Shown here in pieces: positions 1 to 64,000 of a stretch of DNA of 64,000 bases. Each line of letters starts with the position of its first letter. Position 1 is the first letter of the stretch. Source of the DNA: Adhaeribacter swui (GTDB lineage Bacteria > Bacteroidota > Bacteroidia > Cytophagales > Hymenobacteraceae). The position numbers and the translations under genes were made by a program. The notes beneath the pieces were generated by a model. The model was not told the origin of the DNA. It worked only from the letters and a program-made list of their open reading frames with translations, and did no database searches. The stretch is from contig NZ_CP055156.1 in assembly GCF_014217805.1 (NCBI RefSeq), forward strand, positions 5,028,585-5,092,584, written 5' to 3'.

Positions 1-1
1 T

Positions 2-814
2 TTAAGGGACATGGGCAATTACCCGGCAGCACTTTCATCAGCGGTGCGCGCCGAAGATTTAAATTTTAGAAGCACTGAGCTGGATATTCTTTTGGGAGAG
101 CTTTACCTATTTAGTAAAAAATATGAGTTTGCGCTGCAATATTTAAACGACGCGCTGGAAGAATCGCCTGAAAACGAATATATTTATTTTTACCGCGGCT
201 TGGCTTTAGCCCAAACCAACGATTCGGTAGCCGCCATTCGAAATTTCAAATCGGCCATTCGGCGAGCCCCCGATTTAATAGAAGCTTATAATCAGTTAAT
301 AAAAATATACCTCAGCCAAAAAGATGAAGTTAATGCTTTAACTTATTTGCGGGCCGGGCAAAAACATGATTCTACCAATGCGTATTTATGGTATTACCAA
401 GGCGAGCATTTTAACCGCCGCAAACAACTGGATAGCGCCTATTATAGCTATCAGAATGCCGTAAAATACGATTCTTTATTATATCTTGCCCACTATAAAT
501 TAAGCTTACTGGATTTTAATAAAAACCGGTATTTATTGGCAGCCCAGCAAATGGAGAAAGCCATGAAATTTTTAAAAAAACTACCTGAAGCCCACATGGT
601 TCTGGGGGAAAGCTATGAAAAATTAGGAGCGTATGAAAAAGCGCTCCCTTATTACCAATGGGTATATTCCCGGGAACCGCAAAACATAAAAGCAATGTGG
701 GGCGTACGGCGTACCATGTATCGTTTGTATAAATTAAAACGCGATAGTTTACGCCTCGACGAAAAGAAAAAGCGCGACAGTTTATTAGCCATTTTTCGCC
801 AGGGGCAATCATAA
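2..814 (+). CDS. TPR-repeat protein, 5' end outside window
   Basis: This reading frame is open from the left edge of the window, so the ATG at 11 is probably internal and the true start lies outside. The visible 270 residues are tandem 34-residue TPR helices; units near residues 35-70, 70-105, 150-185 and 195-230 carry the usual Ala/Gly/Tyr/Pro pattern, with an 'ALPYYQWVYSREPQN'-type last repeat. The tail (about 235-267) is very rich in Lys, Arg and Asp and may be a coiled segment. TPR proteins are scaffolds, and no enzymatic domain is seen. It ends 30 nt before thrS and may be co-transcribed with it. The family is certain, the function unknown. Confidence 0.8.
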   Translation, partial: LRDMGNYPAALSSAVRAEDLNFRSTELDILLGELYLFSKKYEFALQYLNDALEESPENEYIYFYRGLALAQTNDSVAAIRNFKSAIRRAPDLIEAYNQLIKIYLSQKDEVNALTYLRAGQKHDSTNAYLWYYQGEHFNRRKQLDSAYYSYQNAVKYDSLLYLAHYKLSLLDFNKNRYLLAAQQMEKAMKFLKKLPEAHMVLGESYEKLGAYEKALPYYQWVYSREPQNIKAMWGVRRTMYRLYKLKRDSLRLDEKKKRDSLLAIFRQGQS

Positions 815-844
815 AATAGAAATTAAATTTTGGAGTTAAACAGA

Positions 845-2785
845 ATGATTCATATTACCTTACCAGACGGTTCCATAAAAGAATACGAGGCCGGTGTAAC
901 CGGTTACGAAATTGCCAGTGGCATAAGTGAGGGTTTAGCCCGCAACGTATTAGCGGCAAAAGTTAATGGCGAAGTAGTAGAAGCTAACCGACCCATTACG
1001 CAAGATGCTACGCTACAATTATTAACCTGGAACGACCCAGAAGGTAAAGCAACGTATTGGCACTCTTCTGCTCACTTACTGGCAGAAGCTTTAGAAGCTT
1101 TATACCCCGGTGTACAATTTGGTATTGGGCCCGCCATTGAAAATGGTTTTTACTACGATATTGATTTAGGCGACCGGCAACTTTCGCAAGATGATTTTCA
1201 GGCCATTGAGCAAAAGATGCTGGAGCTGGCCCGGGCAAAAAGTCCATACCTCCGGAAAGAAATTTCGAAAGCCGATGCAATTGCTTACTTCACCGAAAAA
1301 GGAGATAAATATAAATTAGACCTGCTGCAAGATTTGCAGGATGGTACCATTACTTTTTATACCCAAGGCAACTTCACCGATTTATGCCGTGGGCCGCACA
1401 TACCTAATACTGGCTTTATAAAAGCGGCAAAACTAATGAATGTGGCCGGCGCGTATTGGCGCGGCGACGAAAAGAGCAAACAGCTTACCCGGGTTTATGC
1501 CATTACTTTTCCAAAGCAAAAAGATTTAACCGAGTATTTAGAACGTTTAGAAGAAGCAAAACGCCGCGATCACCGCAAGTTGGGTAAAGAATTAGAATTG
1601 TTCGCTTTCTCTGAAAAAGTAGGCATGGGCTTGCCGTTGTGGTTACCCAAAGGTACTGCTTTACGGGAGCGGCTCGAAAATTTTATGCGTCGCGCCCAGG
1701 TAAAAGCCGGTTACCAACAAGTAGTTACTCCTCACATTGGTAGCAAGGAGTTATACGTAACTTCTGGTCATTACGAAAAGTACGGTAAAGATTCTTTCCA
1801 ACCCATTCATACTCCCAACGAAGGAGAAGAATTCTTACTTAAACCCATGAACTGCCCGCATCATTGCGAGATATACAAAGTAAAACCTAGATCTTACCGG
1901 GATTTGCCTTTACGATTAGCCGAATTTGGTACCGTTTACCGGTATGAGCAAAGTGGCGAATTACACGGATTAACGCGCGTAAGAGGCTTTACTCAAGATG
2001 ATGCGCACATTTTCTGCCGGCCAGATCAGGTAAAACAAGAATTTATCAAAGTTATCGATTTAGTTCTTTATGTTTTTAATGCGCTTGGTTTTGCAGATTA
2101 TACCGCTCAAATTTCTTTACGCGACCAGGTAAACCGGAGCAAATACATTGGTAGCGATGAAGTTTGGGAAAAAGCAGAAAGCGCCATTATTGAAGCTGCA
2201 CAGGAAAAAGGACTACCCACCGTAACCGAATACGGCGAAGCTGCTTTTTACGGTCCTAAGCTGGACTTTATGGTGAAAGATGCTTTAGGCCGCAAATGGC
2301 AATTAGGTACCATTCAGGTAGATTATAATTTACCCGAGCGTTTTCAATTAGAATACACTGCCTCGGATAATACCAAACAACGCCCCGTTATGATTCATCG
2401 GGCACCGTTTGGATCGATGGAACGCTTTGTGGCCGTGCTAATTGAACATTGTGCAGGTAATTTCCCGTTGTGGTTAAGTCCGGAGCAATTTGCGATTCTT
2501 CCTATTTCGGAAAAATACCACGATTACGCGCAACAGGTATATGATCGTTTGTTGCAGGAAGATATTCGCGGCCATATTGATACCCGCGACGAGAAAATCG
2601 GCCGTAAAATACGGGATGCGGAAGTACAAAAAATACCTTACATGATTATTGTGGGGGAAAAAGAACAGGAGAATAACATTATTGCCGTCCGGAAACACGG
2701 TATCGGCGACATGGGTAACTTAACCGTAGACTTATTTATCAGTAATTTTAAGTCTATGCTGGAAGATATTCTAAGTAAAAAATAG
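845..2785 (+). CDS. thrS: Threonine--tRNA ligase
   Basis: Class II aminoacyl-tRNA synthetase that charges tRNA-Thr. Order of domains: TGS (about residues 1-61), the second editing domain with the HSSAH zinc/editing motif at 73-77, the catalytic core with MNCPHH (zinc Cys, about 339) and the class II motif 3 [10 protein letters not shown], then an anticodon-binding domain at the C-terminus. The length of 646 aa is normal. A TTG at 830 would add five residues (MELNR), but ThrS proteins start MIHITLPDG-like, so the ATG at 845 is preferred. It heads the conserved thrS-infC-rpmI-rplT cluster. Confidence 0.98.
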
Positions 2786-2863
2786 AAATTATTTTTAAAA
2801 TATATTCTTTTGTGCGATATTTGCACCTTAATTGTAAAATGTTAAACTTAAACGAGTAAACAT

Positions 2864-3415
2864 ATTAATCCTACAAACAAACGCCCCGCACCCAGACAGG
2901 TAGTCGAGGAGCCATATAAGATAAATAACCGAATTCTGGCCCGGGAAGTACGGCTGGTTGGTGAAAATGTCCAGCCAGGTGTGTATTCCCTTTCTGAAGC
3001 CCAGGCGATTGCCCGTGAGCAAAACCTGGATTTAGTAGAAATTTCGCCAAAAGCTGAACCACCGGTTTGTCGTATTGTAGATTATTCTAAGTTTAAGTAC
3101 GACATCAAGAAAAAACAGCGTGAGCTAAAAGCTAAAACGCAGAAAGTTGTTCAGAAAGAAATTCGTTTTGGTCCTAATACCGATGACCATGACTTTGAAT
3201 TTAAAGTAAAACACGCTAAAGCCTTTTTAGAAAGTGGGGCTAAAGTAAAAGCATACGTTCATTTCGTTGGCCGGACCATTGTGTTTAAAGAACGGGGTGA
3301 ATTACTTTTACTAAAGTTTGCCCAAGCCTTGGAGGAGGTAGCAAAAGTAGAACAGATGCCTAAATTAGAAGGTAAACGAATGTTCTTATTTTTAGCGCCA
3401 AAACCAAAAAAATAG
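2864..3415 (+). CDS. infC: Translation initiation factor IF-3, probable ATT start
   Basis: IF-3 binds the 30S subunit, checks start codon/initiator tRNA pairing and prevents premature 70S formation. The IF3-N signature ([19 protein letters not shown]) and IF3-C (about residues 85-178) are clear. The frame is closed upstream by a stop at 2849. Between that stop and residue 40 there is no ATG, GTG or TTG; the first conventional codon is GTG at 2981, which lies inside the conserved N-domain and would truncate it. ATT at 2864 gives a 183-aa protein of normal size beginning (M)[11 protein letters not shown]. An ATT start is known for E. coli infC, where it allows IF-3 to repress its own translation. 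The start is inferred from the frame, not proven. Confidence 0.9.
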
Positions 3416-3439
3416 AATTTCATCAATCAAATAAATAAA

Positions 3440-3634
3440 ATGCCTAAAGTAAAAACTAAATCTGGTGCAAAAAAGAGGTTTTCTCTTACCGGTACTGGCA
3501 AAATAAAGCGCAAACACGCCTTCAAAAGCCATATCTTAACTAAGAAAACCACCAAGCAAAAGAGAAGCTTAACACATGTTGGTTTGGTAAGTGATGCCGA
3601 CATGGGCCGTGTTAAAGCCATGCTTAACCTTTAA
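3440..3634 (+). CDS. rpmI: 50S ribosomal protein L35
   Basis: 64-residue, Lys/Arg-rich ribosomal protein of the large subunit. The start [14 protein letters not shown] and the later core [17 protein letters not shown] are diagnostic of L35. It sits 24 nt after infC and 119 nt before rplT, the universal infC-rpmI-rplT order. The 119-nt gap before rplT is longer than elsewhere in the cluster and could hold L20 feedback structure, but I do not see a clear one. Confidence 0.98.
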
Positions 3635-3753
3635 GAAAAATTGTCTGCCAGTTTAGATTGGTTGAATAATTTTCTGAAATTTTAAATTATTTTTCACCCG
3701 GGGTTTGGTATCCAAGAATTTAAAAAATCACCACTCTCCAAAAAAGTACAGAA

Positions 3754-4098
3754 ATGCCAAGATCAGTAAATGTCGTAGCCGCCCGACAAAAAAGAAAGCG
3801 GATCATGAAATTAGCTAAAGGTTATTTTGGACGTCGTAAAAACGTTTGGACCGTTGCTAAAAATGCCGTAGAAAAAGGTTTATTATACGCTTACCGCGAT
3901 AGAAAAGCTAAGAAAAGAGATTTCCGGAGCTTATGGATTCAGCGGATTAACGCGGGGGTTCGGGAATATGGTTTATCTTACTCTCAATTTATGGGCGGTC
4001 TTAAAAAAGCTAACATTAACTTAAACCGTAAGGTATTAGCCGATTTAGCCATGAACCATCCGGATGCTTTTAAAGGCATCGTAGAAAAAGTTAAATAA
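3754..4098 (+). CDS. rplT: 50S ribosomal protein L20
   Basis: 114-residue L20, needed for early assembly of the 50S subunit and, in other bacteria, a translational repressor of this operon. The start [27 protein letters not shown]-like segment, with its basic extended N-terminus and globular C-terminus (about 60-114), is standard. It is the last gene of the thrS cluster and is followed 23 nt later by a strong intrinsic terminator. Confidence 0.98.
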
Positions 4099-4121
4099 TA
4101 TTTTTTAAAATATTTAAAGAG

Positions 4122-4152
4122 AAGCTTAACCATATGGTTAAGCTTTTTTTTT
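4122..4152 (+). terminator. Intrinsic terminator of the thrS-infC-rpmI-rplT cluster
   Basis: Perfect 10-bp arms AAGCTTAACC and GGTTAAGCTT around the loop ATAT, followed by a run of eight to nine T. It lies 23 nt after the rplT stop. The rest of the gap up to 4304 (about 150 nt) is AT-rich and I see no gene in it. Confidence 0.93.
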
Positions 4153-4304
4153 AATTTTTATTTTACTTCGGATAAAAATAATTTCTATTTAAGAGCTTTT
4201 TAGCTATAATCTAGCATTATTATAAAGTTTGCTCGCCTGGAAGCTTAGATTAAGAAATTTAAAAATTAAAATTGGAGGATAAGAGTTGGGTATTGGCGGA
4301 TGCT

Positions 4305-4343
4305 AAAAAATAAAAAAGCCCCTCTACGTGCAGTAAAGGGGCT
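4305..4343 (-). terminator. Intrinsic terminator of tRNA-Met
   Basis: On the minus strand, arms AGCCCCT and AGGGGCT (plus-strand 4337-4343 and 4317-4323) enclose a 13-nt loop and are followed by a T-rich tract (A-rich in the plus strand at 4305-4316). It begins just five bases after the tRNA 3' end. Confidence 0.88.
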
Positions 4344-4347
4344 GTAG

Positions 4348-4421
4348 TAGCGGGGAGGGGAGTTGAACCCCTGACCTCAGGGTTATGAATCCTGTGCTCT
4401 AACCAACTGAGCTACCCCGCC
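4348..4421 (-). tRNA. tRNA-Met (CAT), elongator type
   Basis: A 74-nt cloverleaf reads on the minus strand. Acceptor stem GGCGGGG pairs with CCCCGCT (first pair G-U) and the discriminator is A. The D arm GCTC...GAGC has the TTGG loop. The anticodon loop is TTCATAA, giving CAT. The T arm AGGGG-TTCAACT-CCCCT is standard, and no CCA is encoded. The first base pair G1-U72 and the lack of three G-C pairs at the anticodon stem base argue against initiator tRNA. A lysidine-modified tRNA-Ile2 cannot be excluded from sequence alone. The top pair of the anticodon stem (A31-C39) is a mismatch. Confidence 0.95.
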
Positions 4422-4436
4422 ATCTAATTCGAGGTG

Positions 4437-4444
4437 CAAATGTA
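4437..4444 (-). promoter_or_regulatory. -7 element of the tRNA-Met promoter
   Basis: CAAATGTA in the plus strand is TACATTTG on the minus strand, an exact match to the Bacteroidota -7 consensus TAnnTTTG. A TTG (CAA in plus strand at 4466-4468) lies 21 nt further upstream, near the spacing of the -33 element. The predicted start is about 10 nt before the mature tRNA 5' end. Confidence 0.75.
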
Positions 4445-4534
4445 GAAAAAACATTATTATATAAGCAAGCTTTTGTAAAATAAAATAATTTGATTTAATT
4501 AATGTTTTATAACATTACTACTAGTTAACTGAGT

Positions 4535-4930
4535 ATGAGTAAATTTAAATTTACGAGTGAATTCCCAATAAATGCTTCAGCCCGGATGATTTATCCGTAT
4601 CTGAGTACAGCATCTGGCCTGGCGCAATGGTTTTGCCACGACGTCCGGTTAAATGAAGACAAAGTTTTTAATTTCATCTGGGATAATCAGAATCATTATG
4701 CCGAAATGAATAGCCATCGCACCAATAAATCTGTGCGATTTGTTTTTTTAAACGACCAGATGTTACACGAACCCGATCCGAACTACATGGATTTTTGCAT
4801 TGAAACCAGTGAATTAACCCAGGAGCAATACTTACGCGTAATAGATTATTCCGAAGAAACAGATAAAGAAGAACTAGACGAAATGTGGTATGGTTTAATT
4901 CAAGGATTGCGCGATATTATTGGCGGCTAA
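4535..4930 (+). CDS. START-like (SRPBCC/AHSA1-type) domain protein
   Basis: 131-residue single-domain protein. It begins KFKFTSEFPINASARMIYPYLSTASGLAQWF, followed by beta strands with W and F and a C-terminal amphipathic helix. This is the pattern of the AHSA1-like START/Bet v1 fold widespread in Bacteroidota, where 'start-like domain' proteins of this length precede lptF/G. The fold binds hydrophobic ligands or chaperones in other families; the ligand here is unknown. It lies 117 nt before the LptF/G-type permease on the same strand. Confidence 0.8.
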   Translation: MSKFKFTSEFPINASARMIYPYLSTASGLAQWFCHDVRLNEDKVFNFIWDNQNHYAEMNSHRTNKSVRFVFLNDQMLHEPDPNYMDFCIETSELTQEQYLRVIDYSEETDKEELDEMWYGLIQGLRDIIGG

Positions 4931-4951
4931 ATATTACGCGCAGGTTTGCAT

Positions 4952-4959
4952 TATTTTTG
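4952..4959 (+). promoter_or_regulatory. Possible -7 element upstream of the LptF/G gene
   Basis: TATTTTTG matches TAnnTTTG and lies 88 nt before the permease start at 5048. No good -33 TTG is seen at the right spacing, so this is a weak call. Confidence 0.4.
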
Positions 4960-5047
4960 TTGTACCTTAGTTTATCCATTCATGTAAAATGATTTTGTGG
5001 CGCTACGATATTCCTTTTCGTAACAGGATAATTGTGGTTAAAAAGAA

Positions 5048-6460
5048 ATGAAAAAGTTAGATAAACTTATATTACGCTCTTTTATTGGTCCTTTCTTGTT
5101 AACATTTGCGGTAGTCGAATTTATTCTGCTCACGCAATACATGCTTAAATACCTCGATGATTTAGTAGGTAAAGACTTAGGCTTTCTGGTAATTGCCCAG
5201 CTTTTAATGTATTTTAGTTTAAACATGGCGCCGGTAGCGCTGCCTTTAGCGGTGCTTATATCATCGCTGATGACGTACGGGAACTTAGGTGAGCACAACG
5301 AACTAACTGCCATTAAAACTTCCGGCATTTCTCTCTTACGTATTCTGCGACCTGTATTTATATTTGCGATATTCCTGAGTATCGGAGCTTTTTATTTTAA
5401 CAACAAAGTAGTGCCTAAAGCTAATTTAAAAGCTTACAGCTTACTTTGGGATATCCGGCAAAAAAAACCTTCTCTAGATATCCGGGAAAATATTTTTTAC
5501 AACGGTATACCCGGTTACAGCATTAAAGTAACTGAAAAATTAGGCGATGACGGCGACATCTTAAAAGGAGTGATGATTTATGATCATACGAGCGGTCGGG
5601 GCAACACCACGGTTATTATTGCTGATTCTGGGCGGATGTATACCAAGTTTAATGACCAATATTTAGCCTTTGATTTATTTAACGGTAAAATTTACGCCGA
5701 AGAAGCTTCAAATTCCAACTCGAACGGCCAGGCCGGATTTGTGCGGCAAAAATTCACCTCGCAAAAAATGCTATTTAACTTATCATCCTTTAACCTGGAC
5801 CGAACTCGGGAAGATCTTTTTAAAGGCAGTCGGATGATGTTAAATATAGATGAACTGCACCATGTTACCGATTCTTTAAAAAACCAACTGGGGCAGGAAC
5901 GCAGGCTAATTACACCTAATCTGGTGCCTTATTACACCTACTTTAAAGCCGATTCGGCAAAAAGAATGGAAACTCCCAAAATTACGGCTGTTTCCAAAAA
6001 AACTATTTCGGAACCCAATGCCAATATTGTAGCTTTGGCTGCCAATAAAGCCCGTAATATTAAAAGCTTTACTACTGCGTATACCGAAAAAATGAAAGGC
6101 ACTTACCGGGAAAGTAATAACTACCAAATCGAGATTTTTCGAAAGTTTACCCAGTCGGCCGCTTGTGTAATTATGTTTTTGATAGGAGCCCCCTTGGGAG
6201 CTATTATTAAAAAAGGAGGTTTAGGTATGCCGGTGCTTATTTCTATTTTATTTTTTATAATATTTTACGTGCTTACCATTTTGGGAGAAAAATGGGGCCG
6301 GGAAGGCATCGTAGTAGTGGGCGCTGGTATGTGGGCAGCCAATTTAATTTTATTGCCCATCGGCTTATTTTTTCTTTACCAGGCGCGTAACGACTCGAGT
6401 TTATTGGAAATTGATTTTTGGCGCCGCATTACTTTGCTTTTAAAGCGAAATAAATTATAA
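5048..6460 (+). CDS. LptF/LptG family lipopolysaccharide export permease
   Basis: Inner-membrane YjgP/YjgQ family protein. In other bacteria LptF and LptG form the membrane part of the LptB2FG transporter that extracts lipopolysaccharide and passes it to LptC/LptA. Three transmembrane segments are seen near the N-terminus (about 11-32, 47-75, 98-118), then a long periplasmic beta-jellyroll region (about 120-360), then three more membrane segments (about 365-445). At 470 aa it is longer than E. coli LptF, as is usual in Bacteroidota, with an inserted low-complexity stretch around 270-350. Whether it plays the F or the G role cannot be told. Confidence 0.9.
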   Translation: MKKLDKLILRSFIGPFLLTFAVVEFILLTQYMLKYLDDLVGKDLGFLVIAQLLMYFSLNMAPVALPLAVLISSLMTYGNLGEHNELTAIKTSGISLLRILRPVFIFAIFLSIGAFYFNNKVVPKANLKAYSLLWDIRQKKPSLDIRENIFYNGIPGYSIKVTEKLGDDGDILKGVMIYDHTSGRGNTTVIIADSGRMYTKFNDQYLAFDLFNGKIYAEEASNSNSNGQAGFVRQKFTSQKMLFNLSSFNLDRTREDLFKGSRMMLNIDELHHVTDSLKNQLGQERRLITPNLVPYYTYFKADSAKRMETPKITAVSKKTISEPNANIVALAANKARNIKSFTTAYTEKMKGTYRESNNYQIEIFRKFTQSAACVIMFLIGAPLGAIIKKGGLGMPVLISILFFIIFYVLTILGEKWGREGIVVVGAGMWAANLILLPIGLFFLYQARNDSSLLEIDFWRRITLLLKRNKL

Positions 6461-6510
6461 TATAGAGCAATAATAAAGTAAGAAAATTTTAAAAATACTA
6501 AAAAAATTCT

Positions 6511-6518
6511 TACCTTTG
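6511..6518 (+). promoter_or_regulatory. -7 element of the rpsO promoter
   Basis: TACCTTTG is an exact TAnnTTTG match, 48 nt before the rpsO ATG at 6567. The predicted start is near 6523, so the upstream in-frame codons from 6516 are unlikely to be translated. Confidence 0.7.
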
Positions 6519-6566
6519 CCGCCTAATAGAAACAACAAAGAAAAGATAATAAGTAATAAATACCCG

Positions 6567-6842
6567 ATGAAATTAACAACCGAAGCGAAACAAGAAATTT
6601 TTGAAAAAAACAGCTTACAAAAATCTAAAACCGATACTGGTTCTGCTGAATCTCAAATCGCTCTTTTTACTCACCGGATTAACCACCTGACTGAGCATTT
6701 GAAAGAAAATAAAAAAGATTTCTCTACCCGTTTAGGTCTTTTGAAACTGGTAGGAAAAAGAAGAAGATTGCTTAACTACCTTTCAAACACCGAAATTGAA
6801 AGATATCGGGCTATTATCAGCGAGTTAGGTATCAGAAAATAA
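6567..6842 (+). CDS. rpsO: 30S ribosomal protein S15
   Basis: 91-residue S15 that binds the 16S rRNA central domain. The core [22 protein letters not shown] and the C-terminal [15 protein letters not shown]-type motif are diagnostic. The open frame extends upstream to 6516, but conserved S15 starts [12 protein letters not shown] and the promoter overlaps 6516, so the ATG at 6567 is chosen. It precedes pnp, the classic rpsO-pnp pair, but a strong terminator separates the two. Confidence 0.97.
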
Positions 6843-6884
6843 AAAGATTAGGGAATTCATTTTACGGATTCCCTAATCTTTTTT
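6843..6884 (+). terminator. Intrinsic terminator of rpsO
   Basis: Arms AAAGATTAGGGAAT and ATTCCCTAATCTTT (14 bp, perfect) around an 11-nt loop, ending in TTT. The left arm begins one base after the rpsO stop codon. Confidence 0.93.
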
Positions 6885-6921
6885 ACATGCCCGCTATTTT
6901 TTAATTTTTTTAAATTTATTT

Positions 6922-6942
6922 AAAAGGGCTAGCAGCCCTTTT
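6922..6942 (+). promoter_or_regulatory. Hairpin in the pnp leader
   Basis: Perfect 9-bp stem AAAAGGGCT and AGCCCTTTT with the loop AGC ends 16 nt before the pnp ATG. In E. coli the pnp leader hairpin is processed by RNase III and PNPase to give autoregulation. This one could play a similar role or be a second weak terminator, but it is much shorter than the E. coli structure. Confidence 0.5.
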
Positions 6943-6958
6943 ATGTCTATAAAAATAT

Positions 6959-9103
6959 ATGTCTTATAACGCTATATATAAAACAATTACCTTAGCTGAT
7001 GGTCGGGAAATTACCATTGAAACCGGTAGACTGGCCAAGCAAGCAGATGGGGCTGTAGTTGTTAAAATGGGTAATACCATGTTATTAGCTACTGTGGTAT
7101 CTGCGAAAGAAGCCCGGGAAGGAACCGACTTTTTACCACTTTCCGTAGATTACCAGGAAAAGTTTGCCTCTTCCGGTAAAATTCCGGGCGGTTTCTTGAA
7201 ACGGGAAGCCCGTTTATCGGATTACGAGATTTTAATTAGTCGTTTGGTTGACCGCGTTTTGCGGCCTATGTTCCCAGAGGATTATCACGCAGAAACTCAG
7301 ATTTTAATTAGCTTGATTTCAGCGGATACGGATATTTTACCGGATGCCCTGGCTGGCTTAGCTGCCTCCGCTGCTCTGGCAGTATCGGATATCCCTTTTA
7401 ATGGACCTATCTCTGAAGTGCGGGTAGCCCGGATAGATGGTCAATTTGTTATTAACCCTTTAGGCTCTGACTTGCAACGTGCCGATATCGACATTATGGT
7501 GGGCGGTTCTGCGGATAGCGTGGCCATGGTGGAAGGCGAGATGAACGAAGTTTCGGAAGAGGAAATGCTGGAAGCCATTCGGGTAGCTCATGAAGCCATC
7601 AAACTGCAATGCCAGGCTCAGGTTGAGTTGGCTCAGCAGGTAGGCAAATTACAAAAACGTGAATACTCGCACGAAACGCACGATTTAGAGTTAAAAGAAC
7701 GCTTGCGCGCTGAACTCTACGATAAAGTATATGCTGTAGCAAAGTCCGGCAATAATGTAAAAGCCGAGCGCAAAGTTGCCTTCCGGGCTATTATTGACGA
7801 ATACATTGCAGCTTTACCCGAAGATCATGAACTAGACTTAGGTTTAATTAAAACCTACTACCATGACATTGAAAAAGAAGCAGTTCGGAATGTAGTATTA
7901 GATGAGCGGGTACGTTTAGATGGCCGGAAATTAGATGAAATTCGTCCGATTTGGTCGGAAATTAACTATTTGCCTTCTACGCATGGTTCTGCTATTTTCA
8001 CTCGCGGCGAAACGCAATCTTTAACCACTGTTACCCTGGGAACTAAGTTAGATGAACAGATGATTGACAGTGCCATGTTTAGCGGCTACAATAAATTTAT
8101 TCTGCATTATAATTTCCCTGCTTTTTCTACCGGCGAAGTAAAACCCAACCGGGGGCCAGGCCGCCGCGAGGTAGGACATGGCAACTTAGCTATGCGCGCC
8201 TTGCGTAAAGTATTGCCACTAGAATCAGAAAATCCTTATACTATCCGGATTGTTTCGGATATTTTAGAGTCTAATGGCTCTTCGTCGATGGCTACCGTTT
8301 GTGCTGGTTCTTTAGCGTTAATGGATGCCGGCGTAAAAGTGAAAGGCGGCGTTTCTGGTATTGCCATGGGCTTAATCACGGATAAAGAAAGCGGTAAATT
8401 TGCCGTTTTATCTGATATTTTAGGAGATGAAGACCATTTAGGCGATATGGACTTTAAAGTAGCTGGTACTAAAGATGGTATTACGGCTTGCCAAATGGAT
8501 ATTAAAGTGCAAGGTTTATCCTTTGAAGTATTAGGACAAGCTTTAGCCCAAGCCAAAGCCGGCCGTTTACATATTCTGGGCGAAATGGGTAAAACCATTG
8601 CAGCTCCTAACGCTGATTTTAAACCACATACCCCACGTTCTTACAATATTGTTATCGATAAAGAATTTATCGGGGCCATTATTGGGCCAGGTGGTAAAGT
8701 AGTGCAGCAAATTCAAAAAGATACCGGCGCTACTATTGTTATTGAAGAGAAAAACGACAAAGGCCACGTAAATATATTTGCCAGCGACCAGGCAGCCATG
8801 GACCAGGCAGTTGGTAAAGTAAAAGCCATTGTATCAGTACCTGAAATTGGCGAAGTTTATTTCGGTAAAGTTAAATCGATTCAGCCCTACGGCGCTTTTG
8901 TTGAATTTATGCCGGGCAAAGACGGGTTGTTACACATTTCTGAAGTAAAGTGGGAACGCTTAGAATCAATGGATAATGTGTTAGAGATTGGCGAGGAAAT
9001 AAAAGTTAAACTGGTTGATATTGATAAAAAAACCGGTAAGTTTAAATTATCCCGGAAAGTATTATTACCTAAGGCTGGCGAACAAGCACAAACAAATTCT
9101 TAG
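6959..9103 (+). CDS. pnp: Polyribonucleotide nucleotidyltransferase (PNPase)
   Basis: 3'-to-5' phosphorolytic exoribonuclease that degrades mRNA, releasing nucleoside diphosphates. Two RNase PH domains (about 15-145 and 325-475) are separated by the helical PNPase linker and followed by KH (about 560-620, with GPGGK in [13 protein letters not shown]) and S1 (about 625-695, [15 protein letters not shown]). The FSGYNKF and [15 protein letters not shown] segments are family signatures. The length of 714 aa is normal. A short leader hairpin precedes it. Confidence 0.98.
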
Positions 9104-9125
9104 CTTATCGAACTTATTTTAGTAC

Positions 9126-9160
9126 AGCGGTGGTTTCCTATGAGGGGCCACCGCTTTCTA
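9126..9160 (+). terminator. Probable terminator of pnp
   Basis: Arms AGCGGTGG and CCACCGCT (8 bp, perfect) with a 14-nt loop and a weak T tract (TTCT). It lies 22 nt after the pnp stop. Confidence 0.7.
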
Positions 9161-9336
9161 ATTCAAATGGAGGTAGGTAGCTCCGTAAAACAAATACTTT
9201 AAAGTTAGTAAGAATGAGTAAACAATTCTGGAGCGCTTTTTGGGAGCTTACCAGTAATTAGATTTATACGCATTAATATTAACTTTTCAGGAATCGCAAT
9301 CATAATAAAATATAATATAATTTACGACATACTCTA

Positions 9337-10200
9337 ATGAGACAACTTAAAATAAGTAAACAAATCACTAACCGCGAAAGCCAGTCGCTGGATAAATACT
9401 TACAAGAAATTGGTAAAGTTGATTTGCTTACTCCTGATGAAGAGGTTACGTTAGCTCAAAGAATAAAAGAAGGCGACCAGTTTGCCTTAGAAAAATTAAC
9501 CAAAGCTAATTTACGCTTTGTGGTATCTGTTGCCAAACAATATCAAAATCAAGGTCTTTCTTTAGGCGATTTAATTAACGAAGGTAATTTAGGTTTAATT
9601 AAAGCCGCGAAACGTTTCGACGAAACACGGGGTTTTAAATTTATTTCTTATGCCGTTTGGTGGATTCGTCAATCTATTTTACAAGCTTTAGCGGAGCAAT
9701 CGCGCATTGTTCGTTTGCCTTTAAACCGGGTTGGTTCTTTAAACAAAATTTCAAAATCTTTTTCGGAACTGGAGCAAAAATTTGAACGGGAACCATCGCC
9801 GGAAGAAATTGCCGAAGTGCTGGAATTAACTACATCGGAAGTAGTAGATACGCTTAAAATCTCTGGTCGCCATGTATCGGTAGATGCCCCGTTTGTGCAA
9901 GGCGAAGAAAACCGGTTATTGGATGTGCTGGAAAATGAAGATGAAGAATCGCCGGATACTGGTTTAATGAACGATTCGTTGCGGAAAGAAGTGCAACGGG
10001 CACTTTCGACCTTAACCAAACGCGAAGCCGATGTGATTACGTTATACTTTGGCTTAAATGGAGAGCATTCTTTAACACTGGAAGAAATTGGTGAAAAATT
10101 TAATTTAACTCGCGAGCGGGTGCGGCAAATTAAAGAAAAAGCCATTCGCCGGCTACGTCATACCTCCCGCAGCAAAGCCTTAAAACCTTACTTAGGTTAA
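9337..10200 (+). CDS. rpoD: Primary RNA polymerase sigma factor (RpoD/SigA)
   Basis: 287-residue housekeeping sigma factor of the Bacteroidota type, without region 1.1. Region 1.2 opens the protein ([20 protein letters not shown]), region 2 carries [19 protein letters not shown] and the -10 recognition segment [15 protein letters not shown], region 3 follows (about 130-200), and region 4.2 ends with the helix-turn-helix [20 protein letters not shown]. This unusual primary sigma recognises TAnnTTTG/TTG promoters, which are seen repeatedly in this window. Confidence 0.97.
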
Positions 10201-10219
10201 TAAATTTTAAAATTAGATT

Positions 10220-10252
10220 AAAAGCCTTAGCTAACATGTTAAGGCTTTTTTT
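10220..10252 (+). terminator. Intrinsic terminator of rpoD
   Basis: Arms AAAAGCCTTA and TAAGGCTTTT (10 bp, perfect) with a 10-nt loop, followed by a T run. It starts 20 nt after the rpoD stop. Confidence 0.92.
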
Positions 10253-10320
10253 GTTTTATACTGGAAAAGCAACCCAGAACCTAAGTTAATTACCATACTG
10301 GTTCTATTGCTAATATTTTG

Positions 10321-10328
10321 TAGTTTTG
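10321..10328 (+). promoter_or_regulatory. -7 element of the trxB promoter
   Basis: TAGTTTTG matches TAnnTTTG exactly and lies 27 nt upstream of the trxB ATG. Confidence 0.65.
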
Positions 10329-10355
10329 CCCCGCATTTAAATTTTTCCGATATAA

Positions 10356-11294
10356 ATGGAAGTAGAAAAAGTAAAATTATTGATAATAGGTTCCGGACCA
10401 GCCGGTTACACAGCTGCTATTTACGCAGCCCGCGCTGGTTTAAATCCGGTAATGTACCAAGGCTTGCAACCAGGCGGCCAACTTACAATTACGAATGATG
10501 TAGAAAATTACCCCGGCTACCCGCAGGGTATTAATGGTCCGCAAATGATGGAAGATTTCCGGGCCCAGGCCGAAAGATTTGGCACCGATATCCGGTACGG
10601 TATTGCCACCGAAGTAGATTTTTCCGGACAGCCCCACAAAGTTGTTATTGATGACTCGAAAACCATACAAGCCAACGCGGTGATTTTGGCTACCGGGGCT
10701 TCCGCTAAATGGCTCGGCATTGAATCAGAAGCCCGCTTAAACGGGAGTGGTGTATCGGCCTGCGCCGTTTGCGATGGTTTCTTTTACCGCGGCCAAGATG
10801 TAGCCATAGTGGGTGCAGGAGATACGGCTTGCGAAGAAGCTACCTACCTAGCCAATTTGTGCTCTAAAGTTTACATGATTGTGCGCAAAGGTGAAATGCG
10901 GGCTTCGCTGATTATGCAGCAGCGCGTAAAAAAAACGCCTAATATTGAGATTATTTATAACTCCGTTACCGAAGAAATTTTGGGTGAGCATACGGTAGAA
11001 GGAGCCCGGATTAAAAATGCGCTTACCGGCGAAACCCGGATACTGGATGTAAAAGGTTTTTTTGTTGCCATTGGGCACCAGCCTAATTCCGAAATTTTTA
11101 AAAAATACATAAATCACGATGCCAACGGGTATTTAAAAACTATTCCGGGCACTTCGCAAACAAACGTAGATGGGGTATTTGCCTGCGGCGATGTGCAGGA
11201 TTATGTATACCGGCAAGCGGTAACGGCCGCGGGTTCGGGTTGTATGGCAGCCTTGGATGCTGAGCGCTATTTAGTGGCCAATGAGTTGCATTAA
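10356..11294 (+). CDS. trxB: Thioredoxin-disulfide reductase
   Basis: FAD- and NADPH-dependent flavoprotein that reduces thioredoxin. The FAD-binding GxGxxG is at 12-17 (GSGPAG), the redox-active pair is Cys136-Ala-Val-Cys139, the NADPH-binding GAGDTA follows (about 153-158), and the FAD-binding GVFACGDV sits near the C-terminus. The length of 312 aa is typical of low-molecular-weight bacterial TrxB. It has its own promoter and lies upstream of a bacillithiol gene, so both thiol systems are coded nearby. Confidence 0.95.
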   Translation: MEVEKVKLLIIGSGPAGYTAAIYAARAGLNPVMYQGLQPGGQLTITNDVENYPGYPQGINGPQMMEDFRAQAERFGTDIRYGIATEVDFSGQPHKVVIDDSKTIQANAVILATGASAKWLGIESEARLNGSGVSACAVCDGFFYRGQDVAIVGAGDTACEEATYLANLCSKVYMIVRKGEMRASLIMQQRVKKTPNIEIIYNSVTEEILGEHTVEGARIKNALTGETRILDVKGFFVAIGHQPNSEIFKKYINHDANGYLKTIPGTSQTNVDGVFACGDVQDYVYRQAVTAAGSGCMAALDAERYLVANELH

Positions 11295-11520
11295 TTAATT
11301 TTACGTTGACCTCTTATGCCACCAGGAAACAGATAAAATTTGCGCCTTGGTAATTCTTTAATTACGGATTTAGAATTTAAAAAATTTAAAAATTTAGCTG
11401 ATTTACCTTAGGTAAACACATAAGGAGCTAAATCTTAATTTAACAATAAAAGTAGCATAAATGGGGTTAAATGAAGGGTAGTTCATCTATCCCAACTTTA
11501 TTGCTAAATTTTAAGCACGA

Positions 11521-12567
11521 ATGTTATTTAAAAAAAACGTATATACCTTTTATCTAACCATATTATTCCTGCTCAGCGCCAGTAGCGGCTGGGCCCAGCA
11601 GAAGCAGCCTAAAAAATCAAACGACTTTTTTAAACTTCAAACTCCAAAAATACAATACGTTAAGCCCGATACCACGACCTTAATTGAGTACGAGGAGTTT
11701 CATGATGATAAATCAGAGGCTAATAAATCTATATTTAACCCAGCCAAAAAACTCTCCATTGTAAGCGAAGACACCACGAGTTTAGATTTAGGGGAACAGA
11801 GTATTGTCGAAATTTCGGAGGAAGTATTAATTGACTCGTCCTGGATTAAAATTGCTGGTTATTATTCTATCTGGGATACGCGTAACATTAACCCGTACCG
11901 CATGGATGGCCGCCAGATAAAAGAGCCGGTTCCGTTGCAGTTAGTAGATGAAGCCCGCAAACGATTTAGTAAAATGCCCTTAGAGACAACTCCCATAACT
12001 TCGGATTTTGGCTTTAGGGGATATCGTTGGCACTATGGCACCGATTTAGATTTAGATACCGGCGATTCGGTATTAGCCGCCTTTGATGGTGTTATCCGGA
12101 TTGCAGCCTGGGATGGTGGCGGATACGGTAATTACGTGGTGGTAAGACATTACAACGGTCTGGAAACCTTATACGGGCACATGAGTAAAACCCTGGTTAA
12201 AGTAGGGCAGTTTGTTAAAGCCGGACAGTTATTGGGTAAAGGTGGCAGTACGGGTCGTAGTACTGGCCCGCATTTGCATTTTGAGGTGCGCTACCAGGGT
12301 AACCCCATCGATCCGGAACGTTTATACGATTTTCCGGAATACCGTTTACTGCAAAACGATTTTGTAGTTACAGCGGCGTTGTTTAACTATTATAATTCGG
12401 TTAAAAAATACAAAGCCCGGCGCGCCGTATACCATACCGTACGTAGGGGAGAAGTGCTGGGAAGTATTGCTCGCAAGTATGGTGTATCCGTTTCCCAACT
12501 TACCCGTTTAAATCATATTTCTGCCCGCAGTACCATTCGTGCTGGTCGCAGGTTACGCGTAAAATAA
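11521..12567 (+). CDS. M23 family metallopeptidase with C-terminal LysM
   Basis: Probable periplasmic or outer-surface peptidoglycan endopeptidase. Signal peptide at 1-25 (cleavage after GWAQ-like). The lysostaphin-type M23 domain (about 155-275) has zinc ligands His171, Asp175 and His253 and the catalytic/structural His220 and His251 (HYGTD, GHM, HLHFE). A LysM peptidoglycan-binding domain closes the protein (about 300-348). All catalytic residues are present, so it should be active rather than a NlpD/EnvC-type activator. bshB1 starts 6 nt later, so the two are likely co-transcribed. Confidence 0.9.
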   Translation: MLFKKNVYTFYLTILFLLSASSGWAQQKQPKKSNDFFKLQTPKIQYVKPDTTTLIEYEEFHDDKSEANKSIFNPAKKLSIVSEDTTSLDLGEQSIVEISEEVLIDSSWIKIAGYYSIWDTRNINPYRMDGRQIKEPVPLQLVDEARKRFSKMPLETTPITSDFGFRGYRWHYGTDLDLDTGDSVLAAFDGVIRIAAWDGGGYGNYVVVRHYNGLETLYGHMSKTLVKVGQFVKAGQLLGKGGSTGRSTGPHLHFEVRYQGNPIDPERLYDFPEYRLLQNDFVVTAALFNYYNSVKKYKARRAVYHTVRRGEVLGSIARKYGVSVSQLTRLNHISARSTIRAGRRLRVK

Positions 12568-12573
12568 AGTAAA

Positions 12574-13296
12574 ATGATAAAACTAGATATTCTGGCATTT
12601 TCTTCGCATCCGGATGATATTGAATTATCCTGTGCTGGTACCTTAATAGCACATGTTAGAGCCGGTAAAAAGGTAGGGATTATTGATTTAACAAAAGGGG
12701 AACTTGGTACCCGGGGAACTCCGGAAATCCGGGAAGCTGAAGCAAAAGCTGCTACTGCCATCATGGGTTTAGATGTACGGAAAAATTTAGGATTTGCGGA
12801 TGGATTTTTTAAAAATGACCGGGAACATCAGTTAGAAGTAGTAAAAGCATTACGGCAATATCAACCGGAAATTGTAATTGCTAATGCGATTACTGACCGC
12901 CACCCTGATCATGGCCGTGGCAGCATCGTGGTTTCTGAGGCGTGTTTTCTGGCTGGTTTAAAGCAAATCAAAACCACTGGTCCGGATGGGCAAATGCAGG
13001 AGGCCTGGCGCCCCAAGGCTGTATACCATTACATTCAGGACCGTTTTATTCAACCGGATTTTGTGATGGATATTACGCCTTTTTGGGATATAAAATTGCA
13101 GGCAATTAGAGCATTTAAGTCCCAGTTTTTTGACCCGAACAACACCGAACCCAATACGTATATCTCGCAACCCAATTTTTTAAATTTTATTGAAGCGCGC
13201 AGCCGCGATATGGGTCATATGATTGGTACCACCTTCGGGGAAGGCTTTACTAAAGAACGCCACATCGGGGTTCGTAGTTTGTTCGATATAATTTAA
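12574..13296 (+). CDS. bshB1: Bacillithiol biosynthesis deacetylase BshB1
   Basis: Zinc-dependent LmbE-like deacetylase that removes the acetyl group from N-acetylglucosaminyl-malate in bacillithiol synthesis. The metal motif HPDDIE is at 12-17 and the second motif HPDHG near residue 110; the TKGELGTRGT segment is the family signature. The length of 240 aa fits BshB1. It follows the M23 gene by 6 nt. bshA and bshC are not in the window. Confidence 0.93.
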   Translation: MIKLDILAFSSHPDDIELSCAGTLIAHVRAGKKVGIIDLTKGELGTRGTPEIREAEAKAATAIMGLDVRKNLGFADGFFKNDREHQLEVVKALRQYQPEIVIANAITDRHPDHGRGSIVVSEACFLAGLKQIKTTGPDGQMQEAWRPKAVYHYIQDRFIQPDFVMDITPFWDIKLQAIRAFKSQFFDPNNTEPNTYISQPNFLNFIEARSRDMGHMIGTTFGEGFTKERHIGVRSLFDII

Positions 13297-13379
13297 TTCA
13301 ACTACATAACAGCTTAAACCCAGCGCTTTCCTTAGGGTAAAACAGACGTACCTGCCAGCAGCTACATAAATCATCTGGT

Positions 13380-13427
13380 ATCGGCTTAAGTAAAATTTTA
13401 AAAATTTATCTAAGCCGATTTTTTTTC
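13380..13427 (+). terminator. Terminator of bshB1 embedded in the 3' end of accC
   Basis: Arms ATCGGCTTA (13380-13388) and TAAGCCGAT (13411-13419) enclose an AT-rich loop and are followed by a run of T to 13427. The right arm and T run lie inside the last codons of the convergent accC gene (stop at 13406-13408), so the terminal residues Lys-Lys-Asn-Arg-Leu-Arg of AccC are encoded by this hairpin. Confidence 0.85.
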
Positions 13428-14905
13428 CAGTTAGACGTAGGTGCTAAAACCGGACTTTGATTAGTATGGGCGTTAGGCTTTTCGTTTTCGTACAACCAGG
13501 CGGCTAAAACAGCCGCTATTTGGGTTTCAGCATCGTCCGCTGGTGCATTGAGGTTAGCCGGGTCGAAGTATTTTTGAATAAACTTAGTATCAAAATTTCC
13601 GGATACAAAAGCGGGATGCTGCAACACGTACTTGCCAAAAGCCAAGGTGTTCTCCACACCGGTAATCTGGTACTCGTCAATCGCCCGGATCATTTTAGCA
13701 ATGGCTTCTTGCCGGTTAGCCCCAAAAGAAACCAACTTGGCGATCATGGGGTCATAATATATCGGAATGTCCATTCCTTGCGCAAAACCATCATCTACGC
13801 GTACGCCTAAACCTTGAGGCCGCTGGTATGTAGCTAATTGCCCTATGTCGGGTAAAAAGTTGTTTTGTGGATCTTCGGCGTACACGCGCAACTCCAGGGC
13901 ATGGCCGTTAATTTTTAAATCTTGCTGGGTAAAAGATAAAGGCTGGCCTTCGGCAATTTTAATTTGTTCTTTTACTAAATCTAAACCGGTAATTTGTTCG
14001 GTTACCGGATGTTCTACTTGCAAACGCGTGTTCATTTCCAGGAAGTAGAAGTTTTGATTTTCGTCCAACAAAAATTCCACGGTTCCGGCCCCGATATAGT
14101 TACAGGCTTTTCCTACATTAACGGCACATTGCCCCATATCGGCGCGTAAAGCTGGGCTTAAAATACTGGATGGCGCCTCTTCTATTACTTTCTGGTGCCG
14201 GCGCTGAATCGAACATTCCCGTTCAAATAAATGCACGATGTTGCCGTGGGTATCGCCTAAAATTTGAATTTCGATGTGGCGGGGCGAACCAATGTTTTTT
14301 TCTATAAAAACGGATCCATCGCCAAAGGCCGAAGTAGCTTCGCTTACGGCCAGGTTCATTTGTTCTTCTAAACTGTCCAGATCATCTACTACCCGCATGC
14401 CTTTACCGCCACCACCCGCACTGGCTTTAATTAATATGGGGAAACCTACTTTTTGCGCAATTTCTTTAGCTTCGGCAAGGCTGGAAATGGCTTCTTCGGT
14501 GCCGGGCACCATGGGTATGTTATAGTGCGCCACAGCCGCTTTGGCCGCTAACTTGCTTCCCATTAATTCAATAGCCGCCGGATCTGGCCCGATAAAGATA
14601 AGCCCGGCCTCTTGAACAGCCTGGGCAAAGCTGGCATTTTCTGATAAAAAACCGTATCCTGGATGCACCGCATCGACCTGTAATGCCTGGCAAACCGCAA
14701 TAATCTTGTCGCCGCGCAAATAAGAGTCGCTGGATTTGGGGCCACCAATGCAGACTGCCTCATCGGCGTATTGCACATGTAAAGCCGTACGATCGGCTTC
14801 GCTGTAAACTGCCACGGTTTTTAATCCCATTTCGCGGGCCGAGCGCATTACCCGTAAGGCAATCTCACCGCGGTTGGCTACCAAGATTTTTTTAATTTTT
14901 TTCAT
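13406..14905 (-). CDS. accC: Acetyl-CoA carboxylase, biotin carboxylase subunit
   Basis: ATP-grasp enzyme that carboxylates biotin on the carrier protein, the first half-reaction of malonyl-CoA formation or of a related acyl-CoA carboxylase. It has the biotin carboxylase N-domain (KKILVANRGEIALRVMR), the ATP-grasp core with the glycine loop ASAGGGGKGMR, and the C-terminal domain with EMNTRLQVEHPVTE. At 499 aa it is about 50 residues longer than E. coli AccC, with a variable tail of low conservation. No accB lies beside it. It could be the subunit of a propionyl-CoA or other acyl-CoA carboxylase. Confidence 0.92.
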   Translation of the reverse strand: MKKIKKILVANRGEIALRVMRSAREMGLKTVAVYSEADRTALHVQYADEAVCIGGPKSSDSYLRGDKIIAVCQALQVDAVHPGYGFLSENASFAQAVQEAGLIFIGPDPAAIELMGSKLAAKAAVAHYNIPMVPGTEEAISSLAEAKEIAQKVGFPILIKASAGGGGKGMRVVDDLDSLEEQMNLAVSEATSAFGDGSVFIEKNIGSPRHIEIQILGDTHGNIVHLFERECSIQRRHQKVIEEAPSSILSPALRADMGQCAVNVGKACNYIGAGTVEFLLDENQNFYFLEMNTRLQVEHPVTEQITGLDLVKEQIKIAEGQPLSFTQQDLKINGHALELRVYAEDPQNNFLPDIGQLATYQRPQGLGVRVDDGFAQGMDIPIYYDPMIAKLVSFGANRQEAIAKMIRAIDEYQITGVENTLAFGKYVLQHPAFVSGNFDTKFIQKYFDPANLNAPADDAETQIAAVLAAWLYENEKPNAHTNQSPVLAPTSNWKKNRLR

Positions 14906-14994
14906 TTTGCAATGTACACTGCAACTTTAATAAGTCAAATCCGAATTAAAGTCTATAGATTTACTAGAGTTAATATTTCCTGCAGGGTTTTAGA

Positions 14995-15025
14995 TTGTTT
15001 CTGAAACAATTAAATTTTAACTTTG
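14995..15025 (+). promoter_or_regulatory. Promoter of the alpha-oxoamine-synthase-like gene
   Basis: TTG at 14995-14997, a 20-nt spacer, then TAACTTTG at 15018-15025 match both the -33 and -7 elements of Bacteroidota promoters. Transcription would begin near 15030, downstream of the ATG-like start at 15023, which supports the GTG start at 15101. Confidence 0.72.
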
Positions 15026-15100
15026 CCGGTGAAATTGAGCGGCTTTTGGCCGGTCTTAATTTTAAAAAATTTATTTTTCCATCATTTAATAGGATACATA

Positions 15101-16339
15101 GTGGATTTATTTGAAAAACTGTTAGCTAACCGAGGTCCTTTGGGCAGCCATTCGCATTATGCACACGGTTACTTTACATTTCCGAAACTCGAAGGTGAAA
15201 TTGCCCCTCGTATGATGTTTCGGGGTAAACCGGTACTTACCTGGAGTTTAAATAATTATTTAGGCTTAGCCAATCATCCGGAAGTGCGCAAAGCAGATGC
15301 CATGGCCGCTACCGAATGGGGTATGGCTTATCCCATGGGGGCCCGGATTATGTCTGGTAATTCAAATTTACACGAACAACTCGAAGCTGAACTGGCCGAA
15401 TTTGTAATGAAGCCGGATGCCTTATTACTCAACTTTGGCTACCAGGGAGTGGTATCGATTATTGATGCTTTAGTAGACCGGCACGACGTAATTGTGTACG
15501 ATGCCGAATCGCACGCGTGTATTATTGATGGGGTACGGTTGCACCAGGGCAAACGCTTTGTGTACGCCCACAATAACATGGTAAATTTAGAAAAGCAGCT
15601 ACAACGCGCTACCCGGCTGGTAGCCGAAACCGGGGGAGCCATTTTAGTAATTACCGAAGGCGTATTTGGCATGTCGGGTAATTTAGGCAACCTGCCCGCT
15701 ATTGTGGCTTTAAAAGAAAAATATAATTTCCGGTTGTTTATTGATGATGCGCACGGTTTCGGAACACAGGGTAAGACCGGAGCCGGTACCGGGGAGCATT
15801 TTGGCATGCAAGACGGCATTGATGTTTACTTTTCTACTTTCGCTAAATCTATGGCGAGCATTGGCGCGTTTGTGGCTGGTCCGGAGCAGGTAATTGAGTA
15901 CCTACGCTATAATATGCGTTCGCAAGTTTTCGCCAAATCGTTGCCAATGCCTTTAGTAGTTGGGGCGCTTAAAAGATTAGAGCTTATGCGTAACCATCCG
16001 GAATTTAAGGATAAGCTGTGGGAGATTACCAACGCTTTACAAAACGGTTTACGGGAAAAAGGCTTTAACCTGGGTACCACTCAATCTTGTGTAACTCCGG
16101 TTATACTTAAAGGACAAATACCCGATGCCACGCAGCTTACCTTAGATTTGCGCGAAAATTATAGTATATTTTGTTCTATTGTAGTGTATCCTGTAGTACC
16201 AAAAGACGTAATAATGTTGCGCCTAATACCTACTGCAGCTCATACCTTAGAAGATGTAAAAGAAACAATTGAGGCTTTTGAACAAATTTCGGCGAAATTA
16301 GACAAGGGGTTGTATGCAAAATCAGCAATTACAGCATAA
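15101..16339 (+). CDS. PLP-dependent alpha-oxoamine synthase family enzyme
   Basis: Fold-type I PLP enzyme of the group that includes 8-amino-7-oxononanoate synthase, KBL and serine palmitoyltransferase, which condense an amino acid with an acyl-CoA. Seen: SNNYLG-like WSLNNYLGLANHPEV, the PLP-phosphate DDAHGFG motif (about 215) and the Schiff-base Lys249 in STFAKSMASIG. Length 412 aa from GTG 15101. The frame is open from 15023, but the promoter lies at 14995-15025 and the GTG has an AGGA 8 nt upstream. It is not next to bio or sphingolipid genes, so the acyl donor and amino acid are unknown. Confidence 0.85.
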   Translation: MDLFEKLLANRGPLGSHSHYAHGYFTFPKLEGEIAPRMMFRGKPVLTWSLNNYLGLANHPEVRKADAMAATEWGMAYPMGARIMSGNSNLHEQLEAELAEFVMKPDALLLNFGYQGVVSIIDALVDRHDVIVYDAESHACIIDGVRLHQGKRFVYAHNNMVNLEKQLQRATRLVAETGGAILVITEGVFGMSGNLGNLPAIVALKEKYNFRLFIDDAHGFGTQGKTGAGTGEHFGMQDGIDVYFSTFAKSMASIGAFVAGPEQVIEYLRYNMRSQVFAKSLPMPLVVGALKRLELMRNHPEFKDKLWEITNALQNGLREKGFNLGTTQSCVTPVILKGQIPDATQLTLDLRENYSIFCSIVVYPVVPKDVIMLRLIPTAAHTLEDVKETIEAFEQISAKLDKGLYAKSAITA

Positions 16340-16445
16340 AATTCCGTATAAATAGCGATAAAAAAAGCCTTTTCTTTGCTTGGTATTGATTATTGTGTAT
16401 ATTAGGGCGATTAAATATTTATGTTCCACAACTAATAAAACTCTA

Positions 16446-16679
16446 ATGAACAAGTTTAGCAGTGTTAAAGACTTAGTAATGTCTCTGGAAAGTGATTTTG
16501 AAAAGTTCTATGAAAAAGGAAATTCAGCTGCCGGTACCCGGGTAAGAAAAGGAATGCAGGATCTGAAAAACCTGGCTCAGGATTTAAGAAAAGAAGTACA
16601 GGACATGAAAAACAATGCGGCTGGTGGATCGGAAGAGAAAGCTGGTGCTAAAAAAAGTGCACCTAAGGCTAAGAAGTAA
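16446..16679 (+). CDS. Histone H1-like DNA-binding protein
   Basis: 77-residue small basic protein of the Bacteroidota Hc1/H1-like family. A helical N-terminal half (MNKFSSVKDLVMSLESDFEKFYEKGN) is followed by a conserved basic segment AAGTRVRKGMQDLKNLAQDL and a Lys/Ala-rich tail that resembles the tail of eukaryotic H1. It probably coats DNA and affects nucleoid compaction. The frame reaches upstream to 16380, but the family starts at the ATG at 16446. It is followed by a terminator and an inverted period-7 repeat. Confidence 0.88.
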   Translation: MNKFSSVKDLVMSLESDFEKFYEKGNSAAGTRVRKGMQDLKNLAQDLRKEVQDMKNNAAGGSEEKAGAKKSAPKAKK

Positions 16680-16704
16680 ACAAGGAACTTTCACACCAAC
16701 CAAC

Positions 16705-16738
16705 AAAAAAAGTGGCCCGGAACGGACCACTTTTTTTG
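16705..16738 (+). terminator. Intrinsic terminator of the H1-like gene
   Basis: AAAAAGTGG pairs with CCACTTTTT around a GC-rich loop, followed by a run of T. It lies 26 nt after the stop codon. Confidence 0.88.
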
Positions 16739-16753
16739 TTTTTATATACTTAT

Positions 16754-16849
16754 AGGTTGCAGGTTACAGGTTGCAAGTTTTAATTAATATAAAATTTAAA
16801 AATTTAAAAATCTTATTTAACCTCTAACCTGCAACTTGTAACCTGTTAC
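16754..16849. repeat. Inverted heptamer repeat (locus A)
   Basis: Left arm, period 7: AGGTTGC, AGGTTAC, AGGTTGC, AAGTTTT (16754-16781). Right arm, complementary orientation: CTCTAAC, CTGCAAC, TTGTAAC, CTGTTAC (16822-16849). A 40-nt AT spacer separates the arms, which can pair imperfectly. It lies between the convergent H1-like gene and tyrS; the last unit overlaps the tyrS stop codon. Confidence 0.75.
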
Positions 16850-18153
16850 TCCACTGCTACTAAATAATAGTTTTTCTTACCCTTTTGAATAACCAGGTAT
16901 TTGTTTTGCAGCAATTCAAAATTTAAATCCGTCAGGTTATCCGCTACTTTTTCCCGGTTTATGCTGATGCCGCCGTTCTGCAACATGCGCTTGGCTTCGC
17001 CACGCGATTCAAAAATCTGAAATTGAGTGGTGTCGGCTAAGAATTCTACAATGTTGCCAGCTTCCTGGTAAGCAGTTTTTGAAATTTTAATTAAAGGCAC
17101 ACCTTCAAATACAGCCAATAATAAATCTTCGGGCAATGCTCTTAGGGTACTAATATCCCCTTTGCCAAATAAAACTTCGGAAGCTTGCAAAGCAGCCAGA
17201 TAATCTTCTTCGGAGTGCACCCGGGTGGTTACTTCTTTCGCCAAAGCTTTTTGCAGGATCCGTAAGTGCGGTGCAGCCTGGTGCTCGGTGGTTAAACTTT
17301 CAATTTCAGTCCGGGAAAGTAAGGTAAACACTTTAATTAACCGACTGGCTTCTTCATCCGACACATTAAGCCAAAACTGATAAAATTTGTACGGCGAAGT
17401 TAAATTAGGGTCGAGCCACACATTGCCGCTTTCCGATTTACCAAATTTAGAACCATCGGATTTAGTAACTAAAGGAGTAGTTAAAGCAAACGCTTTGCCG
17501 CTGTCAATTCTACGGATTAATTCGGTACCCGTAGTTATATTACCCCATTGGTCGGAGCCGCCCATTTGCAGGCGCACGTTTTTATTTTTATATAAGTAGT
17601 AGTAATCGTAGCCTTGCAGTAATTGGTAAGAAAACTCGGTAAAAGATAAGCCTTCGGCCCGGCCTTCGCCTTCTTCATCTACCTGCAGGCGCTTTTGCAC
17701 CGATTCTTTTTTCATCATGTAATTTACGGTAAGATGCTTGCCTACTTCCCGTAAAAATCCCAGAAAACTAAATTCCTTAAACCAATCGTAATTGTTAACC
17801 ATCTCGGCGGAGTTGGCACCGCAATCAAAATTTAAAAATTTTTCCAGTTGCTTCCGGATACCCGCTTGGTTTGTGCGGAGGGCTTCTTCGGATAACAAAT
17901 TCCGCTCCGCCGACTTACCCGAAGGGTCTCCAATCATACCGGTAGCTCCCCCAACTAAGGCAATAGGTTTGTGGCCGCAGCGTTGCAAATGCACCAGCAG
18001 CATAATGGTGGCTAAATTGCCAATGTGCAACGAAGCAGCCGTAGGGTCAAAGCCCACGTAGCCGGTGGTCATTTCTTTGGTAAGTTGTTCTTCGGTGCCC
18101 GGCATGGCATCGTGGAGCATGCCACGCCATTTTAATTCTTCAACCAGATTCAT
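16846..18153 (-). CDS. tyrS: Tyrosine--tRNA ligase
   Basis: Class I aminoacyl-tRNA synthetase that charges tRNA-Tyr. HIGN at 43-46 is the HIGH motif, KFGKS (about 235) is the KMSKS motif, and the tyrosine-binding Rossmann core includes [10 protein letters not shown]-terminal S4 RNA-binding domain follows (about 365-435). The length of 435 aa is normal for TyrRS type 1. Its start is 145 nt from that of holA on the opposite strand, with promoters in between. Confidence 0.97.
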
Positions 18154-18243
18154 GCAGTAAACTAATTAGAAAACAGATGTAAGTACTTGCTCACTTTAAG
18201 AAGTACTTAACAAATATTTATTTTTAAATTTTTTATTCAGCCG

Positions 18244-18251
18244 CAAAGATA
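18244..18251 (-). promoter_or_regulatory. -7 element of the tyrS promoter
   Basis: CAAAGATA in the plus strand is TATCTTTG on the minus strand, an exact TAnnTTTG. It predicts an 85-nt leader before the tyrS start. Confidence 0.6.
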
Positions 18252-18256
18252 TCAGA

Positions 18257-18284
18257 TGTTCCTTGTTCCTTGTTAGCCATTGGT
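18257..18284. repeat. Direct heptamer repeat (locus D) in the tyrS-holA promoter region
   Basis: TGTTCCT, TGTTCCT, TGTTAGC, CATTGGT, each 7 nt. The TTG spanning units 1 and 2 (18263-18265) is also the candidate -33 element of holA. Confidence 0.65.
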
Positions 18285-18293
18285 ATATTTTTG
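18263..18293 (+). promoter_or_regulatory. Promoter of holA, predicting a leaderless transcript
   Basis: TTG at 18263-18265, 20-nt spacer, then TATTTTTG at 18286-18293. The holA ATG at 18298 begins only 4 nt after the -7 element, where transcription itself would start. Confidence 0.7.
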
Positions 18294-18297
18294 TTCT

Positions 18298-19341
18298 ATG
18301 ACAGCCGAAGAAATTTTACAAAAGCTGAGAAATAAGCAATACGCGCCCGTTTATTTTTTGCAGGGCGAAGAACCATACTTTATTGATTTAATCTCGGATT
18401 ACATCGAAAAGAATGTTTTATCGGAAAGTGAAAAAGGTTTTAACCAGGTAGTGCTGTACGGCAAAGATGTTGATATCAGCACGATATTGCTCCAGGCTAA
18501 AAGATATCCCATGATGTCGGAACGGTCGGTAGTAATTGTGAAAGAAGCCCAGATGACTGCGGATATTGACCGGGAATCGGGCATAAAGCAATTAGAGGCT
18601 TACCTGCAAAATCCTTTACCTTCTACCATTTTGGTTTTTTGCTACAAGCTTAAAGTACTGGACGGTCGTAAATCTCTGGCCAAAACGGTAAACAAGCACG
18701 CGGTTTTATTAACTACCAAAAAGTTGTACGAAAACCAAGTACCCGGATGGATTAACGGTTACGTTAAATCCAAAGGTTTACAAATCAGTCCGAAAGCTAC
18801 CATGCTTTTAAGCGAATACATTGGAGCCGATATATCTCGCTTAGCCAACGAAATTGATAAGCTTACTTTAAATTTAAAGCCTGACCAAACCATTGATGAG
18901 CGGATGGTGCAGGAAAACGTGGGCATCAGCAAAGAATATAATATTTTTGAATTACAGACGGCCCTGATTCAAAACGATGTTCTAAAGGCCAACCGGATTA
19001 TTCAATACTTTGAGGCCAACCCCAAGAACAATCCCATTATTCCAAACTTAACTTTACTGTTTTCTTTTTTTACCAAATTATTGTGCCTGCATGCCTCGCC
19101 AGATAAATCGGAAGCGGCCATTAGTAAAAGTTTAGGCAACCGGAGTTTTTTGGTTAAAGAATATGTAACAGCCTTGCGCCATTTCAACTATTACCGTACC
19201 GCCCAAATCATTCATTTTATTAGGGTAGCCGATTTGCAAAGTAAAGGAATAGAAGGAGGTAACATGACCGATGGGGAAATTATGCAAGAGTTAATTTTTA
19301 AAATTTTACATCCAATTCCGGAGCAAGTTGCGGCCATGTAA
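18298..19341 (+). CDS. holA: DNA polymerase III delta subunit
   Basis: Clamp-loader delta subunit that opens the beta sliding clamp. The N-terminal DNA_pol3_delta domain (about 1-170) has the typical beginning ILQKLRNKQYAPVYFLQGEEPYFID; the C-terminal domain (about 210-335) is the clamp-loader collar. 347 aa from the ATG at 18298. An upstream ATG at 18280 would lie inside the promoter, so it is rejected. Confidence 0.92.
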   Translation: MTAEEILQKLRNKQYAPVYFLQGEEPYFIDLISDYIEKNVLSESEKGFNQVVLYGKDVDISTILLQAKRYPMMSERSVVIVKEAQMTADIDRESGIKQLEAYLQNPLPSTILVFCYKLKVLDGRKSLAKTVNKHAVLLTTKKLYENQVPGWINGYVKSKGLQISPKATMLLSEYIGADISRLANEIDKLTLNLKPDQTIDERMVQENVGISKEYNIFELQTALIQNDVLKANRIIQYFEANPKNNPIIPNLTLLFSFFTKLLCLHASPDKSEAAISKSLGNRSFLVKEYVTALRHFNYYRTAQIIHFIRVADLQSKGIEGGNMTDGEIMQELIFKILHPIPEQVAAM

Positions 19342-19527
19342 ACTGTATCTAATTTTTTTAATATTTACCAAAATTTTAGGTGCAACAAAGCGTTATTCTT
19401 CCAACTTCTTACCCTTTTTAGAATACGATGCTTTATTAAAACAAAAATAAAGCTGCTGGGCTTCGGCTGTTTTTATTATTTTTAACTTTTAAAATTTGTT
19501 ATACCGGCCTTGCCGGAACTTAATTTC

Positions 19528-22500
19528 ATGAAAAAACTGCACACCCTTCTGTTAACTTCTGCTCTTATGAGTGCCGGCCATTTGGCCGAAGCGCAACATA
19601 CGCAGGTGTTTACCAACCCGGATCGTTATTATCACGAAGGTTTAGAACTCTTTGAACGGGAAAAATACGGTGCTGCTCAACAAGCTTTTTCGCAATACGT
19701 GAGCCTGATTGGCGATAACACCAAAACCATTGATGCGCAATATTATTACGCCTTGAGCGGATTATATTTGCTGCACGCCAATGCCGAAAAATTAATTCTG
19801 GATTTTGCAGCAAATTATCCGGCGCACCCTAAAGCTTCCATTGCTTACCTGGAGTTAGGTAAATTTTACTTTAATAAAAAAGAATACGAAAAATCGATTG
19901 AGTACCTGGAGAAGGCGCCTATGGCTCGGCTCGATGAAAAACAAATAAAAGAAGCAGAGTTTAAGCTGGCCTATTCTTACTTTGCCCAAAAGCAGTTCGA
20001 TAAAGCCAAAGTTCTTTTCGACCGCAACAAAACCGGCGACCACAATTACGTATACGCATCTAATTATTACGCGGGCTACCTGGCTTACCGGAATGCCGAT
20101 TATGCCAACGCTAAAAACGATTTGCAGATAGCCGAACAAAACGATGCTTACAAGCAGATTGTGCCTTACATGCTCACCGAGATTTACTACAAAGAAGGCA
20201 ACACCGACGAGGTAATTACTTACGGCGAACGCGTACTCAAACAACAACCAGAACCCCAAAATGCCGACGAAATCCGGATTTTAGTAGGCGATGGCTACTA
20301 TAAAAAAGGGAACTACAAAACGGCTTTAACTTATTTCAACGATTACGCAAAAGGCAAAAAAAAGCTGGATTATACCATCTCGTATAAATTAGGGTATGCC
20401 AACTATAAAACTAATAACTATAAAGGCGCAATCCAGTATTTGCAACCAGTAGCTTCGCAAAAAGAAATTCTGGGGCAAAATGCCGCTTATCATCTTGGTT
20501 TAAGCTATTTAAAAGATGAGAATAAGCAATTTGCTTTAGCCGCCTTCGATCAGGCCCGCCGCGTTGATTTTGACAAACCCGTAACGGAATCGGCCACCTT
20601 AAAGTACGCCCAGATTAATTACGAGAACGGTAACTTTAACGAGGCTATTAATGCTTTAGGCGATTTCCGGAAAAAATTTCCGCAATCTAAATTAAGCAGC
20701 GAGGCCGACGATATTTTAAGTGAATCTTATTTAAACACCAGCAATTACGGCGACGCGGTGCGCCACATTGAAGGATTAAGCGAACGATCTGCCCGGATTA
20801 ACGAAACTTACCAGCGGGTTACATATTTTCAGGCAGTGCAATTATTTAACGATGGGCGCTTTCAAGAGGCGCTGAATATGTTAAATAAATCTTTAGAGCA
20901 CCGGTACGACAGCGAAATCCGGGCAGCCAGTTTCTTTTTAAAAGGCGAAACTCAATCCATTGCCCAACAGTGGAACGAAGCTATTGTGAGTTATGGTGCC
21001 GTTTTTAAAACTTCCAATGCATCTAAAACCGATTACTACATTAAAAGCCGTTACGGCATTGGTTACGCCTACTACAATACCCAGCAGTACGATAAAGCCT
21101 TACCCCATTTCAAAGCTTTTATCAGCGACAATGCCGTTAGCACCAATAATCTTAATTTAAATGATGCTACCATCCGGCTGGCCGATTGTTATTACATTCA
21201 AAAAAACTACAGCCAGGCCTTAGCTTTATACGACCAAGCCATTAGCCAAAAAGCCGCTGATTCAGATTTTGCTTATTTTCAAAAAGGAGTAATTTACGGC
21301 CTCCAGGGCAAGCGCGACCAGGCTATGGAAAGCTTACGAACCTTGGTAGGTAATTACCCGCGGTCGCAGTATGCTGATGAGGCCGCTTACCAACGCGCCA
21401 TTATTGATTTTGAAGCGGGCAACTACGCGCCGGCTATTGCAGGCTTTTCTAATTTAATCGATACCCGGCCCGATAGCCGGCTTGTACCGAATGCTTTGCA
21501 CAAACGAGGCGTGGCTTATACCAACTTAAACAAGCAAGCCGAAGCCCAGGCCGATTTTAAACGCATTTTAAACAGTTATCCTTCGTCTAAAATAGCGCAA
21601 AACGCGCTTTACAGTTTACAGGAATCGTTAGCGGCTACCAACCAAAGTGCCGAATTCGACACGTACTTAGCAAGATTTAAAAATGCGAATCCGCAAAGCG
21701 GGGCTTTAGAAGGAGTAGAATTTGAAGCCGCTAAATCGTTGTACCTAAGTGGCAAATACGATGAAGCGATTACCCGCTTAGAAGCTTATTTAACCTCGTA
21801 CCAAACCAGTTCTTACGCCCCGGATGCCCGGTATTTTTTAGCGGATGCTTATTTAAAAAATAATGATACCGAAGCCGCATTAACCCGATTAAAAGAAGTG
21901 GTCTCGGAAAATAAATCGGAGTACGTGAGCCGGGCAGTCTACCGAGTTGCCGAGCTGGAATTTGAAAATAAAAATTACCCCGAGGCCATTACGTACTACA
22001 ACCGGCTACTCGAAAAAGCAACCAGTAAAAAAGATCAATCAAATGCCTTAATGGGTTTAATGCGGAGTTATTACCTCACCAACGATTACGCGAACACCAG
22101 CAAAATGGCAGATGAATTAATTGCCCAGGGCAATGCTTCTTTAAACGCCTATAACTCGGCCTTGTTGTATAAAGGCAAAGCTTCTTATGCCGCCGGCAAT
22201 CTGGAGCAAGCCCTGAATGAACTTTCGGCTACGGTAGGTTCGGCCACTGATGCCAATGGCGCCGAAGCCCAGTATTTAGTGGGTGAAATCCATTATAAAC
22301 AAAAGAAATACAAAGAGTCGTTAGACGATTTGTTTAAAATTAGTAGTAATTACTCGGTTTACGAGTATTGGTTAGGCAAAGCTTTTATTTTGATTGCGGA
22401 TAACTATACCGCTACGAACGAGCTGTTCCAGGCGAAGGCTACATTAAACTCCGTCATTGAAAATTCGCCAAATCAGGAAATAGTAGAAGAAGCTAAAGCC

Positions 22501-22605
22501 AAACTTAACGCGCTGGAACCCGGATCAAGTACCAGTACCAACCAGCCTAAAGTAGATACTACCAAAATTAACCTTAACAACGTTCTGACCGACTCCATTA
22601 AGTAA
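19528..22605 (+). CDS. Large periplasmic TPR-repeat protein
   Basis: 1025 residues. Signal peptide MKKLHTLLLTSALMSAG... with cleavage after AEA (about residue 22), then roughly 25 TPR/Sel1-like units over the rest of the protein, many starting YYxGxxxYxxGxYxxAIxxF. Similar repeats occur in periplasmic scaffolds such as YbgF/CpoB and BamD, but this is much larger. No enzymatic domain is seen. The frame is open upstream to 19510 but the signal peptide fixes the start at 19528. It heads the tight eight-gene operon and its stop overlaps the next start by one base (TAATG), so translation of the two is likely coupled. Confidence 0.9.
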   Translation: MKKLHTLLLTSALMSAGHLAEAQHTQVFTNPDRYYHEGLELFEREKYGAAQQAFSQYVSLIGDNTKTIDAQYYYALSGLYLLHANAEKLILDFAANYPAHPKASIAYLELGKFYFNKKEYEKSIEYLEKAPMARLDEKQIKEAEFKLAYSYFAQKQFDKAKVLFDRNKTGDHNYVYASNYYAGYLAYRNADYANAKNDLQIAEQNDAYKQIVPYMLTEIYYKEGNTDEVITYGERVLKQQPEPQNADEIRILVGDGYYKKGNYKTALTYFNDYAKGKKKLDYTISYKLGYANYKTNNYKGAIQYLQPVASQKEILGQNAAYHLGLSYLKDENKQFALAAFDQARRVDFDKPVTESATLKYAQINYENGNFNEAINALGDFRKKFPQSKLSSEADDILSESYLNTSNYGDAVRHIEGLSERSARINETYQRVTYFQAVQLFNDGRFQEALNMLNKSLEHRYDSEIRAASFFLKGETQSIAQQWNEAIVSYGAVFKTSNASKTDYYIKSRYGIGYAYYNTQQYDKALPHFKAFISDNAVSTNNLNLNDATIRLADCYYIQKNYSQALALYDQAISQKAADSDFAYFQKGVIYGLQGKRDQAMESLRTLVGNYPRSQYADEAAYQRAIIDFEAGNYAPAIAGFSNLIDTRPDSRLVPNALHKRGVAYTNLNKQAEAQADFKRILNSYPSSKIAQNALYSLQESLAATNQSAEFDTYLARFKNANPQSGALEGVEFEAAKSLYLSGKYDEAITRLEAYLTSYQTSSYAPDARYFLADAYLKNNDTEAALTRLKEVVSENKSEYVSRAVYRVAELEFENKNYPEAITYYNRLLEKATSKKDQSNALMGLMRSYYLTNDYANTSKMADELIAQGNASLNAYNSALLYKGKASYAAGNLEQALNELSATVGSATDANGAEAQYLVGEIHYKQKKYKESLDDLFKISSNYSVYEYWLGKAFILIADNYTATNELFQAKATLNSVIENSPNQEIVEEAKAKLNALEPGSSTSTNQPKVDTTKINLNNVLTDSIK

Positions 22606-24284
22606 TGAAAAATAGATTTAGAATATCCGGTTTAACCTTAACCGTCGGTTTATTATTGGCTAGCCCTACAGTTTGGGCCCAAAAAACTACGGGTAAACTG
22701 GAGGATGCCGAAATTGTGGTGGAAAAAAGCCGAGTGAATGAATTGCCGGAGGCAAGCCGTAATTTTGAAAAATTTAAAGTTACACCTCCCGAAAAAAAGA
22801 TTAAGCCTTTAAGTTATAAGTTTACCGACTATAAACTGGCGCAACAGGATATTAACCTGAACATGCGGGTTTTAACCATTAAGCAAGAAGACCAGCTACC
22901 TATTCCGGGTAATTATTTAAAATTAGGTTACGGCAATTACGGTACCCCTTACCTGAAAGGCTATTTCCATAATAACCGCGACGAACAATATTCTTACGGC
23001 GCCGATATTTCGCATATTTCTTCTTCTAAAGGTCCCGTCGAAAATTCGGGGGTAAGTAATACCAGCATTAATTTAAACGGCGAATCTTACGCCGATGCAT
23101 TAACCATTGGGGGTAAGTTTTCTTACGGTCGGGACAGGTATAATTTTTACGGTTACTCGCCACGGGTAGAAGGTATTAAAGAAGATTCTATCAAGCAACT
23201 ATTTAACCGGGTTGCTGTTCAGGGGTATTTAAATAACAAAAACAGCGAGAGCCCATTGCAGTACCAGGCGGGTATCGGCGTTTCTATTTTCCGGGATAAT
23301 TTCGCGGCGAGGGAAAGTAATGTAGCCATCAATTTAGGCGCGGGCTATGCCATTTCTGCCATGTCGCGGTTTAACGTTGCCGCCGAATTTTCCGGCATAT
23401 CGTACCAGGACTCCGTAAAAACCAACCGCGGATTTTTTAAATTAAAACCAACCTACGACGTAGACGGCGAACGCTTTGATTATAGTTTGGGGGTAAACAT
23501 TGCCTATACCAACGACGAAGTAAACGATGCGCGCAAAATGAATATTTATCCGGTACTTAAAATTGCCTACGAAGTAGCCGACGATAAACTGGTATTATTT
23601 GGCGGGTTAACCGGCGATCTGCAACGTACTTCTTTGTATCAGCTTACCCAGGAAAACCCATTCTTAAATAGCAATCTGCAAATAGCAGACGTAAACAAAG
23701 CGTTGGATGTACATGGCGGTATTACCGGTAACGTTAGTAAAAACTTGAGCTTTACGGCCCGGGTTTCTTATTTGAGCTACCGCAATTTATATTTCTTTAA
23801 CAATGCCGTGTCAGATTCCAGCCGTTTCGATTTAATTTATGATCCGGATAATACCAACGTTTTAAATTTTTTTGGTGAGTTAGTTTATAAACAGGCTGAG
23901 AAATTGCGATTGGGTGTCCGGACAGAATATAACAAGTATAAAACCGCTGATTTAGAGAAGCCTTTTCACCGGCCGGCTACCCAGGCTACCTTCTTTGGAT
24001 CTTATAATATCTACAACAAGCTCTTCTTTAACGGCGAACTTTACTATATTAGCAGTTCGTACGGCCGTATTAACCGACCTACTTTAGGGAATACCGAATT
24101 AAACCAGGTGCTAAAGCAAACCAACAACATTGTTGATTTTAATTTAAAGGCAGATTACCGTTTTACAAATAAATTTTCAACTTTTGTAATGCTCAACAAT
24201 ATTCTGAATAAGAAATATGAGCGATTTGTAAATTATCCGAACAAAGGCCTGAATGTTATAGGTGGTATTTCTTACTCTTTCTAA
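22605..24284 (+). CDS. Outer-membrane beta-barrel protein, TonB-receptor-like
   Basis: 559 residues. Signal peptide of about 25 residues (cleavage after WAQ). From about 85 on it is beta-hairpin-rich with alternating aromatic and polar residues and ends in the C-terminal signature GGISYSF, which is read by the BAM complex. There is no obvious plug (the N-terminal 80 residues are too short and lack plug motifs), so it looks like a barrel related to TonB receptors without the gate. It overlaps the TPR gene by one base. The context suggests that it works with the TPR protein and the ExbB/ExbD/TonB-like proteins. Confidence 0.85.
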   Translation: MKNRFRISGLTLTVGLLLASPTVWAQKTTGKLEDAEIVVEKSRVNELPEASRNFEKFKVTPPEKKIKPLSYKFTDYKLAQQDINLNMRVLTIKQEDQLPIPGNYLKLGYGNYGTPYLKGYFHNNRDEQYSYGADISHISSSKGPVENSGVSNTSINLNGESYADALTIGGKFSYGRDRYNFYGYSPRVEGIKEDSIKQLFNRVAVQGYLNNKNSESPLQYQAGIGVSIFRDNFAARESNVAINLGAGYAISAMSRFNVAAEFSGISYQDSVKTNRGFFKLKPTYDVDGERFDYSLGVNIAYTNDEVNDARKMNIYPVLKIAYEVADDKLVLFGGLTGDLQRTSLYQLTQENPFLNSNLQIADVNKALDVHGGITGNVSKNLSFTARVSYLSYRNLYFFNNAVSDSSRFDLIYDPDNTNVLNFFGELVYKQAEKLRLGVRTEYNKYKTADLEKPFHRPATQATFFGSYNIYNKLFFNGELYYISSSYGRINRPTLGNTELNQVLKQTNNIVDFNLKADYRFTNKFSTFVMLNNILNKKYERFVNYPNKGLNVIGGISYSF

Positions 24285-24295
24285 AAGCCTGAATT

Positions 24296-25768
24296 ATGGT
24301 ATTAGAACATATTCGAAAATTATTGTTTGAGCATGATTGCGTGATTATGCCCGATTTTGGGGGGCTGATTACGCATTATGAACCGGCTAAAATTCATCCG
24401 GTGCGGCATACGTTTTCGCCACCGGCCAAGCGCGTGGCTTTTAACGAAAAACTTAAAATTAACGATGGCCTGCTTATTAGCACGCTAGCTTACGATCAAA
24501 AACTAAGCCCTGACGAAGCACAGCAACAAGTTTCTCAGTTTGTGCAGGAATTGCAGCGGGAGTTGAATTACAATAAACGCTTTGATTTAAAAGGTATTGG
24601 CATTTTCCGGTTAAACGAAGAAAGCAAAGTAGTTTTTGAATACATCGAAAACGAAAATTTTCTTCAGGATTCTTTTGGCTTACCCGAGCTGTTATCTAAA
24701 CCGGTAATTGCTTCAGAGCCGGTAATCTTGCGTACCCTGCTAAAAGACCAGAAAGAACCTGCCCAAAAAGGTTTTCGGAACACCATACGCCGGTATTACC
24801 GCGCCGCCACTGCTTTGGTTATTGGCGGGGTAGTGGTTACGGGCTTGTACTTGCTTTCGGTACAAACCGATTATAATGTAAGCGCCATTAACCCCATAAC
24901 TCTTTTTCAATCAGATAGCGCCGAAGGCTTTGCGACAGTAAACCCCGAAAGAGCTGATAACCCAATTGCAAAGAACCAGGTTACTGTGGAAGTTCAGCCC
25001 TTGGATGAATTGGAAGCAGAGGAGATTGGTGACCTGGCGGCCGATAGTAGCATCTTGATTACATCAGCGGATTTAGATAAAAATTTAAAAAATGAGAGCG
25101 CAGCGGATGAGGTAACTTCCGAAAGTTCTTTTTCCGGTAAAGAAGCAGAAGCCGGCAAAAAAAGTTTTAATGTTGCTAATCCTAAAAAGTTAACCATTGC
25201 CCCCGGCGAAGCAGTGTTGATTTCGGCTAAAGCTAATCCGGTTAAAACAAATCCAGCTAAACCGGCTACACCAAAACCAGTGGCAGGTTCGCCTGCCGTG
25301 GTGCGAACCAAACCAACCCCCAGCACAGAAAAGAAAGAGATAAAACGGAACTTCTCTGCCGAAGAAATTAATGCGGCATTATCCGCCGGTAAAACCCGGA
25401 TTAATCCCGAATCGACGAACACCAAAACGGCAGCGGGTGCTCTACATGTAACCCATGATAAAGAAGTAACCGCCACCAATAAAGCAGCAACTGGCGAAAA
25501 TGCTTCTTCTGGTAAAAGCACTACAATTAAACCAAGCGCAGAGCGTTTTTACGTTATTGTAAACGGGTATTCTACCTACGAAGGAGCAGAGCGGAACCGG
25601 CAAATACTGGCGAAGAAAGGTAGACCCGGCCAAGTTTTAGCCCCAGCCGGAGATGGTAAATTATACCGTATTGCCATAGCTGAATATAAAACGCGGGAAC
25701 AGGCTTTACAAAACTTACCGGAATTAAAAAATAAATACGGAAATACAATCTGGATACTTAAACGTTAA
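24296..25768 (+). CDS. HU-like (CCDC81-type) and SPOR domain membrane protein
   Basis: 490 residues with three parts. Residues 1-125 contain two HU/IHF-related domains of the bacterial HU-CCDC81 type (HDCVIMPDFGGLITHY at 13-28 and FDLKGIGIFRLNEESK at 96-111). One transmembrane segment follows (about 171-188). A long Lys/Ala/Thr/Pro-rich linker then leads to a C-terminal SPOR domain (about 414-490), which binds denuded septal peptidoglycan in other bacteria. The inferred topology is HU domains in the cytoplasm and SPOR in the periplasm. This architecture has been predicted to link chromosome and division site in Bacteroidota. It lies 11 nt after the barrel gene. Confidence 0.88.
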   Translation: MVLEHIRKLLFEHDCVIMPDFGGLITHYEPAKIHPVRHTFSPPAKRVAFNEKLKINDGLLISTLAYDQKLSPDEAQQQVSQFVQELQRELNYNKRFDLKGIGIFRLNEESKVVFEYIENENFLQDSFGLPELLSKPVIASEPVILRTLLKDQKEPAQKGFRNTIRRYYRAATALVIGGVVVTGLYLLSVQTDYNVSAINPITLFQSDSAEGFATVNPERADNPIAKNQVTVEVQPLDELEAEEIGDLAADSSILITSADLDKNLKNESAADEVTSESSFSGKEAEAGKKSFNVANPKKLTIAPGEAVLISAKANPVKTNPAKPATPKPVAGSPAVVRTKPTPSTEKKEIKRNFSAEEINAALSAGKTRINPESTNTKTAAGALHVTHDKEVTATNKAATGENASSGKSTTIKPSAERFYVIVNGYSTYEGAERNRQILAKKGRPGQVLAPAGDGKLYRIAIAEYKTREQALQNLPELKNKYGNTIWILKR

Positions 25769-25769
25769 C

Positions 25770-26465
25770 ATGAATTCTTTTCTTTTACAAATTACCACCA
25801 CTGCTCCCGATTCTTTAAACAATGTAGCCGCTGCGGCTTCCACTTCGGATCCTGATTTATCACTAATCGAACTGCTATTTAAAGGCGGATGGGTAATGAT
25901 TCCCATCTTAATTCTATCGCTTATTTCGATTTACATTATGGCGGAGCGGTACATCGCCATAAAACGGGCCTCGCAGAATCCGGACTCATTCATGAACCAG
26001 GTAAAAGGGTTAATTCTGCGCCACGATTTGCAGGGAGCCTTAATGCTGTGCAGCCAAACCCGCACGCCCATTGCCCGCATGATAGAAAAAGGGATTAAAC
26101 GCATTGGTCAACCCTTAAAAGATATTGAAACTGCCATCGAAAATGTGGGTAAACTAGAGGTAACTAAGCTGGAAAAAAACATCAGCATTTTAGGGATTAT
26201 TGCCGGTATTGCCCCCATGTTGGGTTTTATCGGAACCATTATTGGGGTAATTAAAATATTTTATGCCATCTCGGCTTCCGGCGATTTTGGAATTGCCCAG
26301 ATTTCGGGTGGTTTATACACGAAAATGGTAACCTCGGCGGCCGGCTTAATTGTGGGTATTATTGCGCACGTAGGGTATCATTATTTAAGTTTAATGGTAG
26401 ATCGGGTAGTGTTTAAAATGGAAAACAACGCTATTGAATTTACCGACTTATTACAGGAGAACTAA
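25770..26465 (+). CDS. MotA/TolQ/ExbB family proton channel protein
   Basis: 231 residues, three transmembrane segments (about 37-60, 140-165, 185-205) and the conserved cytoplasmic helices. Members form pentameric proton channels around two ExbD/TolR peptides and use the proton motive force to energise TonB or TolA. The N-terminal 35 residues are polar and probably periplasmic. It starts one nt after the HU/SPOR stop and is two nt from the ExbD gene. ExbB and TolQ cannot be told apart by sequence here. Confidence 0.93.
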   Translation: MNSFLLQITTTAPDSLNNVAAAASTSDPDLSLIELLFKGGWVMIPILILSLISIYIMAERYIAIKRASQNPDSFMNQVKGLILRHDLQGALMLCSQTRTPIARMIEKGIKRIGQPLKDIETAIENVGKLEVTKLEKNISILGIIAGIAPMLGFIGTIIGVIKIFYAISASGDFGIAQISGGLYTKMVTSAAGLIVGIIAHVGYHYLSLMVDRVVFKMENNAIEFTDLLQEN

Positions 26466-26467
26466 AC

Positions 26468-26869
26468 ATGCAATTACGCGGCCGTAGAAGGGTAACATCG
26501 CACGTAGAAACCGGTTCGATGAACGACATCATGTTTTTTTTGATGTTGTTTTTCTTAATTGTTTCTACGATGGTTAACCCCAACGTAATTAAATTATTAC
26601 TGCCTAGCGCCAACAGCGGCAAAGCCGTTGCCAAGCAGCAAATAAACTTATCGGTGAACGATAAAGGCGAATACTTTATTAATAAAAATCAGATTTCACC
26701 CGAAAACCTGGAACAGGAATTGGGCGCTGTAGTAGCCGGGATAGATGAACCTACCGTAGTGTTGCGGGTAGATGCAACCTTAAACGTACAAACCTTAGTA
26801 GATATACTGGAGGTAGGTAATAAATTAAAAATTAAGATGATTATGGCGACTCAAACGCCGAAAGCTTGA
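26468..26869 (+). CDS. ExbD/TolR family protein
   Basis: 133 residues. A basic N-terminus (RGRRRV) is followed by a single transmembrane helix (about 18-37) containing the essential Asp20 (MNDIMFFLMLFF), matching Asp25 of E. coli ExbD, and by the ExbD/TolR periplasmic domain with TLNVQTLVDIL. It should sit inside the ExbB/TolQ pore. A one-nt gap separates it from the TonB-like gene. Confidence 0.93.
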   Translation: MQLRGRRRVTSHVETGSMNDIMFFLMLFFLIVSTMVNPNVIKLLLPSANSGKAVAKQQINLSVNDKGEYFINKNQISPENLEQELGAVVAGIDEPTVVLRVDATLNVQTLVDILEVGNKLKIKMIMATQTPKA

Positions 26870-26870
26870 G

Positions 26871-27761
26871 ATGAGCATGGTCGTAGAAGAAGAAGAAAAT
26901 TATAAAAAATACGGTTTGTTGGTAACCCTGCTTTTTCATGCCGGGTTACTGACGCTGTTTTTCTTTATTATTTTGCGGGAACCCCAGCCGCCATTATCGG
27001 GCGGCGATGGCATTGTGCTAAATTACGGAGTAGATGCCGAAGGCTATGGCGATGTGCAAACTACGGCTCCGGCCAACGAATCGGAAAATAAAGAAGATAG
27101 CCGGCCGGCACCAAGCCGCCCAGCCCAGGTAGCCCAACCCGAAGTAAAACCCGAACCGGTTAAACAACCAGTAGTAGAGGAAAAGTTGCTAACAACTCAT
27201 GAAGAAAGCCCGGTTAACGTAAAAGTAATTGAAAAGCCGCAGCCCAAAGTAGTAGAGCAACCCAAAGAAGAAATTAAAGTAGAGGAAAAACCCAAAGCGC
27301 TTTATCCGGGAAAATCCGCGGCTAACAATGGCGCGGGTAATGGTACAGCCGGTAGCAGCAACAACGCCACCGGCAATAACAACGGCGACCGGCCCGGCAA
27401 AGTGGGCGACCAAGGCGACCCGAATGGTTCTTTAAATTCGAAAGCTTTGTACGGCAAGCCAGGAACGGGCAGCGGCGGTAGCGGATCTGGGTCTTTAAAT
27501 ATGCCGGGCTGGGGTTACGATCGGGAACCGCGGCCGAATGATACTTCTAACGAAACCGGTGAATTGGTTTTTAGAATTACCATTAACGAAGAAGGCGAAG
27601 TAGAATCGGTACGACGCTTAAGTGGGAACGTGTCGCAAGAACTGGAAAAGTTATACCGTGACGAAATTTACCGTACCACTTTTAGCCGGACTACCCCTAA
27701 AACTAATTCTGCCAGTGTAGGAGCAACGGGTACCATCCGGTTTATCATCCGCGCTAAATAA
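26871..27761 (+). CDS. TonB/TolA-like energy transducer
   Basis: 296 residues. An N-terminal transmembrane helix (about 15-36) contains His23 in LLFHAGLL, the position of the SxxxH motif used by TonB and TolA to contact ExbB/TolQ. It is followed by a Glu/Pro/Lys-rich linker (about 65-140), a Gly/Asn-rich segment (about 145-220) and a C-terminal domain of about 65 residues ending in GTIRFIIRAK. That domain is TonB-C-like in pattern but does not show the usual YP box. It could be a TonB or a TolA analogue. Genetic context favours partnership with the barrel, TPR and SPOR proteins. Confidence 0.85.
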   Translation: MSMVVEEEENYKKYGLLVTLLFHAGLLTLFFFIILREPQPPLSGGDGIVLNYGVDAEGYGDVQTTAPANESENKEDSRPAPSRPAQVAQPEVKPEPVKQPVVEEKLLTTHEESPVNVKVIEKPQPKVVEQPKEEIKVEEKPKALYPGKSAANNGAGNGTAGSSNNATGNNNGDRPGKVGDQGDPNGSLNSKALYGKPGTGSGGSGSGSLNMPGWGYDREPRPNDTSNETGELVFRITINEEGEVESVRRLSGNVSQELEKLYRDEIYRTTFSRTTPKTNSASVGATGTIRFIIRAK

Positions 27762-27789
27762 AAATTTTTAAAAAATTTAAATTCTGGGC

Positions 27790-29082
27790 ATGACCTATCC
27801 GGAATGTCTTTCTTATATGTACCAGCATTTGCCGATGTTTCACCGCATCGGCAATATTGCTTTTAATAAAGGCCTGCAAAACATTCAAAGTTTAAGCGCC
27901 GCTTTAGGTAATCCGCATCACACTTTTAAATCCGTACACATTGCCGGCACCAACGGCAAAGGCAGTTCCAGTAATATGCTGGCGGCGGTTTTGCAACAAG
28001 CCGGTTACAAAACTGGCTTGTACACCTCGCCCCATTTAAAAGATTTTACCGAACGGATTAAAATTAACGGCCAAGATGTTCCGCAGGATTACGTAGTAGC
28101 ATTCGTCGAAAAACACCAAGGTTTATTCGCGCAAATTAAGCCGTCGTTTTTTGAAATGACAGTTGCCCTGGCTTTCCAATATTTCGCCGACGAAAAAGTA
28201 GATATCGCCATTATTGAAGTAGGCTTGGGCGGTCGTTTAGATTCTACTAACATTATTACCCCGCTGGTTTCCCTGATTACCAATATAAGCCTCGACCACC
28301 AAAGTTTACTAGGCAACGATTTACCCACTATTGCCGCGGAAAAAGCCGGTATCATAAAACCAGGTGTACCGGTGGTGGTAAGTAAAACCCAGCCCGAAGT
28401 AGTCAGCGTATTCCAAAACAAAGCAGAGTTATCACGATCAACCTTATTATTTGCAGATCAGCAATATACTACAACTTACTTAAATCAAGACTTAAAGCAT
28501 CAATTCTTTCGGGTAACTACAAACAATCAGGTAATTTTCGAAAAATTAAGGCTCGATTTAATGGGGAACTACCAGCAATATAATTTGCCCGGGGTTTTAG
28601 CGACATTAGATTTTTTAAAAATTCTTGGCTTTTCTTTAGATGAAAGTACGATAAGTAATGGGTTAGCTCAAGTTCAAAAACTTACTGGCTTTAAAGGCCG
28701 CTGGCAAATTTTACAGGAAAAGCCGCTTACCATTTGCGATACTGGCCATAATATAGATGGCATCCGGCAGGTAATTCAGCAACTAAATGCTATACCTACC
28801 CGCCAGGTACATTTCGTATTCGGTGTAGTGCAGGACAAGGATATTAGTGAAATTTTAAAAATTTTACCTCCGCAGTACCATTATTACTTTTGTCAGGCTC
28901 AAATTCCACGAGCTATGCCTGTAGATGAATTAGTGAAATTGGCGGCAGAAGCTGGCTTAAAAGGGGAATCTTTTAGTACGGTAAAGGAAGCGGTAGCTAT
29001 AGCCAAAAAAAATGCAGTTGAAGATGAAATTGTGTTTATTGGCGGTAGTACCTTTGTGGTGGCAGAAATTGAAGAATTATAA
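27790..29082 (+). CDS. folC: Bifunctional folylpolyglutamate/dihydrofolate synthase
   Basis: Mur-ligase-family enzyme that adds glutamate to folates. The ATP-binding loop GTNGKGSS (about 55-62), EVGLGGRLDSTN (about 143-154) and the SLDHQSLLG segment are FolC signatures, and the C-terminal Mur domain begins near 300 (CDTGHNIDG). The length of 430 aa is normal. It lies 28 nt after the TonB-like gene and 6 nt before trmB. Confidence 0.94.
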   Translation: MTYPECLSYMYQHLPMFHRIGNIAFNKGLQNIQSLSAALGNPHHTFKSVHIAGTNGKGSSSNMLAAVLQQAGYKTGLYTSPHLKDFTERIKINGQDVPQDYVVAFVEKHQGLFAQIKPSFFEMTVALAFQYFADEKVDIAIIEVGLGGRLDSTNIITPLVSLITNISLDHQSLLGNDLPTIAAEKAGIIKPGVPVVVSKTQPEVVSVFQNKAELSRSTLLFADQQYTTTYLNQDLKHQFFRVTTNNQVIFEKLRLDLMGNYQQYNLPGVLATLDFLKILGFSLDESTISNGLAQVQKLTGFKGRWQILQEKPLTICDTGHNIDGIRQVIQQLNAIPTRQVHFVFGVVQDKDISEILKILPPQYHYYFCQAQIPRAMPVDELVKLAAEAGLKGESFSTVKEAVAIAKKNAVEDEIVFIGGSTFVVAEIEEL

Positions 29083-29088
29083 ATTAGA

Positions 29089-29742
29089 ATGGCCCGATCG
29101 AAATTAGCAAAATTTAAAGAAATTGCCGAAAGCGCTTTAGTACTGGAAACAGGCAAACCCATTTTTGAAGAAATAAAAGGCAATTGGCATTTCCACTATT
29201 TTAAAAATAATCATCCCATTATTCTGGAAGTTGGTTGCGGAAAAGGCGATTACACCATTGGCATGGCCAATTTATTCCCCAACAAAAACTTTATCGGGGT
29301 AGATATTAAAGGGTCCCGGTTATGGAAGGGGAGCCGGTTAGCCCAGGAGCAAGGCTTAACAAACGTGGCATTTTTACGCAACTTTATCGAGCAAATACCG
29401 GATCAGTTTGCACCAGGAGAAATCAGCGAAATCTGGATTACCTTCCCGGACCCGCGGCCCAAGAAAGGTGATGAGAAAAAAAGATTAACGTCTGCCCGTT
29501 ATTTAAACATGTATGAGTCTTTGCTAAACCCGGGCAGCCTTATTCATTTTAAAACCGATGATTTGGATTTATTTGAATATACCTTAGAAATATTGCAGAT
29601 GCGGGAAGCTAAAAATTTAAAATTTAGTTTTGATTTATATACTTCTGATTTGCAGCATCATACCCTAGGGATACAAACTACTTACGAAAAACGCTTTTTA
29701 GCCGAAGGTAAAACGATAAAGTATCTGCAATATACTACTTAG
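29089..29742 (+). CDS. trmB: tRNA (guanine-N7-)-methyltransferase
   Basis: Makes m7G46 in tRNAs using S-adenosylmethionine. The SAM-binding motif LEVGCGKGDYTIGMA (about 45-59) and the substrate motif SEIWITFPDPRPKKGDEKKR (about 114-133) are diagnostic. 217 aa. It is the last gene of the operon that starts at 19528. Confidence 0.95.
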   Translation: MARSKLAKFKEIAESALVLETGKPIFEEIKGNWHFHYFKNNHPIILEVGCGKGDYTIGMANLFPNKNFIGVDIKGSRLWKGSRLAQEQGLTNVAFLRNFIEQIPDQFAPGEISEIWITFPDPRPKKGDEKKRLTSARYLNMYESLLNPGSLIHFKTDDLDLFEYTLEILQMREAKNLKFSFDLYTSDLQHHTLGIQTTYEKRFLAEGKTIKYLQYTT

Positions 29743-29873
29743 TTGATGGTCGATAGTCGATAGTCCACTGATTAGAAGAATTAAAATCAAAAAATTAAAA
29801 ATTAATTCTGTAAACCACATTACATACCTACATCTATGGACTGTGGACTATCGACCATCAACTAGCAACTAAA
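29741..29873. repeat. Inverted heptamer repeat (locus B)
   Basis: Left arm 29741-29775: AGTTGAT, GGTCGAT, AGTCGAT, AGTCCAC, TGATTAG. Right arm 29832-29873, complementary orientation: ATCTATG, GACTGTG, GACTATC, GACCATC, AACTAGC, AACTAAA. An 18-nt stretch starting with AGTTGATGGTCG is exactly complementary between the arms. The arms can form a large stem around an AT-rich middle. It fills the gap between the convergent trmB and TrpF-like genes. Confidence 0.8.
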
Positions 29874-30497
29874 TCAAGCCTCTTCGAGAACTTCAAAAAT
29901 CTCTTGTAGAGTATCATAATCTTTTAAACCGGGTTTAATTTCCTGACCGCCTCGTAAGCCAATACCTGCCGGGTTTATTTGCTGAATAACTTCGGTTACA
30001 TTTTCTTTGCCGATGCCAAAGCCAATTAATACTTTAAAATCGCGGGCTAAATCTTGCAAAAAGCGAATATTGGTATCGTCGATGGTATTATAATCGTCGG
30101 AGAAAATGATGAAATAAGCTACGTGATCTTTGTACAAGTGCATTTCTTCCACCAACTCGCTTTCGATGGTATCTTTGGTAAAACGGGCACGCTGAATAAC
30201 CGGGCACTTAATCTGCTGAATTTCGTCAATTAAATATTGTTTATTCAACTGCACGTAGTCTAAACCACAAGCATCTACTAACTCATTTATATCCTCTACG
30301 GCCGTTTTTGTAAATTCTCCTACTAATTTTACGCCGGATACCCAGCCCGCAATATCCTTAAAATCTTGCGCGCTTACGTAACCCGGCTGTGAATCGTCTA
30401 GGTTAAAACCCATCATATCTACTCCCATGCCAGCACAATAACGGGCGTCGCTTAAATTATTAATGCCATTAACTATTACCGAGGTGATTAAAGCCAT
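29874..30497 (-). CDS. TrpF-like protein lacking the catalytic cysteine
   Basis: 207-residue TIM barrel that resembles phosphoribosylanthranilate isomerase across its length (NLSDARYCAGMGVDMMGFN near the N-terminus; GIGLRGGQEIKPGLKDYD near the C-terminus matches the TrpF phosphate-binding and PGxKD region). TrpF has Cys7 in KICGI and Asp126 in LLDTK; here the first motif reads VIVNGI with Asn in place of Cys, and the second region reads FIIFSDDYN. It is therefore unlikely to catalyse the TrpF reaction, and no trp genes are nearby. Its function is unknown. Confidence 0.7.
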   Translation of the reverse strand: MALITSVIVNGINNLSDARYCAGMGVDMMGFNLDDSQPGYVSAQDFKDIAGWVSGVKLVGEFTKTAVEDINELVDACGLDYVQLNKQYLIDEIQQIKCPVIQRARFTKDTIESELVEEMHLYKDHVAYFIIFSDDYNTIDDTNIRFLQDLARDFKVLIGFGIGKENVTEVIQQINPAGIGLRGGQEIKPGLKDYDTLQEIFEVLEEA

Positions 30498-30691
30498 AAA
30501 GGAAAATACTTTAAAAGGTTTACTGTTTAACAGAACTAAAATTTACTTTTTAAGTCAAATTAAGTAAGTATTTTGTTAATCAGTACGGATTTATTTAAAA
30601 AAGATTTAATAAACCAGTAGTATTTAGCTTTTAACAGGCTGCTTTACATCTAAAATCCAATGCTAAACTTATATTACTGAAAGGTTGTTAA

Positions 30692-30699
30692 TATATTTG
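30692..30699 (+). promoter_or_regulatory. -7 element of the mnmA promoter
   Basis: TATATTTG matches TAnnTTTG exactly, 42 nt before the mnmA start. No clear -33 TTG. Confidence 0.6.
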
Positions 30700-30741
30700 C
30701 AACTTAATTTTAATACATCGATTTAAAGCATACTTTTTATA

Positions 30742-31845
30742 ATGAGTAAATTAGGAAGGGTTTTAGTGGCAATGAGCGGGGGTATCGATTCGTCGGTTGC
30801 CGCAGTAATGCTGCACGAGCAAGGATACGAAGTAGTAGGCATGACCATGAAAACCTGGGATTATGCCTCCGCGGGCGGCAATAAAAAAGAAACGGGCTGC
30901 TGCAGCCTCGATTCGATAAATGATGCCCGTAACATTGCTGTTTCTTTGGGGTTTCCGCATTACATTATTGATATCCGGGAAGAGTTCGGGGATTACGTGA
31001 TTAACCATTTTACCGATGAGTACATTGCGGGGCGTACCCCTAATCCCTGCGTACTATGCAACACCCACATTAAATGGGATTCGTTGTTGCGTCGGGCCGA
31101 TAAATTGGGTTGTGATTTTATTGCCACGGGCCACTACGCGAACATCCGGAACGAAAACAACCGCTACGTTATTTCTAAAGGTTTAGACGAAAACAAAGAT
31201 CAATCCTATGCTTTGTGGGGCATTTCGCAAGAAAGTTTAAGCCGAACGATTTTCCCGTTGGGTAATTTACGGAAAACCCAAATCCGGGAAATGGCCGTAG
31301 AAAGAGGCTTTCTGGAGCTGGTCCAAAAACCGGAATCCTACGAAATCTGCTTTATACCGGACAACGACTACCGGGGATTTTTAAAAAGACGGGTGCCTGA
31401 ACTACAAACCGAAGTAGCCGGTGGCGAGTTTGTGTTGGAAGATGGTACTGTGGTAGGTAAGCACGAAGGCTATCCATTTTACACCATTGGGCAACGCAAA
31501 GGTTTAGGTATTGCTTTAGGTTTCCCGGCTTATGTTACTAAAATTGAAAAAGATAAGAATCGGGTTATTTTGGGCAACTACGACGATTTAGCCAAAAATG
31601 CGATGCGCGTTGGCAAGTTAACTTTAAGCAAATACCCGGATCTGATTGATAAACCAACCGCATCGGTAACCAAAGTTCGTTACAACGACCCAGGCACGGA
31701 ATCTATCATCACGCAGGTAGGCGACAAAATGGAAGTACAATTTACTAGGGGCGTACACGCCATTGCTCCGGGCCAGGCTGCCGTATTTTACGAAGGTAAT
31801 GATGTAATAGGTGGCGGCTGGATTGAAGCCAGTTACAACGTTTAA
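30742..31845 (+). CDS. mnmA: tRNA-specific 2-thiouridylase MnmA
   Basis: Puts sulfur on uridine 34 of tRNA-Lys, -Glu and -Gln. The PP-loop motif SGGIDSS is at 12-18 and the two catalytic cysteines lie in NPCVLCN (about 102-108) and YEICFIPD (about 206-213). The central and C-terminal beta-barrel domains are complete (GQRKGLGIALG). 367 aa. A lipoprotein gene follows after 15 nt. Confidence 0.97.
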   Translation: MSKLGRVLVAMSGGIDSSVAAVMLHEQGYEVVGMTMKTWDYASAGGNKKETGCCSLDSINDARNIAVSLGFPHYIIDIREEFGDYVINHFTDEYIAGRTPNPCVLCNTHIKWDSLLRRADKLGCDFIATGHYANIRNENNRYVISKGLDENKDQSYALWGISQESLSRTIFPLGNLRKTQIREMAVERGFLELVQKPESYEICFIPDNDYRGFLKRRVPELQTEVAGGEFVLEDGTVVGKHEGYPFYTIGQRKGLGIALGFPAYVTKIEKDKNRVILGNYDDLAKNAMRVGKLTLSKYPDLIDKPTASVTKVRYNDPGTESIITQVGDKMEVQFTRGVHAIAPGQAAVFYEGNDVIGGGWIEASYNV

Positions 31846-31860
31846 GCCGTTTTTCTAAAA

Positions 31861-32595
31861 ATGAATCGCCTTTTCCTTCTTTGTGGTGTTCTTTTTCTGC
31901 TGCTCGGCTGCACCGAGGAAGAACACCTCAAACCGGAGATGCTGGGTTTAAAATATTATCCCTTGCAAGCGGGTAATTTCTGGATTTATCAGGTTTCCGA
32001 AATCCGTTATAAAGATCAATTTGTAAACGAAGCAACCGATTCTGTTACGTATCTGGTGCGCGAACAGATTGATACGGTATTCCAGGATTTAACCGGCGAA
32101 GATACGTACAAGTTTACTCGTTCCCGGCGAAGCACCAGTGCGGAAGATTGGGGCCAGGATTCGGTTTTTGTAGTAAATAAATCAGCTACAGATGTGCGGG
32201 TAATGCAAAACAACCGGCGGGTAGTTTCTTTTATTTTTCCGGTAACAGAAGGCAAAAAGTGGAATGCCCATATTTTTAATTCGCAGTCGTCGGTTAATAA
32301 TCCGGCGGAAGTAACTTATTACTCTTTTGCTCAGGTGGGGCAACCCTTCCGGGTAAACGGAATAAATTACGCGAACACTGTTCAGGTAAATCAGATAAAA
32401 AACAGCAATGCCATTGAAGAACAGGATTTTTACGAAGTTTATGCCTACGGCGTGGGCCGAATACTAAAGCAAAAATTAGCTTATCAATATTGTTCCGACC
32501 CGGACCGGCAAAATGGATGCGAAATTGGAAATCAGTTTATTATAAACGGAGTAAAAATTACAGAAAAATTAATTGAACACGGCTCTCTTAAATAG
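31861..32595 (+). CDS. Putative lipoprotein of unknown function
   Basis: 244 residues with a lipoprotein signal: hydrophobic 1-16 and Cys17 in LLLGC. The mature part is beta-rich (YYPLQAGNFWIYQVSEI; later GKKWNAHIFNSQ) with two Cys near the C-terminus (CSDPDRQNGCE) that could form a disulfide. I do not recognise a family. It lies 15 nt downstream of mnmA and 13 nt upstream of the subtilisin gene, so it is probably co-transcribed with both. Confidence 0.8.
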   Translation: MNRLFLLCGVLFLLLGCTEEEHLKPEMLGLKYYPLQAGNFWIYQVSEIRYKDQFVNEATDSVTYLVREQIDTVFQDLTGEDTYKFTRSRRSTSAEDWGQDSVFVVNKSATDVRVMQNNRRVVSFIFPVTEGKKWNAHIFNSQSSVNNPAEVTYYSFAQVGQPFRVNGINYANTVQVNQIKNSNAIEEQDFYEVYAYGVGRILKQKLAYQYCSDPDRQNGCEIGNQFIINGVKITEKLIEHGSLK

Positions 32596-32608
32596 TTAAT
32601 AGTTATAC

Positions 32609-34291
32609 ATGCGCGTTGGGCTAACCATCTTTATTCTTTTTTTATGTTCTTTAACTGTCCGGAGCCAATCGGGTGCTGGTAACGATGCCCTTTATAAGCA
32701 TTTTGTTTATTTTAAAGACAAAGCCAATACGCCTTACTCCATTCAGCAGCCGCAACAATTTTTATCTGTTACTGCCATACAGCGGCGAGAGCGCTACCAG
32801 ATACCTATTTTAACCCGCGATTTACCTGTTTCGCCTAGTTATGTGGCTCAATTATCTCAAGCTGGCGCTAAAGTTTGGTATACCTCACGCTGGTTCAACG
32901 GGGCTTTAATCCAATGCGATACAATTACTTTGCGTAAAATTAAACAGCTGCCATTTATCAGAACCAGCGAAACTGTAGCGCTCCGGAGCAGTAAAAAACC
33001 GCAGACCAGCGGCCAGAAACAAGTAGAAATTCAAAATTTTAAAAAAATTGAATTTCAATCGGGTAAAAATCAATCGGAGTTTGGCGAAGCTTATGGTCAG
33101 GCGAAACTCATCGGGGTTCCCGAAATGCACCAAGCCGGTTTTAGAGGAGAAGGCATGCGCATTGCGGTATTTGATGGCGGGTTCTCCGGCGTTAACCGGG
33201 TGCCTGCTTTTGCGCAGCTATTCCGGGATAATAGGATTAAGGCTACTTTCGATTTTGTGGATAAAGATACCGGCGTTTTCGAAAAAGACAGCCACGGCAC
33301 CCAAGTTTTATCCACAATGGCGGCTAATATACGGGGCGCTTTTGTGGGCACGGCACCCAAGGCTGAATATGCGTTATTTATAACCGAAGATGTTGGCCGG
33401 GAACAACGCCTGGAAGAAATTAACTGGCTGTTGGCCGCTGAATTTGCCGATAGCGCCGGGGTGGATATAATTCAGAGTTCGTTGGGTTATAATTTATTTG
33501 ATAAGGGCGAAACCAGTTATACTTATCAGGATTTCAACGGCGATAAAGCCATTAGTACGCGTGCCGCCGATTTTGCGGCTGCTGCCGGGATGTTGGTTAT
33601 AGTAAGCGCCGGCAACGAGGGCAACGATCCCTGGCAATACATTACCGCTCCTGCCGATGCCGATTCAGTTTTAAGTATTGGGGCAACGGATTCTTTGGGC
33701 CGGCGGGCGGTTTTTAGTTCCATTGGCCCATCTTACGATGGCCGAATTAAACCGGATTTATCGGGTCAGGGTTTGCTGGCAGCAGTCATTAATCCGGCTG
33801 GGAACGTAATCCGGGCGAACGGTACTTCTTTTTCAGCGCCTATTATTTGTGGCTTAGCGGCTGGTTTCTGGCAAGCGAACCGGCAACTTAGCAATGTGCA
33901 GGTAATGGATTATTTAAAATTATCGGGCAGCCAGGCCACGAACCCAGATAATCGGTTAGGTTTTGGCATACCTCATTATAGACGGGCACAAACTTTAGCC
34001 GATCAATTAGAAGGTAACTTAAACGGAGAATTTAGATTATACCCTAACCCCGTGCCGGTAGATGAGAACCATTTTACCATTATTTTGCCGCTCGCAGCCG
34101 ACCAAAACACCGAGTTTCGCTTGTATAATGCCGTGGGCCAGGAGGTAAGCCAGTTTTCTTACCAATACGGCAAAGTAAAATCCGACCGGACATTTATCAC
34201 GTTTGAACTAAAAGGAATGGCGCCCGGTATATACCATTGCGTTATTTCCGGCCCGAATAGCAGCGAAACCATCCGTTTTTTAAAATTATAA
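32609..34291 (+). CDS. Secreted S8 (subtilisin-like) serine protease with T9SS sorting domain
   Basis: 560 residues. Signal peptide (about 1-20); a prodomain-like region (about 25-165); the S8 catalytic domain with Asp189 (AVFDGGFSG), His229 (DSHGTQV), oxyanion Asn336 (SAGNEG) and Ser407 (NGTSFSAP). The C-terminal 85 residues (about 475-560, starting FRLYPNP and ending in IRFLKL) form the type A sorting domain used by the type IX secretion system, so the protein is expected outside the cell or on its surface. All catalytic residues are present. Confidence 0.93.
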   Translation: MRVGLTIFILFLCSLTVRSQSGAGNDALYKHFVYFKDKANTPYSIQQPQQFLSVTAIQRRERYQIPILTRDLPVSPSYVAQLSQAGAKVWYTSRWFNGALIQCDTITLRKIKQLPFIRTSETVALRSSKKPQTSGQKQVEIQNFKKIEFQSGKNQSEFGEAYGQAKLIGVPEMHQAGFRGEGMRIAVFDGGFSGVNRVPAFAQLFRDNRIKATFDFVDKDTGVFEKDSHGTQVLSTMAANIRGAFVGTAPKAEYALFITEDVGREQRLEEINWLLAAEFADSAGVDIIQSSLGYNLFDKGETSYTYQDFNGDKAISTRAADFAAAAGMLVIVSAGNEGNDPWQYITAPADADSVLSIGATDSLGRRAVFSSIGPSYDGRIKPDLSGQGLLAAVINPAGNVIRANGTSFSAPIICGLAAGFWQANRQLSNVQVMDYLKLSGSQATNPDNRLGFGIPHYRRAQTLADQLEGNLNGEFRLYPNPVPVDENHFTIILPLAADQNTEFRLYNAVGQEVSQFSYQYGKVKSDRTFITFELKGMAPGIYHCVISGPNSSETIRFLKL

Positions 34292-34337
34292 ATTTGTTTT
34301 ATTACCTGTTTTAGCCCGGGTAGTTAAACAAAGCGCC

Positions 34338-34345
34338 TATATTTG
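34338..34345 (+). promoter_or_regulatory. -7 element of rpe, predicting a leaderless transcript
   Basis: TATATTTG matches TAnnTTTG exactly and ends 4 nt before the ATG at 34350, where transcription would start. No space remains for a ribosome binding site. Confidence 0.68.
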
Positions 34346-34349
34346 CCGC

Positions 34350-35006
34350 ATGAAACCTATTATTGCTCCATCAATTCTGGCTGCCGATTTCGCCAATTTG
34401 CAAGCCCAAATCGAAATGCTCAACCAAAGTTCGGCCGATTGGATCCATTGCGATATTATGGATGGCCGCTTTGTACCCAATATTTCTTTTGGCTTACCCG
34501 TTCTGGAGGCCGTGCACAAACACGCCCGCAAACCATTGGATGTACACTTAATGATTATGGAACCGCAGTTGTACATTGAGCAATTTAAAAAAGCCGGCGC
34601 CAGCAACATTACGGTGCATTACGAAGCTTGTACCCACCTGCACCGGGTTATTGAACAAATCAAAGCGGTAGATTGTAAAGCCGGAGTAGCTTTAAATCCG
34701 CACACCCCGGTAGCTTTACTAACGGATATCATTCAGGATATTGACGTAGTTTGTGTGATGTCGGTAAATCCAGGTTTTGGCGGGCAAAAATTTATTCAGC
34801 ATACCTATGCTAAAGTTGCCGAGTTGCGCCAACTGATCGACTCGCGGAATGCCCACGCGCTTATTGAAATTGATGGGGGCGTAAACGAGGAAACAGGGCC
34901 ATTACTTTTAGCTCAAGGCGCCGATGTTTTAGTAGCTGGTTCTTTTGTTTTTCAAGCCACAGATCCGCCGCAAACCATTCAAAATTTAAAAAATTTACAT
35001 TCCTGA
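34350..35006 (+). CDS. rpe: Ribulose-phosphate 3-epimerase
   Basis: TIM-barrel enzyme of the pentose phosphate pathway that interconverts ribulose 5-phosphate and xylulose 5-phosphate. IIAPSILAADFANL at the start, HCDIMDGRFVPN and LDVHLMI (metal ligands His and Asp), MSVNPGFGGQKF (about 140-151) and EIDGGVNEE are the signatures. 218 aa. The TonB receptor gene begins 12 nt after its stop. Confidence 0.96.
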   Translation: MKPIIAPSILAADFANLQAQIEMLNQSSADWIHCDIMDGRFVPNISFGLPVLEAVHKHARKPLDVHLMIMEPQLYIEQFKKAGASNITVHYEACTHLHRVIEQIKAVDCKAGVALNPHTPVALLTDIIQDIDVVCVMSVNPGFGGQKFIQHTYAKVAELRQLIDSRNAHALIEIDGGVNEETGPLLLAQGADVLVAGSFVFQATDPPQTIQNLKNLHS

Positions 35007-35018
35007 TTGCCACGGTTT

Positions 35019-37469
35019 ATGTTTCTAAAACTGGTACTAGGGCTGGTTAGCCTATGCTTGCCCGTTTTAGTTTTTGCGCAAACCACTACGGTAAATGGGG
35101 TGGTAACCACCGAAGCCGGCATTCCTTTGGAATATGCCAGCGTCAGCCTAAAAAACACCCAACAATTAACCCACACGAATGCCGCCGGCCGGTTTACTCT
35201 TTCCATCCCATCCGGAAAAGAAGCTTCCATTTTGATTAGGTACATTGGCTTTCAGGAACAGGAAGTTATCATTAAAGAGACGGCTCAATCTGTAATAAAT
35301 TTAAAAATTGCTTTAGTTTCCAGCGCCCAAAATTTGGCGCCGGTTATTATTTCGGGTACTAATTCTGCCAACAACAACACTACGGGCAGCATTATGCGTT
35401 TAAGCCCGCGCATCAGCAAAGAAATACCGTCGGTTTTTAATGATTTTAACAAAGTGTTGGCCACGCTGCCGGGGGTAATAAGCAATAACGAGCTAAGCTC
35501 TACGTATTCGGTACGCGGGGGCAATTACGACGAAAACCTGGTTTACGTAAACGGTATTGAAATTTACCGGCCTTTTCTGGTGAGCAATGCCCAACAAGAA
35601 GGCTTAAGTTTTGTAAACCCGGACTTGGTACAAGATATTCAGTTTTCGACTGGCGGCTGGCAGCCCCGCTGGGGCGATAAACTTTCTTCGGTTTTAAACA
35701 TCGAATATAAAAAGCCCCGTAAACTGGCAGGTTCTGTAACCGGTGGCTTAATGGGTGGCGAGTTTCATCTGGAAAATGCGTCTAAAAATCAACGTGCTAC
35801 TTATTTGCTGGGAGTACGGTATAAAAATCAGCAATTAGTATTTCGTTCTTTAGAAACCACCGGTAACTACCAGCCCAATTTTTTAGATGCCCAGGTTTAC
35901 ATAAACCTGGATTTATCCCGGAATTTTACGGCGAATAATCCACCAGGTAAAACTACTTTGGGGATATTAGTCAGCGTGGCCCGCAATAAATACCGGGTAG
36001 TGCCCAGCTACCGCGAAACTTCTTTTGGTACCACCGACCGGATTGTGCGCTTAGGCATCCAGTTTAGTGGGCACGAACGTATGGAATACGAAACTTACCA
36101 AGGAGGTTTTAATTTAAAGCATTACTTTAAAGACCGTTTTTTTACCGAATTGATTGGCAGTGCTTTATTGACGCACGAAAGAGAATTACGCGATATTGCC
36201 GCTTCTTATTTGTTTTACGATGTTTCACCTAATGGGCAGGGCAGATCGAGCAATGATATGGTCCGGAACGTGGAAGCTGGTACTAACTTGGAACATGCCC
36301 GCAATAAGCTGGCCGCTCGGGTTTTTACCCTCGAAAACCGGTATACTTGGCAGCTAAATGGCCAAAATAATATCCAGCTAGGAGTTAAAACCAGTCGTGA
36401 GAAAATTGCCGATCAGCTAAAAGAATATGCGCTAACCGACTCGGCAGATTACATAACTTTAAACCAATCGCGGGCTAGTTCTTTAAATTTATATTCTTTT
36501 CGCCACCAGGCTTACGGCCAACACACCTGGCAAATAGATTCGCTGCGCACCATAAATTACGGCGTACGGGCTAATTATTGGACCGTGAACCAGCAACTCG
36601 TTATTAGTCCGCGGGTGCAGCTAAGGGCCAAATTACCCAATCAACCCGCCTGGATTTTTAAAGCCGCGGCGGGTTATTATTATCAGCCGCCTTTTTACCG
36701 GGAACTCCGCAACCAGGCTGGTGAATTAAACACAAATCTGCAAGCTCAAAAATCAGTGCACGTAGTAGCCGGCGCGGAGCATTATTTCCGATCCTGGTCG
36801 CGGCCATTTAAGTGGACTTCTGAAATTTACTATAAGCGCTTAAGTAATGTAATACCCTACGAAGTAGATAATGTGCGCCTCCGCTATTTTGCCCGGAATA
36901 ATGCGAAGGCTTACGCCGTGGGTTTGGATATGCGGGTAAACGGCGATTTTATTAAAGGCGCCGAGTCATGGTTTAGTTTAGGTATTATGTCTACCAAAGA
37001 AGATATCACCGGTGATTCTACTATTTACGACCTGAATACTTTTAAATTAATAAAAAAAGAACCATTGGGCTACATCCGGCGGCCCACCGATCAGCGGGTA
37101 ACGTTCGGGTTTTATTTCCAGGACCACATTCCTAATAATCCCAGCCTTAAACTTTATTTAAACGGGGTTATTGGTACGGGTTTGCCTTTCAGCCCGCCAG
37201 GTAATGAATCTATCCGTAATCAATATAACATGCCTTTTTACCGGCGCGTAGATGTTGGGTTTTCTAAATTAGTGTCTTTCCGGACGATTGAATCGGCTAA
37301 AACAAATCCACTGGAGAGTTTATGGATAAGCCTGGAAGTGCTAAACTTAATTGCAGCTAACAATGTGGTTTCTTATTCTTACGTAAAGGACATCTATAAT
37401 GTAACTTACGCGGTGCCTAACTACTTATCATCCCGGCTTATTAACCTTCGTTTCATCGCCCGATTTTAA
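35019..37469 (+). CDS. TonB-dependent outer-membrane receptor
   Basis: 816 residues from the ATG at 35019, which gives the signal peptide MFLKLVLGLVSLCLPVLVFA; a TTG start at 35007 would add PRF-type residues and is rejected. A carboxypeptidase-like regulatory beta-sandwich comes first (about 25-105), then the plug domain (about 115-230, with YVNGIEIYRPF) and a 22-strand barrel to the terminal residues RFIARF. No TonB box is obvious. The family also includes SusC-like proteins, but no SusD partner follows. It is translated downstream of rpe. Confidence 0.88.
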   Translation: MFLKLVLGLVSLCLPVLVFAQTTTVNGVVTTEAGIPLEYASVSLKNTQQLTHTNAAGRFTLSIPSGKEASILIRYIGFQEQEVIIKETAQSVINLKIALVSSAQNLAPVIISGTNSANNNTTGSIMRLSPRISKEIPSVFNDFNKVLATLPGVISNNELSSTYSVRGGNYDENLVYVNGIEIYRPFLVSNAQQEGLSFVNPDLVQDIQFSTGGWQPRWGDKLSSVLNIEYKKPRKLAGSVTGGLMGGEFHLENASKNQRATYLLGVRYKNQQLVFRSLETTGNYQPNFLDAQVYINLDLSRNFTANNPPGKTTLGILVSVARNKYRVVPSYRETSFGTTDRIVRLGIQFSGHERMEYETYQGGFNLKHYFKDRFFTELIGSALLTHERELRDIAASYLFYDVSPNGQGRSSNDMVRNVEAGTNLEHARNKLAARVFTLENRYTWQLNGQNNIQLGVKTSREKIADQLKEYALTDSADYITLNQSRASSLNLYSFRHQAYGQHTWQIDSLRTINYGVRANYWTVNQQLVISPRVQLRAKLPNQPAWIFKAAAGYYYQPPFYRELRNQAGELNTNLQAQKSVHVVAGAEHYFRSWSRPFKWTSEIYYKRLSNVIPYEVDNVRLRYFARNNAKAYAVGLDMRVNGDFIKGAESWFSLGIMSTKEDITGDSTIYDLNTFKLIKKEPLGYIRRPTDQRVTFGFYFQDHIPNNPSLKLYLNGVIGTGLPFSPPGNESIRNQYNMPFYRRVDVGFSKLVSFRTIESAKTNPLESLWISLEVLNLIAANNVVSYSYVKDIYNVTYAVPNYLSSRLINLRFIARF

Positions 37470-37597
37470 AAATTTAAAAATTTTAGAAATTAGCAAAAAC
37501 AGATTGATTTATTCGAATGAAGGTAAATACTGCTATAGGAGAATAAAAATTTAAATTCCCTAATTGAGATTAAACTGTTTGCTCGTGTGCTGCAATC

Positions 37598-37629
37598 AAA
37601 AAAGGCTGTAATTTCTTACAGCCTTTTTT
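37598..37629. terminator. Bidirectional terminator between the TonB receptor and the DUF2911 gene
   Basis: Arms AAAAAAGGCTGTAA and TTACAGCCTTTTTT around the loop TTTC, with A tracts on one side and T tracts on the other, so it can end transcription of both convergent genes. Confidence 0.9.
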
Positions 37630-37643
37630 GTTTTTTATCCGGA

Positions 37644-38525
37644 CTAGTTAAATAAGTTTTCGTGTCTTTTAAATTTCCAAAGACTCATCTCGCGCTCCAT
37701 ATCGGGTTCATATTTTTTAAATTCTTCCTGCGTTTTTTTGCCGAGCTTCATTGCTTTTTTACAGAAATCTACTGCCCCTTCGTATTCTTCTTTTTGGGCT
37801 AACAATTGCGCTTTTACCCAGTTATTGTAAAAATTATCGTTCATAGCTAGCGATTTATCTATCCATTCCAAGGCTAGTTCATGCTGCGAGTTTTTGCCGA
37901 TTAAATAACTGGTAGCCTGGGCATAAATTTGCCAATCGCCGGGTTTGGCATTTTTAAGATCTTCCTGCAACAAAGCCAAAGTTTTGGCATCGGTATCAAC
38001 TTCTATTTTAACCGATACTTCTTTCTTTTCCCATTTAAAATTTAAAAATCCGGAATTTTGGGTAAGGTTAGAAAAAGCAAACTGAAATGTTTCCTGAAAA
38101 GGTACTTCTTTGCTTTCGGCTTTTACCCGGATTACATCTTCTTGAGCATCGTAACCTTCAGCGCCCCATAAACCTACATTCTTATTCAGGATGAATATCC
38201 AGGAATCTGCATCTTCGGGCAAAGTAAACAAGCTGTAAGTACCGGCCGCTACTTTTTCGCCGTTAACAGTAACCGGGTCCGGAAAGGTAATTAAAGTAGC
38301 CTCATTGGCTCCCGTGCGCCATACTTCATTATAAGGTACTAATTTGCCCCATATTTCACGATTTTTAACACCAGGCGCATGGTACTTAACGGTAATGTCA
38401 GTAAGCCCAATGGTTTGCACAATGGTTGCCGCCGGACTGGGCTGCGGTAGCCTTAATTGGGCATAAACAGTTTGAGTGAATACTAATAGGCTAAAACAAA
38501 AAGATACCAGCGCAGTACGTAGCAT
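37644..38525 (-). CDS. DUF2911 family protein
   Basis: 293 residues with a signal peptide (about 1-22, cleavage after VYAQ). The DUF2911 core (about 28-165) contains VKYHAPGVKNREIWGKLVPYNEVWR, typical of Bacteroidota periplasmic proteins of unknown function. The C-terminal part (about 210-285) has two TPR-like helical pairs (WIDKSLAMNDNFYNNWVKAQ). No catalytic residues are recognised. Confidence 0.85.
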   Translation of the reverse strand: MLRTALVSFCFSLLVFTQTVYAQLRLPQPSPAATIVQTIGLTDITVKYHAPGVKNREIWGKLVPYNEVWRTGANEATLITFPDPVTVNGEKVAAGTYSLFTLPEDADSWIFILNKNVGLWGAEGYDAQEDVIRVKAESKEVPFQETFQFAFSNLTQNSGFLNFKWEKKEVSVKIEVDTDAKTLALLQEDLKNAKPGDWQIYAQATSYLIGKNSQHELALEWIDKSLAMNDNFYNNWVKAQLLAQKEEYEGAVDFCKKAMKLGKKTQEEFKKYEPDMEREMSLWKFKRHENLFN

Positions 38526-38756
38526 ATTTTAGTAAAAATTTTTTAAGTGTTTTTAGTAAGCGATCAATTAACCCGAATCAGGATAAAAAATTAAAGGTAA
38601 AAATTATGCCAACCTGCCAATTGCATTCTGGCAACTTTAAAGTTTAAATAATTAAAATACTATATTATAGCGGCAAATTACAAAAAAGCTGGTGAATTGA
38701 AACCATAGAGCACTACAAAAATTTTAGAATTAATTTTTAAAATTCAAATTCTGGCT

Positions 38757-38764
38757 TACATTTG
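38757..38764 (+). promoter_or_regulatory. -7 element of the histidine operon promoter
   Basis: TACATTTG is an exact TAnnTTTG match. Transcription would begin near 38769, only about five nt before the leader ATG at 38774, so the leader peptide is nearly leaderless. There is no good -33 TTG at the expected spacing (TTT instead). The stretch 38526-38756 is AT-rich and I see no gene in it. Confidence 0.72.
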
Positions 38765-38773
38765 CAGCACCTA

Positions 38774-38881
38774 ATGATGAACAACAGCAAACAACCTAAC
38801 AGCCCCTTTTCTCCGATGCGCTTTCCCGCGTTTGCTTTTGCTGTCCATTTCCACCATTACCATCCTTCCATCCGGAAATAA
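38774..38881 (+). CDS. hisL: His-rich leader peptide of the histidine operon
   Basis: Small open frame of 35 codons, starting MMNNSKQ and ending in SIRK then TAA. It contains the cluster His-Phe-His-His-Tyr-His with His codons at 38846, 38852, 38855 and 38861. The purpose is inferred: shortage of charged tRNA-His would stall the ribosome here and change folding of the downstream RNA. It has not been seen as a protein. The coding frame is confirmed by length, start, stop and His enrichment just before the terminator, not by codon use. The name hisL is by analogy with enterobacteria. Confidence 0.82.
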   Translation: MMNNSKQPNSPFSPMRFPAFAFAVHFHHYHPSIRK

Positions 38882-38942
38882 TATAGAGTATTACCGGATA
38901 GGAGAAAACTCCTGTTTTGCTGTTAATTATCAACAGCTTTTT
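38870..38942 (+). promoter_or_regulatory. Histidine operon attenuator (competing helices and terminator)
   Basis: Three helices follow the His codons. First, ATCCGG (38870-38875) pairs with CCGGAT (38894-38899), continuing with TCC and GGA around a bulged A. Second, AGGAG (38900-38904) pairs with CTCCT (38909-38913) across AAAA. Third, GCTGTT (38919-38924) pairs with AACAGC (38932-38937), followed by a run of five T: an intrinsic terminator 35 nt before hisG. A second copy of TTTTGCTGT sits at 38836-38844 just before the His codons and could compete for AACAGC, and CAGCAAA near 38786 can pair with it. The exact anti-terminator is not settled. Confidence 0.72.
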
Positions 38943-38976
38943 AAAATTTATTATTCAGGAAGATTACAATTTACAT

Positions 38977-39828
38977 ATGATTCGATTAGCCATTCAAAAA
39001 TCGGGAAGATTAAGCGAAGATTCGCTGAATCTCATTCGGGAATGCGGTATTTCTTTTATTAATTCTTCTTTAAAGTTAAAAACCGAAGCCACTAATTTTC
39101 CTTTAGAAATTCTTTTCCTGCGGGACGATGATATACCGGGTTACGTAGCCGACGGTGTTGCCGACATTGGTATTGTGGGCCAAAACGTGTTGGTAGAAGA
39201 AGGCCGCGAAGAACTGCAAGTACAAAAATTAGGATTTTCGCGTTGCCGTTTATCGATTGCTGTTCCTAAAAACGAAGCTTTTACTGACATTTCGGCCTTA
39301 GAAGGTAAAAACATTGCTACTTCTTACCCTAACTTGCTGCAAACATATTTAGCCGGCGAGGGGGTAAAAGCCCAGATTCATACTATAAGCGGTTCCGTAG
39401 AAATTGCGCCTAGCATTGGCCTGGCCGATGCCATTTGCGATATTGTTTCGTCGGGCAGCACGTTAATCAGTAATGGTTTGCGCGAAGTACAAACGGTTTT
39501 CCGCTCCGAGGCTGTTTTAATTGCCAATCAGGATTTAACCAGCGAAAAACACCAACTATTAAATCAGTTGTTGTTCCGGATTGATGCCGTCCGGAAAGCA
39601 CAAAAAGCCAAGTATATTTTACTTAATGCGCCTAACGATGCCATTCCGCACATTAAATCTTTATTACCCGGCATGAAAGCGCCTTCTATTTTACCCTTAG
39701 CCGAAGAAGGCTGGAGTTCTGTGCACTCGGTGGTTAACGAAGATGATTTTTGGGAAATTATTGAAAAATTGCGGGAAGCCGGCGCTCAAGGCATTTTGGT
39801 GGTACCTATTGAGAAAATGATTTTGTAA
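38977..39828 (+). CDS. hisG: ATP phosphoribosyltransferase
   Basis: First enzyme of histidine synthesis; couples ATP and PRPP. 283 aa, the long form with a C-terminal histidine-binding regulatory domain (about 210-283), so feedback inhibition is expected. MIRLAIQKSGRLSEDSL at the start and GVADIGIVGQN near residue 60-70 are diagnostic. The frame is open upstream to 38917, but that part overlaps the attenuator; the ATG at 38977 gives the conserved N-terminus. The stop overlaps the hisD start by one nt. Confidence 0.95.
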   Translation: MIRLAIQKSGRLSEDSLNLIRECGISFINSSLKLKTEATNFPLEILFLRDDDIPGYVADGVADIGIVGQNVLVEEGREELQVQKLGFSRCRLSIAVPKNEAFTDISALEGKNIATSYPNLLQTYLAGEGVKAQIHTISGSVEIAPSIGLADAICDIVSSGSTLISNGLREVQTVFRSEAVLIANQDLTSEKHQLLNQLLFRIDAVRKAQKAKYILLNAPNDAIPHIKSLLPGMKAPSILPLAEEGWSSVHSVVNEDDFWEIIEKLREAGAQGILVVPIEKMIL

Positions 39829-41120
39829 TGTTACGAGTTGTTACATATCCGGGTAAAGAAACCTGGCCCGAACTAATAAAGCGGCCGGTGCAGGATTACG
39901 AATCAGTGGAGTCGCAAATTAAATCGGTTTTTGAACAGGTTCGGCTTACCGGCGACGACGCTTTACGAAGATTTACCGCCCAGTTTGATAAGGTAGAACT
40001 TACCGGTTTATTAGTTTCTCCGGAAGAAATTAAAGCGGCTCAGGATTATATTCCAGCAGAATTGCAACAAGCCATTGCACAGGCCTATCAAAATATTAAA
40101 AAATTTCACGAGGCGCAACATGAGAATTTTCAACCTCTGGAAACCATGCCGGGCGTAACTTGCTGGCGCCAAAGTGTGCCTATTGAAAAAGTAGGTTTAT
40201 ACATTCCCGGCGGTACTGCCCCGTTATTTTCTACGCTACTGATGTTAGGCGTGCCAGCAAAACTGGCCGGTTGCAAAGAAATAGTTTTGTGTACGCCTCC
40301 CGCTAAAGACGGTACCATCCATCCGGCTATTTTGTATACCGCCTCTATTCTGGGCATTAACACCATTATCAAAATAGGCGGAAGTCAGGCAATTGCGGCT
40401 TTAACTTTTGGCACTAACACCGTACCGGCGGTAGCTAAAATTTTTGGACCTGGAAACCAGTACGTGACCGTAGCTAAGCAAATGACTGTTAAATATGGGG
40501 TAGCCATAGACATGCCGGCAGGCCCTTCGGAAGTTTTAGTAATGGCCGATGAAAAAGCAGACCCCACATTTGTGGCCGCCGATTTACTTTCGCAAGCCGA
40601 GCACGGTGTAGATTCGCAAGTGGTTTTACTTACCACCTCCGAGCAAAAGCTGCAAGAAGTAGTCGCGGCTTTAAACAACCAGGTACCTGCTTTGTCGCGG
40701 CAGGCGATGGTGACCCAAACTTTAAAAAATAGTTTAGGCATTATCCTGAACTCCACCACCGAAATGCTGGAATTTTCAAATTTGTACGCGCCAGAGCATT
40801 TAATTTTAGCGGTTGAGAACTATGCGCAAGTGGCGCAAGGAGTAACCAACGCCGGTTCCGTGTTTTTAGGGCCTTACAGTCCGGAGTCGGTCGGTGATTA
40901 TGCTTCGGGGACTAACCATACGCTGCCTACCAACGGGTACGCCCGGGCTTACAGCGGCGTGTCGCTGGATTCTTTTGTTAAAAAAATAACTTTTCAGCAT
41001 CTTACCCCGCAAGGATTGCAACAAATTGGTCCAGGAGTAGAAATTATGGCGGCTGCCGAAGGGTTAGATGCGCACCAACAAGCCGTAAGTATACGTTTAA
41101 AAAATTTAGCTCATGTTTAA
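39828..41120 (+). CDS. hisD: Histidinol dehydrogenase
   Basis: Zinc-dependent NAD enzyme, oxidising histidinol to histidine in the last two steps. YIPGGTAPLFST, KIFGPGNQYVTVAK, PAGPSEVLVMADE and AEHGVDSQVVLLT are signatures; the C-terminal DYASGTNHTLPTNGYAR region holds catalytic residues. 430 aa. One-nt overlap with hisG (TAATG) and eight-nt overlap with hisC. Confidence 0.97.
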   Translation: MLRVVTYPGKETWPELIKRPVQDYESVESQIKSVFEQVRLTGDDALRRFTAQFDKVELTGLLVSPEEIKAAQDYIPAELQQAIAQAYQNIKKFHEAQHENFQPLETMPGVTCWRQSVPIEKVGLYIPGGTAPLFSTLLMLGVPAKLAGCKEIVLCTPPAKDGTIHPAILYTASILGINTIIKIGGSQAIAALTFGTNTVPAVAKIFGPGNQYVTVAKQMTVKYGVAIDMPAGPSEVLVMADEKADPTFVAADLLSQAEHGVDSQVVLLTTSEQKLQEVVAALNNQVPALSRQAMVTQTLKNSLGIILNSTTEMLEFSNLYAPEHLILAVENYAQVAQGVTNAGSVFLGPYSPESVGDYASGTNHTLPTNGYARAYSGVSLDSFVKKITFQHLTPQGLQQIGPGVEIMAAAEGLDAHQQAVSIRLKNLAHV

Positions 41121-42165
41121 GCTGAGTAATTTAGTTCGCCCAAACATTCGGGGCATGAAGCCTTATTCTTCGGCCCGAGATGAATTTAAAGGCGAAGCCA
41201 GTGTTTTTATCGATGCCAACGAAAATAATCTGGGGAGTATGGCGGCGAATCAGCACTATAACCGTTATCCCGATCCGCACCAAAAAGCGCTAAAAGCCCG
41301 GATTGCCGAAATTAAGGAAGTACGGCCGGAGCAAATCTTTTTGGGTAACGGTTCAGATGAGGCCATTGATTTGTTAATCCGCTTAGTTTGCCAGCCCGGC
41401 CACGATCAGATTTTAGCTTTCGGACCCACGTACGGCATGTACGAAGTATCGGCCAACCTGAATGATGTGGAATTACGCCAGGTAAAACTGGATGCTGATT
41501 TTCAGTTGAACCGGAATATGTTGCAAGGGCAAATTCATTCCGAAACCAAAATTGTTTTTATTTGCTCGCCCAATAACCCAAGCGGTAACCTGATTAACCG
41601 GGACATTATTGAATACATTTTGCAATCGTTCAACGGCCTGGTAGTTATAGATGAGGCTTACATTGACTTTTCCTCGGAAGAAAGTTGGACTAAGCGATTA
41701 GCGGATTTCCCGAACCTGGTAGTTTTACAAACGTTTTCTAAAGCCTGGGGCATGGCCGCTTTGCGCTTAGGAATGGCCTTTGCTTCGGAAGAAATTATTT
41801 CTTTTTTAAATAAAATAAAGCCGCCCTACAACATTAACGAAGCTACGCAGGAAATTGCGTTGCAAGCCTTGCAAAACACCGACCGTTTGCACCAAATGAT
41901 TTCGGAAATAAAAGAAAACCGGGCGGAGTTAATTAAAAATTTAAAAAAATTATCAGTCGTAAAAAAGGTTTATCCTTCCGATGCTAATTTTGTTTTGGCG
42001 GAAGTTACCGATGCTAATACCATTTACAATTACTTGTTAGAGGCAGGCATTGTGGTGCGCAACCGTACTACCCAGCCGGGTTGTTTTAACTGTTTACGCA
42101 TATCGGTAGGCACTAAAGAAGAAAACGAAAAACTAGTTAAAACTTTAAAATATTTTAATTTGTAG
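41113..42165 (+). CDS. hisC: Histidinol-phosphate aminotransferase
   Basis: Fold-type I PLP enzyme that converts imidazole-acetol phosphate to histidinol phosphate with glutamate. It has FLGNGSDEAIDLLIR, the CSPNNPSGN motif, VIDEAYIDFS (Asp of PLP) and the Schiff-base Lys in QTFSKAWGMAALRLG (about 215). 350 aa, normal. An 88-nt gap to hisB follows. Confidence 0.96.
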   Translation: MFKLSNLVRPNIRGMKPYSSARDEFKGEASVFIDANENNLGSMAANQHYNRYPDPHQKALKARIAEIKEVRPEQIFLGNGSDEAIDLLIRLVCQPGHDQILAFGPTYGMYEVSANLNDVELRQVKLDADFQLNRNMLQGQIHSETKIVFICSPNNPSGNLINRDIIEYILQSFNGLVVIDEAYIDFSSEESWTKRLADFPNLVVLQTFSKAWGMAALRLGMAFASEEIISFLNKIKPPYNINEATQEIALQALQNTDRLHQMISEIKENRAELIKNLKKLSVVKKVYPSDANFVLAEVTDANTIYNYLLEAGIVVRNRTTQPGCFNCLRISVGTKEENEKLVKTLKYFNL

Positions 42166-42253
42166 GTTCAACTAAATTGTAATTTAGATAATCATAAGTA
42201 TCTCGTTTTGCGATATTTAAATTTTTTAAATAAGTACCATTAGAAAATTTTTA

Positions 42254-43348
42254 ATGAAAAAAGTTTTATTTATTGATCGGGATGGAACCATCCTGATAGA
42301 GCCACCAACCGATTACCAAGTAGATTCTTTTGAAAAGTTTTCCTTTGTTCCGGGAGTTATTCAGAACCTGGCTAAAATCAGTGCCGAACTAGATTATGAA
42401 CTGGTTATGGTAACCAACCAGGATGGACTAGGAACGGCTTCTTATCCCGAAGAAACTTTCTGGCCTTACCAAAACAAAATGCTGGAGATTTTAGCCGGAG
42501 AGGGAATTACTTTTTCGGATATCCTGATCGATAAAAGCTTTGAACACGAAAATTTACCTACCCGTAAGCCCGGATTAGGCATGCTACAAAAGTACCTGGG
42601 TGCAGGTTACGATTTAGAGAACTCCTACGTTATCGGCGACAGAGTTACCGATATAAAAATGGCTGAAAATTTGGGTTGTAAAGCCATTTACCTCAAGGAT
42701 CAGATCAATGAAGCTGCGGCTTTAACCACGCTGAATTGGAGTGAGATTTACACTTTTTTACGGCTCCCGGCCCGTAAAGCTTCCATCATCCGTAATACCA
42801 ACGAAACTAAAATTAAAGTAGATTTAAATCTGGATGGTTCCGGCGCCATGCAAATTCATACGGGTTTAGGTTTCTTCGACCACATGCTGGAACAGTTAGG
42901 TAAACATTCCGGAGTAGATTTATTTATTAACGTAAACGGCGACTTACACATCGACGAACACCATACCATTGAAGATACCGCCATTGCCATTGGGGAGGCT
43001 TTTGCCCAGGCTTTAGGTGATAAACGGGGCATTAGCCGCTACGGTTATTTATTACCCATGGACGATGTATTAGCGCAAGTAGCTTTAGATTTTTCGGGTC
43101 GGCCCTGGATAGTTTGGGAAGCAGAATTTAAAAGGGAAAAAGTAGGGGATATGCCTACTGAAATGTTTTACCATTTTTTTAAATCTTTCTCCGATGCGGC
43201 TAAATGTAACTTAAATGTAAAGGCCGAAGGCACCAACGAACACCACAAAATAGAAGCAATTTTTAAAGCGGTAGCTAAATCCATTAAAATGGCTGTGGCC
43301 CGCGACGTAAATAAAATGGAGATTCCGAGTACCAAAGGAATTTTGTAA
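42254..43348 (+). CDS. hisB: Bifunctional histidinol-phosphatase / imidazoleglycerol-phosphate dehydratase
   Basis: 364 residues, fused. The N-terminal HAD domain (about 1-165) has DRDGTIL with Asp8 and Asp10 as nucleophile and acid/base. The C-terminal IGPD domain (about 175-364) has [30 protein letters not shown] and [15 protein letters not shown], with the metal-binding His residues. This fusion, as in E. coli, supplies two separate steps. The gap upstream is the longest in the operon; the junction with hisH is tight (43348). Confidence 0.96.
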
Positions 43349-43929
43349 TGAGTGTTGTCATCATTGATTATAAAGGCGGGAATGTGCAATCAGTTAAATT
43401 TGCGCTCGAAAGATTAGGCGTAGAAGCTACTTTAACTGCTGATGCCGAAACCATCCGGGCCGCCGATAAAATTATTTTCCCGGGCGAAGGAGAAGCCAGC
43501 TCGGCCATGCAAGAATTACGAGCCCGCGGCTTAGATAAAGTAATTCCGGAACTGACGCAGCCGTTCTTAGGCATCTGTTTAGGCATTCAATTGTTGTGTC
43601 GGCATTCCGAGGAAAACGATACCGAAATGCTTGATATTATTCCGGTTAACGTAAAAAAGTTCCAGCATCACTTAAAGGTGCCGCACATGGGTTGGAACAA
43701 TTTATACAACTTGCAGGGCGCCTTGTTCGAAGGGGTAAAAGAACAAGATTACGTGTATTTCGTGCACAGTTATTACTTGCCCGTTTGTGAGTACACCATT
43801 GCCACCGCCGCCTACCCGGAACCGTTTAGCGCAGCAGTGCAGTACAAAAACTTTTACGCCATGCAGTTCCACACCGAAAAAAGCGGCCCCACCGGCACCC
43901 GTATTATTCAGAACTTTCTTTCTTTATGA
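43348..43929 (+). CDS. hisH: Imidazole glycerol phosphate synthase, glutaminase subunit
   Basis: Class I glutamine amidotransferase of 193 aa that supplies ammonia to HisF. The nucleophile is Cys77 in FLGICLGIQLL; His and Glu of the triad are in FHTEKSGP near the C-terminus. The usual oxyanion strand PGVGxF is PGEGEASSAM here. One-nt overlap with hisB, four-nt overlap with hisA. Confidence 0.95.
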   Translation: MSVVIIDYKGGNVQSVKFALERLGVEATLTADAETIRAADKIIFPGEGEASSAMQELRARGLDKVIPELTQPFLGICLGIQLLCRHSEENDTEMLDIIPVNVKKFQHHLKVPHMGWNNLYNLQGALFEGVKEQDYVYFVHSYYLPVCEYTIATAAYPEPFSAAVQYKNFYAMQFHTEKSGPTGTRIIQNFLSL

Positions 43930-44648
43930 TTCAGATTATTCCTGCCATTGATATAATAAACGGACAATGCGTGCGCCTGACCGAAGGTGATTTTAACCAG
44001 CAAAAAACGTATGCAAACAATCCGGTAGAAGTAGCCAAGCAATTTGAAGCAGCCGGTTTAACGCGTTTGCACCTCGTAGATTTAGATGGCGCCCGGGCCA
44101 AACAACCAAAAAATTTAGCTGTACTGGAGGCTATTGCCAATCAAACAAATTTAAAAATAGATTTTGGCGGCGGCATTCAATCCGACTCTGCGATACAGGA
44201 AGTATTTAATGCTGGGGCCAGCCAAATTACGGCCGGTAGCATTGCCGTACGCGAAGCGGCCAAGGTGCAAGATTGGCTTACTACTTACGGAGCAGAAAAA
44301 ATAATTATTGGCGCTGATTTCCGGGATAATTTTATTTCTATTAACGCCTGGGCTGAACAATCTACCGTATCGCTGCAGGATTTTATTGGCCAGTATATTG
44401 CTTCGGGCGCAACTACTTTTATTTGCACCGATGTGAGTAAAGACGGTAAACTGCAAGGCCCGGCTACGGCCATTTATTCCGAGCTAGTAAAAACTAATCC
44501 GGGAACTGCTTTTATCGCTAGCGGGGGAGTTACCACCATTAAAGATTTAGATGAACTGGAAGCCGCCGGCGTTTCCGGGGCCATTATTGGCAAAGCCATT
44601 TACGAAGGAACCATTGCCTTAGCTGATTTAAACCGCTTTGTATGTTAA
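43926..44648 (+). CDS. hisA: ProFAR isomerase
   Basis: Phosphoribosylformimino-AICAR-phosphate isomerase, (beta-alpha)8 barrel of 240 aa. IIPAIDIINGQCVRLTEGD at the start carries the first catalytic Asp (AIDI), and CTDVSKDGKLQGPA (about 160-173) the second Asp; phosphate-binding GGGIQSD and SGGVTTIKD follow. Overlaps hisH by 4 nt and hisF by 7 nt. Confidence 0.96.
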   Translation: MIQIIPAIDIINGQCVRLTEGDFNQQKTYANNPVEVAKQFEAAGLTRLHLVDLDGARAKQPKNLAVLEAIANQTNLKIDFGGGIQSDSAIQEVFNAGASQITAGSIAVREAAKVQDWLTTYGAEKIIIGADFRDNFISINAWAEQSTVSLQDFIGQYIASGATTFICTDVSKDGKLQGPATAIYSELVKTNPGTAFIASGGVTTIKDLDELEAAGVSGAIIGKAIYEGTIALADLNRFVC

Positions 44649-45403
44649 CGAAACGCATTATTCCCTGCTTGGACATTAAAAACGGCCGCACCGTAAAAGG
44701 CATCCGTTTTGAAAACATCCGGGATGCCGGCGATCCGGTGGCCTTAGCCGCAGAATACGCCCGCCAAGGAGCCGACGAATTGGTTTTCCTGGACATTACC
44801 GCTACCAACGAAGAGCGTAAAACTTTTGCGCAGTTGGTGCGGGATATTGCCCGCCACATTGATATTCCTTTTACCGTAGGCGGTGGCATTGCCGCGATTA
44901 GCGACGTAGAAGTTTTACTGCACGAAGGTGCCGACAAAGTATCTATTAACTCCGCGGCCATTAAAGAACCGCAGTTGGTCTATGATTTAGCTAAACGTTT
45001 CGGGAGCCAGTGCATCACGGTGGCTATTGATACTAAATTTACGGCGGCTGGCTGGAAGGTTTTTAGCCGGGCAGGTACCGTGGAAACCGAACATTATACC
45101 CTGGATTGGGCCAAACAAATTACCGACTTAGGCGCTGGCGAAATTTTGTTAACGTCCATGAGTCACGATGGTACCAAAGACGGCTTTGCCCTGGATATTA
45201 CTGGTGATGTATCGCGGGGCGTTTCTATTCCGGTAATTGCCTCCGGGGGTGCCGGTAAAATGGATCATTTTGCCGATGTTTTTAACCAGGCTAACGCCGA
45301 TGCCGCCCTAGCGGCCAGTATTTTTCATTTCGGGGAAGTGCCCATTCCCGATCTTAAAGCTTATTTAGCCAACCAGCAATTACCCATTCGCTTATGTTAT
45401 TAG
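44642..45403 (+). CDS. hisF: Imidazole glycerol phosphate synthase, cyclase subunit
   Basis: 253-residue barrel that, with HisH, makes imidazole glycerol phosphate and AICAR. KRIIPCLDIKNGRTVKGI (first Asp) and LTSMSHDGTKDGFALD (second Asp, about 175-190) are diagnostic. Overlaps hisA by 7 nt and hisIE by 10 nt. Confidence 0.97.
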   Translation: MLTKRIIPCLDIKNGRTVKGIRFENIRDAGDPVALAAEYARQGADELVFLDITATNEERKTFAQLVRDIARHIDIPFTVGGGIAAISDVEVLLHEGADKVSINSAAIKEPQLVYDLAKRFGSQCITVAIDTKFTAAGWKVFSRAGTVETEHYTLDWAKQITDLGAGEILLTSMSHDGTKDGFALDITGDVSRGVSIPVIASGGAGKMDHFADVFNQANADAALAASIFHFGEVPIPDLKAYLANQQLPIRLCY

Positions 45404-46020
45404 ATTTTGCCAAGTCCGGCGGATTAATCCCGGCTGTAATTCAGGACAACACAACCCAGGAAGTACTTATGCTGGGTTTCATGAACCAGGAAGCCTACGA
45501 GAAAACCCAGCAGGAGAAAATTGTTACCTTCTTTTCCCGGACTAAAAACCGGCTCTGGACCAAAGGCGAAACCAGCGGTAACTTTCTGCACGTGGTAAAC
45601 ATGCAGGTAGATTGTGATCAGGATACTTTACTCATTAAAGTAAATCCCGTAGGCCCGGTTTGCCATACCGGAGCCCGTACTTGTTTTGAAGCAGCACCTG
45701 ATCCAAATGCCGAAGTTGCCGCTACAAAACCAACGGCTGCTTTTTTAAATTATTTAGAAGATATTATCCAAAGCCGACGCCAAAATCCGCAGGAAAAATC
45801 TTACACCAATTCGCTTTTTGAAAAAGGCATTCAAAAAATTGCCCAAAAAGTAGGAGAGGAAGCCGTAGAAACAGTAATTGACGCTGTGGCTGGTAATAAA
45901 GAACGCCTGAAAGAAGAAGCAGCTGATTTACTCTACCATTTATTAGTTTTATTAGTCGCCTCGGATATGGAAATTAGCGATGTGATGCAAGTTCTGCAGC
46001 ATAGACATCAAAGTAAATAG
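45394..46020 (+). CDS. hisIE: Bifunctional phosphoribosyl-AMP cyclohydrolase / phosphoribosyl-ATP pyrophosphatase
   Basis: 208 residues, fused. The HisI part (about 1-110) has FFSRTKNRLWTKGETSGNFLHV and the metal site CHTGARTCF; the HisE part (about 115-208) has QKVGEEAVETVIDAV and EEAADLLYHLLVLL. Last gene of the operon. Together with hisG, D, C, B, H, A and F, the pathway is complete within the cluster. Confidence 0.96.
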   Translation: MLLDFAKSGGLIPAVIQDNTTQEVLMLGFMNQEAYEKTQQEKIVTFFSRTKNRLWTKGETSGNFLHVVNMQVDCDQDTLLIKVNPVGPVCHTGARTCFEAAPDPNAEVAATKPTAAFLNYLEDIIQSRRQNPQEKSYTNSLFEKGIQKIAQKVGEEAVETVIDAVAGNKERLKEEAADLLYHLLVLLVASDMEISDVMQVLQHRHQSK

Positions 46021-46052
46021 CCGGTTAACCTACTTGCCTTATTTAACCATTT

Positions 46053-46086
46053 TGGAAAATGAAATTTTTAAAAATTTCATTTTCCA
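46053..46086. repeat. 34-bp perfect palindrome after hisIE
   Basis: The left arm starts TGGAAAATGAAA, the right arm is its exact complement and ends CATTTTCCA, 17 bp each and without a spacer. It lies 33 nt after the hisIE stop. It has no T tract beyond the palindrome but could end transcription through its AT-rich core, or stabilise the mRNA 3' end. The remaining 168 nt up to the tetR stop hold nothing I can identify. Confidence 0.85.
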
Positions 46087-46254
46087 GAACGTCCAGTTTA
46101 GGTTGTTTTCCTAGCTCTAAAGTAAAGGCCAACCCAAATAGGGTAGAAAGCGGCAGATTTAGTATTACAAATTCCCCAATCTTGCTTATTATGTTAAATA
46201 GATGCTTGGTTGCGTTAAAAAAACTGCTTGTCGTTGTGCAACCTTAGTACTTTC

Positions 46255-46815
46255 TTAATGCTGGTACTTCATTAATAAGAGATTTACTAAATCATCAACG
46301 GGATACTTTTCCTGCAGGAAAAATTGGGTAGTCAAGCCATCTAAAAACGCTAACATTAACTTGGCTTCCAAACTTGGGAAAGGTATCTCTTCCTCTGCTA
46401 AACATGCCTCCAGCATACTCTGGATGGTGTTACTAAACGTATCTAAATCTTGTTTAATGAGCAGAGCAGTAACCGAAGAAAGTTGTAGGCTGTAGTAAAG
46501 CTTCCAGAAATCCCGGTTCAGTTTTACACTACGAAAGTACTGCCGGATAAAAGCTTTTAAAGTTGTTTTCTGCTCTGGTTGGTTAAAAGTAGTAAAGCCG
46601 GTTTGTATTTCCTGCAGGGTTTTCCGGAAAATAGCTTGCAGCACTTCTTCTTTGCTTTTATAATAATTATAAAGCAAGCCTAACGAAATTCCAGCCTTTT
46701 CGGCAATCATCCGGATAGTGGTTGGATGAAAACCGTGGTTAGCAAATAATTCTAAACCTACCTTCAGAATAACTTCCATGGTAGCTTCCCGCTTTTGGAT
46801 AAATCTGGTGGACAT
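46255..46815 (-). CDS. TetR/AcrR family transcriptional regulator
   Basis: 186-residue repressor. The helix-turn-helix lies in ATIRMIAEKAG-like text (about 30-55: TIRMIAEKAGISLGLLYNYY), followed by a variable ligand-binding domain (about 75-186). The ATG start at 46815 is 15 nt from a palindrome. It is divergent from the MBL-fold gene (intergenic 127 nt) and most likely controls that gene and itself. The ligand is unknown. Confidence 0.9.
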   Translation of the reverse strand: MSTRFIQKREATMEVILKVGLELFANHGFHPTTIRMIAEKAGISLGLLYNYYKSKEEVLQAIFRKTLQEIQTGFTTFNQPEQKTTLKAFIRQYFRSVKLNRDFWKLYYSLQLSSVTALLIKQDLDTFSNTIQSMLEACLAEEEIPFPSLEAKLMLAFLDGLTTQFFLQEKYPVDDLVNLLLMKYQH

Positions 46816-46830
46816 GTACCTAACAAATGA

Positions 46831-46846
46831 ATGAACATTTGTTCAT
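46831..46846. promoter_or_regulatory. Candidate operator of the TetR-family regulator
   Basis: ATGAACA and TGTTCAT, perfect 7-bp arms separated by TT, 15 nt upstream of the regulator's start codon and in the gap to the divergent MBL gene. Size and position fit an autoregulatory TetR site. Confidence 0.6.
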
Positions 46847-46942
46847 AAAGGTAAGTTTAATTTTTACCCGGAACTACCTATATCAATAAATTGCCTGAAT
46901 TATTTAAAATTTGCAGATATTCGAAGTTAAACCGAGATTTTT

Positions 46943-47749
46943 ATGGCTACAAACTTCATATGTACAACTTGCGGCGTGCAATATGCTGTCCAAACTGAAC
47001 CACCGGCAGAATGTAAAATTTGTACCGATGACCGGCAATACGTAAACTGGCAAGGACAGACCTGGACTACGCTACCAGAAATGCAGGGCAAATACCGCAA
47101 CCAAATAGAGTTAGTCGAGCCTAACGTTTATTCTATACAAACCTATCCTAAGTTCGCTATTGGGCAAAGGGCCCACCTTATTCAAACTCCCCAAGGCAAC
47201 ATTCTTTGGGATTGCATTACCTATCTGGATGAAGAAACTATCATTCGTATTAATGAACTAGGTGGAATTACCGCTATCGCCATTTCGCACCCGCACTACT
47301 TTTCAACTTTGGTTAATTGGAGCCAGACATTTGGTGAGGTGCCGGTTCATATCCACGCCCAAGATAAAGAATGGGTGATGCAAAGTTACTCCAGGATAAT
47401 TTTTTGGGATGAATCAACCCATATAATGCCCGGTAATCTGCTACTTATACAATGCGGGGGGCATTTTCCGGGGGCAAATGTGCTTTACTATCCGCAGGCA
47501 AGCGATGGCAAAGGTGTAATTTTTTCGGGCGATACCATTCAGGTAGTTATGGACCGCCAATCCGTTTCGTTCATGTATTCTTACCCCAACTTGATTCCGC
47601 TAAACAAGCCGGCTATTCTGGCTATTAAACAGGCCCTAGAGGGTTTATCATTCGAGCGGATGTACGGTGCCTTTGAAGCCCAAATTAAACAAGAAGCCCG
47701 GCAGGCCTTTGATAAGTCGATAACCCGGTATTTACAAATTTTTGAATAA
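46943..47749 (+). CDS. MBL-fold metallohydrolase with N-terminal Cys-pair zinc ribbon
   Basis: 268 residues. The N-terminus has two CxxC knuckles (CTTC at 7-10; CKIC about 24-27), a rubredoxin-like zinc ribbon, then a metallo-beta-lactamase fold. The usual HxHxDH motif reads SHPHYFS (about 112-118), lacking the Asp and second-site His, while the later GGHFPGA and FSGDTIQV keep a His and an Asp. It may bind a single metal. The substrate is unknown. It is divergent from a TetR-type gene. Confidence 0.85.
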   Translation: MATNFICTTCGVQYAVQTEPPAECKICTDDRQYVNWQGQTWTTLPEMQGKYRNQIELVEPNVYSIQTYPKFAIGQRAHLIQTPQGNILWDCITYLDEETIIRINELGGITAIAISHPHYFSTLVNWSQTFGEVPVHIHAQDKEWVMQSYSRIIFWDESTHIMPGNLLLIQCGGHFPGANVLYYPQASDGKGVIFSGDTIQVVMDRQSVSFMYSYPNLIPLNKPAILAIKQALEGLSFERMYGAFEAQIKQEARQAFDKSITRYLQIFE

Positions 47750-47751
47750 AG

Positions 47752-47790
47752 AAAATCCCAATGCTAAAAGGCTTAACATCGGGATTTTTA
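47752..47790. terminator. Terminator between the convergent MBL and TonB-receptor genes
   Basis: AAAATCCC and GGGATTTTT with additional pairing of ATG and CAT inside. A and T tracts at both ends suit both strands. Confidence 0.8.
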
Positions 47791-47812
47791 AAAATTTTTA
47801 GTTTATGATAAG

Positions 47813-50272
47813 TTAAAAAGGGATGATGACTTTAGCACTAATGTTGCGCCCCATGTTGTAAATGCCAAACCGGTTGTTAGGCGATGCCTGGTAATATTCA
47901 AAGTATTTCAAGCGGTTTAAATGCGATTGATACGCCACATCAAATAAATTATTTACCTGAAAGAACAACTGGCAAAATACCCGCCCGGATTTTTGTTTCA
48001 CCGAAGTTCCGGTGCCCACGTTAATTAGGGAGTAACCCGGAGTAGGAGTTTCGGTATTATCTACGGCGTAAATTTTATCTTGCCGCGCATAAGTATCTAA
48101 TTCTATACGGGCGTAAATGCCGGTATACGGCCCCACGGATTTGCGTAAAGTACCGCGGAGCTCAGAACGGAAGTGCAGAGGTAAAATAAAAGGCAAGTAT
48201 TTAGCATCATCGCCGTACTGCTCAATCAGTTTATCGTTTTTATTAAGGCCTTTTACATAAGCTAAGCTGTTGTTAAAGTTGAGCCACTTCAGCGATTTTG
48301 GGTGAAAATTTAAAGTAAACTCGCCGCCGTATAACTGGGCTTTGGCTTGCTGATATTTGTAAGTAAGGTTGCCTTGCTCATCCAGAACCGGTTGGCCTTG
48401 GGCATCGCTTAAGCGCGCCTGAAAAATGTAGTTGCTGATGCGGTTGTCAAATAACTCTACGCTAACATCCAGGTTTTCCAGATAGGCTAAAAAGCTGAAG
48501 TCTTTTTGAAAATTAAACTCCGGCACAAAATCGCGGTTGCCCTGATACCGGATATGCGCCCCCGGATCTAACCCATTCGAGCCTACTTCGTTGATGTTAG
48601 GCGACCGATAGCCCCGGGCTAAATTAGCTTTAAACAACAGGCGCTCCGATAAATTATAAGTAGCCCCAATGCTGCCGGAAACGCCGTGGTATTGGTGCGT
48701 AAACTCCGGAAATTGCAGGTAAGCGTTTGGGGTAGTTGCTGCCACCCGCTGACCAAAACCAGCTCCATCCAGGCCAGTGTAAAAGTCGTTCCAGGTTAAA
48801 TGGCGGGTATCGTAGCGAATGCCCCCGGAAATATCAACCTTGCCAAAGCTCTTTTTAGTAAACACGTAAGCTCCCACATCAAACAAAGTATAATCCGGAA
48901 TCGGGAAGTCGGTAGCATCTTTGCTTTGGTTGGTTTGCCACATGCCATTTACACCAACCGAGGTTTCAATGGCGTGCCAGGCTGGTAAGTTATACCGAAA
49001 ATCATAGTTTAAGGTGTTTAAAACTAAGTACAGAGCGGCTTTATCGGGTAGGGTCGGGAACAAATATTCGCGGCGGCGGCTTTGCTGGAAACCAAACGAA
49101 GCATTGAGGTTGCCTTGCCCCAAAATTAACTGGTTGTGCGTATAAACCCGGTAATGCTGGATGGCCTGGTGTAGCGTCCCAATGTTATAGGTTTTTAATT
49201 CATCGCTTGGTACTACGGGTCGGTTTTTAATATCGTCCTGCTGGCCTTCCATTACGGGTTTAGTAAACTTCCGGCTCAACGAATCACGGCTGCCATCCGG
49301 AATTTCCTGCATGTTGTCGTAGAGCGTAGCAGATATTTGCGAAAAGCCCCAGGCTTTATCTACCCGCGCGGTGCCGCTAACATTGTACTCGCGGTAACCA
49401 CTGCCATACACCAATCCGTCTATTCGGTTCCGATAATTATGCGCCCGTTTTTGCGTGCCACGGAGGTAATACGTCCAGCCACTTTTGTTGTACGAAACGC
49501 CCAAGGAGGTACCAATTAAGCCGTTGTTACTGTGCACATCGGTTAAAAAGTCTCCTTTTAATTTTCCATCTACGCCTTTGGGCACTGCCGGAATCATGTT
49601 AATTACGCCGGCTAAGGCATCGGAGCCATAGGTGAGGCTGGCTGGGCCTTTTACCACTTCGGCCCGTTCAATACCGTATTGATCTACCTCGGTGCCGTGT
49701 TCGTCGCCCCATTGTTGCCCTTCCTGCCGGATGCCATCGTACATGTTTAATACCCGGTTATAACCTAATCCGCGGATAAAAGGCTTGGAGATATTGGGCC
49801 CCGTTGTGGTGGCACTTACGCCGGGCACGCCTTTTACAATGGCATCGATAATGTTGGAATTTACGTTGATGTTGATTTCTTTTTTAGAAATAGTAGCAAT
49901 GGGAATAGGACTTTTTTTGACTTCAGTAGCCCGGGTTACGCCGGTTACTACTACTTCCTCCAGGCGCGAGGTAATTTCTTTTAAAGTAAAATCTACCACG
50001 GCCATGCCGCCGGCGGTTAAGGTTATGGTACTTTTTTCAGTTTGATAACCTACATTCGAAGCGCCTACTTCTACGGTACCGGCCGGCACATTTTTAATTT
50101 CGTAATAACCCTTATCATTAGAAGTTGCTCCCAACCTTGTGCCTACAATGCCGACGGAGGCATACGACAACGGTTCCCCGTTGGCCATAATGCGCCCTTT
50201 AATTACTCCATTCTGGGCGTAGCCAGTACTAATCAGGAAAAGTAAAAAAAACAGGGTAAGCGTAAATTTCAT
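47813..50272 (-). CDS. TonB-dependent receptor, possibly metal-regulated
   Basis: 819 residues from the ATG at 50272, which gives the signal peptide MKFTLTLFFLLFLISTGYA; the open frame runs up to 50320 without a signal. A carboxypeptidase-like regulatory domain (about 25-105), then plug (about 115-230, VEVVVTG-type EEVVVTGVTRATEV) and beta-barrel to AKVIIPF. It resembles siderophore- or metal-complex receptors but the ligand cannot be told. A long leader (about 265 nt) and a DtxR/IdeR-like palindrome lie upstream. Confidence 0.9.
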   Translation of the reverse strand: MKFTLTLFFLLFLISTGYAQNGVIKGRIMANGEPLSYASVGIVGTRLGATSNDKGYYEIKNVPAGTVEVGASNVGYQTEKSTITLTAGGMAVVDFTLKEITSRLEEVVVTGVTRATEVKKSPIPIATISKKEININVNSNIIDAIVKGVPGVSATTTGPNISKPFIRGLGYNRVLNMYDGIRQEGQQWGDEHGTEVDQYGIERAEVVKGPASLTYGSDALAGVINMIPAVPKGVDGKLKGDFLTDVHSNNGLIGTSLGVSYNKSGWTYYLRGTQKRAHNYRNRIDGLVYGSGYREYNVSGTARVDKAWGFSQISATLYDNMQEIPDGSRDSLSRKFTKPVMEGQQDDIKNRPVVPSDELKTYNIGTLHQAIQHYRVYTHNQLILGQGNLNASFGFQQSRRREYLFPTLPDKAALYLVLNTLNYDFRYNLPAWHAIETSVGVNGMWQTNQSKDATDFPIPDYTLFDVGAYVFTKKSFGKVDISGGIRYDTRHLTWNDFYTGLDGAGFGQRVAATTPNAYLQFPEFTHQYHGVSGSIGATYNLSERLLFKANLARGYRSPNINEVGSNGLDPGAHIRYQGNRDFVPEFNFQKDFSFLAYLENLDVSVELFDNRISNYIFQARLSDAQGQPVLDEQGNLTYKYQQAKAQLYGGEFTLNFHPKSLKWLNFNNSLAYVKGLNKNDKLIEQYGDDAKYLPFILPLHFRSELRGTLRKSVGPYTGIYARIELDTYARQDKIYAVDNTETPTPGYSLINVGTGTSVKQKSGRVFCQLFFQVNNLFDVAYQSHLNRLKYFEYYQASPNNRFGIYNMGRNISAKVIIPF

Positions 50273-50542
50273 GGGCAAAGAAAGTTTTGTGGTAAATAAA
50301 AAAAGTTCAGAAAAAGCCAAGGTTAAACTTCCGCATTATTCCTATATATATTGTAGTAAAACCATGATATAAAATTGTAAATCTATTCTTTACATCAACT
50401 TAAAAAATACATAGGGTACTTTTCTGTTCTGCAAGAGTGTCCTATACTAATTTTAAATTTTTTCTTTTTCCGGATGTCTGTTCAGAGCAAAACCAGAGCG
50501 TAGCATGAGTTTAAGATTAAGTCATAATACTTCATGGCTAGG

Positions 50543-50550
50543 CAAATATA
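50543..50550 (-). promoter_or_regulatory. -7 element of the TonB-receptor promoter
   Basis: CAAATATA in the plus strand is TATATTTG on the minus strand. The predicted leader is about 265 nt (50273-50537). I found no gene or known riboswitch motif there. The rest of the 704-nt gap contains the palindrome below and the promoter of the next lipoprotein gene. Confidence 0.6.
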
Positions 50551-50552
50551 AG

Positions 50553-50584
50553 AATCTAAAGTTTAATTTTAGATTAGTCTAAAA
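50553..50584. promoter_or_regulatory. DtxR/IdeR-like palindrome upstream of the TonB receptor
   Basis: TTTTAGA (50567-50573), TTAG, TCTAAAA (50578-50584): 7-bp perfect arms, closely resembling the metal-responsive DtxR/IdeR/MntR-type site TTAGGTTAGSCTAACC. A second overlapping inverted repeat, AATCTAAA and TTTAGATT (50553-50560 and 50568-50575), adjoins it. It covers the expected -33 zone of the minus-strand promoter at 50543-50550, the normal place for a repressor. The DNA site is seen; the regulator is inferred. Confidence 0.6.
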
Positions 50585-50869
50585 ATTTATTTTAGCAATA
50601 CGACAAATAAATTTCAGGTTTTAAATAACTGGTAAAACACCTATAAATTTTAGCTTTATTAAATTTTCAGAAAGCACATTCGCATGAACCTGGCCTATAA
50701 ATTTCCTGGCTGATTAAATTTTTAAAATTTTGACCGGATTATAGTTTGCAAGATTGCCAATTGATTGATCGGATATTTGGGTAAAAAGCCAATAAAACCA
50801 GGTGGTAAGTAGTAGTACTTATTTTAGTAATTACTGATTTACGCGCAAGTGTACGGCGTAAAGGCAACC

Positions 50870-50877
50870 TACCTTTG
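50870..50877 (+). promoter_or_regulatory. -7 element of the 50977 lipoprotein promoter
   Basis: TACCTTTG matches TAnnTTTG exactly, about 100 nt before the start codon. No good -33 element. Confidence 0.55.
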
Positions 50878-50976
50878 TATTACTCCAAGCGGCAAAGCCC
50901 TTTACAATCCTTCTAAACCATTAAAATTTTAAAAATTTAAACATTTAATCCATCTACTACTTGCTACGCCTGAACC

Positions 50977-51834
50977 ATGAAAAAACCACAACTTACTATT
51001 GCTTTGTTAGGATTTACCTTCATGAGCATTTTTGCTTCCTGCGAAGATTCTAAGAAAAACGATCCGCAGCCTAACCCCGGAGATAACCATAACAATCAAG
51101 GCAAATCTTGCCAGATCGCCACTATTTCTGAAAATACCGCTACGGGGCTGGAAAATTCAGAATTTATTTATGATGCCCAAGGAAAACTGACCCGGGTAAA
51201 TACCAAAGAAAACAATGCCGTTACCGAGTACATGACTTTTGAGTACAATAATGCCGGGAAAGCCACCAAAATGTCGATGTTTAATGCCAATAACGTGCTG
51301 CAGGAATATTTTACCGTGGAGTTGAACGCGAATGGCAATCCAACAAAAATGAATTTTTATTCGAAAGAGGAGGATTCTAACAAAATGGAAAATATTACCC
51401 GCTACGAGTACGAGTACAACGGCCAGAATAAAACTAGTAAAGTAAACATGTTTCTGGATCTGGCGGATAAGGGAACTTTAAGTTTAGCCGGTTATATGAC
51501 TTTTACCTACGATAACAAAGGCAACCCCAATCATAAAGAATACGCCGTTGCCATGGGCGTGGGTCAGGCTCCAACATTAGCATACACTTACGATTATACT
51601 TACGATTCGAAAGAAAACCCCGTTAAAAGCACACCGATTATTAACGTAGAGCCACTGGCCGTGAACAACGTTACTAAAGTGGTAGCTACGAACAAATTAA
51701 CTAATGCGGTAGATAAAATACAATCGCAGGATATTACTTACGAATACAACAACAACGGTCTGCCAACTAAGATTACCACCAAAACGCAGGCCGGTACAAC
51801 TACCTCCCAAACCTACAGTTATAATTGTAAATAA
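50977..51834 (+). CDS. Putative lipoprotein with YD-like repeats
   Basis: 285 residues. Lipoprotein signal with Cys22 in IFASC, then an Asn/Pro/Asp-rich linker (about 30-42). The mature part consists of repeated beta hairpins of the form 'YxxDxxGKxTKxxxY' (for example YDAQGKLTRVN, YNNAGKATKM, YDNKGNPNHKE, YNNNGLPTKIT), as in RHS/YD-type lipoproteins common in Bacteroidota. It probably sits in the outer membrane. Its function is unknown. Confidence 0.85.
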   Translation: MKKPQLTIALLGFTFMSIFASCEDSKKNDPQPNPGDNHNNQGKSCQIATISENTATGLENSEFIYDAQGKLTRVNTKENNAVTEYMTFEYNNAGKATKMSMFNANNVLQEYFTVELNANGNPTKMNFYSKEEDSNKMENITRYEYEYNGQNKTSKVNMFLDLADKGTLSLAGYMTFTYDNKGNPNHKEYAVAMGVGQAPTLAYTYDYTYDSKENPVKSTPIINVEPLAVNNVTKVVATNKLTNAVDKIQSQDITYEYNNNGLPTKITTKTQAGTTTSQTYSYNCK

Positions 51835-51853
51835 TACCCGGTTAGGTTGGTTT

Positions 51854-51890
51854 GTGGCCGCTTGTTATACGAGCGGCTACTTTCATTTTT
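51854..51890 (+). terminator. Intrinsic terminator of the 50977 lipoprotein gene
   Basis: GTGGCCGCT and AGCGGCTAC (9 bp, one G-U) with a 9-nt loop, followed by TTTCATTTTT. From here to the MFS stop at 52079 I see no further gene. Confidence 0.85.
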
Positions 51891-52078
51891 ACGCATTAAG
51901 CACAAAAATTACACCCCCAAAAACCCCGGAATTGGGAGTGTTAACCTTAAATCTTCCTGAATTTAGCCCAAGAAGCTAAATGGCTTTTGTTTTATTTCTT
52001 AGAAAAGGAATTTTTTAAAAATTTAAATCTCAGAGCCTGATCGAAATGCGGGAATAAGCAATTACACCATAAAATCGA

Positions 52079-53368
52079 TTATTTTTTTTCAACTACAGAA
52101 GTAGTTTGACCAACTTCGGGTACGGTAGTTAAATTGGGAATATCTTCTTCGTGGTAGTCTAATTCTTTATGGAAAGTTTCTTCCAGCCGCGATAAGGCCC
52201 ATAACGCAATAGCCACAATCAAGCCTCCCACCAGAGCGGCGCCTATGGTAAGACCAAAATGTGCTTTGGCAAAAACAAACAAGGCCGAAATGGGAATTAC
52301 CGAAGCACGTACCAAATTAGGCACCGTAGTAGCCACCGTAGCCCGCAAATTAGTACCAAACAATTCGGCCGCAATGGTGATAAACAAAGTCCAGTAACCA
52401 TTGAAAAAGCCTAAAGCGGCGCAGAAAAAGTAAAACGTTGTTAAACTTTGCGTTTTTACAAGTAAATACACCAGCATTAAAGCGTAAGAACCCAGCAAAA
52501 AAAGCAGCATGCCTTTTTTACGACTTTGAAACCGCTGACTCAAATATCCAGACACTAAATCGCCGCCTACCTGCCCGGCAAAGGCCAGCATCACGGCTTT
52601 GCCCGCCACAATAGGTTCAGTTACGCCTAAAGCGGCGCCAAACTCCGGTGAAAAAAAGATAAGCACTCCCGAAACAAACCAGATGGGCGTACCAATTAAA
52701 ATGGAATATAAATATTTGGTAAACCGGGCGCCGCTGGAAAAAAGCATAAAAAAATTACCCCGTTGCACCTGTTTATGTTTTAAGTGCAGAAAAACGCCGG
52801 ATTCAAACACCCGCACCCGCATTAAGAGTAATACCAGGCCTAAAGCCCCGCCCACAAAGTAAGACACGCGCCAATCGAAAGTAGCGGCCACAAAATAAGC
52901 CAGTATCGCCCCAAAAACCCCGGTAGTAGCCACCAGCGTAGTACCCCAGCCACGTATTTCCTTGGGTAAAATTTCGGCCACTAAAGTAATACCCGCACCC
53001 AGTTCTCCGGCTAAGCCAATGCCCGCAATAAAACGCAAAGGCAGATACTGTTCGTAAGATGTAACAAATCCGTTGGCAATATTGGCCAGCGAATACAACA
53101 AAATAGAACCAAACAGCACCGACAAACGGCCTTTTTTATCGCCCAAAATTCCCCACAGTATGCCGCCGATTAACATGCCGGCCATTTGCATATCCAGGAT
53201 CAGCAATCCTTTGTGAAACAGCTCTTCGTCGGATAAACCTAAATCTTTTAAACTGGGGACCCGCACAATGTTAAACAAAAACAAGTCGTACATATCTACC
53301 AGGTAACCCAGGGCAGCTACAATTACGGGTACTTTTAACAATTGCTTAAAAGGAGGGCTGGAAGTCAT
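52079..53368 (-). CDS. MFS transporter
   Basis: 429 residues with about 12 hydrophobic segments and a sugar-/metabolite:proton symporter-type signature (LGDKKGRLSVLFGS between helices 2 and 3; RFIAGIGLAGELGAG in helix 4). Member of the sugar/carboxylate-type MFS families. It is the last gene on the minus-strand cluster and lies 53 nt after the SDR. The context suggests uptake of a sugar or sugar acid. Confidence 0.88.
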   Translation of the reverse strand: MTSSPPFKQLLKVPVIVAALGYLVDMYDLFLFNIVRVPSLKDLGLSDEELFHKGLLILDMQMAGMLIGGILWGILGDKKGRLSVLFGSILLYSLANIANGFVTSYEQYLPLRFIAGIGLAGELGAGITLVAEILPKEIRGWGTTLVATTGVFGAILAYFVAATFDWRVSYFVGGALGLVLLLMRVRVFESGVFLHLKHKQVQRGNFFMLFSSGARFTKYLYSILIGTPIWFVSGVLIFFSPEFGAALGVTEPIVAGKAVMLAFAGQVGGDLVSGYLSQRFQSRKKGMLLFLLGSYALMLVYLLVKTQSLTTFYFFCAALGFFNGYWTLFITIAAELFGTNLRATVATTVPNLVRASVIPISALFVFAKAHFGLTIGAALVGGLIVAIALWALSRLEETFHKELDYHEEDIPNLTTVPEVGQTTSVVEKK

Positions 53369-53421
53369 ACCGCAGGATTTAGGTAGTTACGTTTTAAAAA
53401 ATTTTTAAAATTTTAGAATTT

Positions 53422-54192
53422 CTACAAGCGAGGTAAGGTTAAACCGCCATCCACCATTAACACCTGACCGGTAGAATAGGGGAAATAGCCCAGCGCTAAA
53501 GCGGCCACAGCTTTACCTACGTCTAAAGCTTCGCCCCAACGTTGTTGCACGGTTAAACCGCCGGCAATTAATTTGTCGTACTTTTCGGTTACGCCCGCGG
53601 TCATGTCGGTTTTAATAATACCGGGACGCACTTCGTACACCGGAATATTGTATTCGCCCAGGCGCGCTGCAAACAACTGGGTAGCCATACTCACGCCTGC
53701 TTTGGCCACACAATATTCGCCGCGGTTTACCGAAGCCACGGTAGCCGATACAGAAGAAACATTTACAATGCAACCCGAAAACTCTGTTGCTTGCGTTGCC
53801 TGCTGGATCATCCAGTTAGCCACAGCCTGGGTCAGAAAATAAGGACCTTGCAGGTTAGTGGTGAGTACGTGGGTAAAACTTTCTTCGGTGGCTTCCAGAA
53901 TATCTTTCCGCTCTTTGGGGGCAATGCCAGCGTTATTTACCAGCACATGCAGCGCACCGAAACTCTCTTTAATTTCCTGCAGCATCCGTGCTCGGTCCGT
54001 GGTCGAAGCTACATCGCCCTGACAGTAAATAACCTTAGCCCCCAGTTGTTGCAGATCCGCTATTACTTCATTGACTGCTTCGGCTGGACGAACCCCGTTA
54101 ATTGCCAGATCAAAACCTGCCTGCGCCAATTGCGTGGCAATTCCTAACCCAATACCCCGGCTTCCGCCCGTTATAAAAGCTACTTTTCTCAT
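53422..54192 (-). CDS. SDR family oxidoreductase
   Basis: 256-residue short-chain dehydrogenase. TGGSRGIGLG is the NAD(P)-binding loop (about 8-17), NNAGIAP the structural motif (about 86-92), and catalytic Ser-Tyr-Lys lie in VNVSSVSA and YCVAKAG (Tyr about 159, Lys about 163). Automatic annotations often name such proteins 3-ketoacyl-ACP reductase. In this cluster a role in sugar or polyol oxidation is likelier, but unproven. Confidence 0.88.
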   Translation of the reverse strand: MRKVAFITGGSRGIGLGIATQLAQAGFDLAINGVRPAEAVNEVIADLQQLGAKVIYCQGDVASTTDRARMLQEIKESFGALHVLVNNAGIAPKERKDILEATEESFTHVLTTNLQGPYFLTQAVANWMIQQATQATEFSGCIVNVSSVSATVASVNRGEYCVAKAGVSMATQLFAARLGEYNIPVYEVRPGIIKTDMTAGVTEKYDKLIAGGLTVQQRWGEALDVGKAVAALALGYFPYSTGQVLMVDGGLTLPRL

Positions 54193-54413
54193 GAAATTTT
54201 TATAATTTCTAAATATTTAGAAATACAATCTCGAACTAAGTAAAGAGACATTAGTATCAAGATATTAGATGTTAAACTTTTAAGTAATTAAAATTTTACT
54301 AATCAATAACATACAGCAACAATCCCTATTGACACTATAGTAATTTAACTTTATCCAATTACTTATATAAAAAACTTAAGCGAAAACTAATTACTTTTAA
54401 ATTTAAGCTGCGA

Positions 54414-54434
54414 ACTGTGGATCATCGACTAATC
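54414..54434. repeat. Degenerate heptamer repeat (locus E)
   Basis: ACTGTGG, ATCATCG, ACTAATC: period 7, closely similar to the right arm of locus B (GACTGTG GACTATC GACCATC). It ends at the Gfo/Idh stop codon. The rest of the gap from 54193 is AT-rich with nothing recognised. Confidence 0.55.
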
Positions 54435-55585
54435 TACAATTCCGGTACATCTACCCAGCAGCGTTTGGCCCAGCTTTCCAAGCCTTTTTCGGCGAGTTGC
54501 ACACCTTTGGCACCTTCGCGTAAGTCCCAGGGAAAAGGAGTGTCTTTTACCACGTGTTTCAGGAACAATTCCCATTGCACTTTAAAAGCGTTTTCAAAAA
54601 TTTCCTGCTCCGGTACTTTCGACCAGCCTTCCATGAAGTTGATGGGTTGCGGAATATCGGGGTTCCAGACGGGTTTGGGGGTATTGCCGTAATGTTGGGT
54701 GTAGCACTCCCGCAAACCGGCTACTGCCGAGCCTTTCGTGCCATCAACTTGCAGGGTAAGTAAGTCATCGCGGCGCACGCGCACGGTCCAGGAAGAGTTG
54801 AAGTGTGCAATAATGCCGTTCTCCAATTCAAAAGTGGCGTAAGCGGCATCGTCAGCGGTGCAGCGGTAAGCCTGGCCATTTTCGTCGATGCGTTCTTTAA
54901 TGTGGGTAGCGCCCAAACACGAAACCGCTTTTACTTTCCCGAAAATATAATCGAGCACGTAGCGCCAGTGACACAACATGTCAACGATAATGCCGCCATC
55001 ATCTTCTTTGCGGTAGTTCCAGGACGGGCGTTGCGCCGGAATAGTGTGACCTTCGAAAACCCAGTAGCCAAACTCGCCGCGTACCGACAATATCTCGCCA
55101 AAGAAATCATTCTGGATTAAGCGTTTTAATTTCAGCAAACCCGGCAACCATAATTTGTCCTGCACCACACCGTTTTTAATGTTGTTTTGTTTACACAGCT
55201 CGTATAGTTCCAGGGCTACTTCGGTGCTCACGGCAGTGGGTTTTTCGCAGTACACGTGCTTTCCGGCTTTCACGGCCTGCCGCACGCCATCAGCCCGGCG
55301 GCCGGTGGTTTGGGCATCGAAATAAATCTGGTATTGTGGGTTCTGCATTACACTATCCAGGTCGGTGGTAAACTTGGTTACGCCCGATTGTTCCGCCAAC
55401 TTCTGCAGCTTTACGGCATCCCGGCCCACTAAAATCGGATCGGGCATGATAAACTCCGAAGGACTTACTTTTACCCCACCTTGTTTTATAATTTCGACGA
55501 TGGAGCGCATTAAATGTTGGTTCGTGCCCATGCGGCCGGTTACCCCGTTCATGATAATACCTACCTGGTGGATAGTGGGAGCCAT
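54434..55585 (-). CDS. Gfo/Idh/MocA family oxidoreductase
   Basis: 383 residues. The N-terminal Rossmann domain has the short NAD(P) loop GVTGRMG (about 14-20) and the EKP motif CEKPT (about 114-118) that positions the hydride donor, followed by the C-terminal substrate domain with GGIIVDMLCHW (about 197-207). Family members oxidise sugars, inositol or their derivatives with NAD(P). The second gene upstream is an isomerase of the same type of pathway. The substrate is unknown. Confidence 0.9.
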   Translation of the reverse strand: MAPTIHQVGIIMNGVTGRMGTNQHLMRSIVEIIKQGGVKVSPSEFIMPDPILVGRDAVKLQKLAEQSGVTKFTTDLDSVMQNPQYQIYFDAQTTGRRADGVRQAVKAGKHVYCEKPTAVSTEVALELYELCKQNNIKNGVVQDKLWLPGLLKLKRLIQNDFFGEILSVRGEFGYWVFEGHTIPAQRPSWNYRKEDDGGIIVDMLCHWRYVLDYIFGKVKAVSCLGATHIKERIDENGQAYRCTADDAAYATFELENGIIAHFNSSWTVRVRRDDLLTLQVDGTKGSAVAGLRECYTQHYGNTPKPVWNPDIPQPINFMEGWSKVPEQEIFENAFKVQWELFLKHVVKDTPFPWDLREGAKGVQLAEKGLESWAKRCWVDVPEL

Positions 55586-55590
55586 TTTGT

Positions 55591-55639
55591 TGAGTTAAAA
55601 GTTATGAGTTGAGAGTTATGAGTTACTAGTTGCGTGTTG
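55591..55639. repeat. Direct heptamer repeat (locus C)
   Basis: Seven consecutive 7-nt units: TGAGTTA, AAAGTTA, TGAGTTG, AGAGTTA, TGAGTTA, CTAGTTG, CGTGTTG. GTT is invariant. It lies between the Gfo/Idh start (55585) and the esterase stop (55662), so it is a leader element of the Gfo/Idh transcript or an operon spacer. Confidence 0.75.
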
Positions 55640-55661
55640 TAAAATGTAATTTTTTAAAATT

Positions 55662-56888
55662 TTAATTTTTGGAAGCTATGCTATAAGCCTGAAGCATTTT
55701 AGTTATGGCTTCGTCGGATTCAATGGCGTTGGTTGGTTTAGGATGATCTTTATTCCAGACTACCAGATTTTCCCGGGTTTCTACTTTTACAAAGCTTTCA
55801 TCTATTTTTCCTTCGCGATTTTTTACTTTGTTCAGGTCTAGTTTTAAATGTTTCGCTAAGAAGGTGTAAGCTGCTAAGCGTTTGCTGGGGCCGTAATCGT
55901 GGCCTTCGTCGGGTAAATGAACGTTCTGAACTAAGTTTTCCTGGTTATAGAGTTTGTAGATATTCCGGATGTACGGATATTCCACTTCGGGCGTGTTTTT
56001 AGTCCAGTCTTTCCCGTCGGATACCAGGAGCAAGGGACGGGGAGCGGCTAAAGCGGCTATTTCTACGTTGCTGGTTTGGTGCTGGGCGCTTTTATGCACC
56101 GGCATGCCGCTTTCGCAATTGCAACCGCCAAAAAAGTGCGCCGAAACCATCACTACTGGCACCGATACCGCAATGCGCTTATCCAGTGCCGTAAGTAAAA
56201 TAGTTTGCGTACCACCACCCGATTCGCCGGTTACGCCGATGCGTTTGGGGTCAACTTCGGGCAGAGAAAGTAAAAAATCGACGGCGCGCAAGCCATTGTT
56301 TATTTGTAAAGTTAAGGCTTTGGGGTGTACCTGAGGTACCTGGTGAATTCCCTGATCTGATTCGCCGTAACCCAGCATGTCGTAGGTAAAAACTATAGCG
56401 CCCATGCGGGCCATGGTAGCGCAGCGTTTCTGCACCGATTCGTGAAAGCGGCCTTGCGTTTTTTGCTCTTTGTAATGCCCGTGCGGAGATAAAATAGCCG
56501 AGTAAATCGATTTTTTCTCAGTAGGCCGGTACAAATTACCCGTCACAAAGAAACCCGGAAAGCTTTCAAAAGCTACATTTTCTATGGTATACCCATCGTA
56601 TACCCGTTTGCTGTGGATAATGGGCTTTAACGGATTTTTACTGGGCAGATTGCTAAACTGCCCACCCGTGATAATGCCTTGCCGGATGATAGCGGCCCTT
56701 TTTTCCCAACTAGCTTTGTCGTGGTACGTGGCGGCAAATTGCTCCAGGGCGGCTTTTCCTTCTGGTTCGGTAAAATAAGCACCCCGGCAGAGCATACTTT
56801 CATCTACCTGATCCTGCGCAAAAACCGGGCAGCTCAAACAAAAGCCCAGCGATAAAATCAAAACCGATTTACGTATTGCAACTTTCAT
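55662..56888 (-). CDS. Secreted alpha/beta-hydrolase, acetylxylan-esterase-like
   Basis: 408 residues, signal peptide (about 1-24, cleavage after VFAQ). Alpha/beta-hydrolase fold with Ser223 in GVTGESGGG as nucleophile, a candidate Asp in VSDGKDWT and His in DEGHDYG. Text similarity is to carbohydrate esterases of the CE-like dienelactone/acetyl-xylan group, which remove acyl groups from plant polysaccharides. It also contains CNCESG, which might make a disulfide. The exact ester is not known. Confidence 0.82.
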   Translation of the reverse strand: MKVAIRKSVLILSLGFCLSCPVFAQDQVDESMLCRGAYFTEPEGKAALEQFAATYHDKASWEKRAAIIRQGIITGGQFSNLPSKNPLKPIIHSKRVYDGYTIENVAFESFPGFFVTGNLYRPTEKKSIYSAILSPHGHYKEQKTQGRFHESVQKRCATMARMGAIVFTYDMLGYGESDQGIHQVPQVHPKALTLQINNGLRAVDFLLSLPEVDPKRIGVTGESGGGTQTILLTALDKRIAVSVPVVMVSAHFFGGCNCESGMPVHKSAQHQTSNVEIAALAAPRPLLLVSDGKDWTKNTPEVEYPYIRNIYKLYNQENLVQNVHLPDEGHDYGPSKRLAAYTFLAKHLKLDLNKVKNREGKIDESFVKVETRENLVVWNKDHPKPTNAIESDEAITKMLQAYSIASKN

Positions 56889-57021
56889 TATCCGGAAGAA
56901 TAAATTTTTAAATTAAACGTAATCCTGAAAATGTAAAAATTTAAAAAAGCAATTTGCCGCTGCTCATTAACCCGTATACTTTAATGCCTACTCCTAAAAA
57001 TCGGGTATTGTACCAGTACTA

Positions 57022-57852
57022 TTAAGTGTGCTGCAGGTATGCCGATGTAATTTTTTTTAAAAATTGCTGTTGATCTTGGTGCCAATAAATATTAGAAAAA
57101 ACCTCGACCTCGTTAAAGCCGTTAAAACCGGTTTCCTCTACCCAGCCCCGGATTTGTTTTAAGTTAATGCAGCCTTCGCCCATTAAGCCCCGGTCGTTGA
57201 GCATGTCCAGGGTAGGGGTTTTCCAGTCGCAGATGTGAAAAGCCGCTAAGTTATTGTGCGCGGCGCAGCGTTTAATTTGATTTTCCAGGTCCGGGTCCCA
57301 CCATAAATGGTACACGTCTACGGCAACGCCCACGTGCGGCGAGTTAATGGCTTCGGCCATGTCGTTGGCTTGGGCCAGCGTGTTAATGGCCGAGCGGTCG
57401 CCGGCGTACATGGGATGCAGCGGTTCGATGGTAAGTTTTACCCTGGCCGCTGCGGCGTGTTCCAGACAAGCCATAATTCCATCCTGAATTTGTTGCCGGG
57501 ACTCCGTTAAAGACTGACCAGGAGCAGCGCCGCACACCAATACCACCATAGGTGCCCCGAGTGCTTCGGCCTCGTCGATGGCTTTTAAATTATCCGCAAT
57601 AGCTGCCTCGCGCTGGGATGCGGTGAGCGCCGGAAAAAAACCGCCCCGGCACAACGATACAACTTCCAGGTTCAGGTCGCGGAGCATATTGCCCGTCTTT
57701 CTAATATCCCGCCCCGCTAAAGCATCGCGCCACACGGTAATGCCACCAATACCCGCCGCCGAAAACTCCTGCGCGGCTTTTTCGATAGGCCACGGTTTGG
57801 TGGTAATGGTATGCACGCATAAATTTTTGAAATCAGTTAACTCTTTCGCCAT
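57022..57852 (-). CDS. Sugar phosphate isomerase/epimerase (TIM barrel)
   Basis: 276-residue xylose-isomerase-like barrel. Metal-binding residues appear in LTIEPLHPMY (Glu), GVAVDVYHLWWD (Asp/His) and FNEVEVFSNIYW (Glu). It overlaps the GH88-like gene by one nt (TAATG), so the two are translationally coupled. Likely role: isomerising the sugar released by that enzyme. Confidence 0.87.
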   Translation of the reverse strand: MAKELTDFKNLCVHTITTKPWPIEKAAQEFSAAGIGGITVWRDALAGRDIRKTGNMLRDLNLEVVSLCRGGFFPALTASQREAAIADNLKAIDEAEALGAPMVVLVCGAAPGQSLTESRQQIQDGIMACLEHAAAARVKLTIEPLHPMYAGDRSAINTLAQANDMAEAINSPHVGVAVDVYHLWWDPDLENQIKRCAAHNNLAAFHICDWKTPTLDMLNDRGLMGEGCINLKQIRGWVEETGFNGFNEVEVFSNIYWHQDQQQFLKKITSAYLQHT

Positions 57853-59234
57853 TACTGCACGCCGTTGTAAAAAGTATAATAAGGTTCCTGGTTATTAATT
57901 TTTTGTAAATACAACGCAACTTCCCGGATGTGATAATCACCCCACATGCTGGATTCCCCACGCGGAATGGTGCTGCCCTCGGGTACGTAATCCCAACCAT
58001 TAGGCCAGTGATACACCGAATGTAATAAGATTCCCTGGTGGTCCGGGTTGGTACTCAGGTACGGCTCCTGCAGTAAAGTTTGCACTACGGTTAACCCGGC
58101 TTGCCAATATGTTTCACCCGCCTCCTGTTCGCCTCTATCTTTTAAAAATTTTCCCAGGCGCAGTAAACCTTGAGCGCCAATGGCGGCCGCCGAAGCATCT
58201 ACCGGTTCCTGGTTGTTAAAAGGATCGGCGGGTTGGTCGAGGTAATTGCCTAGTTTATGCAGGTTGGGCGCTCCAGTATCCCAGTAGGGTAAGCCATCAA
58301 TGGGGGTGTGGGCCAGGTAAAAATCGCAGGTAGCCCGGGCCGCTTTCAGCAGGTAAGTTTCAATCTCATCCCGGCCACCAAAGTTGAGTAATTCGGTATC
58401 CGAGATGGTTTGCAGAAACTCCAGTTCTTCGGCGAAGCCGCACATGGCCCAGGCCAAACCGCGGGTCCAGGTGCTGAAACCCGTATAGCCTTGCTGCGAG
58501 TTAGGGGCACGGTAGTTCCCGTCTTTGGTGTTAAAAATACTTTCGTGGGCAGTGCGGCCCCAAATGTCATAGGAGTCGCGGCCTTCGCCGTAATAAACGG
58601 AATACTGGGCGGTAGCCTGGCAATGCAATAAAGCCCGTTCGAGCAGATTAATCCGCACGTCGTTTTCTGCTTGTAACAGATGGCCTAACTGATGGCTGAG
58701 CATTAAAGCCCGGCAAGAACGGATGGTATCCACGAACAAAGAATGCGGACCGTTGAAAGAATGGATAAAACCACCATTTTTAATGGGCGTCCAGCGGCTG
58801 GCCTGCACGGCTCCGGAAACTTTCAGGGCGAGTTCGTAAAAGTTTTTTTCCCACGCGTTGTAATCAATTTTCTCTTCGCGCATTAATCGAAGCAAATTGC
58901 CGTAGGTACTTACGTTGTTAAAACCGTGGTCGTGCACACCAATGTGGCTCACGTGCGGCGCCATTACGGCTACGGTTTTACTGCGCCCAAAATTTAAAAA
59001 TTCAACTTCTCCAGTAGCATCAAATTGTAAAATGGCTGAGCCAAACTGAAACCCCTGGGTCCATTCGGTCCAGCCGCGGGTGGTGTAATGGCCTTTAACA
59101 GTAAAAACCGGGGAGCCCTGGCTGGTATCATACTGTTGTTCTATGTTTCTGATTTTTTGTCCGGATAAGTCCCAAAACTTTTGCAATAAAGGTTGCAGGT
59201 GGGCAGCTTGTAAGTCTTTTTTGATTTGAATCAT
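57852..59234 (-). CDS. Glycoside hydrolase family 88-like (unsaturated uronyl hydrolase)
   Basis: 460 residues, an (alpha/alpha)6 barrel by pattern. Asp102 in VHDHGFN and Asp169 in LFVDTIRS occupy the positions of the two catalytic aspartates of unsaturated glucuronyl hydrolases, and WTRGLAWAMCGFAEEL matches the family RGxAW segment. No signal peptide is seen, so it would act in the cytoplasm on imported unsaturated disaccharides. Such enzymes usually follow a polysaccharide lyase; none is in the window. Confidence 0.82.
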   Translation of the reverse strand: MIQIKKDLQAAHLQPLLQKFWDLSGQKIRNIEQQYDTSQGSPVFTVKGHYTTRGWTEWTQGFQFGSAILQFDATGEVEFLNFGRSKTVAVMAPHVSHIGVHDHGFNNVSTYGNLLRLMREEKIDYNAWEKNFYELALKVSGAVQASRWTPIKNGGFIHSFNGPHSLFVDTIRSCRALMLSHQLGHLLQAENDVRINLLERALLHCQATAQYSVYYGEGRDSYDIWGRTAHESIFNTKDGNYRAPNSQQGYTGFSTWTRGLAWAMCGFAEELEFLQTISDTELLNFGGRDEIETYLLKAARATCDFYLAHTPIDGLPYWDTGAPNLHKLGNYLDQPADPFNNQEPVDASAAAIGAQGLLRLGKFLKDRGEQEAGETYWQAGLTVVQTLLQEPYLSTNPDHQGILLHSVYHWPNGWDYVPEGSTIPRGESSMWGDYHIREVALYLQKINNQEPYYTFYNGVQ

Positions 59235-59329
59235 TCCAGATGGAAAGTATATAGAAAAGTTAAGTACCTGATTTTAAAAATTTAAAATAACCGGTAAATA
59301 CACGAGGTAAGTAACTAACCAGCTAAATT

Positions 59330-61186
59330 TTAAATTTTCTTGTTGGGCGAGCACCCATTTACCCGCCATATTTTACCATCGGTTTTGGTATAAATGAACA
59401 AGTTATGGTTCAGCCCCATGCCAAATCGTAAATCGGTTTTCCGGTGCCCGGTAATTTCTTTAAAGGTGGCAGCTTTGCCCGCAAATTGCAGCGTAAATTC
59501 CTGAATGGGGGCTTGTTGCCCAAGTTTTAACTGGCTACTTTCCACGAAAAACACGCGCCCGCTCACAATATCCCCGAAAATGTATTTGCCTTTTAAAGCA
59601 GGAATACTGCCCGAGTACACAAATCCCGCAGAAAAAGCATTGCCTTCGTCGTGGTCGAACTGAATGACCGGGTAAGTATAATGATAGGTTTGGTCATCGG
59701 TGGGCAGCGGATAAACTTTATCCATTTTACCAGTATAATTTAGTAAAAAGGTGCCTTCGCGGGCAGGCCAGCCGTAATTTGCGCCAGCAACGCCAATGTT
59801 TAATTCTTCGATGTTGGTTAAGCCGATGTCCGAAATTAACATTTTACCATCTGGTGCCCAGTAAATCCGGTTGGGATTGCGGAAGCCGGTAGCAAAGATT
59901 TCGCCTAAGGTATTCGAATCATTGTCCTGGGCAAAAGGGTTAATAGCCGGAATGCCGTACTTACCGTTTTTGCTATTATTACCCCGCGGGTCAATGCGCA
60001 ATACAGTGCTCCACACAGTTTTATTGGAGTTGCATAAAAAAGAATATTTTTGTTCGGCTGCGCCACCATCGCCAATGCCAATGTATAACAAACCATATTC
60101 AGGCGAACCCGGTTTGGCAAAAGGATTAAAGGTTATTTCCTGCACGCCATGAATTTGATTAACCATGTTAACCCGCAAGAGTTCGCGACCTTTACCGGCA
60201 AAAACCGGTGCACTCGGATTAGGTAAATGCCACTCCGTTAAAACCCACTGCAAAGCTACTTTTATAGAATCGGCATAGACAAAATCGGCTGGGGCGGTAT
60301 TTGCGCTTTCGGTGTGGGTAGTGTAAAACAAGCCATTTTGGTAAAAATCCGGGTGAAAAGCGTAGCTACCAAAACCGGTGGCTAAGCCCGGCGTGGGGAT
60401 AAAAGCAGGCCTTTCTTTGCTGATATCCAGGTACTCCCGCAGGGTAGAGCCTTCCATCTCGTAGAGCTTACCCCGCAAATCCTGAAGAAAAACCCGCTGC
60501 TTTTTGCCCGGCAAAACAACCATGGTATTAATGCGGGCCAGCGGAATTTCGTTGCTCGTTAACGGCGCTGTTGTTACCGCCTCAAGGCTTAATAATAATT
60601 CAGATTTAGGAATTTTGGCCGGAATGGGATCATTTAAAGGCGTTCCTAGTTTTGCTGTGTTGGGGTCTTCCGTTTCAGGTTGCTGCGAATGCAGGTAAGC
60701 CGTTATATCTTCTACTTGCTCGGGGGTTAATGCGGTAAAAGCAGGCATTACTTGTTTATACTCTTCCACTAGTTTGGTGGCGTGGACATCGCCGGAACTA
60801 ATAACGGCGGGCGCATTGGAGATAAATTGTGTGAGCCAACTTTTACTAACCCGGGAAGTAACACCCGCCAAATTAGGACCAATCCCTTTTTGCTCAAAAC
60901 TATGACAAGCCGTGCAGTTGCTCTGAAAGACTTGCTTGCCTTCTAAAATGGTATGTTCGTCGGTGGAATAATTGTTTTGTACCTGAACCGTGGCCGGTAC
61001 TTGTTTTACTGTTGCATTGATGCTGGAATCGGGATTAATTACAGCAGTTGTGGTGGCAGCCACCTGGCTTTTGCCATTTCGGCAAGAGGGCAAACCGGCC
61101 AGTAAACCAAAACCTAAACCGGCATATACTATCCAATTATAATTCTTGTAAAAAGTTTTACCGTTCATCCACCGGTTAAAAATCAT
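59330..61186 (-). CDS. Cytochrome c and PQQ-type sugar dehydrogenase fusion lipoprotein
   Basis: 618 residues. A hydrophobic N-terminus with a likely lipobox LPSC (Cys35) is followed by a c-type cytochrome domain with CTACH at 91-95 and a Met ligand in VMPAF (about 147), then by a beta-propeller of the glucose/sorbosone dehydrogenase type (about 200-610; LISDIGLTNIEELN, NYGWPAREG). It should pass electrons from sugar oxidation to the respiratory chain through its own heme. The start at 61186 could instead be the ATG six codons later. First gene of the minus-strand cluster. Confidence 0.88.
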   Translation of the reverse strand: MIFNRWMNGKTFYKNYNWIVYAGLGFGLLAGLPSCRNGKSQVAATTTAVINPDSSINATVKQVPATVQVQNNYSTDEHTILEGKQVFQSNCTACHSFEQKGIGPNLAGVTSRVSKSWLTQFISNAPAVISSGDVHATKLVEEYKQVMPAFTALTPEQVEDITAYLHSQQPETEDPNTAKLGTPLNDPIPAKIPKSELLLSLEAVTTAPLTSNEIPLARINTMVVLPGKKQRVFLQDLRGKLYEMEGSTLREYLDISKERPAFIPTPGLATGFGSYAFHPDFYQNGLFYTTHTESANTAPADFVYADSIKVALQWVLTEWHLPNPSAPVFAGKGRELLRVNMVNQIHGVQEITFNPFAKPGSPEYGLLYIGIGDGGAAEQKYSFLCNSNKTVWSTVLRIDPRGNNSKNGKYGIPAINPFAQDNDSNTLGEIFATGFRNPNRIYWAPDGKMLISDIGLTNIEELNIGVAGANYGWPAREGTFLLNYTGKMDKVYPLPTDDQTYHYTYPVIQFDHDEGNAFSAGFVYSGSIPALKGKYIFGDIVSGRVFFVESSQLKLGQQAPIQEFTLQFAGKAATFKEITGHRKTDLRFGMGLNHNLFIYTKTDGKIWRVNGCSPNKKI

Positions 61187-61426
61187 GATATTTTAAATTT
61201 AGAGCCATTCCCTGCGTTTAGTTTTGGGGTTTAAAATAAGAACCAGTCAAAACATTTGCATTTTTTGGGAACAAAGTGGCCACATGATAATTAAAATTCA
61301 GGAGAATTATAAACCGCTGGCGTAGATAATTTTAGTAAGCAAAATAAATATTTAAAATTTTTATCAATCTGAGCTTTTTACTAAACAGGATTATTTAGTT
61401 GGCCTGAAATTTTGAAAATGCGCGAA

Positions 61427-61457
61427 CAAAAAAAGCAGAGGCTTGGTAGCCTCTGCT
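61427..61457 (-). terminator. Intrinsic terminator of the PA2169-type gene
   Basis: Minus-strand arms AGCAGAGGCT and AGCCTCTGCT with the loop ACCA, followed by T7 (A run 61427-61433 in the plus strand). From here to the dehydrogenase start (61186) about 240 AT-rich bases show no gene. Confidence 0.92.
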
Positions 61458-61481
61458 TCTGTAAAATTCTATTTTTTTAAA

Positions 61482-61925
61482 TTAAGCTTCGTCGCGTAAG
61501 TCGCGGATGCGGTCGTGGGCTTCTTTTACCTGCTGGTATTGCTTTTCTACCACCGATTTTAAATTGGCCGGTAAATCAGCTTTTAAAGCTTTTTCGTATG
61601 CCGATACGGCGTAATCTTCACCGCGCTCGCACTCCGATAAAATTCTTTTCCGGTCCCGGGCCACAATAGCCGAAGATAAATCTAACCAGGTGCGGTGTAT
61701 GGTTCCTTCAATAGAACCACTCTCGTCCTGGGTTTTACCCATTTGGTGCAATTGATCCTGTAATTCGGTAATCATGTTGTCGCGCTGTACTGCGTATTGC
61801 CGGAATAAGCTTTTTAAATCTTGCTCGTGTACATCTTCGGAAGCGGTACGGTACCCTTTTTCGCCATCTTTGGCCCGTTCAATCAGGTGGTGTACCACCG
61901 CTACAATATCTTTTTCTTTGTCCAT
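61482..61925 (-). CDS. PA2169/DUF2383 four-helix-bundle protein
   Basis: 147 residues, all helical. The pattern DKEKDIVAVVHHLIERAKDGEKGYRTA and later Glu/His residues (HRTWLDLSSAIVARD, ILSECERGEDYAVSAYEKAL) match the PA2169 family, related to ferritin-like/DUF2383 proteins and often stress-linked. A metal site is possible but not proven. It has its own terminator. Confidence 0.85.
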   Translation of the reverse strand: MDKEKDIVAVVHHLIERAKDGEKGYRTASEDVHEQDLKSLFRQYAVQRDNMITELQDQLHQMGKTQDESGSIEGTIHRTWLDLSSAIVARDRKRILSECERGEDYAVSAYEKALKADLPANLKSVVEKQYQQVKEAHDRIRDLRDEA

Positions 61926-62037
61926 AGTTTTATCTTTATTAAAAACAGAGTTTAGAATTATTTCTGTCCTATAAACTGATATCGGCGGGAAAATGTTACT
62001 TAAAAATACAGGATGTGTAGTTATAATTACCTAAAGC

Positions 62038-63282
62038 TTAATTATTTTGGTTGGCGGCCATGGCTTTGCCCGCCAGAAAAGCTGTAGTCCAGGCCGCCTG
62101 AAAGTTAAAGCCCCCGGTTACCCCATCAATATCCAGAACTTCGCCGGCAAAATATAAGCCCGGAATTTTCAGGCTCTCCTGGGTTGTTGGGTTTACTTCT
62201 TTTAAATCCACGCCGCCGCAGGTAACAAATTCTTCTTTAAACGTAGTTTTACCTTTAACCGGAAAAGGTGCCCGGAGCAGGAACTCCACTAATTTGTTTT
62301 GATTTTTAGCCGGCAACTCAGCCCACTTTATTTGGTCGGTTATGCCGGCCAAAGCGGTTAAAGCTTTCCAGAGGCGTTGGGGCAAATTAAATAAAGCATG
62401 GCTGGTTACCTGCCGACGGGCATACTCTTGCCGGTATTGCAGCAAAGCCTCCCGCAACGATTCTTCGGTATGGTCGGGAACCCAGTTGATTAAGGCCGTA
62501 AATTGATAATTTAATTGCTGTAACACCCGGGCGCCCCAGGCCGAAAGTTTCAGTACGGCCGGGCCGCTAAAGCCCCAGTGCGTAATCAACAAAGGCCCTT
62601 CATTTTCCAGATTCTGCCCGCTGATTTTTACTTTGGCACGACCTACGGCCACTCCTGTTAAATCCCGTAAAGGCGATTCGGGCACATTAAACGTAAACAA
62701 AGATGGAACCGGCTCCTGAATACGTAAACCTAAATCGCGTAACCATTGGTAACTTTCTATTTTGGGGGCACCGCCCGTGGTAATTAAAACTTTGTTGGCC
62801 TTTAGGGTAGTGCCATTACTTAGCCTTAAGTGAAATTGCCCATCCGGTGTTGAACCTGGTAGTGTTATTTGTTCTACCCCCAAACTGGTTGTGATGTTAA
62901 CGCCGGCTTTATGGGCTCCTTGCAGTAAACAATTAACAATAGTTTCGGAACTGTTACTCACCGGAAACATGCGGCCATCGGGCTCGGTGTGCAATTTAAC
63001 ACCCCGCGCATTAAACCAGGCAATGGTTTCGGGGGCGCCAAAGGTTTTAAACAAATTTTTTAAAAATTTACCTCCCCGGGGGTAATACTGCGCTAAGTGG
63101 TTGGGGTTTAAACAATAGTGCGTTACGTTACATCGTCCGCCGCCGGAAACCCGAACTTTGGAAAGTAGTTTGTTTGTTTTTTCGAGTAAAATTACTTTAG
63201 CGGTAGGGTTATTTTCGGCGCAGGTAATAGCCCCAAAAAAGCCTGCGGCCCCACCGCCAATCACTACAATGGTTTCTGTCAT
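62038..63282 (-). CDS. NAD(P)/FAD-dependent oxidoreductase of the BaiN/HI0933 family
   Basis: 414 residues. The FAD-binding Rossmann loop GGGAAGFFGAI is at the N-terminus (about 8-18), followed by KVRVSGGGRCNVTH (about 42-55), a family hallmark, and a C-terminal second FAD segment GVTGGFNFQAAW (about 388-399). Members are flavoproteins of uncertain substrate. It lies 33 nt before the epimerase gene stop on the same strand, so the epimerase is upstream in transcription. Confidence 0.9.
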   Translation of the reverse strand: MTETIVVIGGGAAGFFGAITCAENNPTAKVILLEKTNKLLSKVRVSGGGRCNVTHYCLNPNHLAQYYPRGGKFLKNLFKTFGAPETIAWFNARGVKLHTEPDGRMFPVSNSSETIVNCLLQGAHKAGVNITTSLGVEQITLPGSTPDGQFHLRLSNGTTLKANKVLITTGGAPKIESYQWLRDLGLRIQEPVPSLFTFNVPESPLRDLTGVAVGRAKVKISGQNLENEGPLLITHWGFSGPAVLKLSAWGARVLQQLNYQFTALINWVPDHTEESLREALLQYRQEYARRQVTSHALFNLPQRLWKALTALAGITDQIKWAELPAKNQNKLVEFLLRAPFPVKGKTTFKEEFVTCGGVDLKEVNPTTQESLKIPGLYFAGEVLDIDGVTGGFNFQAAWTTAFLAGKAMAANQNN

Positions 63283-63315
63283 TATATCGGTTAAAACCCG
63301 CTAATACAACGGAGC

Positions 63316-64000
63316 TTAAAAGAAAAACATAGGGTCCGGGTAAATAAATTCAAAGGTAAGCCGCGACTTTATTTTGGCGTTACAGATGATTTTAAAAGCA
63401 GGATTTACCGAAGATGCAAATTGCGGCGGTTCTAATTGCAAAGCCCGAGCTGCCGCTGTATAAAATTGCTGACGGGTAGGATGCTGATCGGCCGCGGCAT
63501 TAAAGGTATCGTTAAAGGTTTTTTGCGCGATTATTTGCGTGATCAGGCCAATACAATCTGATAAATGAATCAGGTTTACCGGCGATTCGGGTTGGGCTAC
63601 GCCGGTTTTACCCGCTAAAAACCGGCCCGGATGCCGGTTACCACCCACCAAACCGCCAAACCGTAGAATAGTAGTAGCGTGCTGAGTACTTTGTTTTAAA
63701 AGTTTTTCGGCCTGGTAAAGCGGACTTTCGGTATCTAGTGCTTCTAAATCTTCTTCCGTAACTACCCGGTTTACGTCGTGGTACACCGATGTAGAAGAAA
63801 CAAACAACACGTACTGAACAGACGAAGTTTGCATGGCCTGGTACAAACGCTGTATTTGCGGTAAGTAAAATTTTTCATGCCCGGCCCGAAGGCGCGGCGG
63901 AAAGCTGATGATTAAATAATCAGAATTTAAAAAACTTGTTAAGTCAGCGGTAGAAGATTCTTCAACCAGATTAATCAGGTAGGGTTGTATTTGTTTTTGC
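63316..64000 (-). CDS. NAD-dependent epimerase/dehydratase family protein, cut by the right edge
   Basis: The reading frame is open to the right edge, so the N-terminus with the NAD-binding glycine loop lies outside the window. The visible 227 residues include LFVSSTSVYHD (catalytic Ser region), the Tyr-x-x-x-Lys pair in YQAEKLL, RFGGLVGGNRHPG and NLIHLSDCIGLI, all of the extended SDR/NmrA-like fold (YeeZ/GalE-like). The TTG at 63844-63846 is a Leu codon inside the frame and not a start. Substrate unknown. Confidence 0.82.
   Translation of the reverse strand, partial: QKQIQPYLINLVEESSTADLTSFLNSDYLIISFPPRLRAGHEKFYLPQIQRLYQAMQTSSVQYVLFVSSTSVYHDVNRVVTEEDLEALDTESPLYQAEKLLKQSTQHATTILRFGGLVGGNRHPGRFLAGKTGVAQPESPVNLIHLSDCIGLITQIIAQKTFNDTFNAAADQHPTRQQFYTAAARALQLEPPQFASSVNPAFKIICNAKIKSRLTFEFIYPDPMFFF

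Follow-up and report, generated by a model that had tools for sequence, protein, structure and literature searches.

The window, that is, the whole 64,000-nucleotide stretch of Adhaeribacter swui DNA that was analysed, carries on its forward strand a his operon with hisG as its first gene (38977..46020), delimited by its open reading frames and by HisG homologues. hisG starts at 38977, and the gene order is presumably hisG-D-C-B-H-A-F-IE, the names other than hisG being assigned from the protein sequences. Upstream, on the same strand, lies an ORF of 35 codons plus a stop codon (38774..38881) that is conserved in the family and encodes the His-rich leader peptide MMNNSKQPNSPFSPMRFPAFAFAVHFHHYHPSIRK. 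The ORF begins at ATG 38774 or at the in-frame ATG 38777, ends with TAA at 38879-38881 and contains, at 38846..38863, the control codons CAT TTC CAC CAT TAC CAT, read as His-Phe-His-His-Tyr-His. ATG 38774 lies 9 nt 3' of a -7 promoter box, TACATTTG (38757..38764, forward strand), which reads as an exact TAnnTTTG. A degenerate -33 element, TTTTTA (38734..38739, forward strand), is found 17 nt 5' of the box; it is common to the window and its three nearest relatives (L002-L004), and six of the seven other relatives inspected have TTTTG near the same place. An earlier note on this DNA had reported the 35-codon ORF with HFHHYH, four His codons in six positions, upstream of hisG and after an exact TAnnTTTG; all of this is in the sequence. 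The combination of box, ATG and His-rich ORF appeared in 5 of 5000 dinucleotide shuffles of the window's hisG upstream region. The nearest named relatives are Adhaeribacter aerolatus and A. aquaticus, whose HisG proteins are 87 and 83% identical to that of the window, and identity rises to 95% in other genomes of the same genus. The sole Rfam match in the window at the gathering score is a tRNA gene on the reverse strand at 4348-4421.

Conservation and start of the His leader

For the comparison we took up to 500 nt 5' of hisG from those 50 genomes, out of 59, that have hisG and from 80 named GTDB loci; the 130 hisG loci gave 122 distinct upstream sequences. An ORF was called His-rich if it started with ATG and had 3 or more His within 8 codons. 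Such an ORF was present in 102 of the 122 upstreams (L102 is probably spurious and L039 weak), among them every same-family genome with hisG (35 of the 37 searched have the gene). None of the 20 upstreams without it belongs to the same family, and two of them (L121, L122) are shorter than 500 nt. A strict test, in which the ATG of a His-rich ORF must be preceded by TAnnTTTG at a distance of 3-26 nt, was passed by 93/122 upstreams versus 1/2440 dinucleotide shuffles, and a looser test found 1/122 on the antisense strand. When the box was relaxed to T(A/T)nnTTTG, one lay 3-26 nt 5' of the leader ATG in 100 of the 102 leaders. The earlier note had tied its reading to His codons and a terminator recurring at the same place in relatives. 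When related hisG upstreams are aligned the His clusters do sit at the same place, whereas a strong terminator there is mostly absent. The sensing half of the system, a His-codon leader ahead of hisG, is thus well supported by conservation.

Since a conserved His-rich ORF stands near the start of the message, the cell could gauge histidine by ribosome stalling, and we hold it very probable that the leader senses histidine in the form of His-tRNA. The His-rich product might instead be a small functional protein in its own right, for example a metal-binding one, and the sequence HHxHHSS near the C-terminus indeed recurs in many leaders. However, the peptide differs greatly between leaders in length and N-terminus, the HHSS of L003 and L004 corresponds to HPSI in L001 (a hairpin folds there in both types), and the trp operons of the same genomes carry analogous Trp-codon leaders. 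A functional peptide is, in our judgement, highly improbable.

In Flavobacterium psychrophilum the promoter box has been measured at -12 to -5 (PMC9723704). This places the predicted start site of the window's transcript at 38769 and leaves a predicted 5' UTR of 5 nt (38769..38773, forward strand), in keeping with the earlier note, which had proposed a Bacteroidota promoter and a leader start about five nt from the predicted transcript start. The same register is common among the relatives: with the looser box, the gap from box to ATG is 6-11 nt in 70/102 leaders, corresponding to a predicted 5' UTR of 2-7 nt. The gap is 16-26 nt in 28/102 and 3 or 5 nt in 2/102, and a box was not found in the remaining 2/102; for L086 the automatic choice picked an upstream ATG. 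Leaderless mRNAs make up 5.5% in F. psychrophilum (PMC9723704), 5' UTRs of less than 10 nt make up 3.7% in Bacteroides thetaiotaomicron (PMC7366714), and the mRNAs of Bacteroidota lack Shine-Dalgarno sequences (PMC6847099). A control ORF that begins so close to the 5' end, some 5 nt by prediction, makes the question of ribosome loading testable in this phylum.

A second TAnnTTTG box was seen within the last 24-48 nt 5' of hisG in all four Adhaeribacter of subclade 2 (L005-L008) and in seven of ten Rufibacter-group upstreams (L009, L012, L013, L015, L053, L054, L087). Located between leader and hisG, it could be a bypass promoter.

Predicted folds between the leader and hisG

Four forward-strand segments enter into the predicted folds. 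The hairpin P1 (38867..38903), a candidate antiterminator, carries the stop codon of the leader close to its tip; it pairs UCCAUCCGG with CCGGAU-A-GGA, plus AAUA with UAUU, and has a predicted energy of -12.9 kcal/mol in the window. All four leaders of the window's subclade (L001-L004) fold a bulged hairpin at this position (-13.5 to -14.6 kcal/mol). The 5' arm of P1 is in relatives partly also fixed as Ser codons. Behind P1 lies t1 (38900..38918), an AGGAG/CTCCT hairpin followed by G-TTTT, which is a candidate weak terminator of -4.9 to -7.3 kcal/mol, depending on the extent taken, and is kept in L001-L004. Next comes t2 (38919..38942), the terminator of the earlier note, of -5.0 kcal/mol: the six base pairs (GCTGTT-n7-AACAGC, 38919-38937) and five T (TTTTT, 38938-38942) are as described there, and so is a short gap between the ORF and the stem, although it measures 37 nt rather than the 38 given. 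In L002-L004 the t2 stem is partly kept and the T-run decays. Finally, a segment early in the ORF (38783..38814) pairs with the 5' arm of t1 and with that of t2 in minimum-energy folds and is a candidate alternative antiterminator.

Because P1 overlaps the 5' arm of the weak t1, a formed P1 should favour read-through, and a scheme for the window can be drawn up as follows. Transcription would begin some 5 nt 5' of the leader ATG, and the ribosome would load on the nearly leaderless 5' end. When charged tRNA-His is scarce, the ribosome would stall at the first His codons and P1 would form ahead of it; when tRNA-His is sufficient, the ribosome would reach the stop codon and P1 would be unwound. 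A formed P1 would allow read-through into hisG, and a melted P1 would lead to premature termination at t1 and t2 behind it. We give an even chance to ribosome-mediated attenuation of this kind, by P1 with t1/t2 and a His-tRNA-sensing leader. That the output of the leader is transcriptional seems likely, whatever the elements involved; that t1 and t2 are the actual terminators is a tentative assignment, which we rather doubt, although for this genus we know no likelier output than termination there. Conservation establishes the ORF, its His codons, the promoter register and the stop-codon hairpin; stalling, the start site and transcription termination as the output we infer.

The effect of ribosome position was modelled by folding. 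Equilibrium folding of whole transcripts was set aside, as it failed to show a switch even in the six classical leaders that served as controls. Since the terminator always wins in such folds, transcripts were cut before the 3' arm of the terminator, a ribosome footprint was placed on the His codons, one at a time, or on the stop codon, and the RNA was refolded. With all RNA outside the footprint free, no switch was predicted in the window: t1 was engaged at 0.77-0.82 and t2 at 0.98 in every state, because the early-ORF RNA pairs with both arms. Hiding the RNA behind the ribosome gave no switch for the window's t2 either (0.12 vs 0.13). In this hidden-RNA model the t1 arm of L001-L004 was engaged at 0.77, 0.90, 0.90 and 1.00 with the ribosome on the first His codon, and at 0.34, 0.28, 0.38 and 0.39 with the ribosome at the stop codon. 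This P1/t1 switch was equalled by 79, 57, 68 and 37 of 200 shuffles for L001-L004 and is thus not beyond chance, and the hidden-RNA model was adopted only after folding with all RNA free had given no switch in the window. The direction is right in four of four leaders, yet, since shuffles match it, this is not proof. In Adhaeribacter subclade 2 the arm was engaged at 0.59-0.96 with the ribosome at the first His codon and masked with it at the stop codon, in folds run without a shuffle control. A long-range pairing in one Pontibacter leader was dropped because it looked unshared among the aligned relatives.

These folds also bear on a different arrangement for the window's subclade, in which the antiterminator would lie behind the stalled ribosome: the early-ORF RNA at 38783-38814 would pair with the t1 and t2 5' arms. 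The leader RNA folds better than its shuffles (z -5.07; z -3.88 for the 3' part), and the arrangement matches this predicted fold. Moreover, in L002 the t2 arm was engaged at 0.08 in the free RNA, about 1.0 with the ribosome stalled and 0.41 with the ribosome at the stop codon, all RNA being free and no shuffle test being applied to these values. However, the window's own arm stays engaged in all states with all RNA free, L003 and L004 show no clear switch, only four related sequences are available, and a second ribosome would cover the pairing strand. We consider an antiterminator behind the ribosome quite improbable.

Terminators and stop-codon hairpins in the clade and the phylum

Terminator strength was compared between groups, using 91 of the 102 leaders for a single-hairpin score and 98 for the stop-codon stem test described below. 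We counted a U-tract hairpin as strong when one stem-loop alone had an energy of -10 kcal/mol or better and a U-rich tract behind it. Such a hairpin was found in 1/4 and 1/4 leaders of the two Adhaeribacter subclades, 4/21 of Pontibacter, 2/10 of Rufibacter and 27/38 of Hymenobacter; the group of Cyclobacteriaceae and near kin had none (0/14). A strong conserved intrinsic terminator between leader and hisG was thus not found in the window's subclade. A second score, which allows branched folds, is kinder to the terminators of Adhaeribacter, Pontibacter and Rufibacter: U-tract structures scored in 5/8 Adhaeribacter leaders versus 3/32 shuffles, 9/21 Pontibacter versus 6/84 and 6/10 Rufibacter versus 12/40. 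Hymenobacter B is also above its shuffles (14/17 versus 39/68). Hymenobacter A (7/8 versus 22/32) and C (10/13 versus 33/52) have the same means as their shuffles, without an excess, and the Cyclobacteriaceae group shows no excess either (0/13 versus 2/52); the classical panel drawn from the rest of the phylum reaches 26/34 versus 8/136. Because U-tract structures beat the shuffles in Adhaeribacter, Pontibacter and Rufibacter, the terminators there are weaker rather than shown to be absent, and the window's clade differs from the rest of the phylum in degree. A terminator partner for P1 was found in no other genus, the exception to its absence being Adhaeribacter subclade 2, where three of four leaders have a GAGGAAT- or GGGGAAT-type arm that pairs with ATTATTCCTC and is followed by a T-run.

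The hairpin at the leader stop codon is, by contrast to these terminators, conserved. It has in most relatives another sequence than the window's P1, typically ATTCCTC, a loop holding the stop codon, and GAGGAAT. A first count that accepted any stem was no better than shuffles in some groups, and a contiguous-stem test was therefore used instead. At the stop codon, 6 or more contiguous base pairs were present in 70/74 leaders from six groups versus 118/1480 shuffles, L007 being counted among the 70 by a different stem. A stem of this length was found in 4/26 classical leaders and, as other stems, in 6/13 leaders of Hymenobacter C. The window's subclade fell short in this test, with two of four leaders positive, both by another stem. 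Among 67 leaders with the motif, the pair that closes the loop is T-A in 20, T-G in 10, C-G in 8 and G-C in 2, and the other 27 have no standard closing pair. A block reading CATATnGCCC sits 8-10 nt beyond the hairpin and is strongly conserved in 44 aligned leaders, which represent 44 of 45 eligible named loci in several genera; it is absent from all Adhaeribacter and from several members of the Algoriphagus group. The exact pattern combining hairpin and block has matches in 24 of 241 genomes of the order, one of them obtained with the pattern reversed. In 19 of these genomes, which belong to families f1 (14) and f19 (5), the match lies 79-191 nt 5' of hisG and occurs once per genome; five genomes of other families have seven matches, of which the sole one checked (L150) is away from the start of hisG. 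Rfam gave no match at gathering score in 20 leaders of the window's clade.

These observations raise the question of whether an intrinsic terminator is needed at all. Histidine could be sensed as proposed above and P1, joined by CATATnGCCC in most of the clade, could act on RNA polymerase pausing, Rho, a protein or mRNA decay. The strong conservation of stop-codon hairpin and block across several genera speaks for this, as does the scarcity of simple strong U-tract hairpins in the Cyclobacteriaceae group, Pontibacter and Rufibacter, while trp leaders of the same families do carry such hairpins (see below). On the other hand, the block is missing from the window's own genus, and under the branched-fold score Adhaeribacter, Pontibacter and Rufibacter have more U-tract structures than their shuffles. 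We regard a terminator-free output as unlikely. The broader form of the idea, that the his leader of Hymenobacteraceae and Cyclobacteriaceae gave up its intrinsic terminator and that stop-codon hairpin and CATATnGCCC control transcription via pausing, Rho or a bound factor, is in our estimate possible to the same limited extent.

Elsewhere in the phylum the picture is closer to the textbook. hisG was present in 96 of 109 phylum genomes, and 60 upstream regions were taken. By a looser test that ignores the box, 36/60 had a His-rich ORF versus 54/1200 shuffles and 0/60 on the antisense strand; the 14 regions next to a distant HisG (26-33% identity, L191-L204) had none. A strong U-tract hairpin (-10 kcal/mol or better) follows 25 of 35 leaders, these being the 36 without L152, which belongs to family f19. 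Fifteen of the 36 panel leaders, delineated by hand, entered the switch folding. A classical switch dependent on stalling at His codons, with a difference of at least 0.3, was predicted in 12/15 of these leaders of other families, and for 9 of these 15 no more than 5% of shuffles matched it. Given the U-tract hairpins and the predicted stall-dependent switch, his attenuation of the textbook kind is probably common across Bacteroidota. Strong terminators also mark the leaders of families f24-f27; 13 of these leaders have a box, and in 10 the gap from box to ATG is at least 17 nt. These families may be Flavobacteriales. Rfam gave nothing but one tRNA for 20 classical leaders (18 from the panel plus L048 and L049). 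Family f41 (L189, L206, L208, L210) has another type of His-rich leader 5' of hisG, with HHGxH or similar, and no terminator was found in these four.

Could the window itself be a textbook four-segment attenuator with t2 as its terminator? The earlier note had seen in it the architecture of classical his attenuation, and all the parts it named are present. Classical attenuators look real elsewhere in the phylum, both by their hairpins and by their predicted switches, L002 shows a switch for its t2, and U-tract structures in Adhaeribacter, Pontibacter and Rufibacter lie above shuffles. Nevertheless, t2 is weak and its T-run is eroded in L002-L004, and folding predicts no t2 switch for the window. 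The classical label thus does not hold for the window's subclade, and we judge a four-segment attenuator ending in t2 improbable.

Known attenuators and leaders of other operons

Leader-peptide attenuation is among the classic modes of gene control, and its enterobacterial his version is textbook background. Vitreschak et al. (2004) reportedly predicted some attenuators in Bacteroidetes/Chlorobi, which could lower the novelty of the present case. The enterobacterial his attenuator (RF00514, His_leader), summarised in PMC9413887, resembles the window in having a short ORF with clustered His codons 5' of a hisG-first operon and hairpins after it. It differs in that the window's leader has a predicted near-leaderless start and has its stop codon inside a hairpin, in a subclade without a strong conserved terminator. 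RF00514 had no match in 38700-39000 at E values up to 10, where only two chance microRNA matches appeared. Firmicutes his attenuators, as described in PMC9413887, comprise a leader peptide with 3-5 His codons, an attenuator, a terminator and an antiterminator; these are the same parts of the leader-peptide scheme in another phylum, a likeness drawn from the description only. Closer to the window, PMC9723704 reports a structured 5' element at hisG that is kept in other Flavobacteriaceae genera, and sees "strong clues" that leader peptides ahead of amino-acid operons act in attenuation. The element shares phylum and gene with the window, has leader-peptide attenuation proposed for it and likewise has no Rfam family, and it too was compared by description only. 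If families f24-f27 are Flavobacteriales, their strong terminators and mostly longer gaps from box to ATG would set that type apart from the window's leader. We found no report of a his leader peptide for Cytophagales, and Bacteroidota are mentioned only in passing in those parts of the literature on leader-peptide attenuation that were at hand. Given the earlier his attenuators and the Flavobacteriaceae hisG element, the kind of control proposed here is already known; what is new is the predicted near-leaderless register, together with a stop-codon hairpin and a terminator that is weak or escapes recognition. The phylum offers a natural experiment, in which the output half of an attenuator changes and the sensor stays: several families have strong terminators, whereas the window's clade has weak or unrecognised ones and a conserved stop-codon hairpin.

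The trp operons provide a further comparison. All five Adhaeribacter trp operons searched (L214, L216-L219) have a near-leaderless leader of the form ...GWWHLLE. that starts 7 nt after a TATATTTG box, and the U-tract hairpin that follows has an energy of -10.6 to -16.5 kcal/mol; the leader of the window's genome (L217) reads MKMKQLYTAGWWHLLEF. Across the same families, 9/11 genomes have a trp leader, and 9/9 of these leaders have a U-tract hairpin of -10.6 kcal/mol or better, counted without a shuffle control; in L221 this hairpin lies far downstream. Like the window's his leader, the L217 leader starts close behind its box and is a short ORF with its control codons, here WW, towards the end; inspection by eye also shows a hairpin around the stop codon. 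Unlike the his leader, the trp leader has a strong terminator (-16.2 kcal/mol plus U tract). Rfam lists a Bacteroid-trp family, RF01692, which appears in PMC2864571; five trp loci and two pheA loci had no Rfam match. At the L221 trpE locus, in a genome of the same family, a second short frame with TGGTGG seems by eye to follow the first Trp leader.

Scans of other amino-acid operons gave fewer candidates. A boxed short ORF was found in 0/10 ilvD upstreams (450 nt scanned), and eight thrA/ilvD stretches contained no convincing leader. Upstream of pheA, two of the ten loci scanned (L256 and L262) have short Phe/Tyr-rich ORFs, MTLFNAYYFSFYFFG... and MIQRNSYFYGFYFFG..., 17-20 nt past a TAnnTTTG, and these look like Phe leader peptides.
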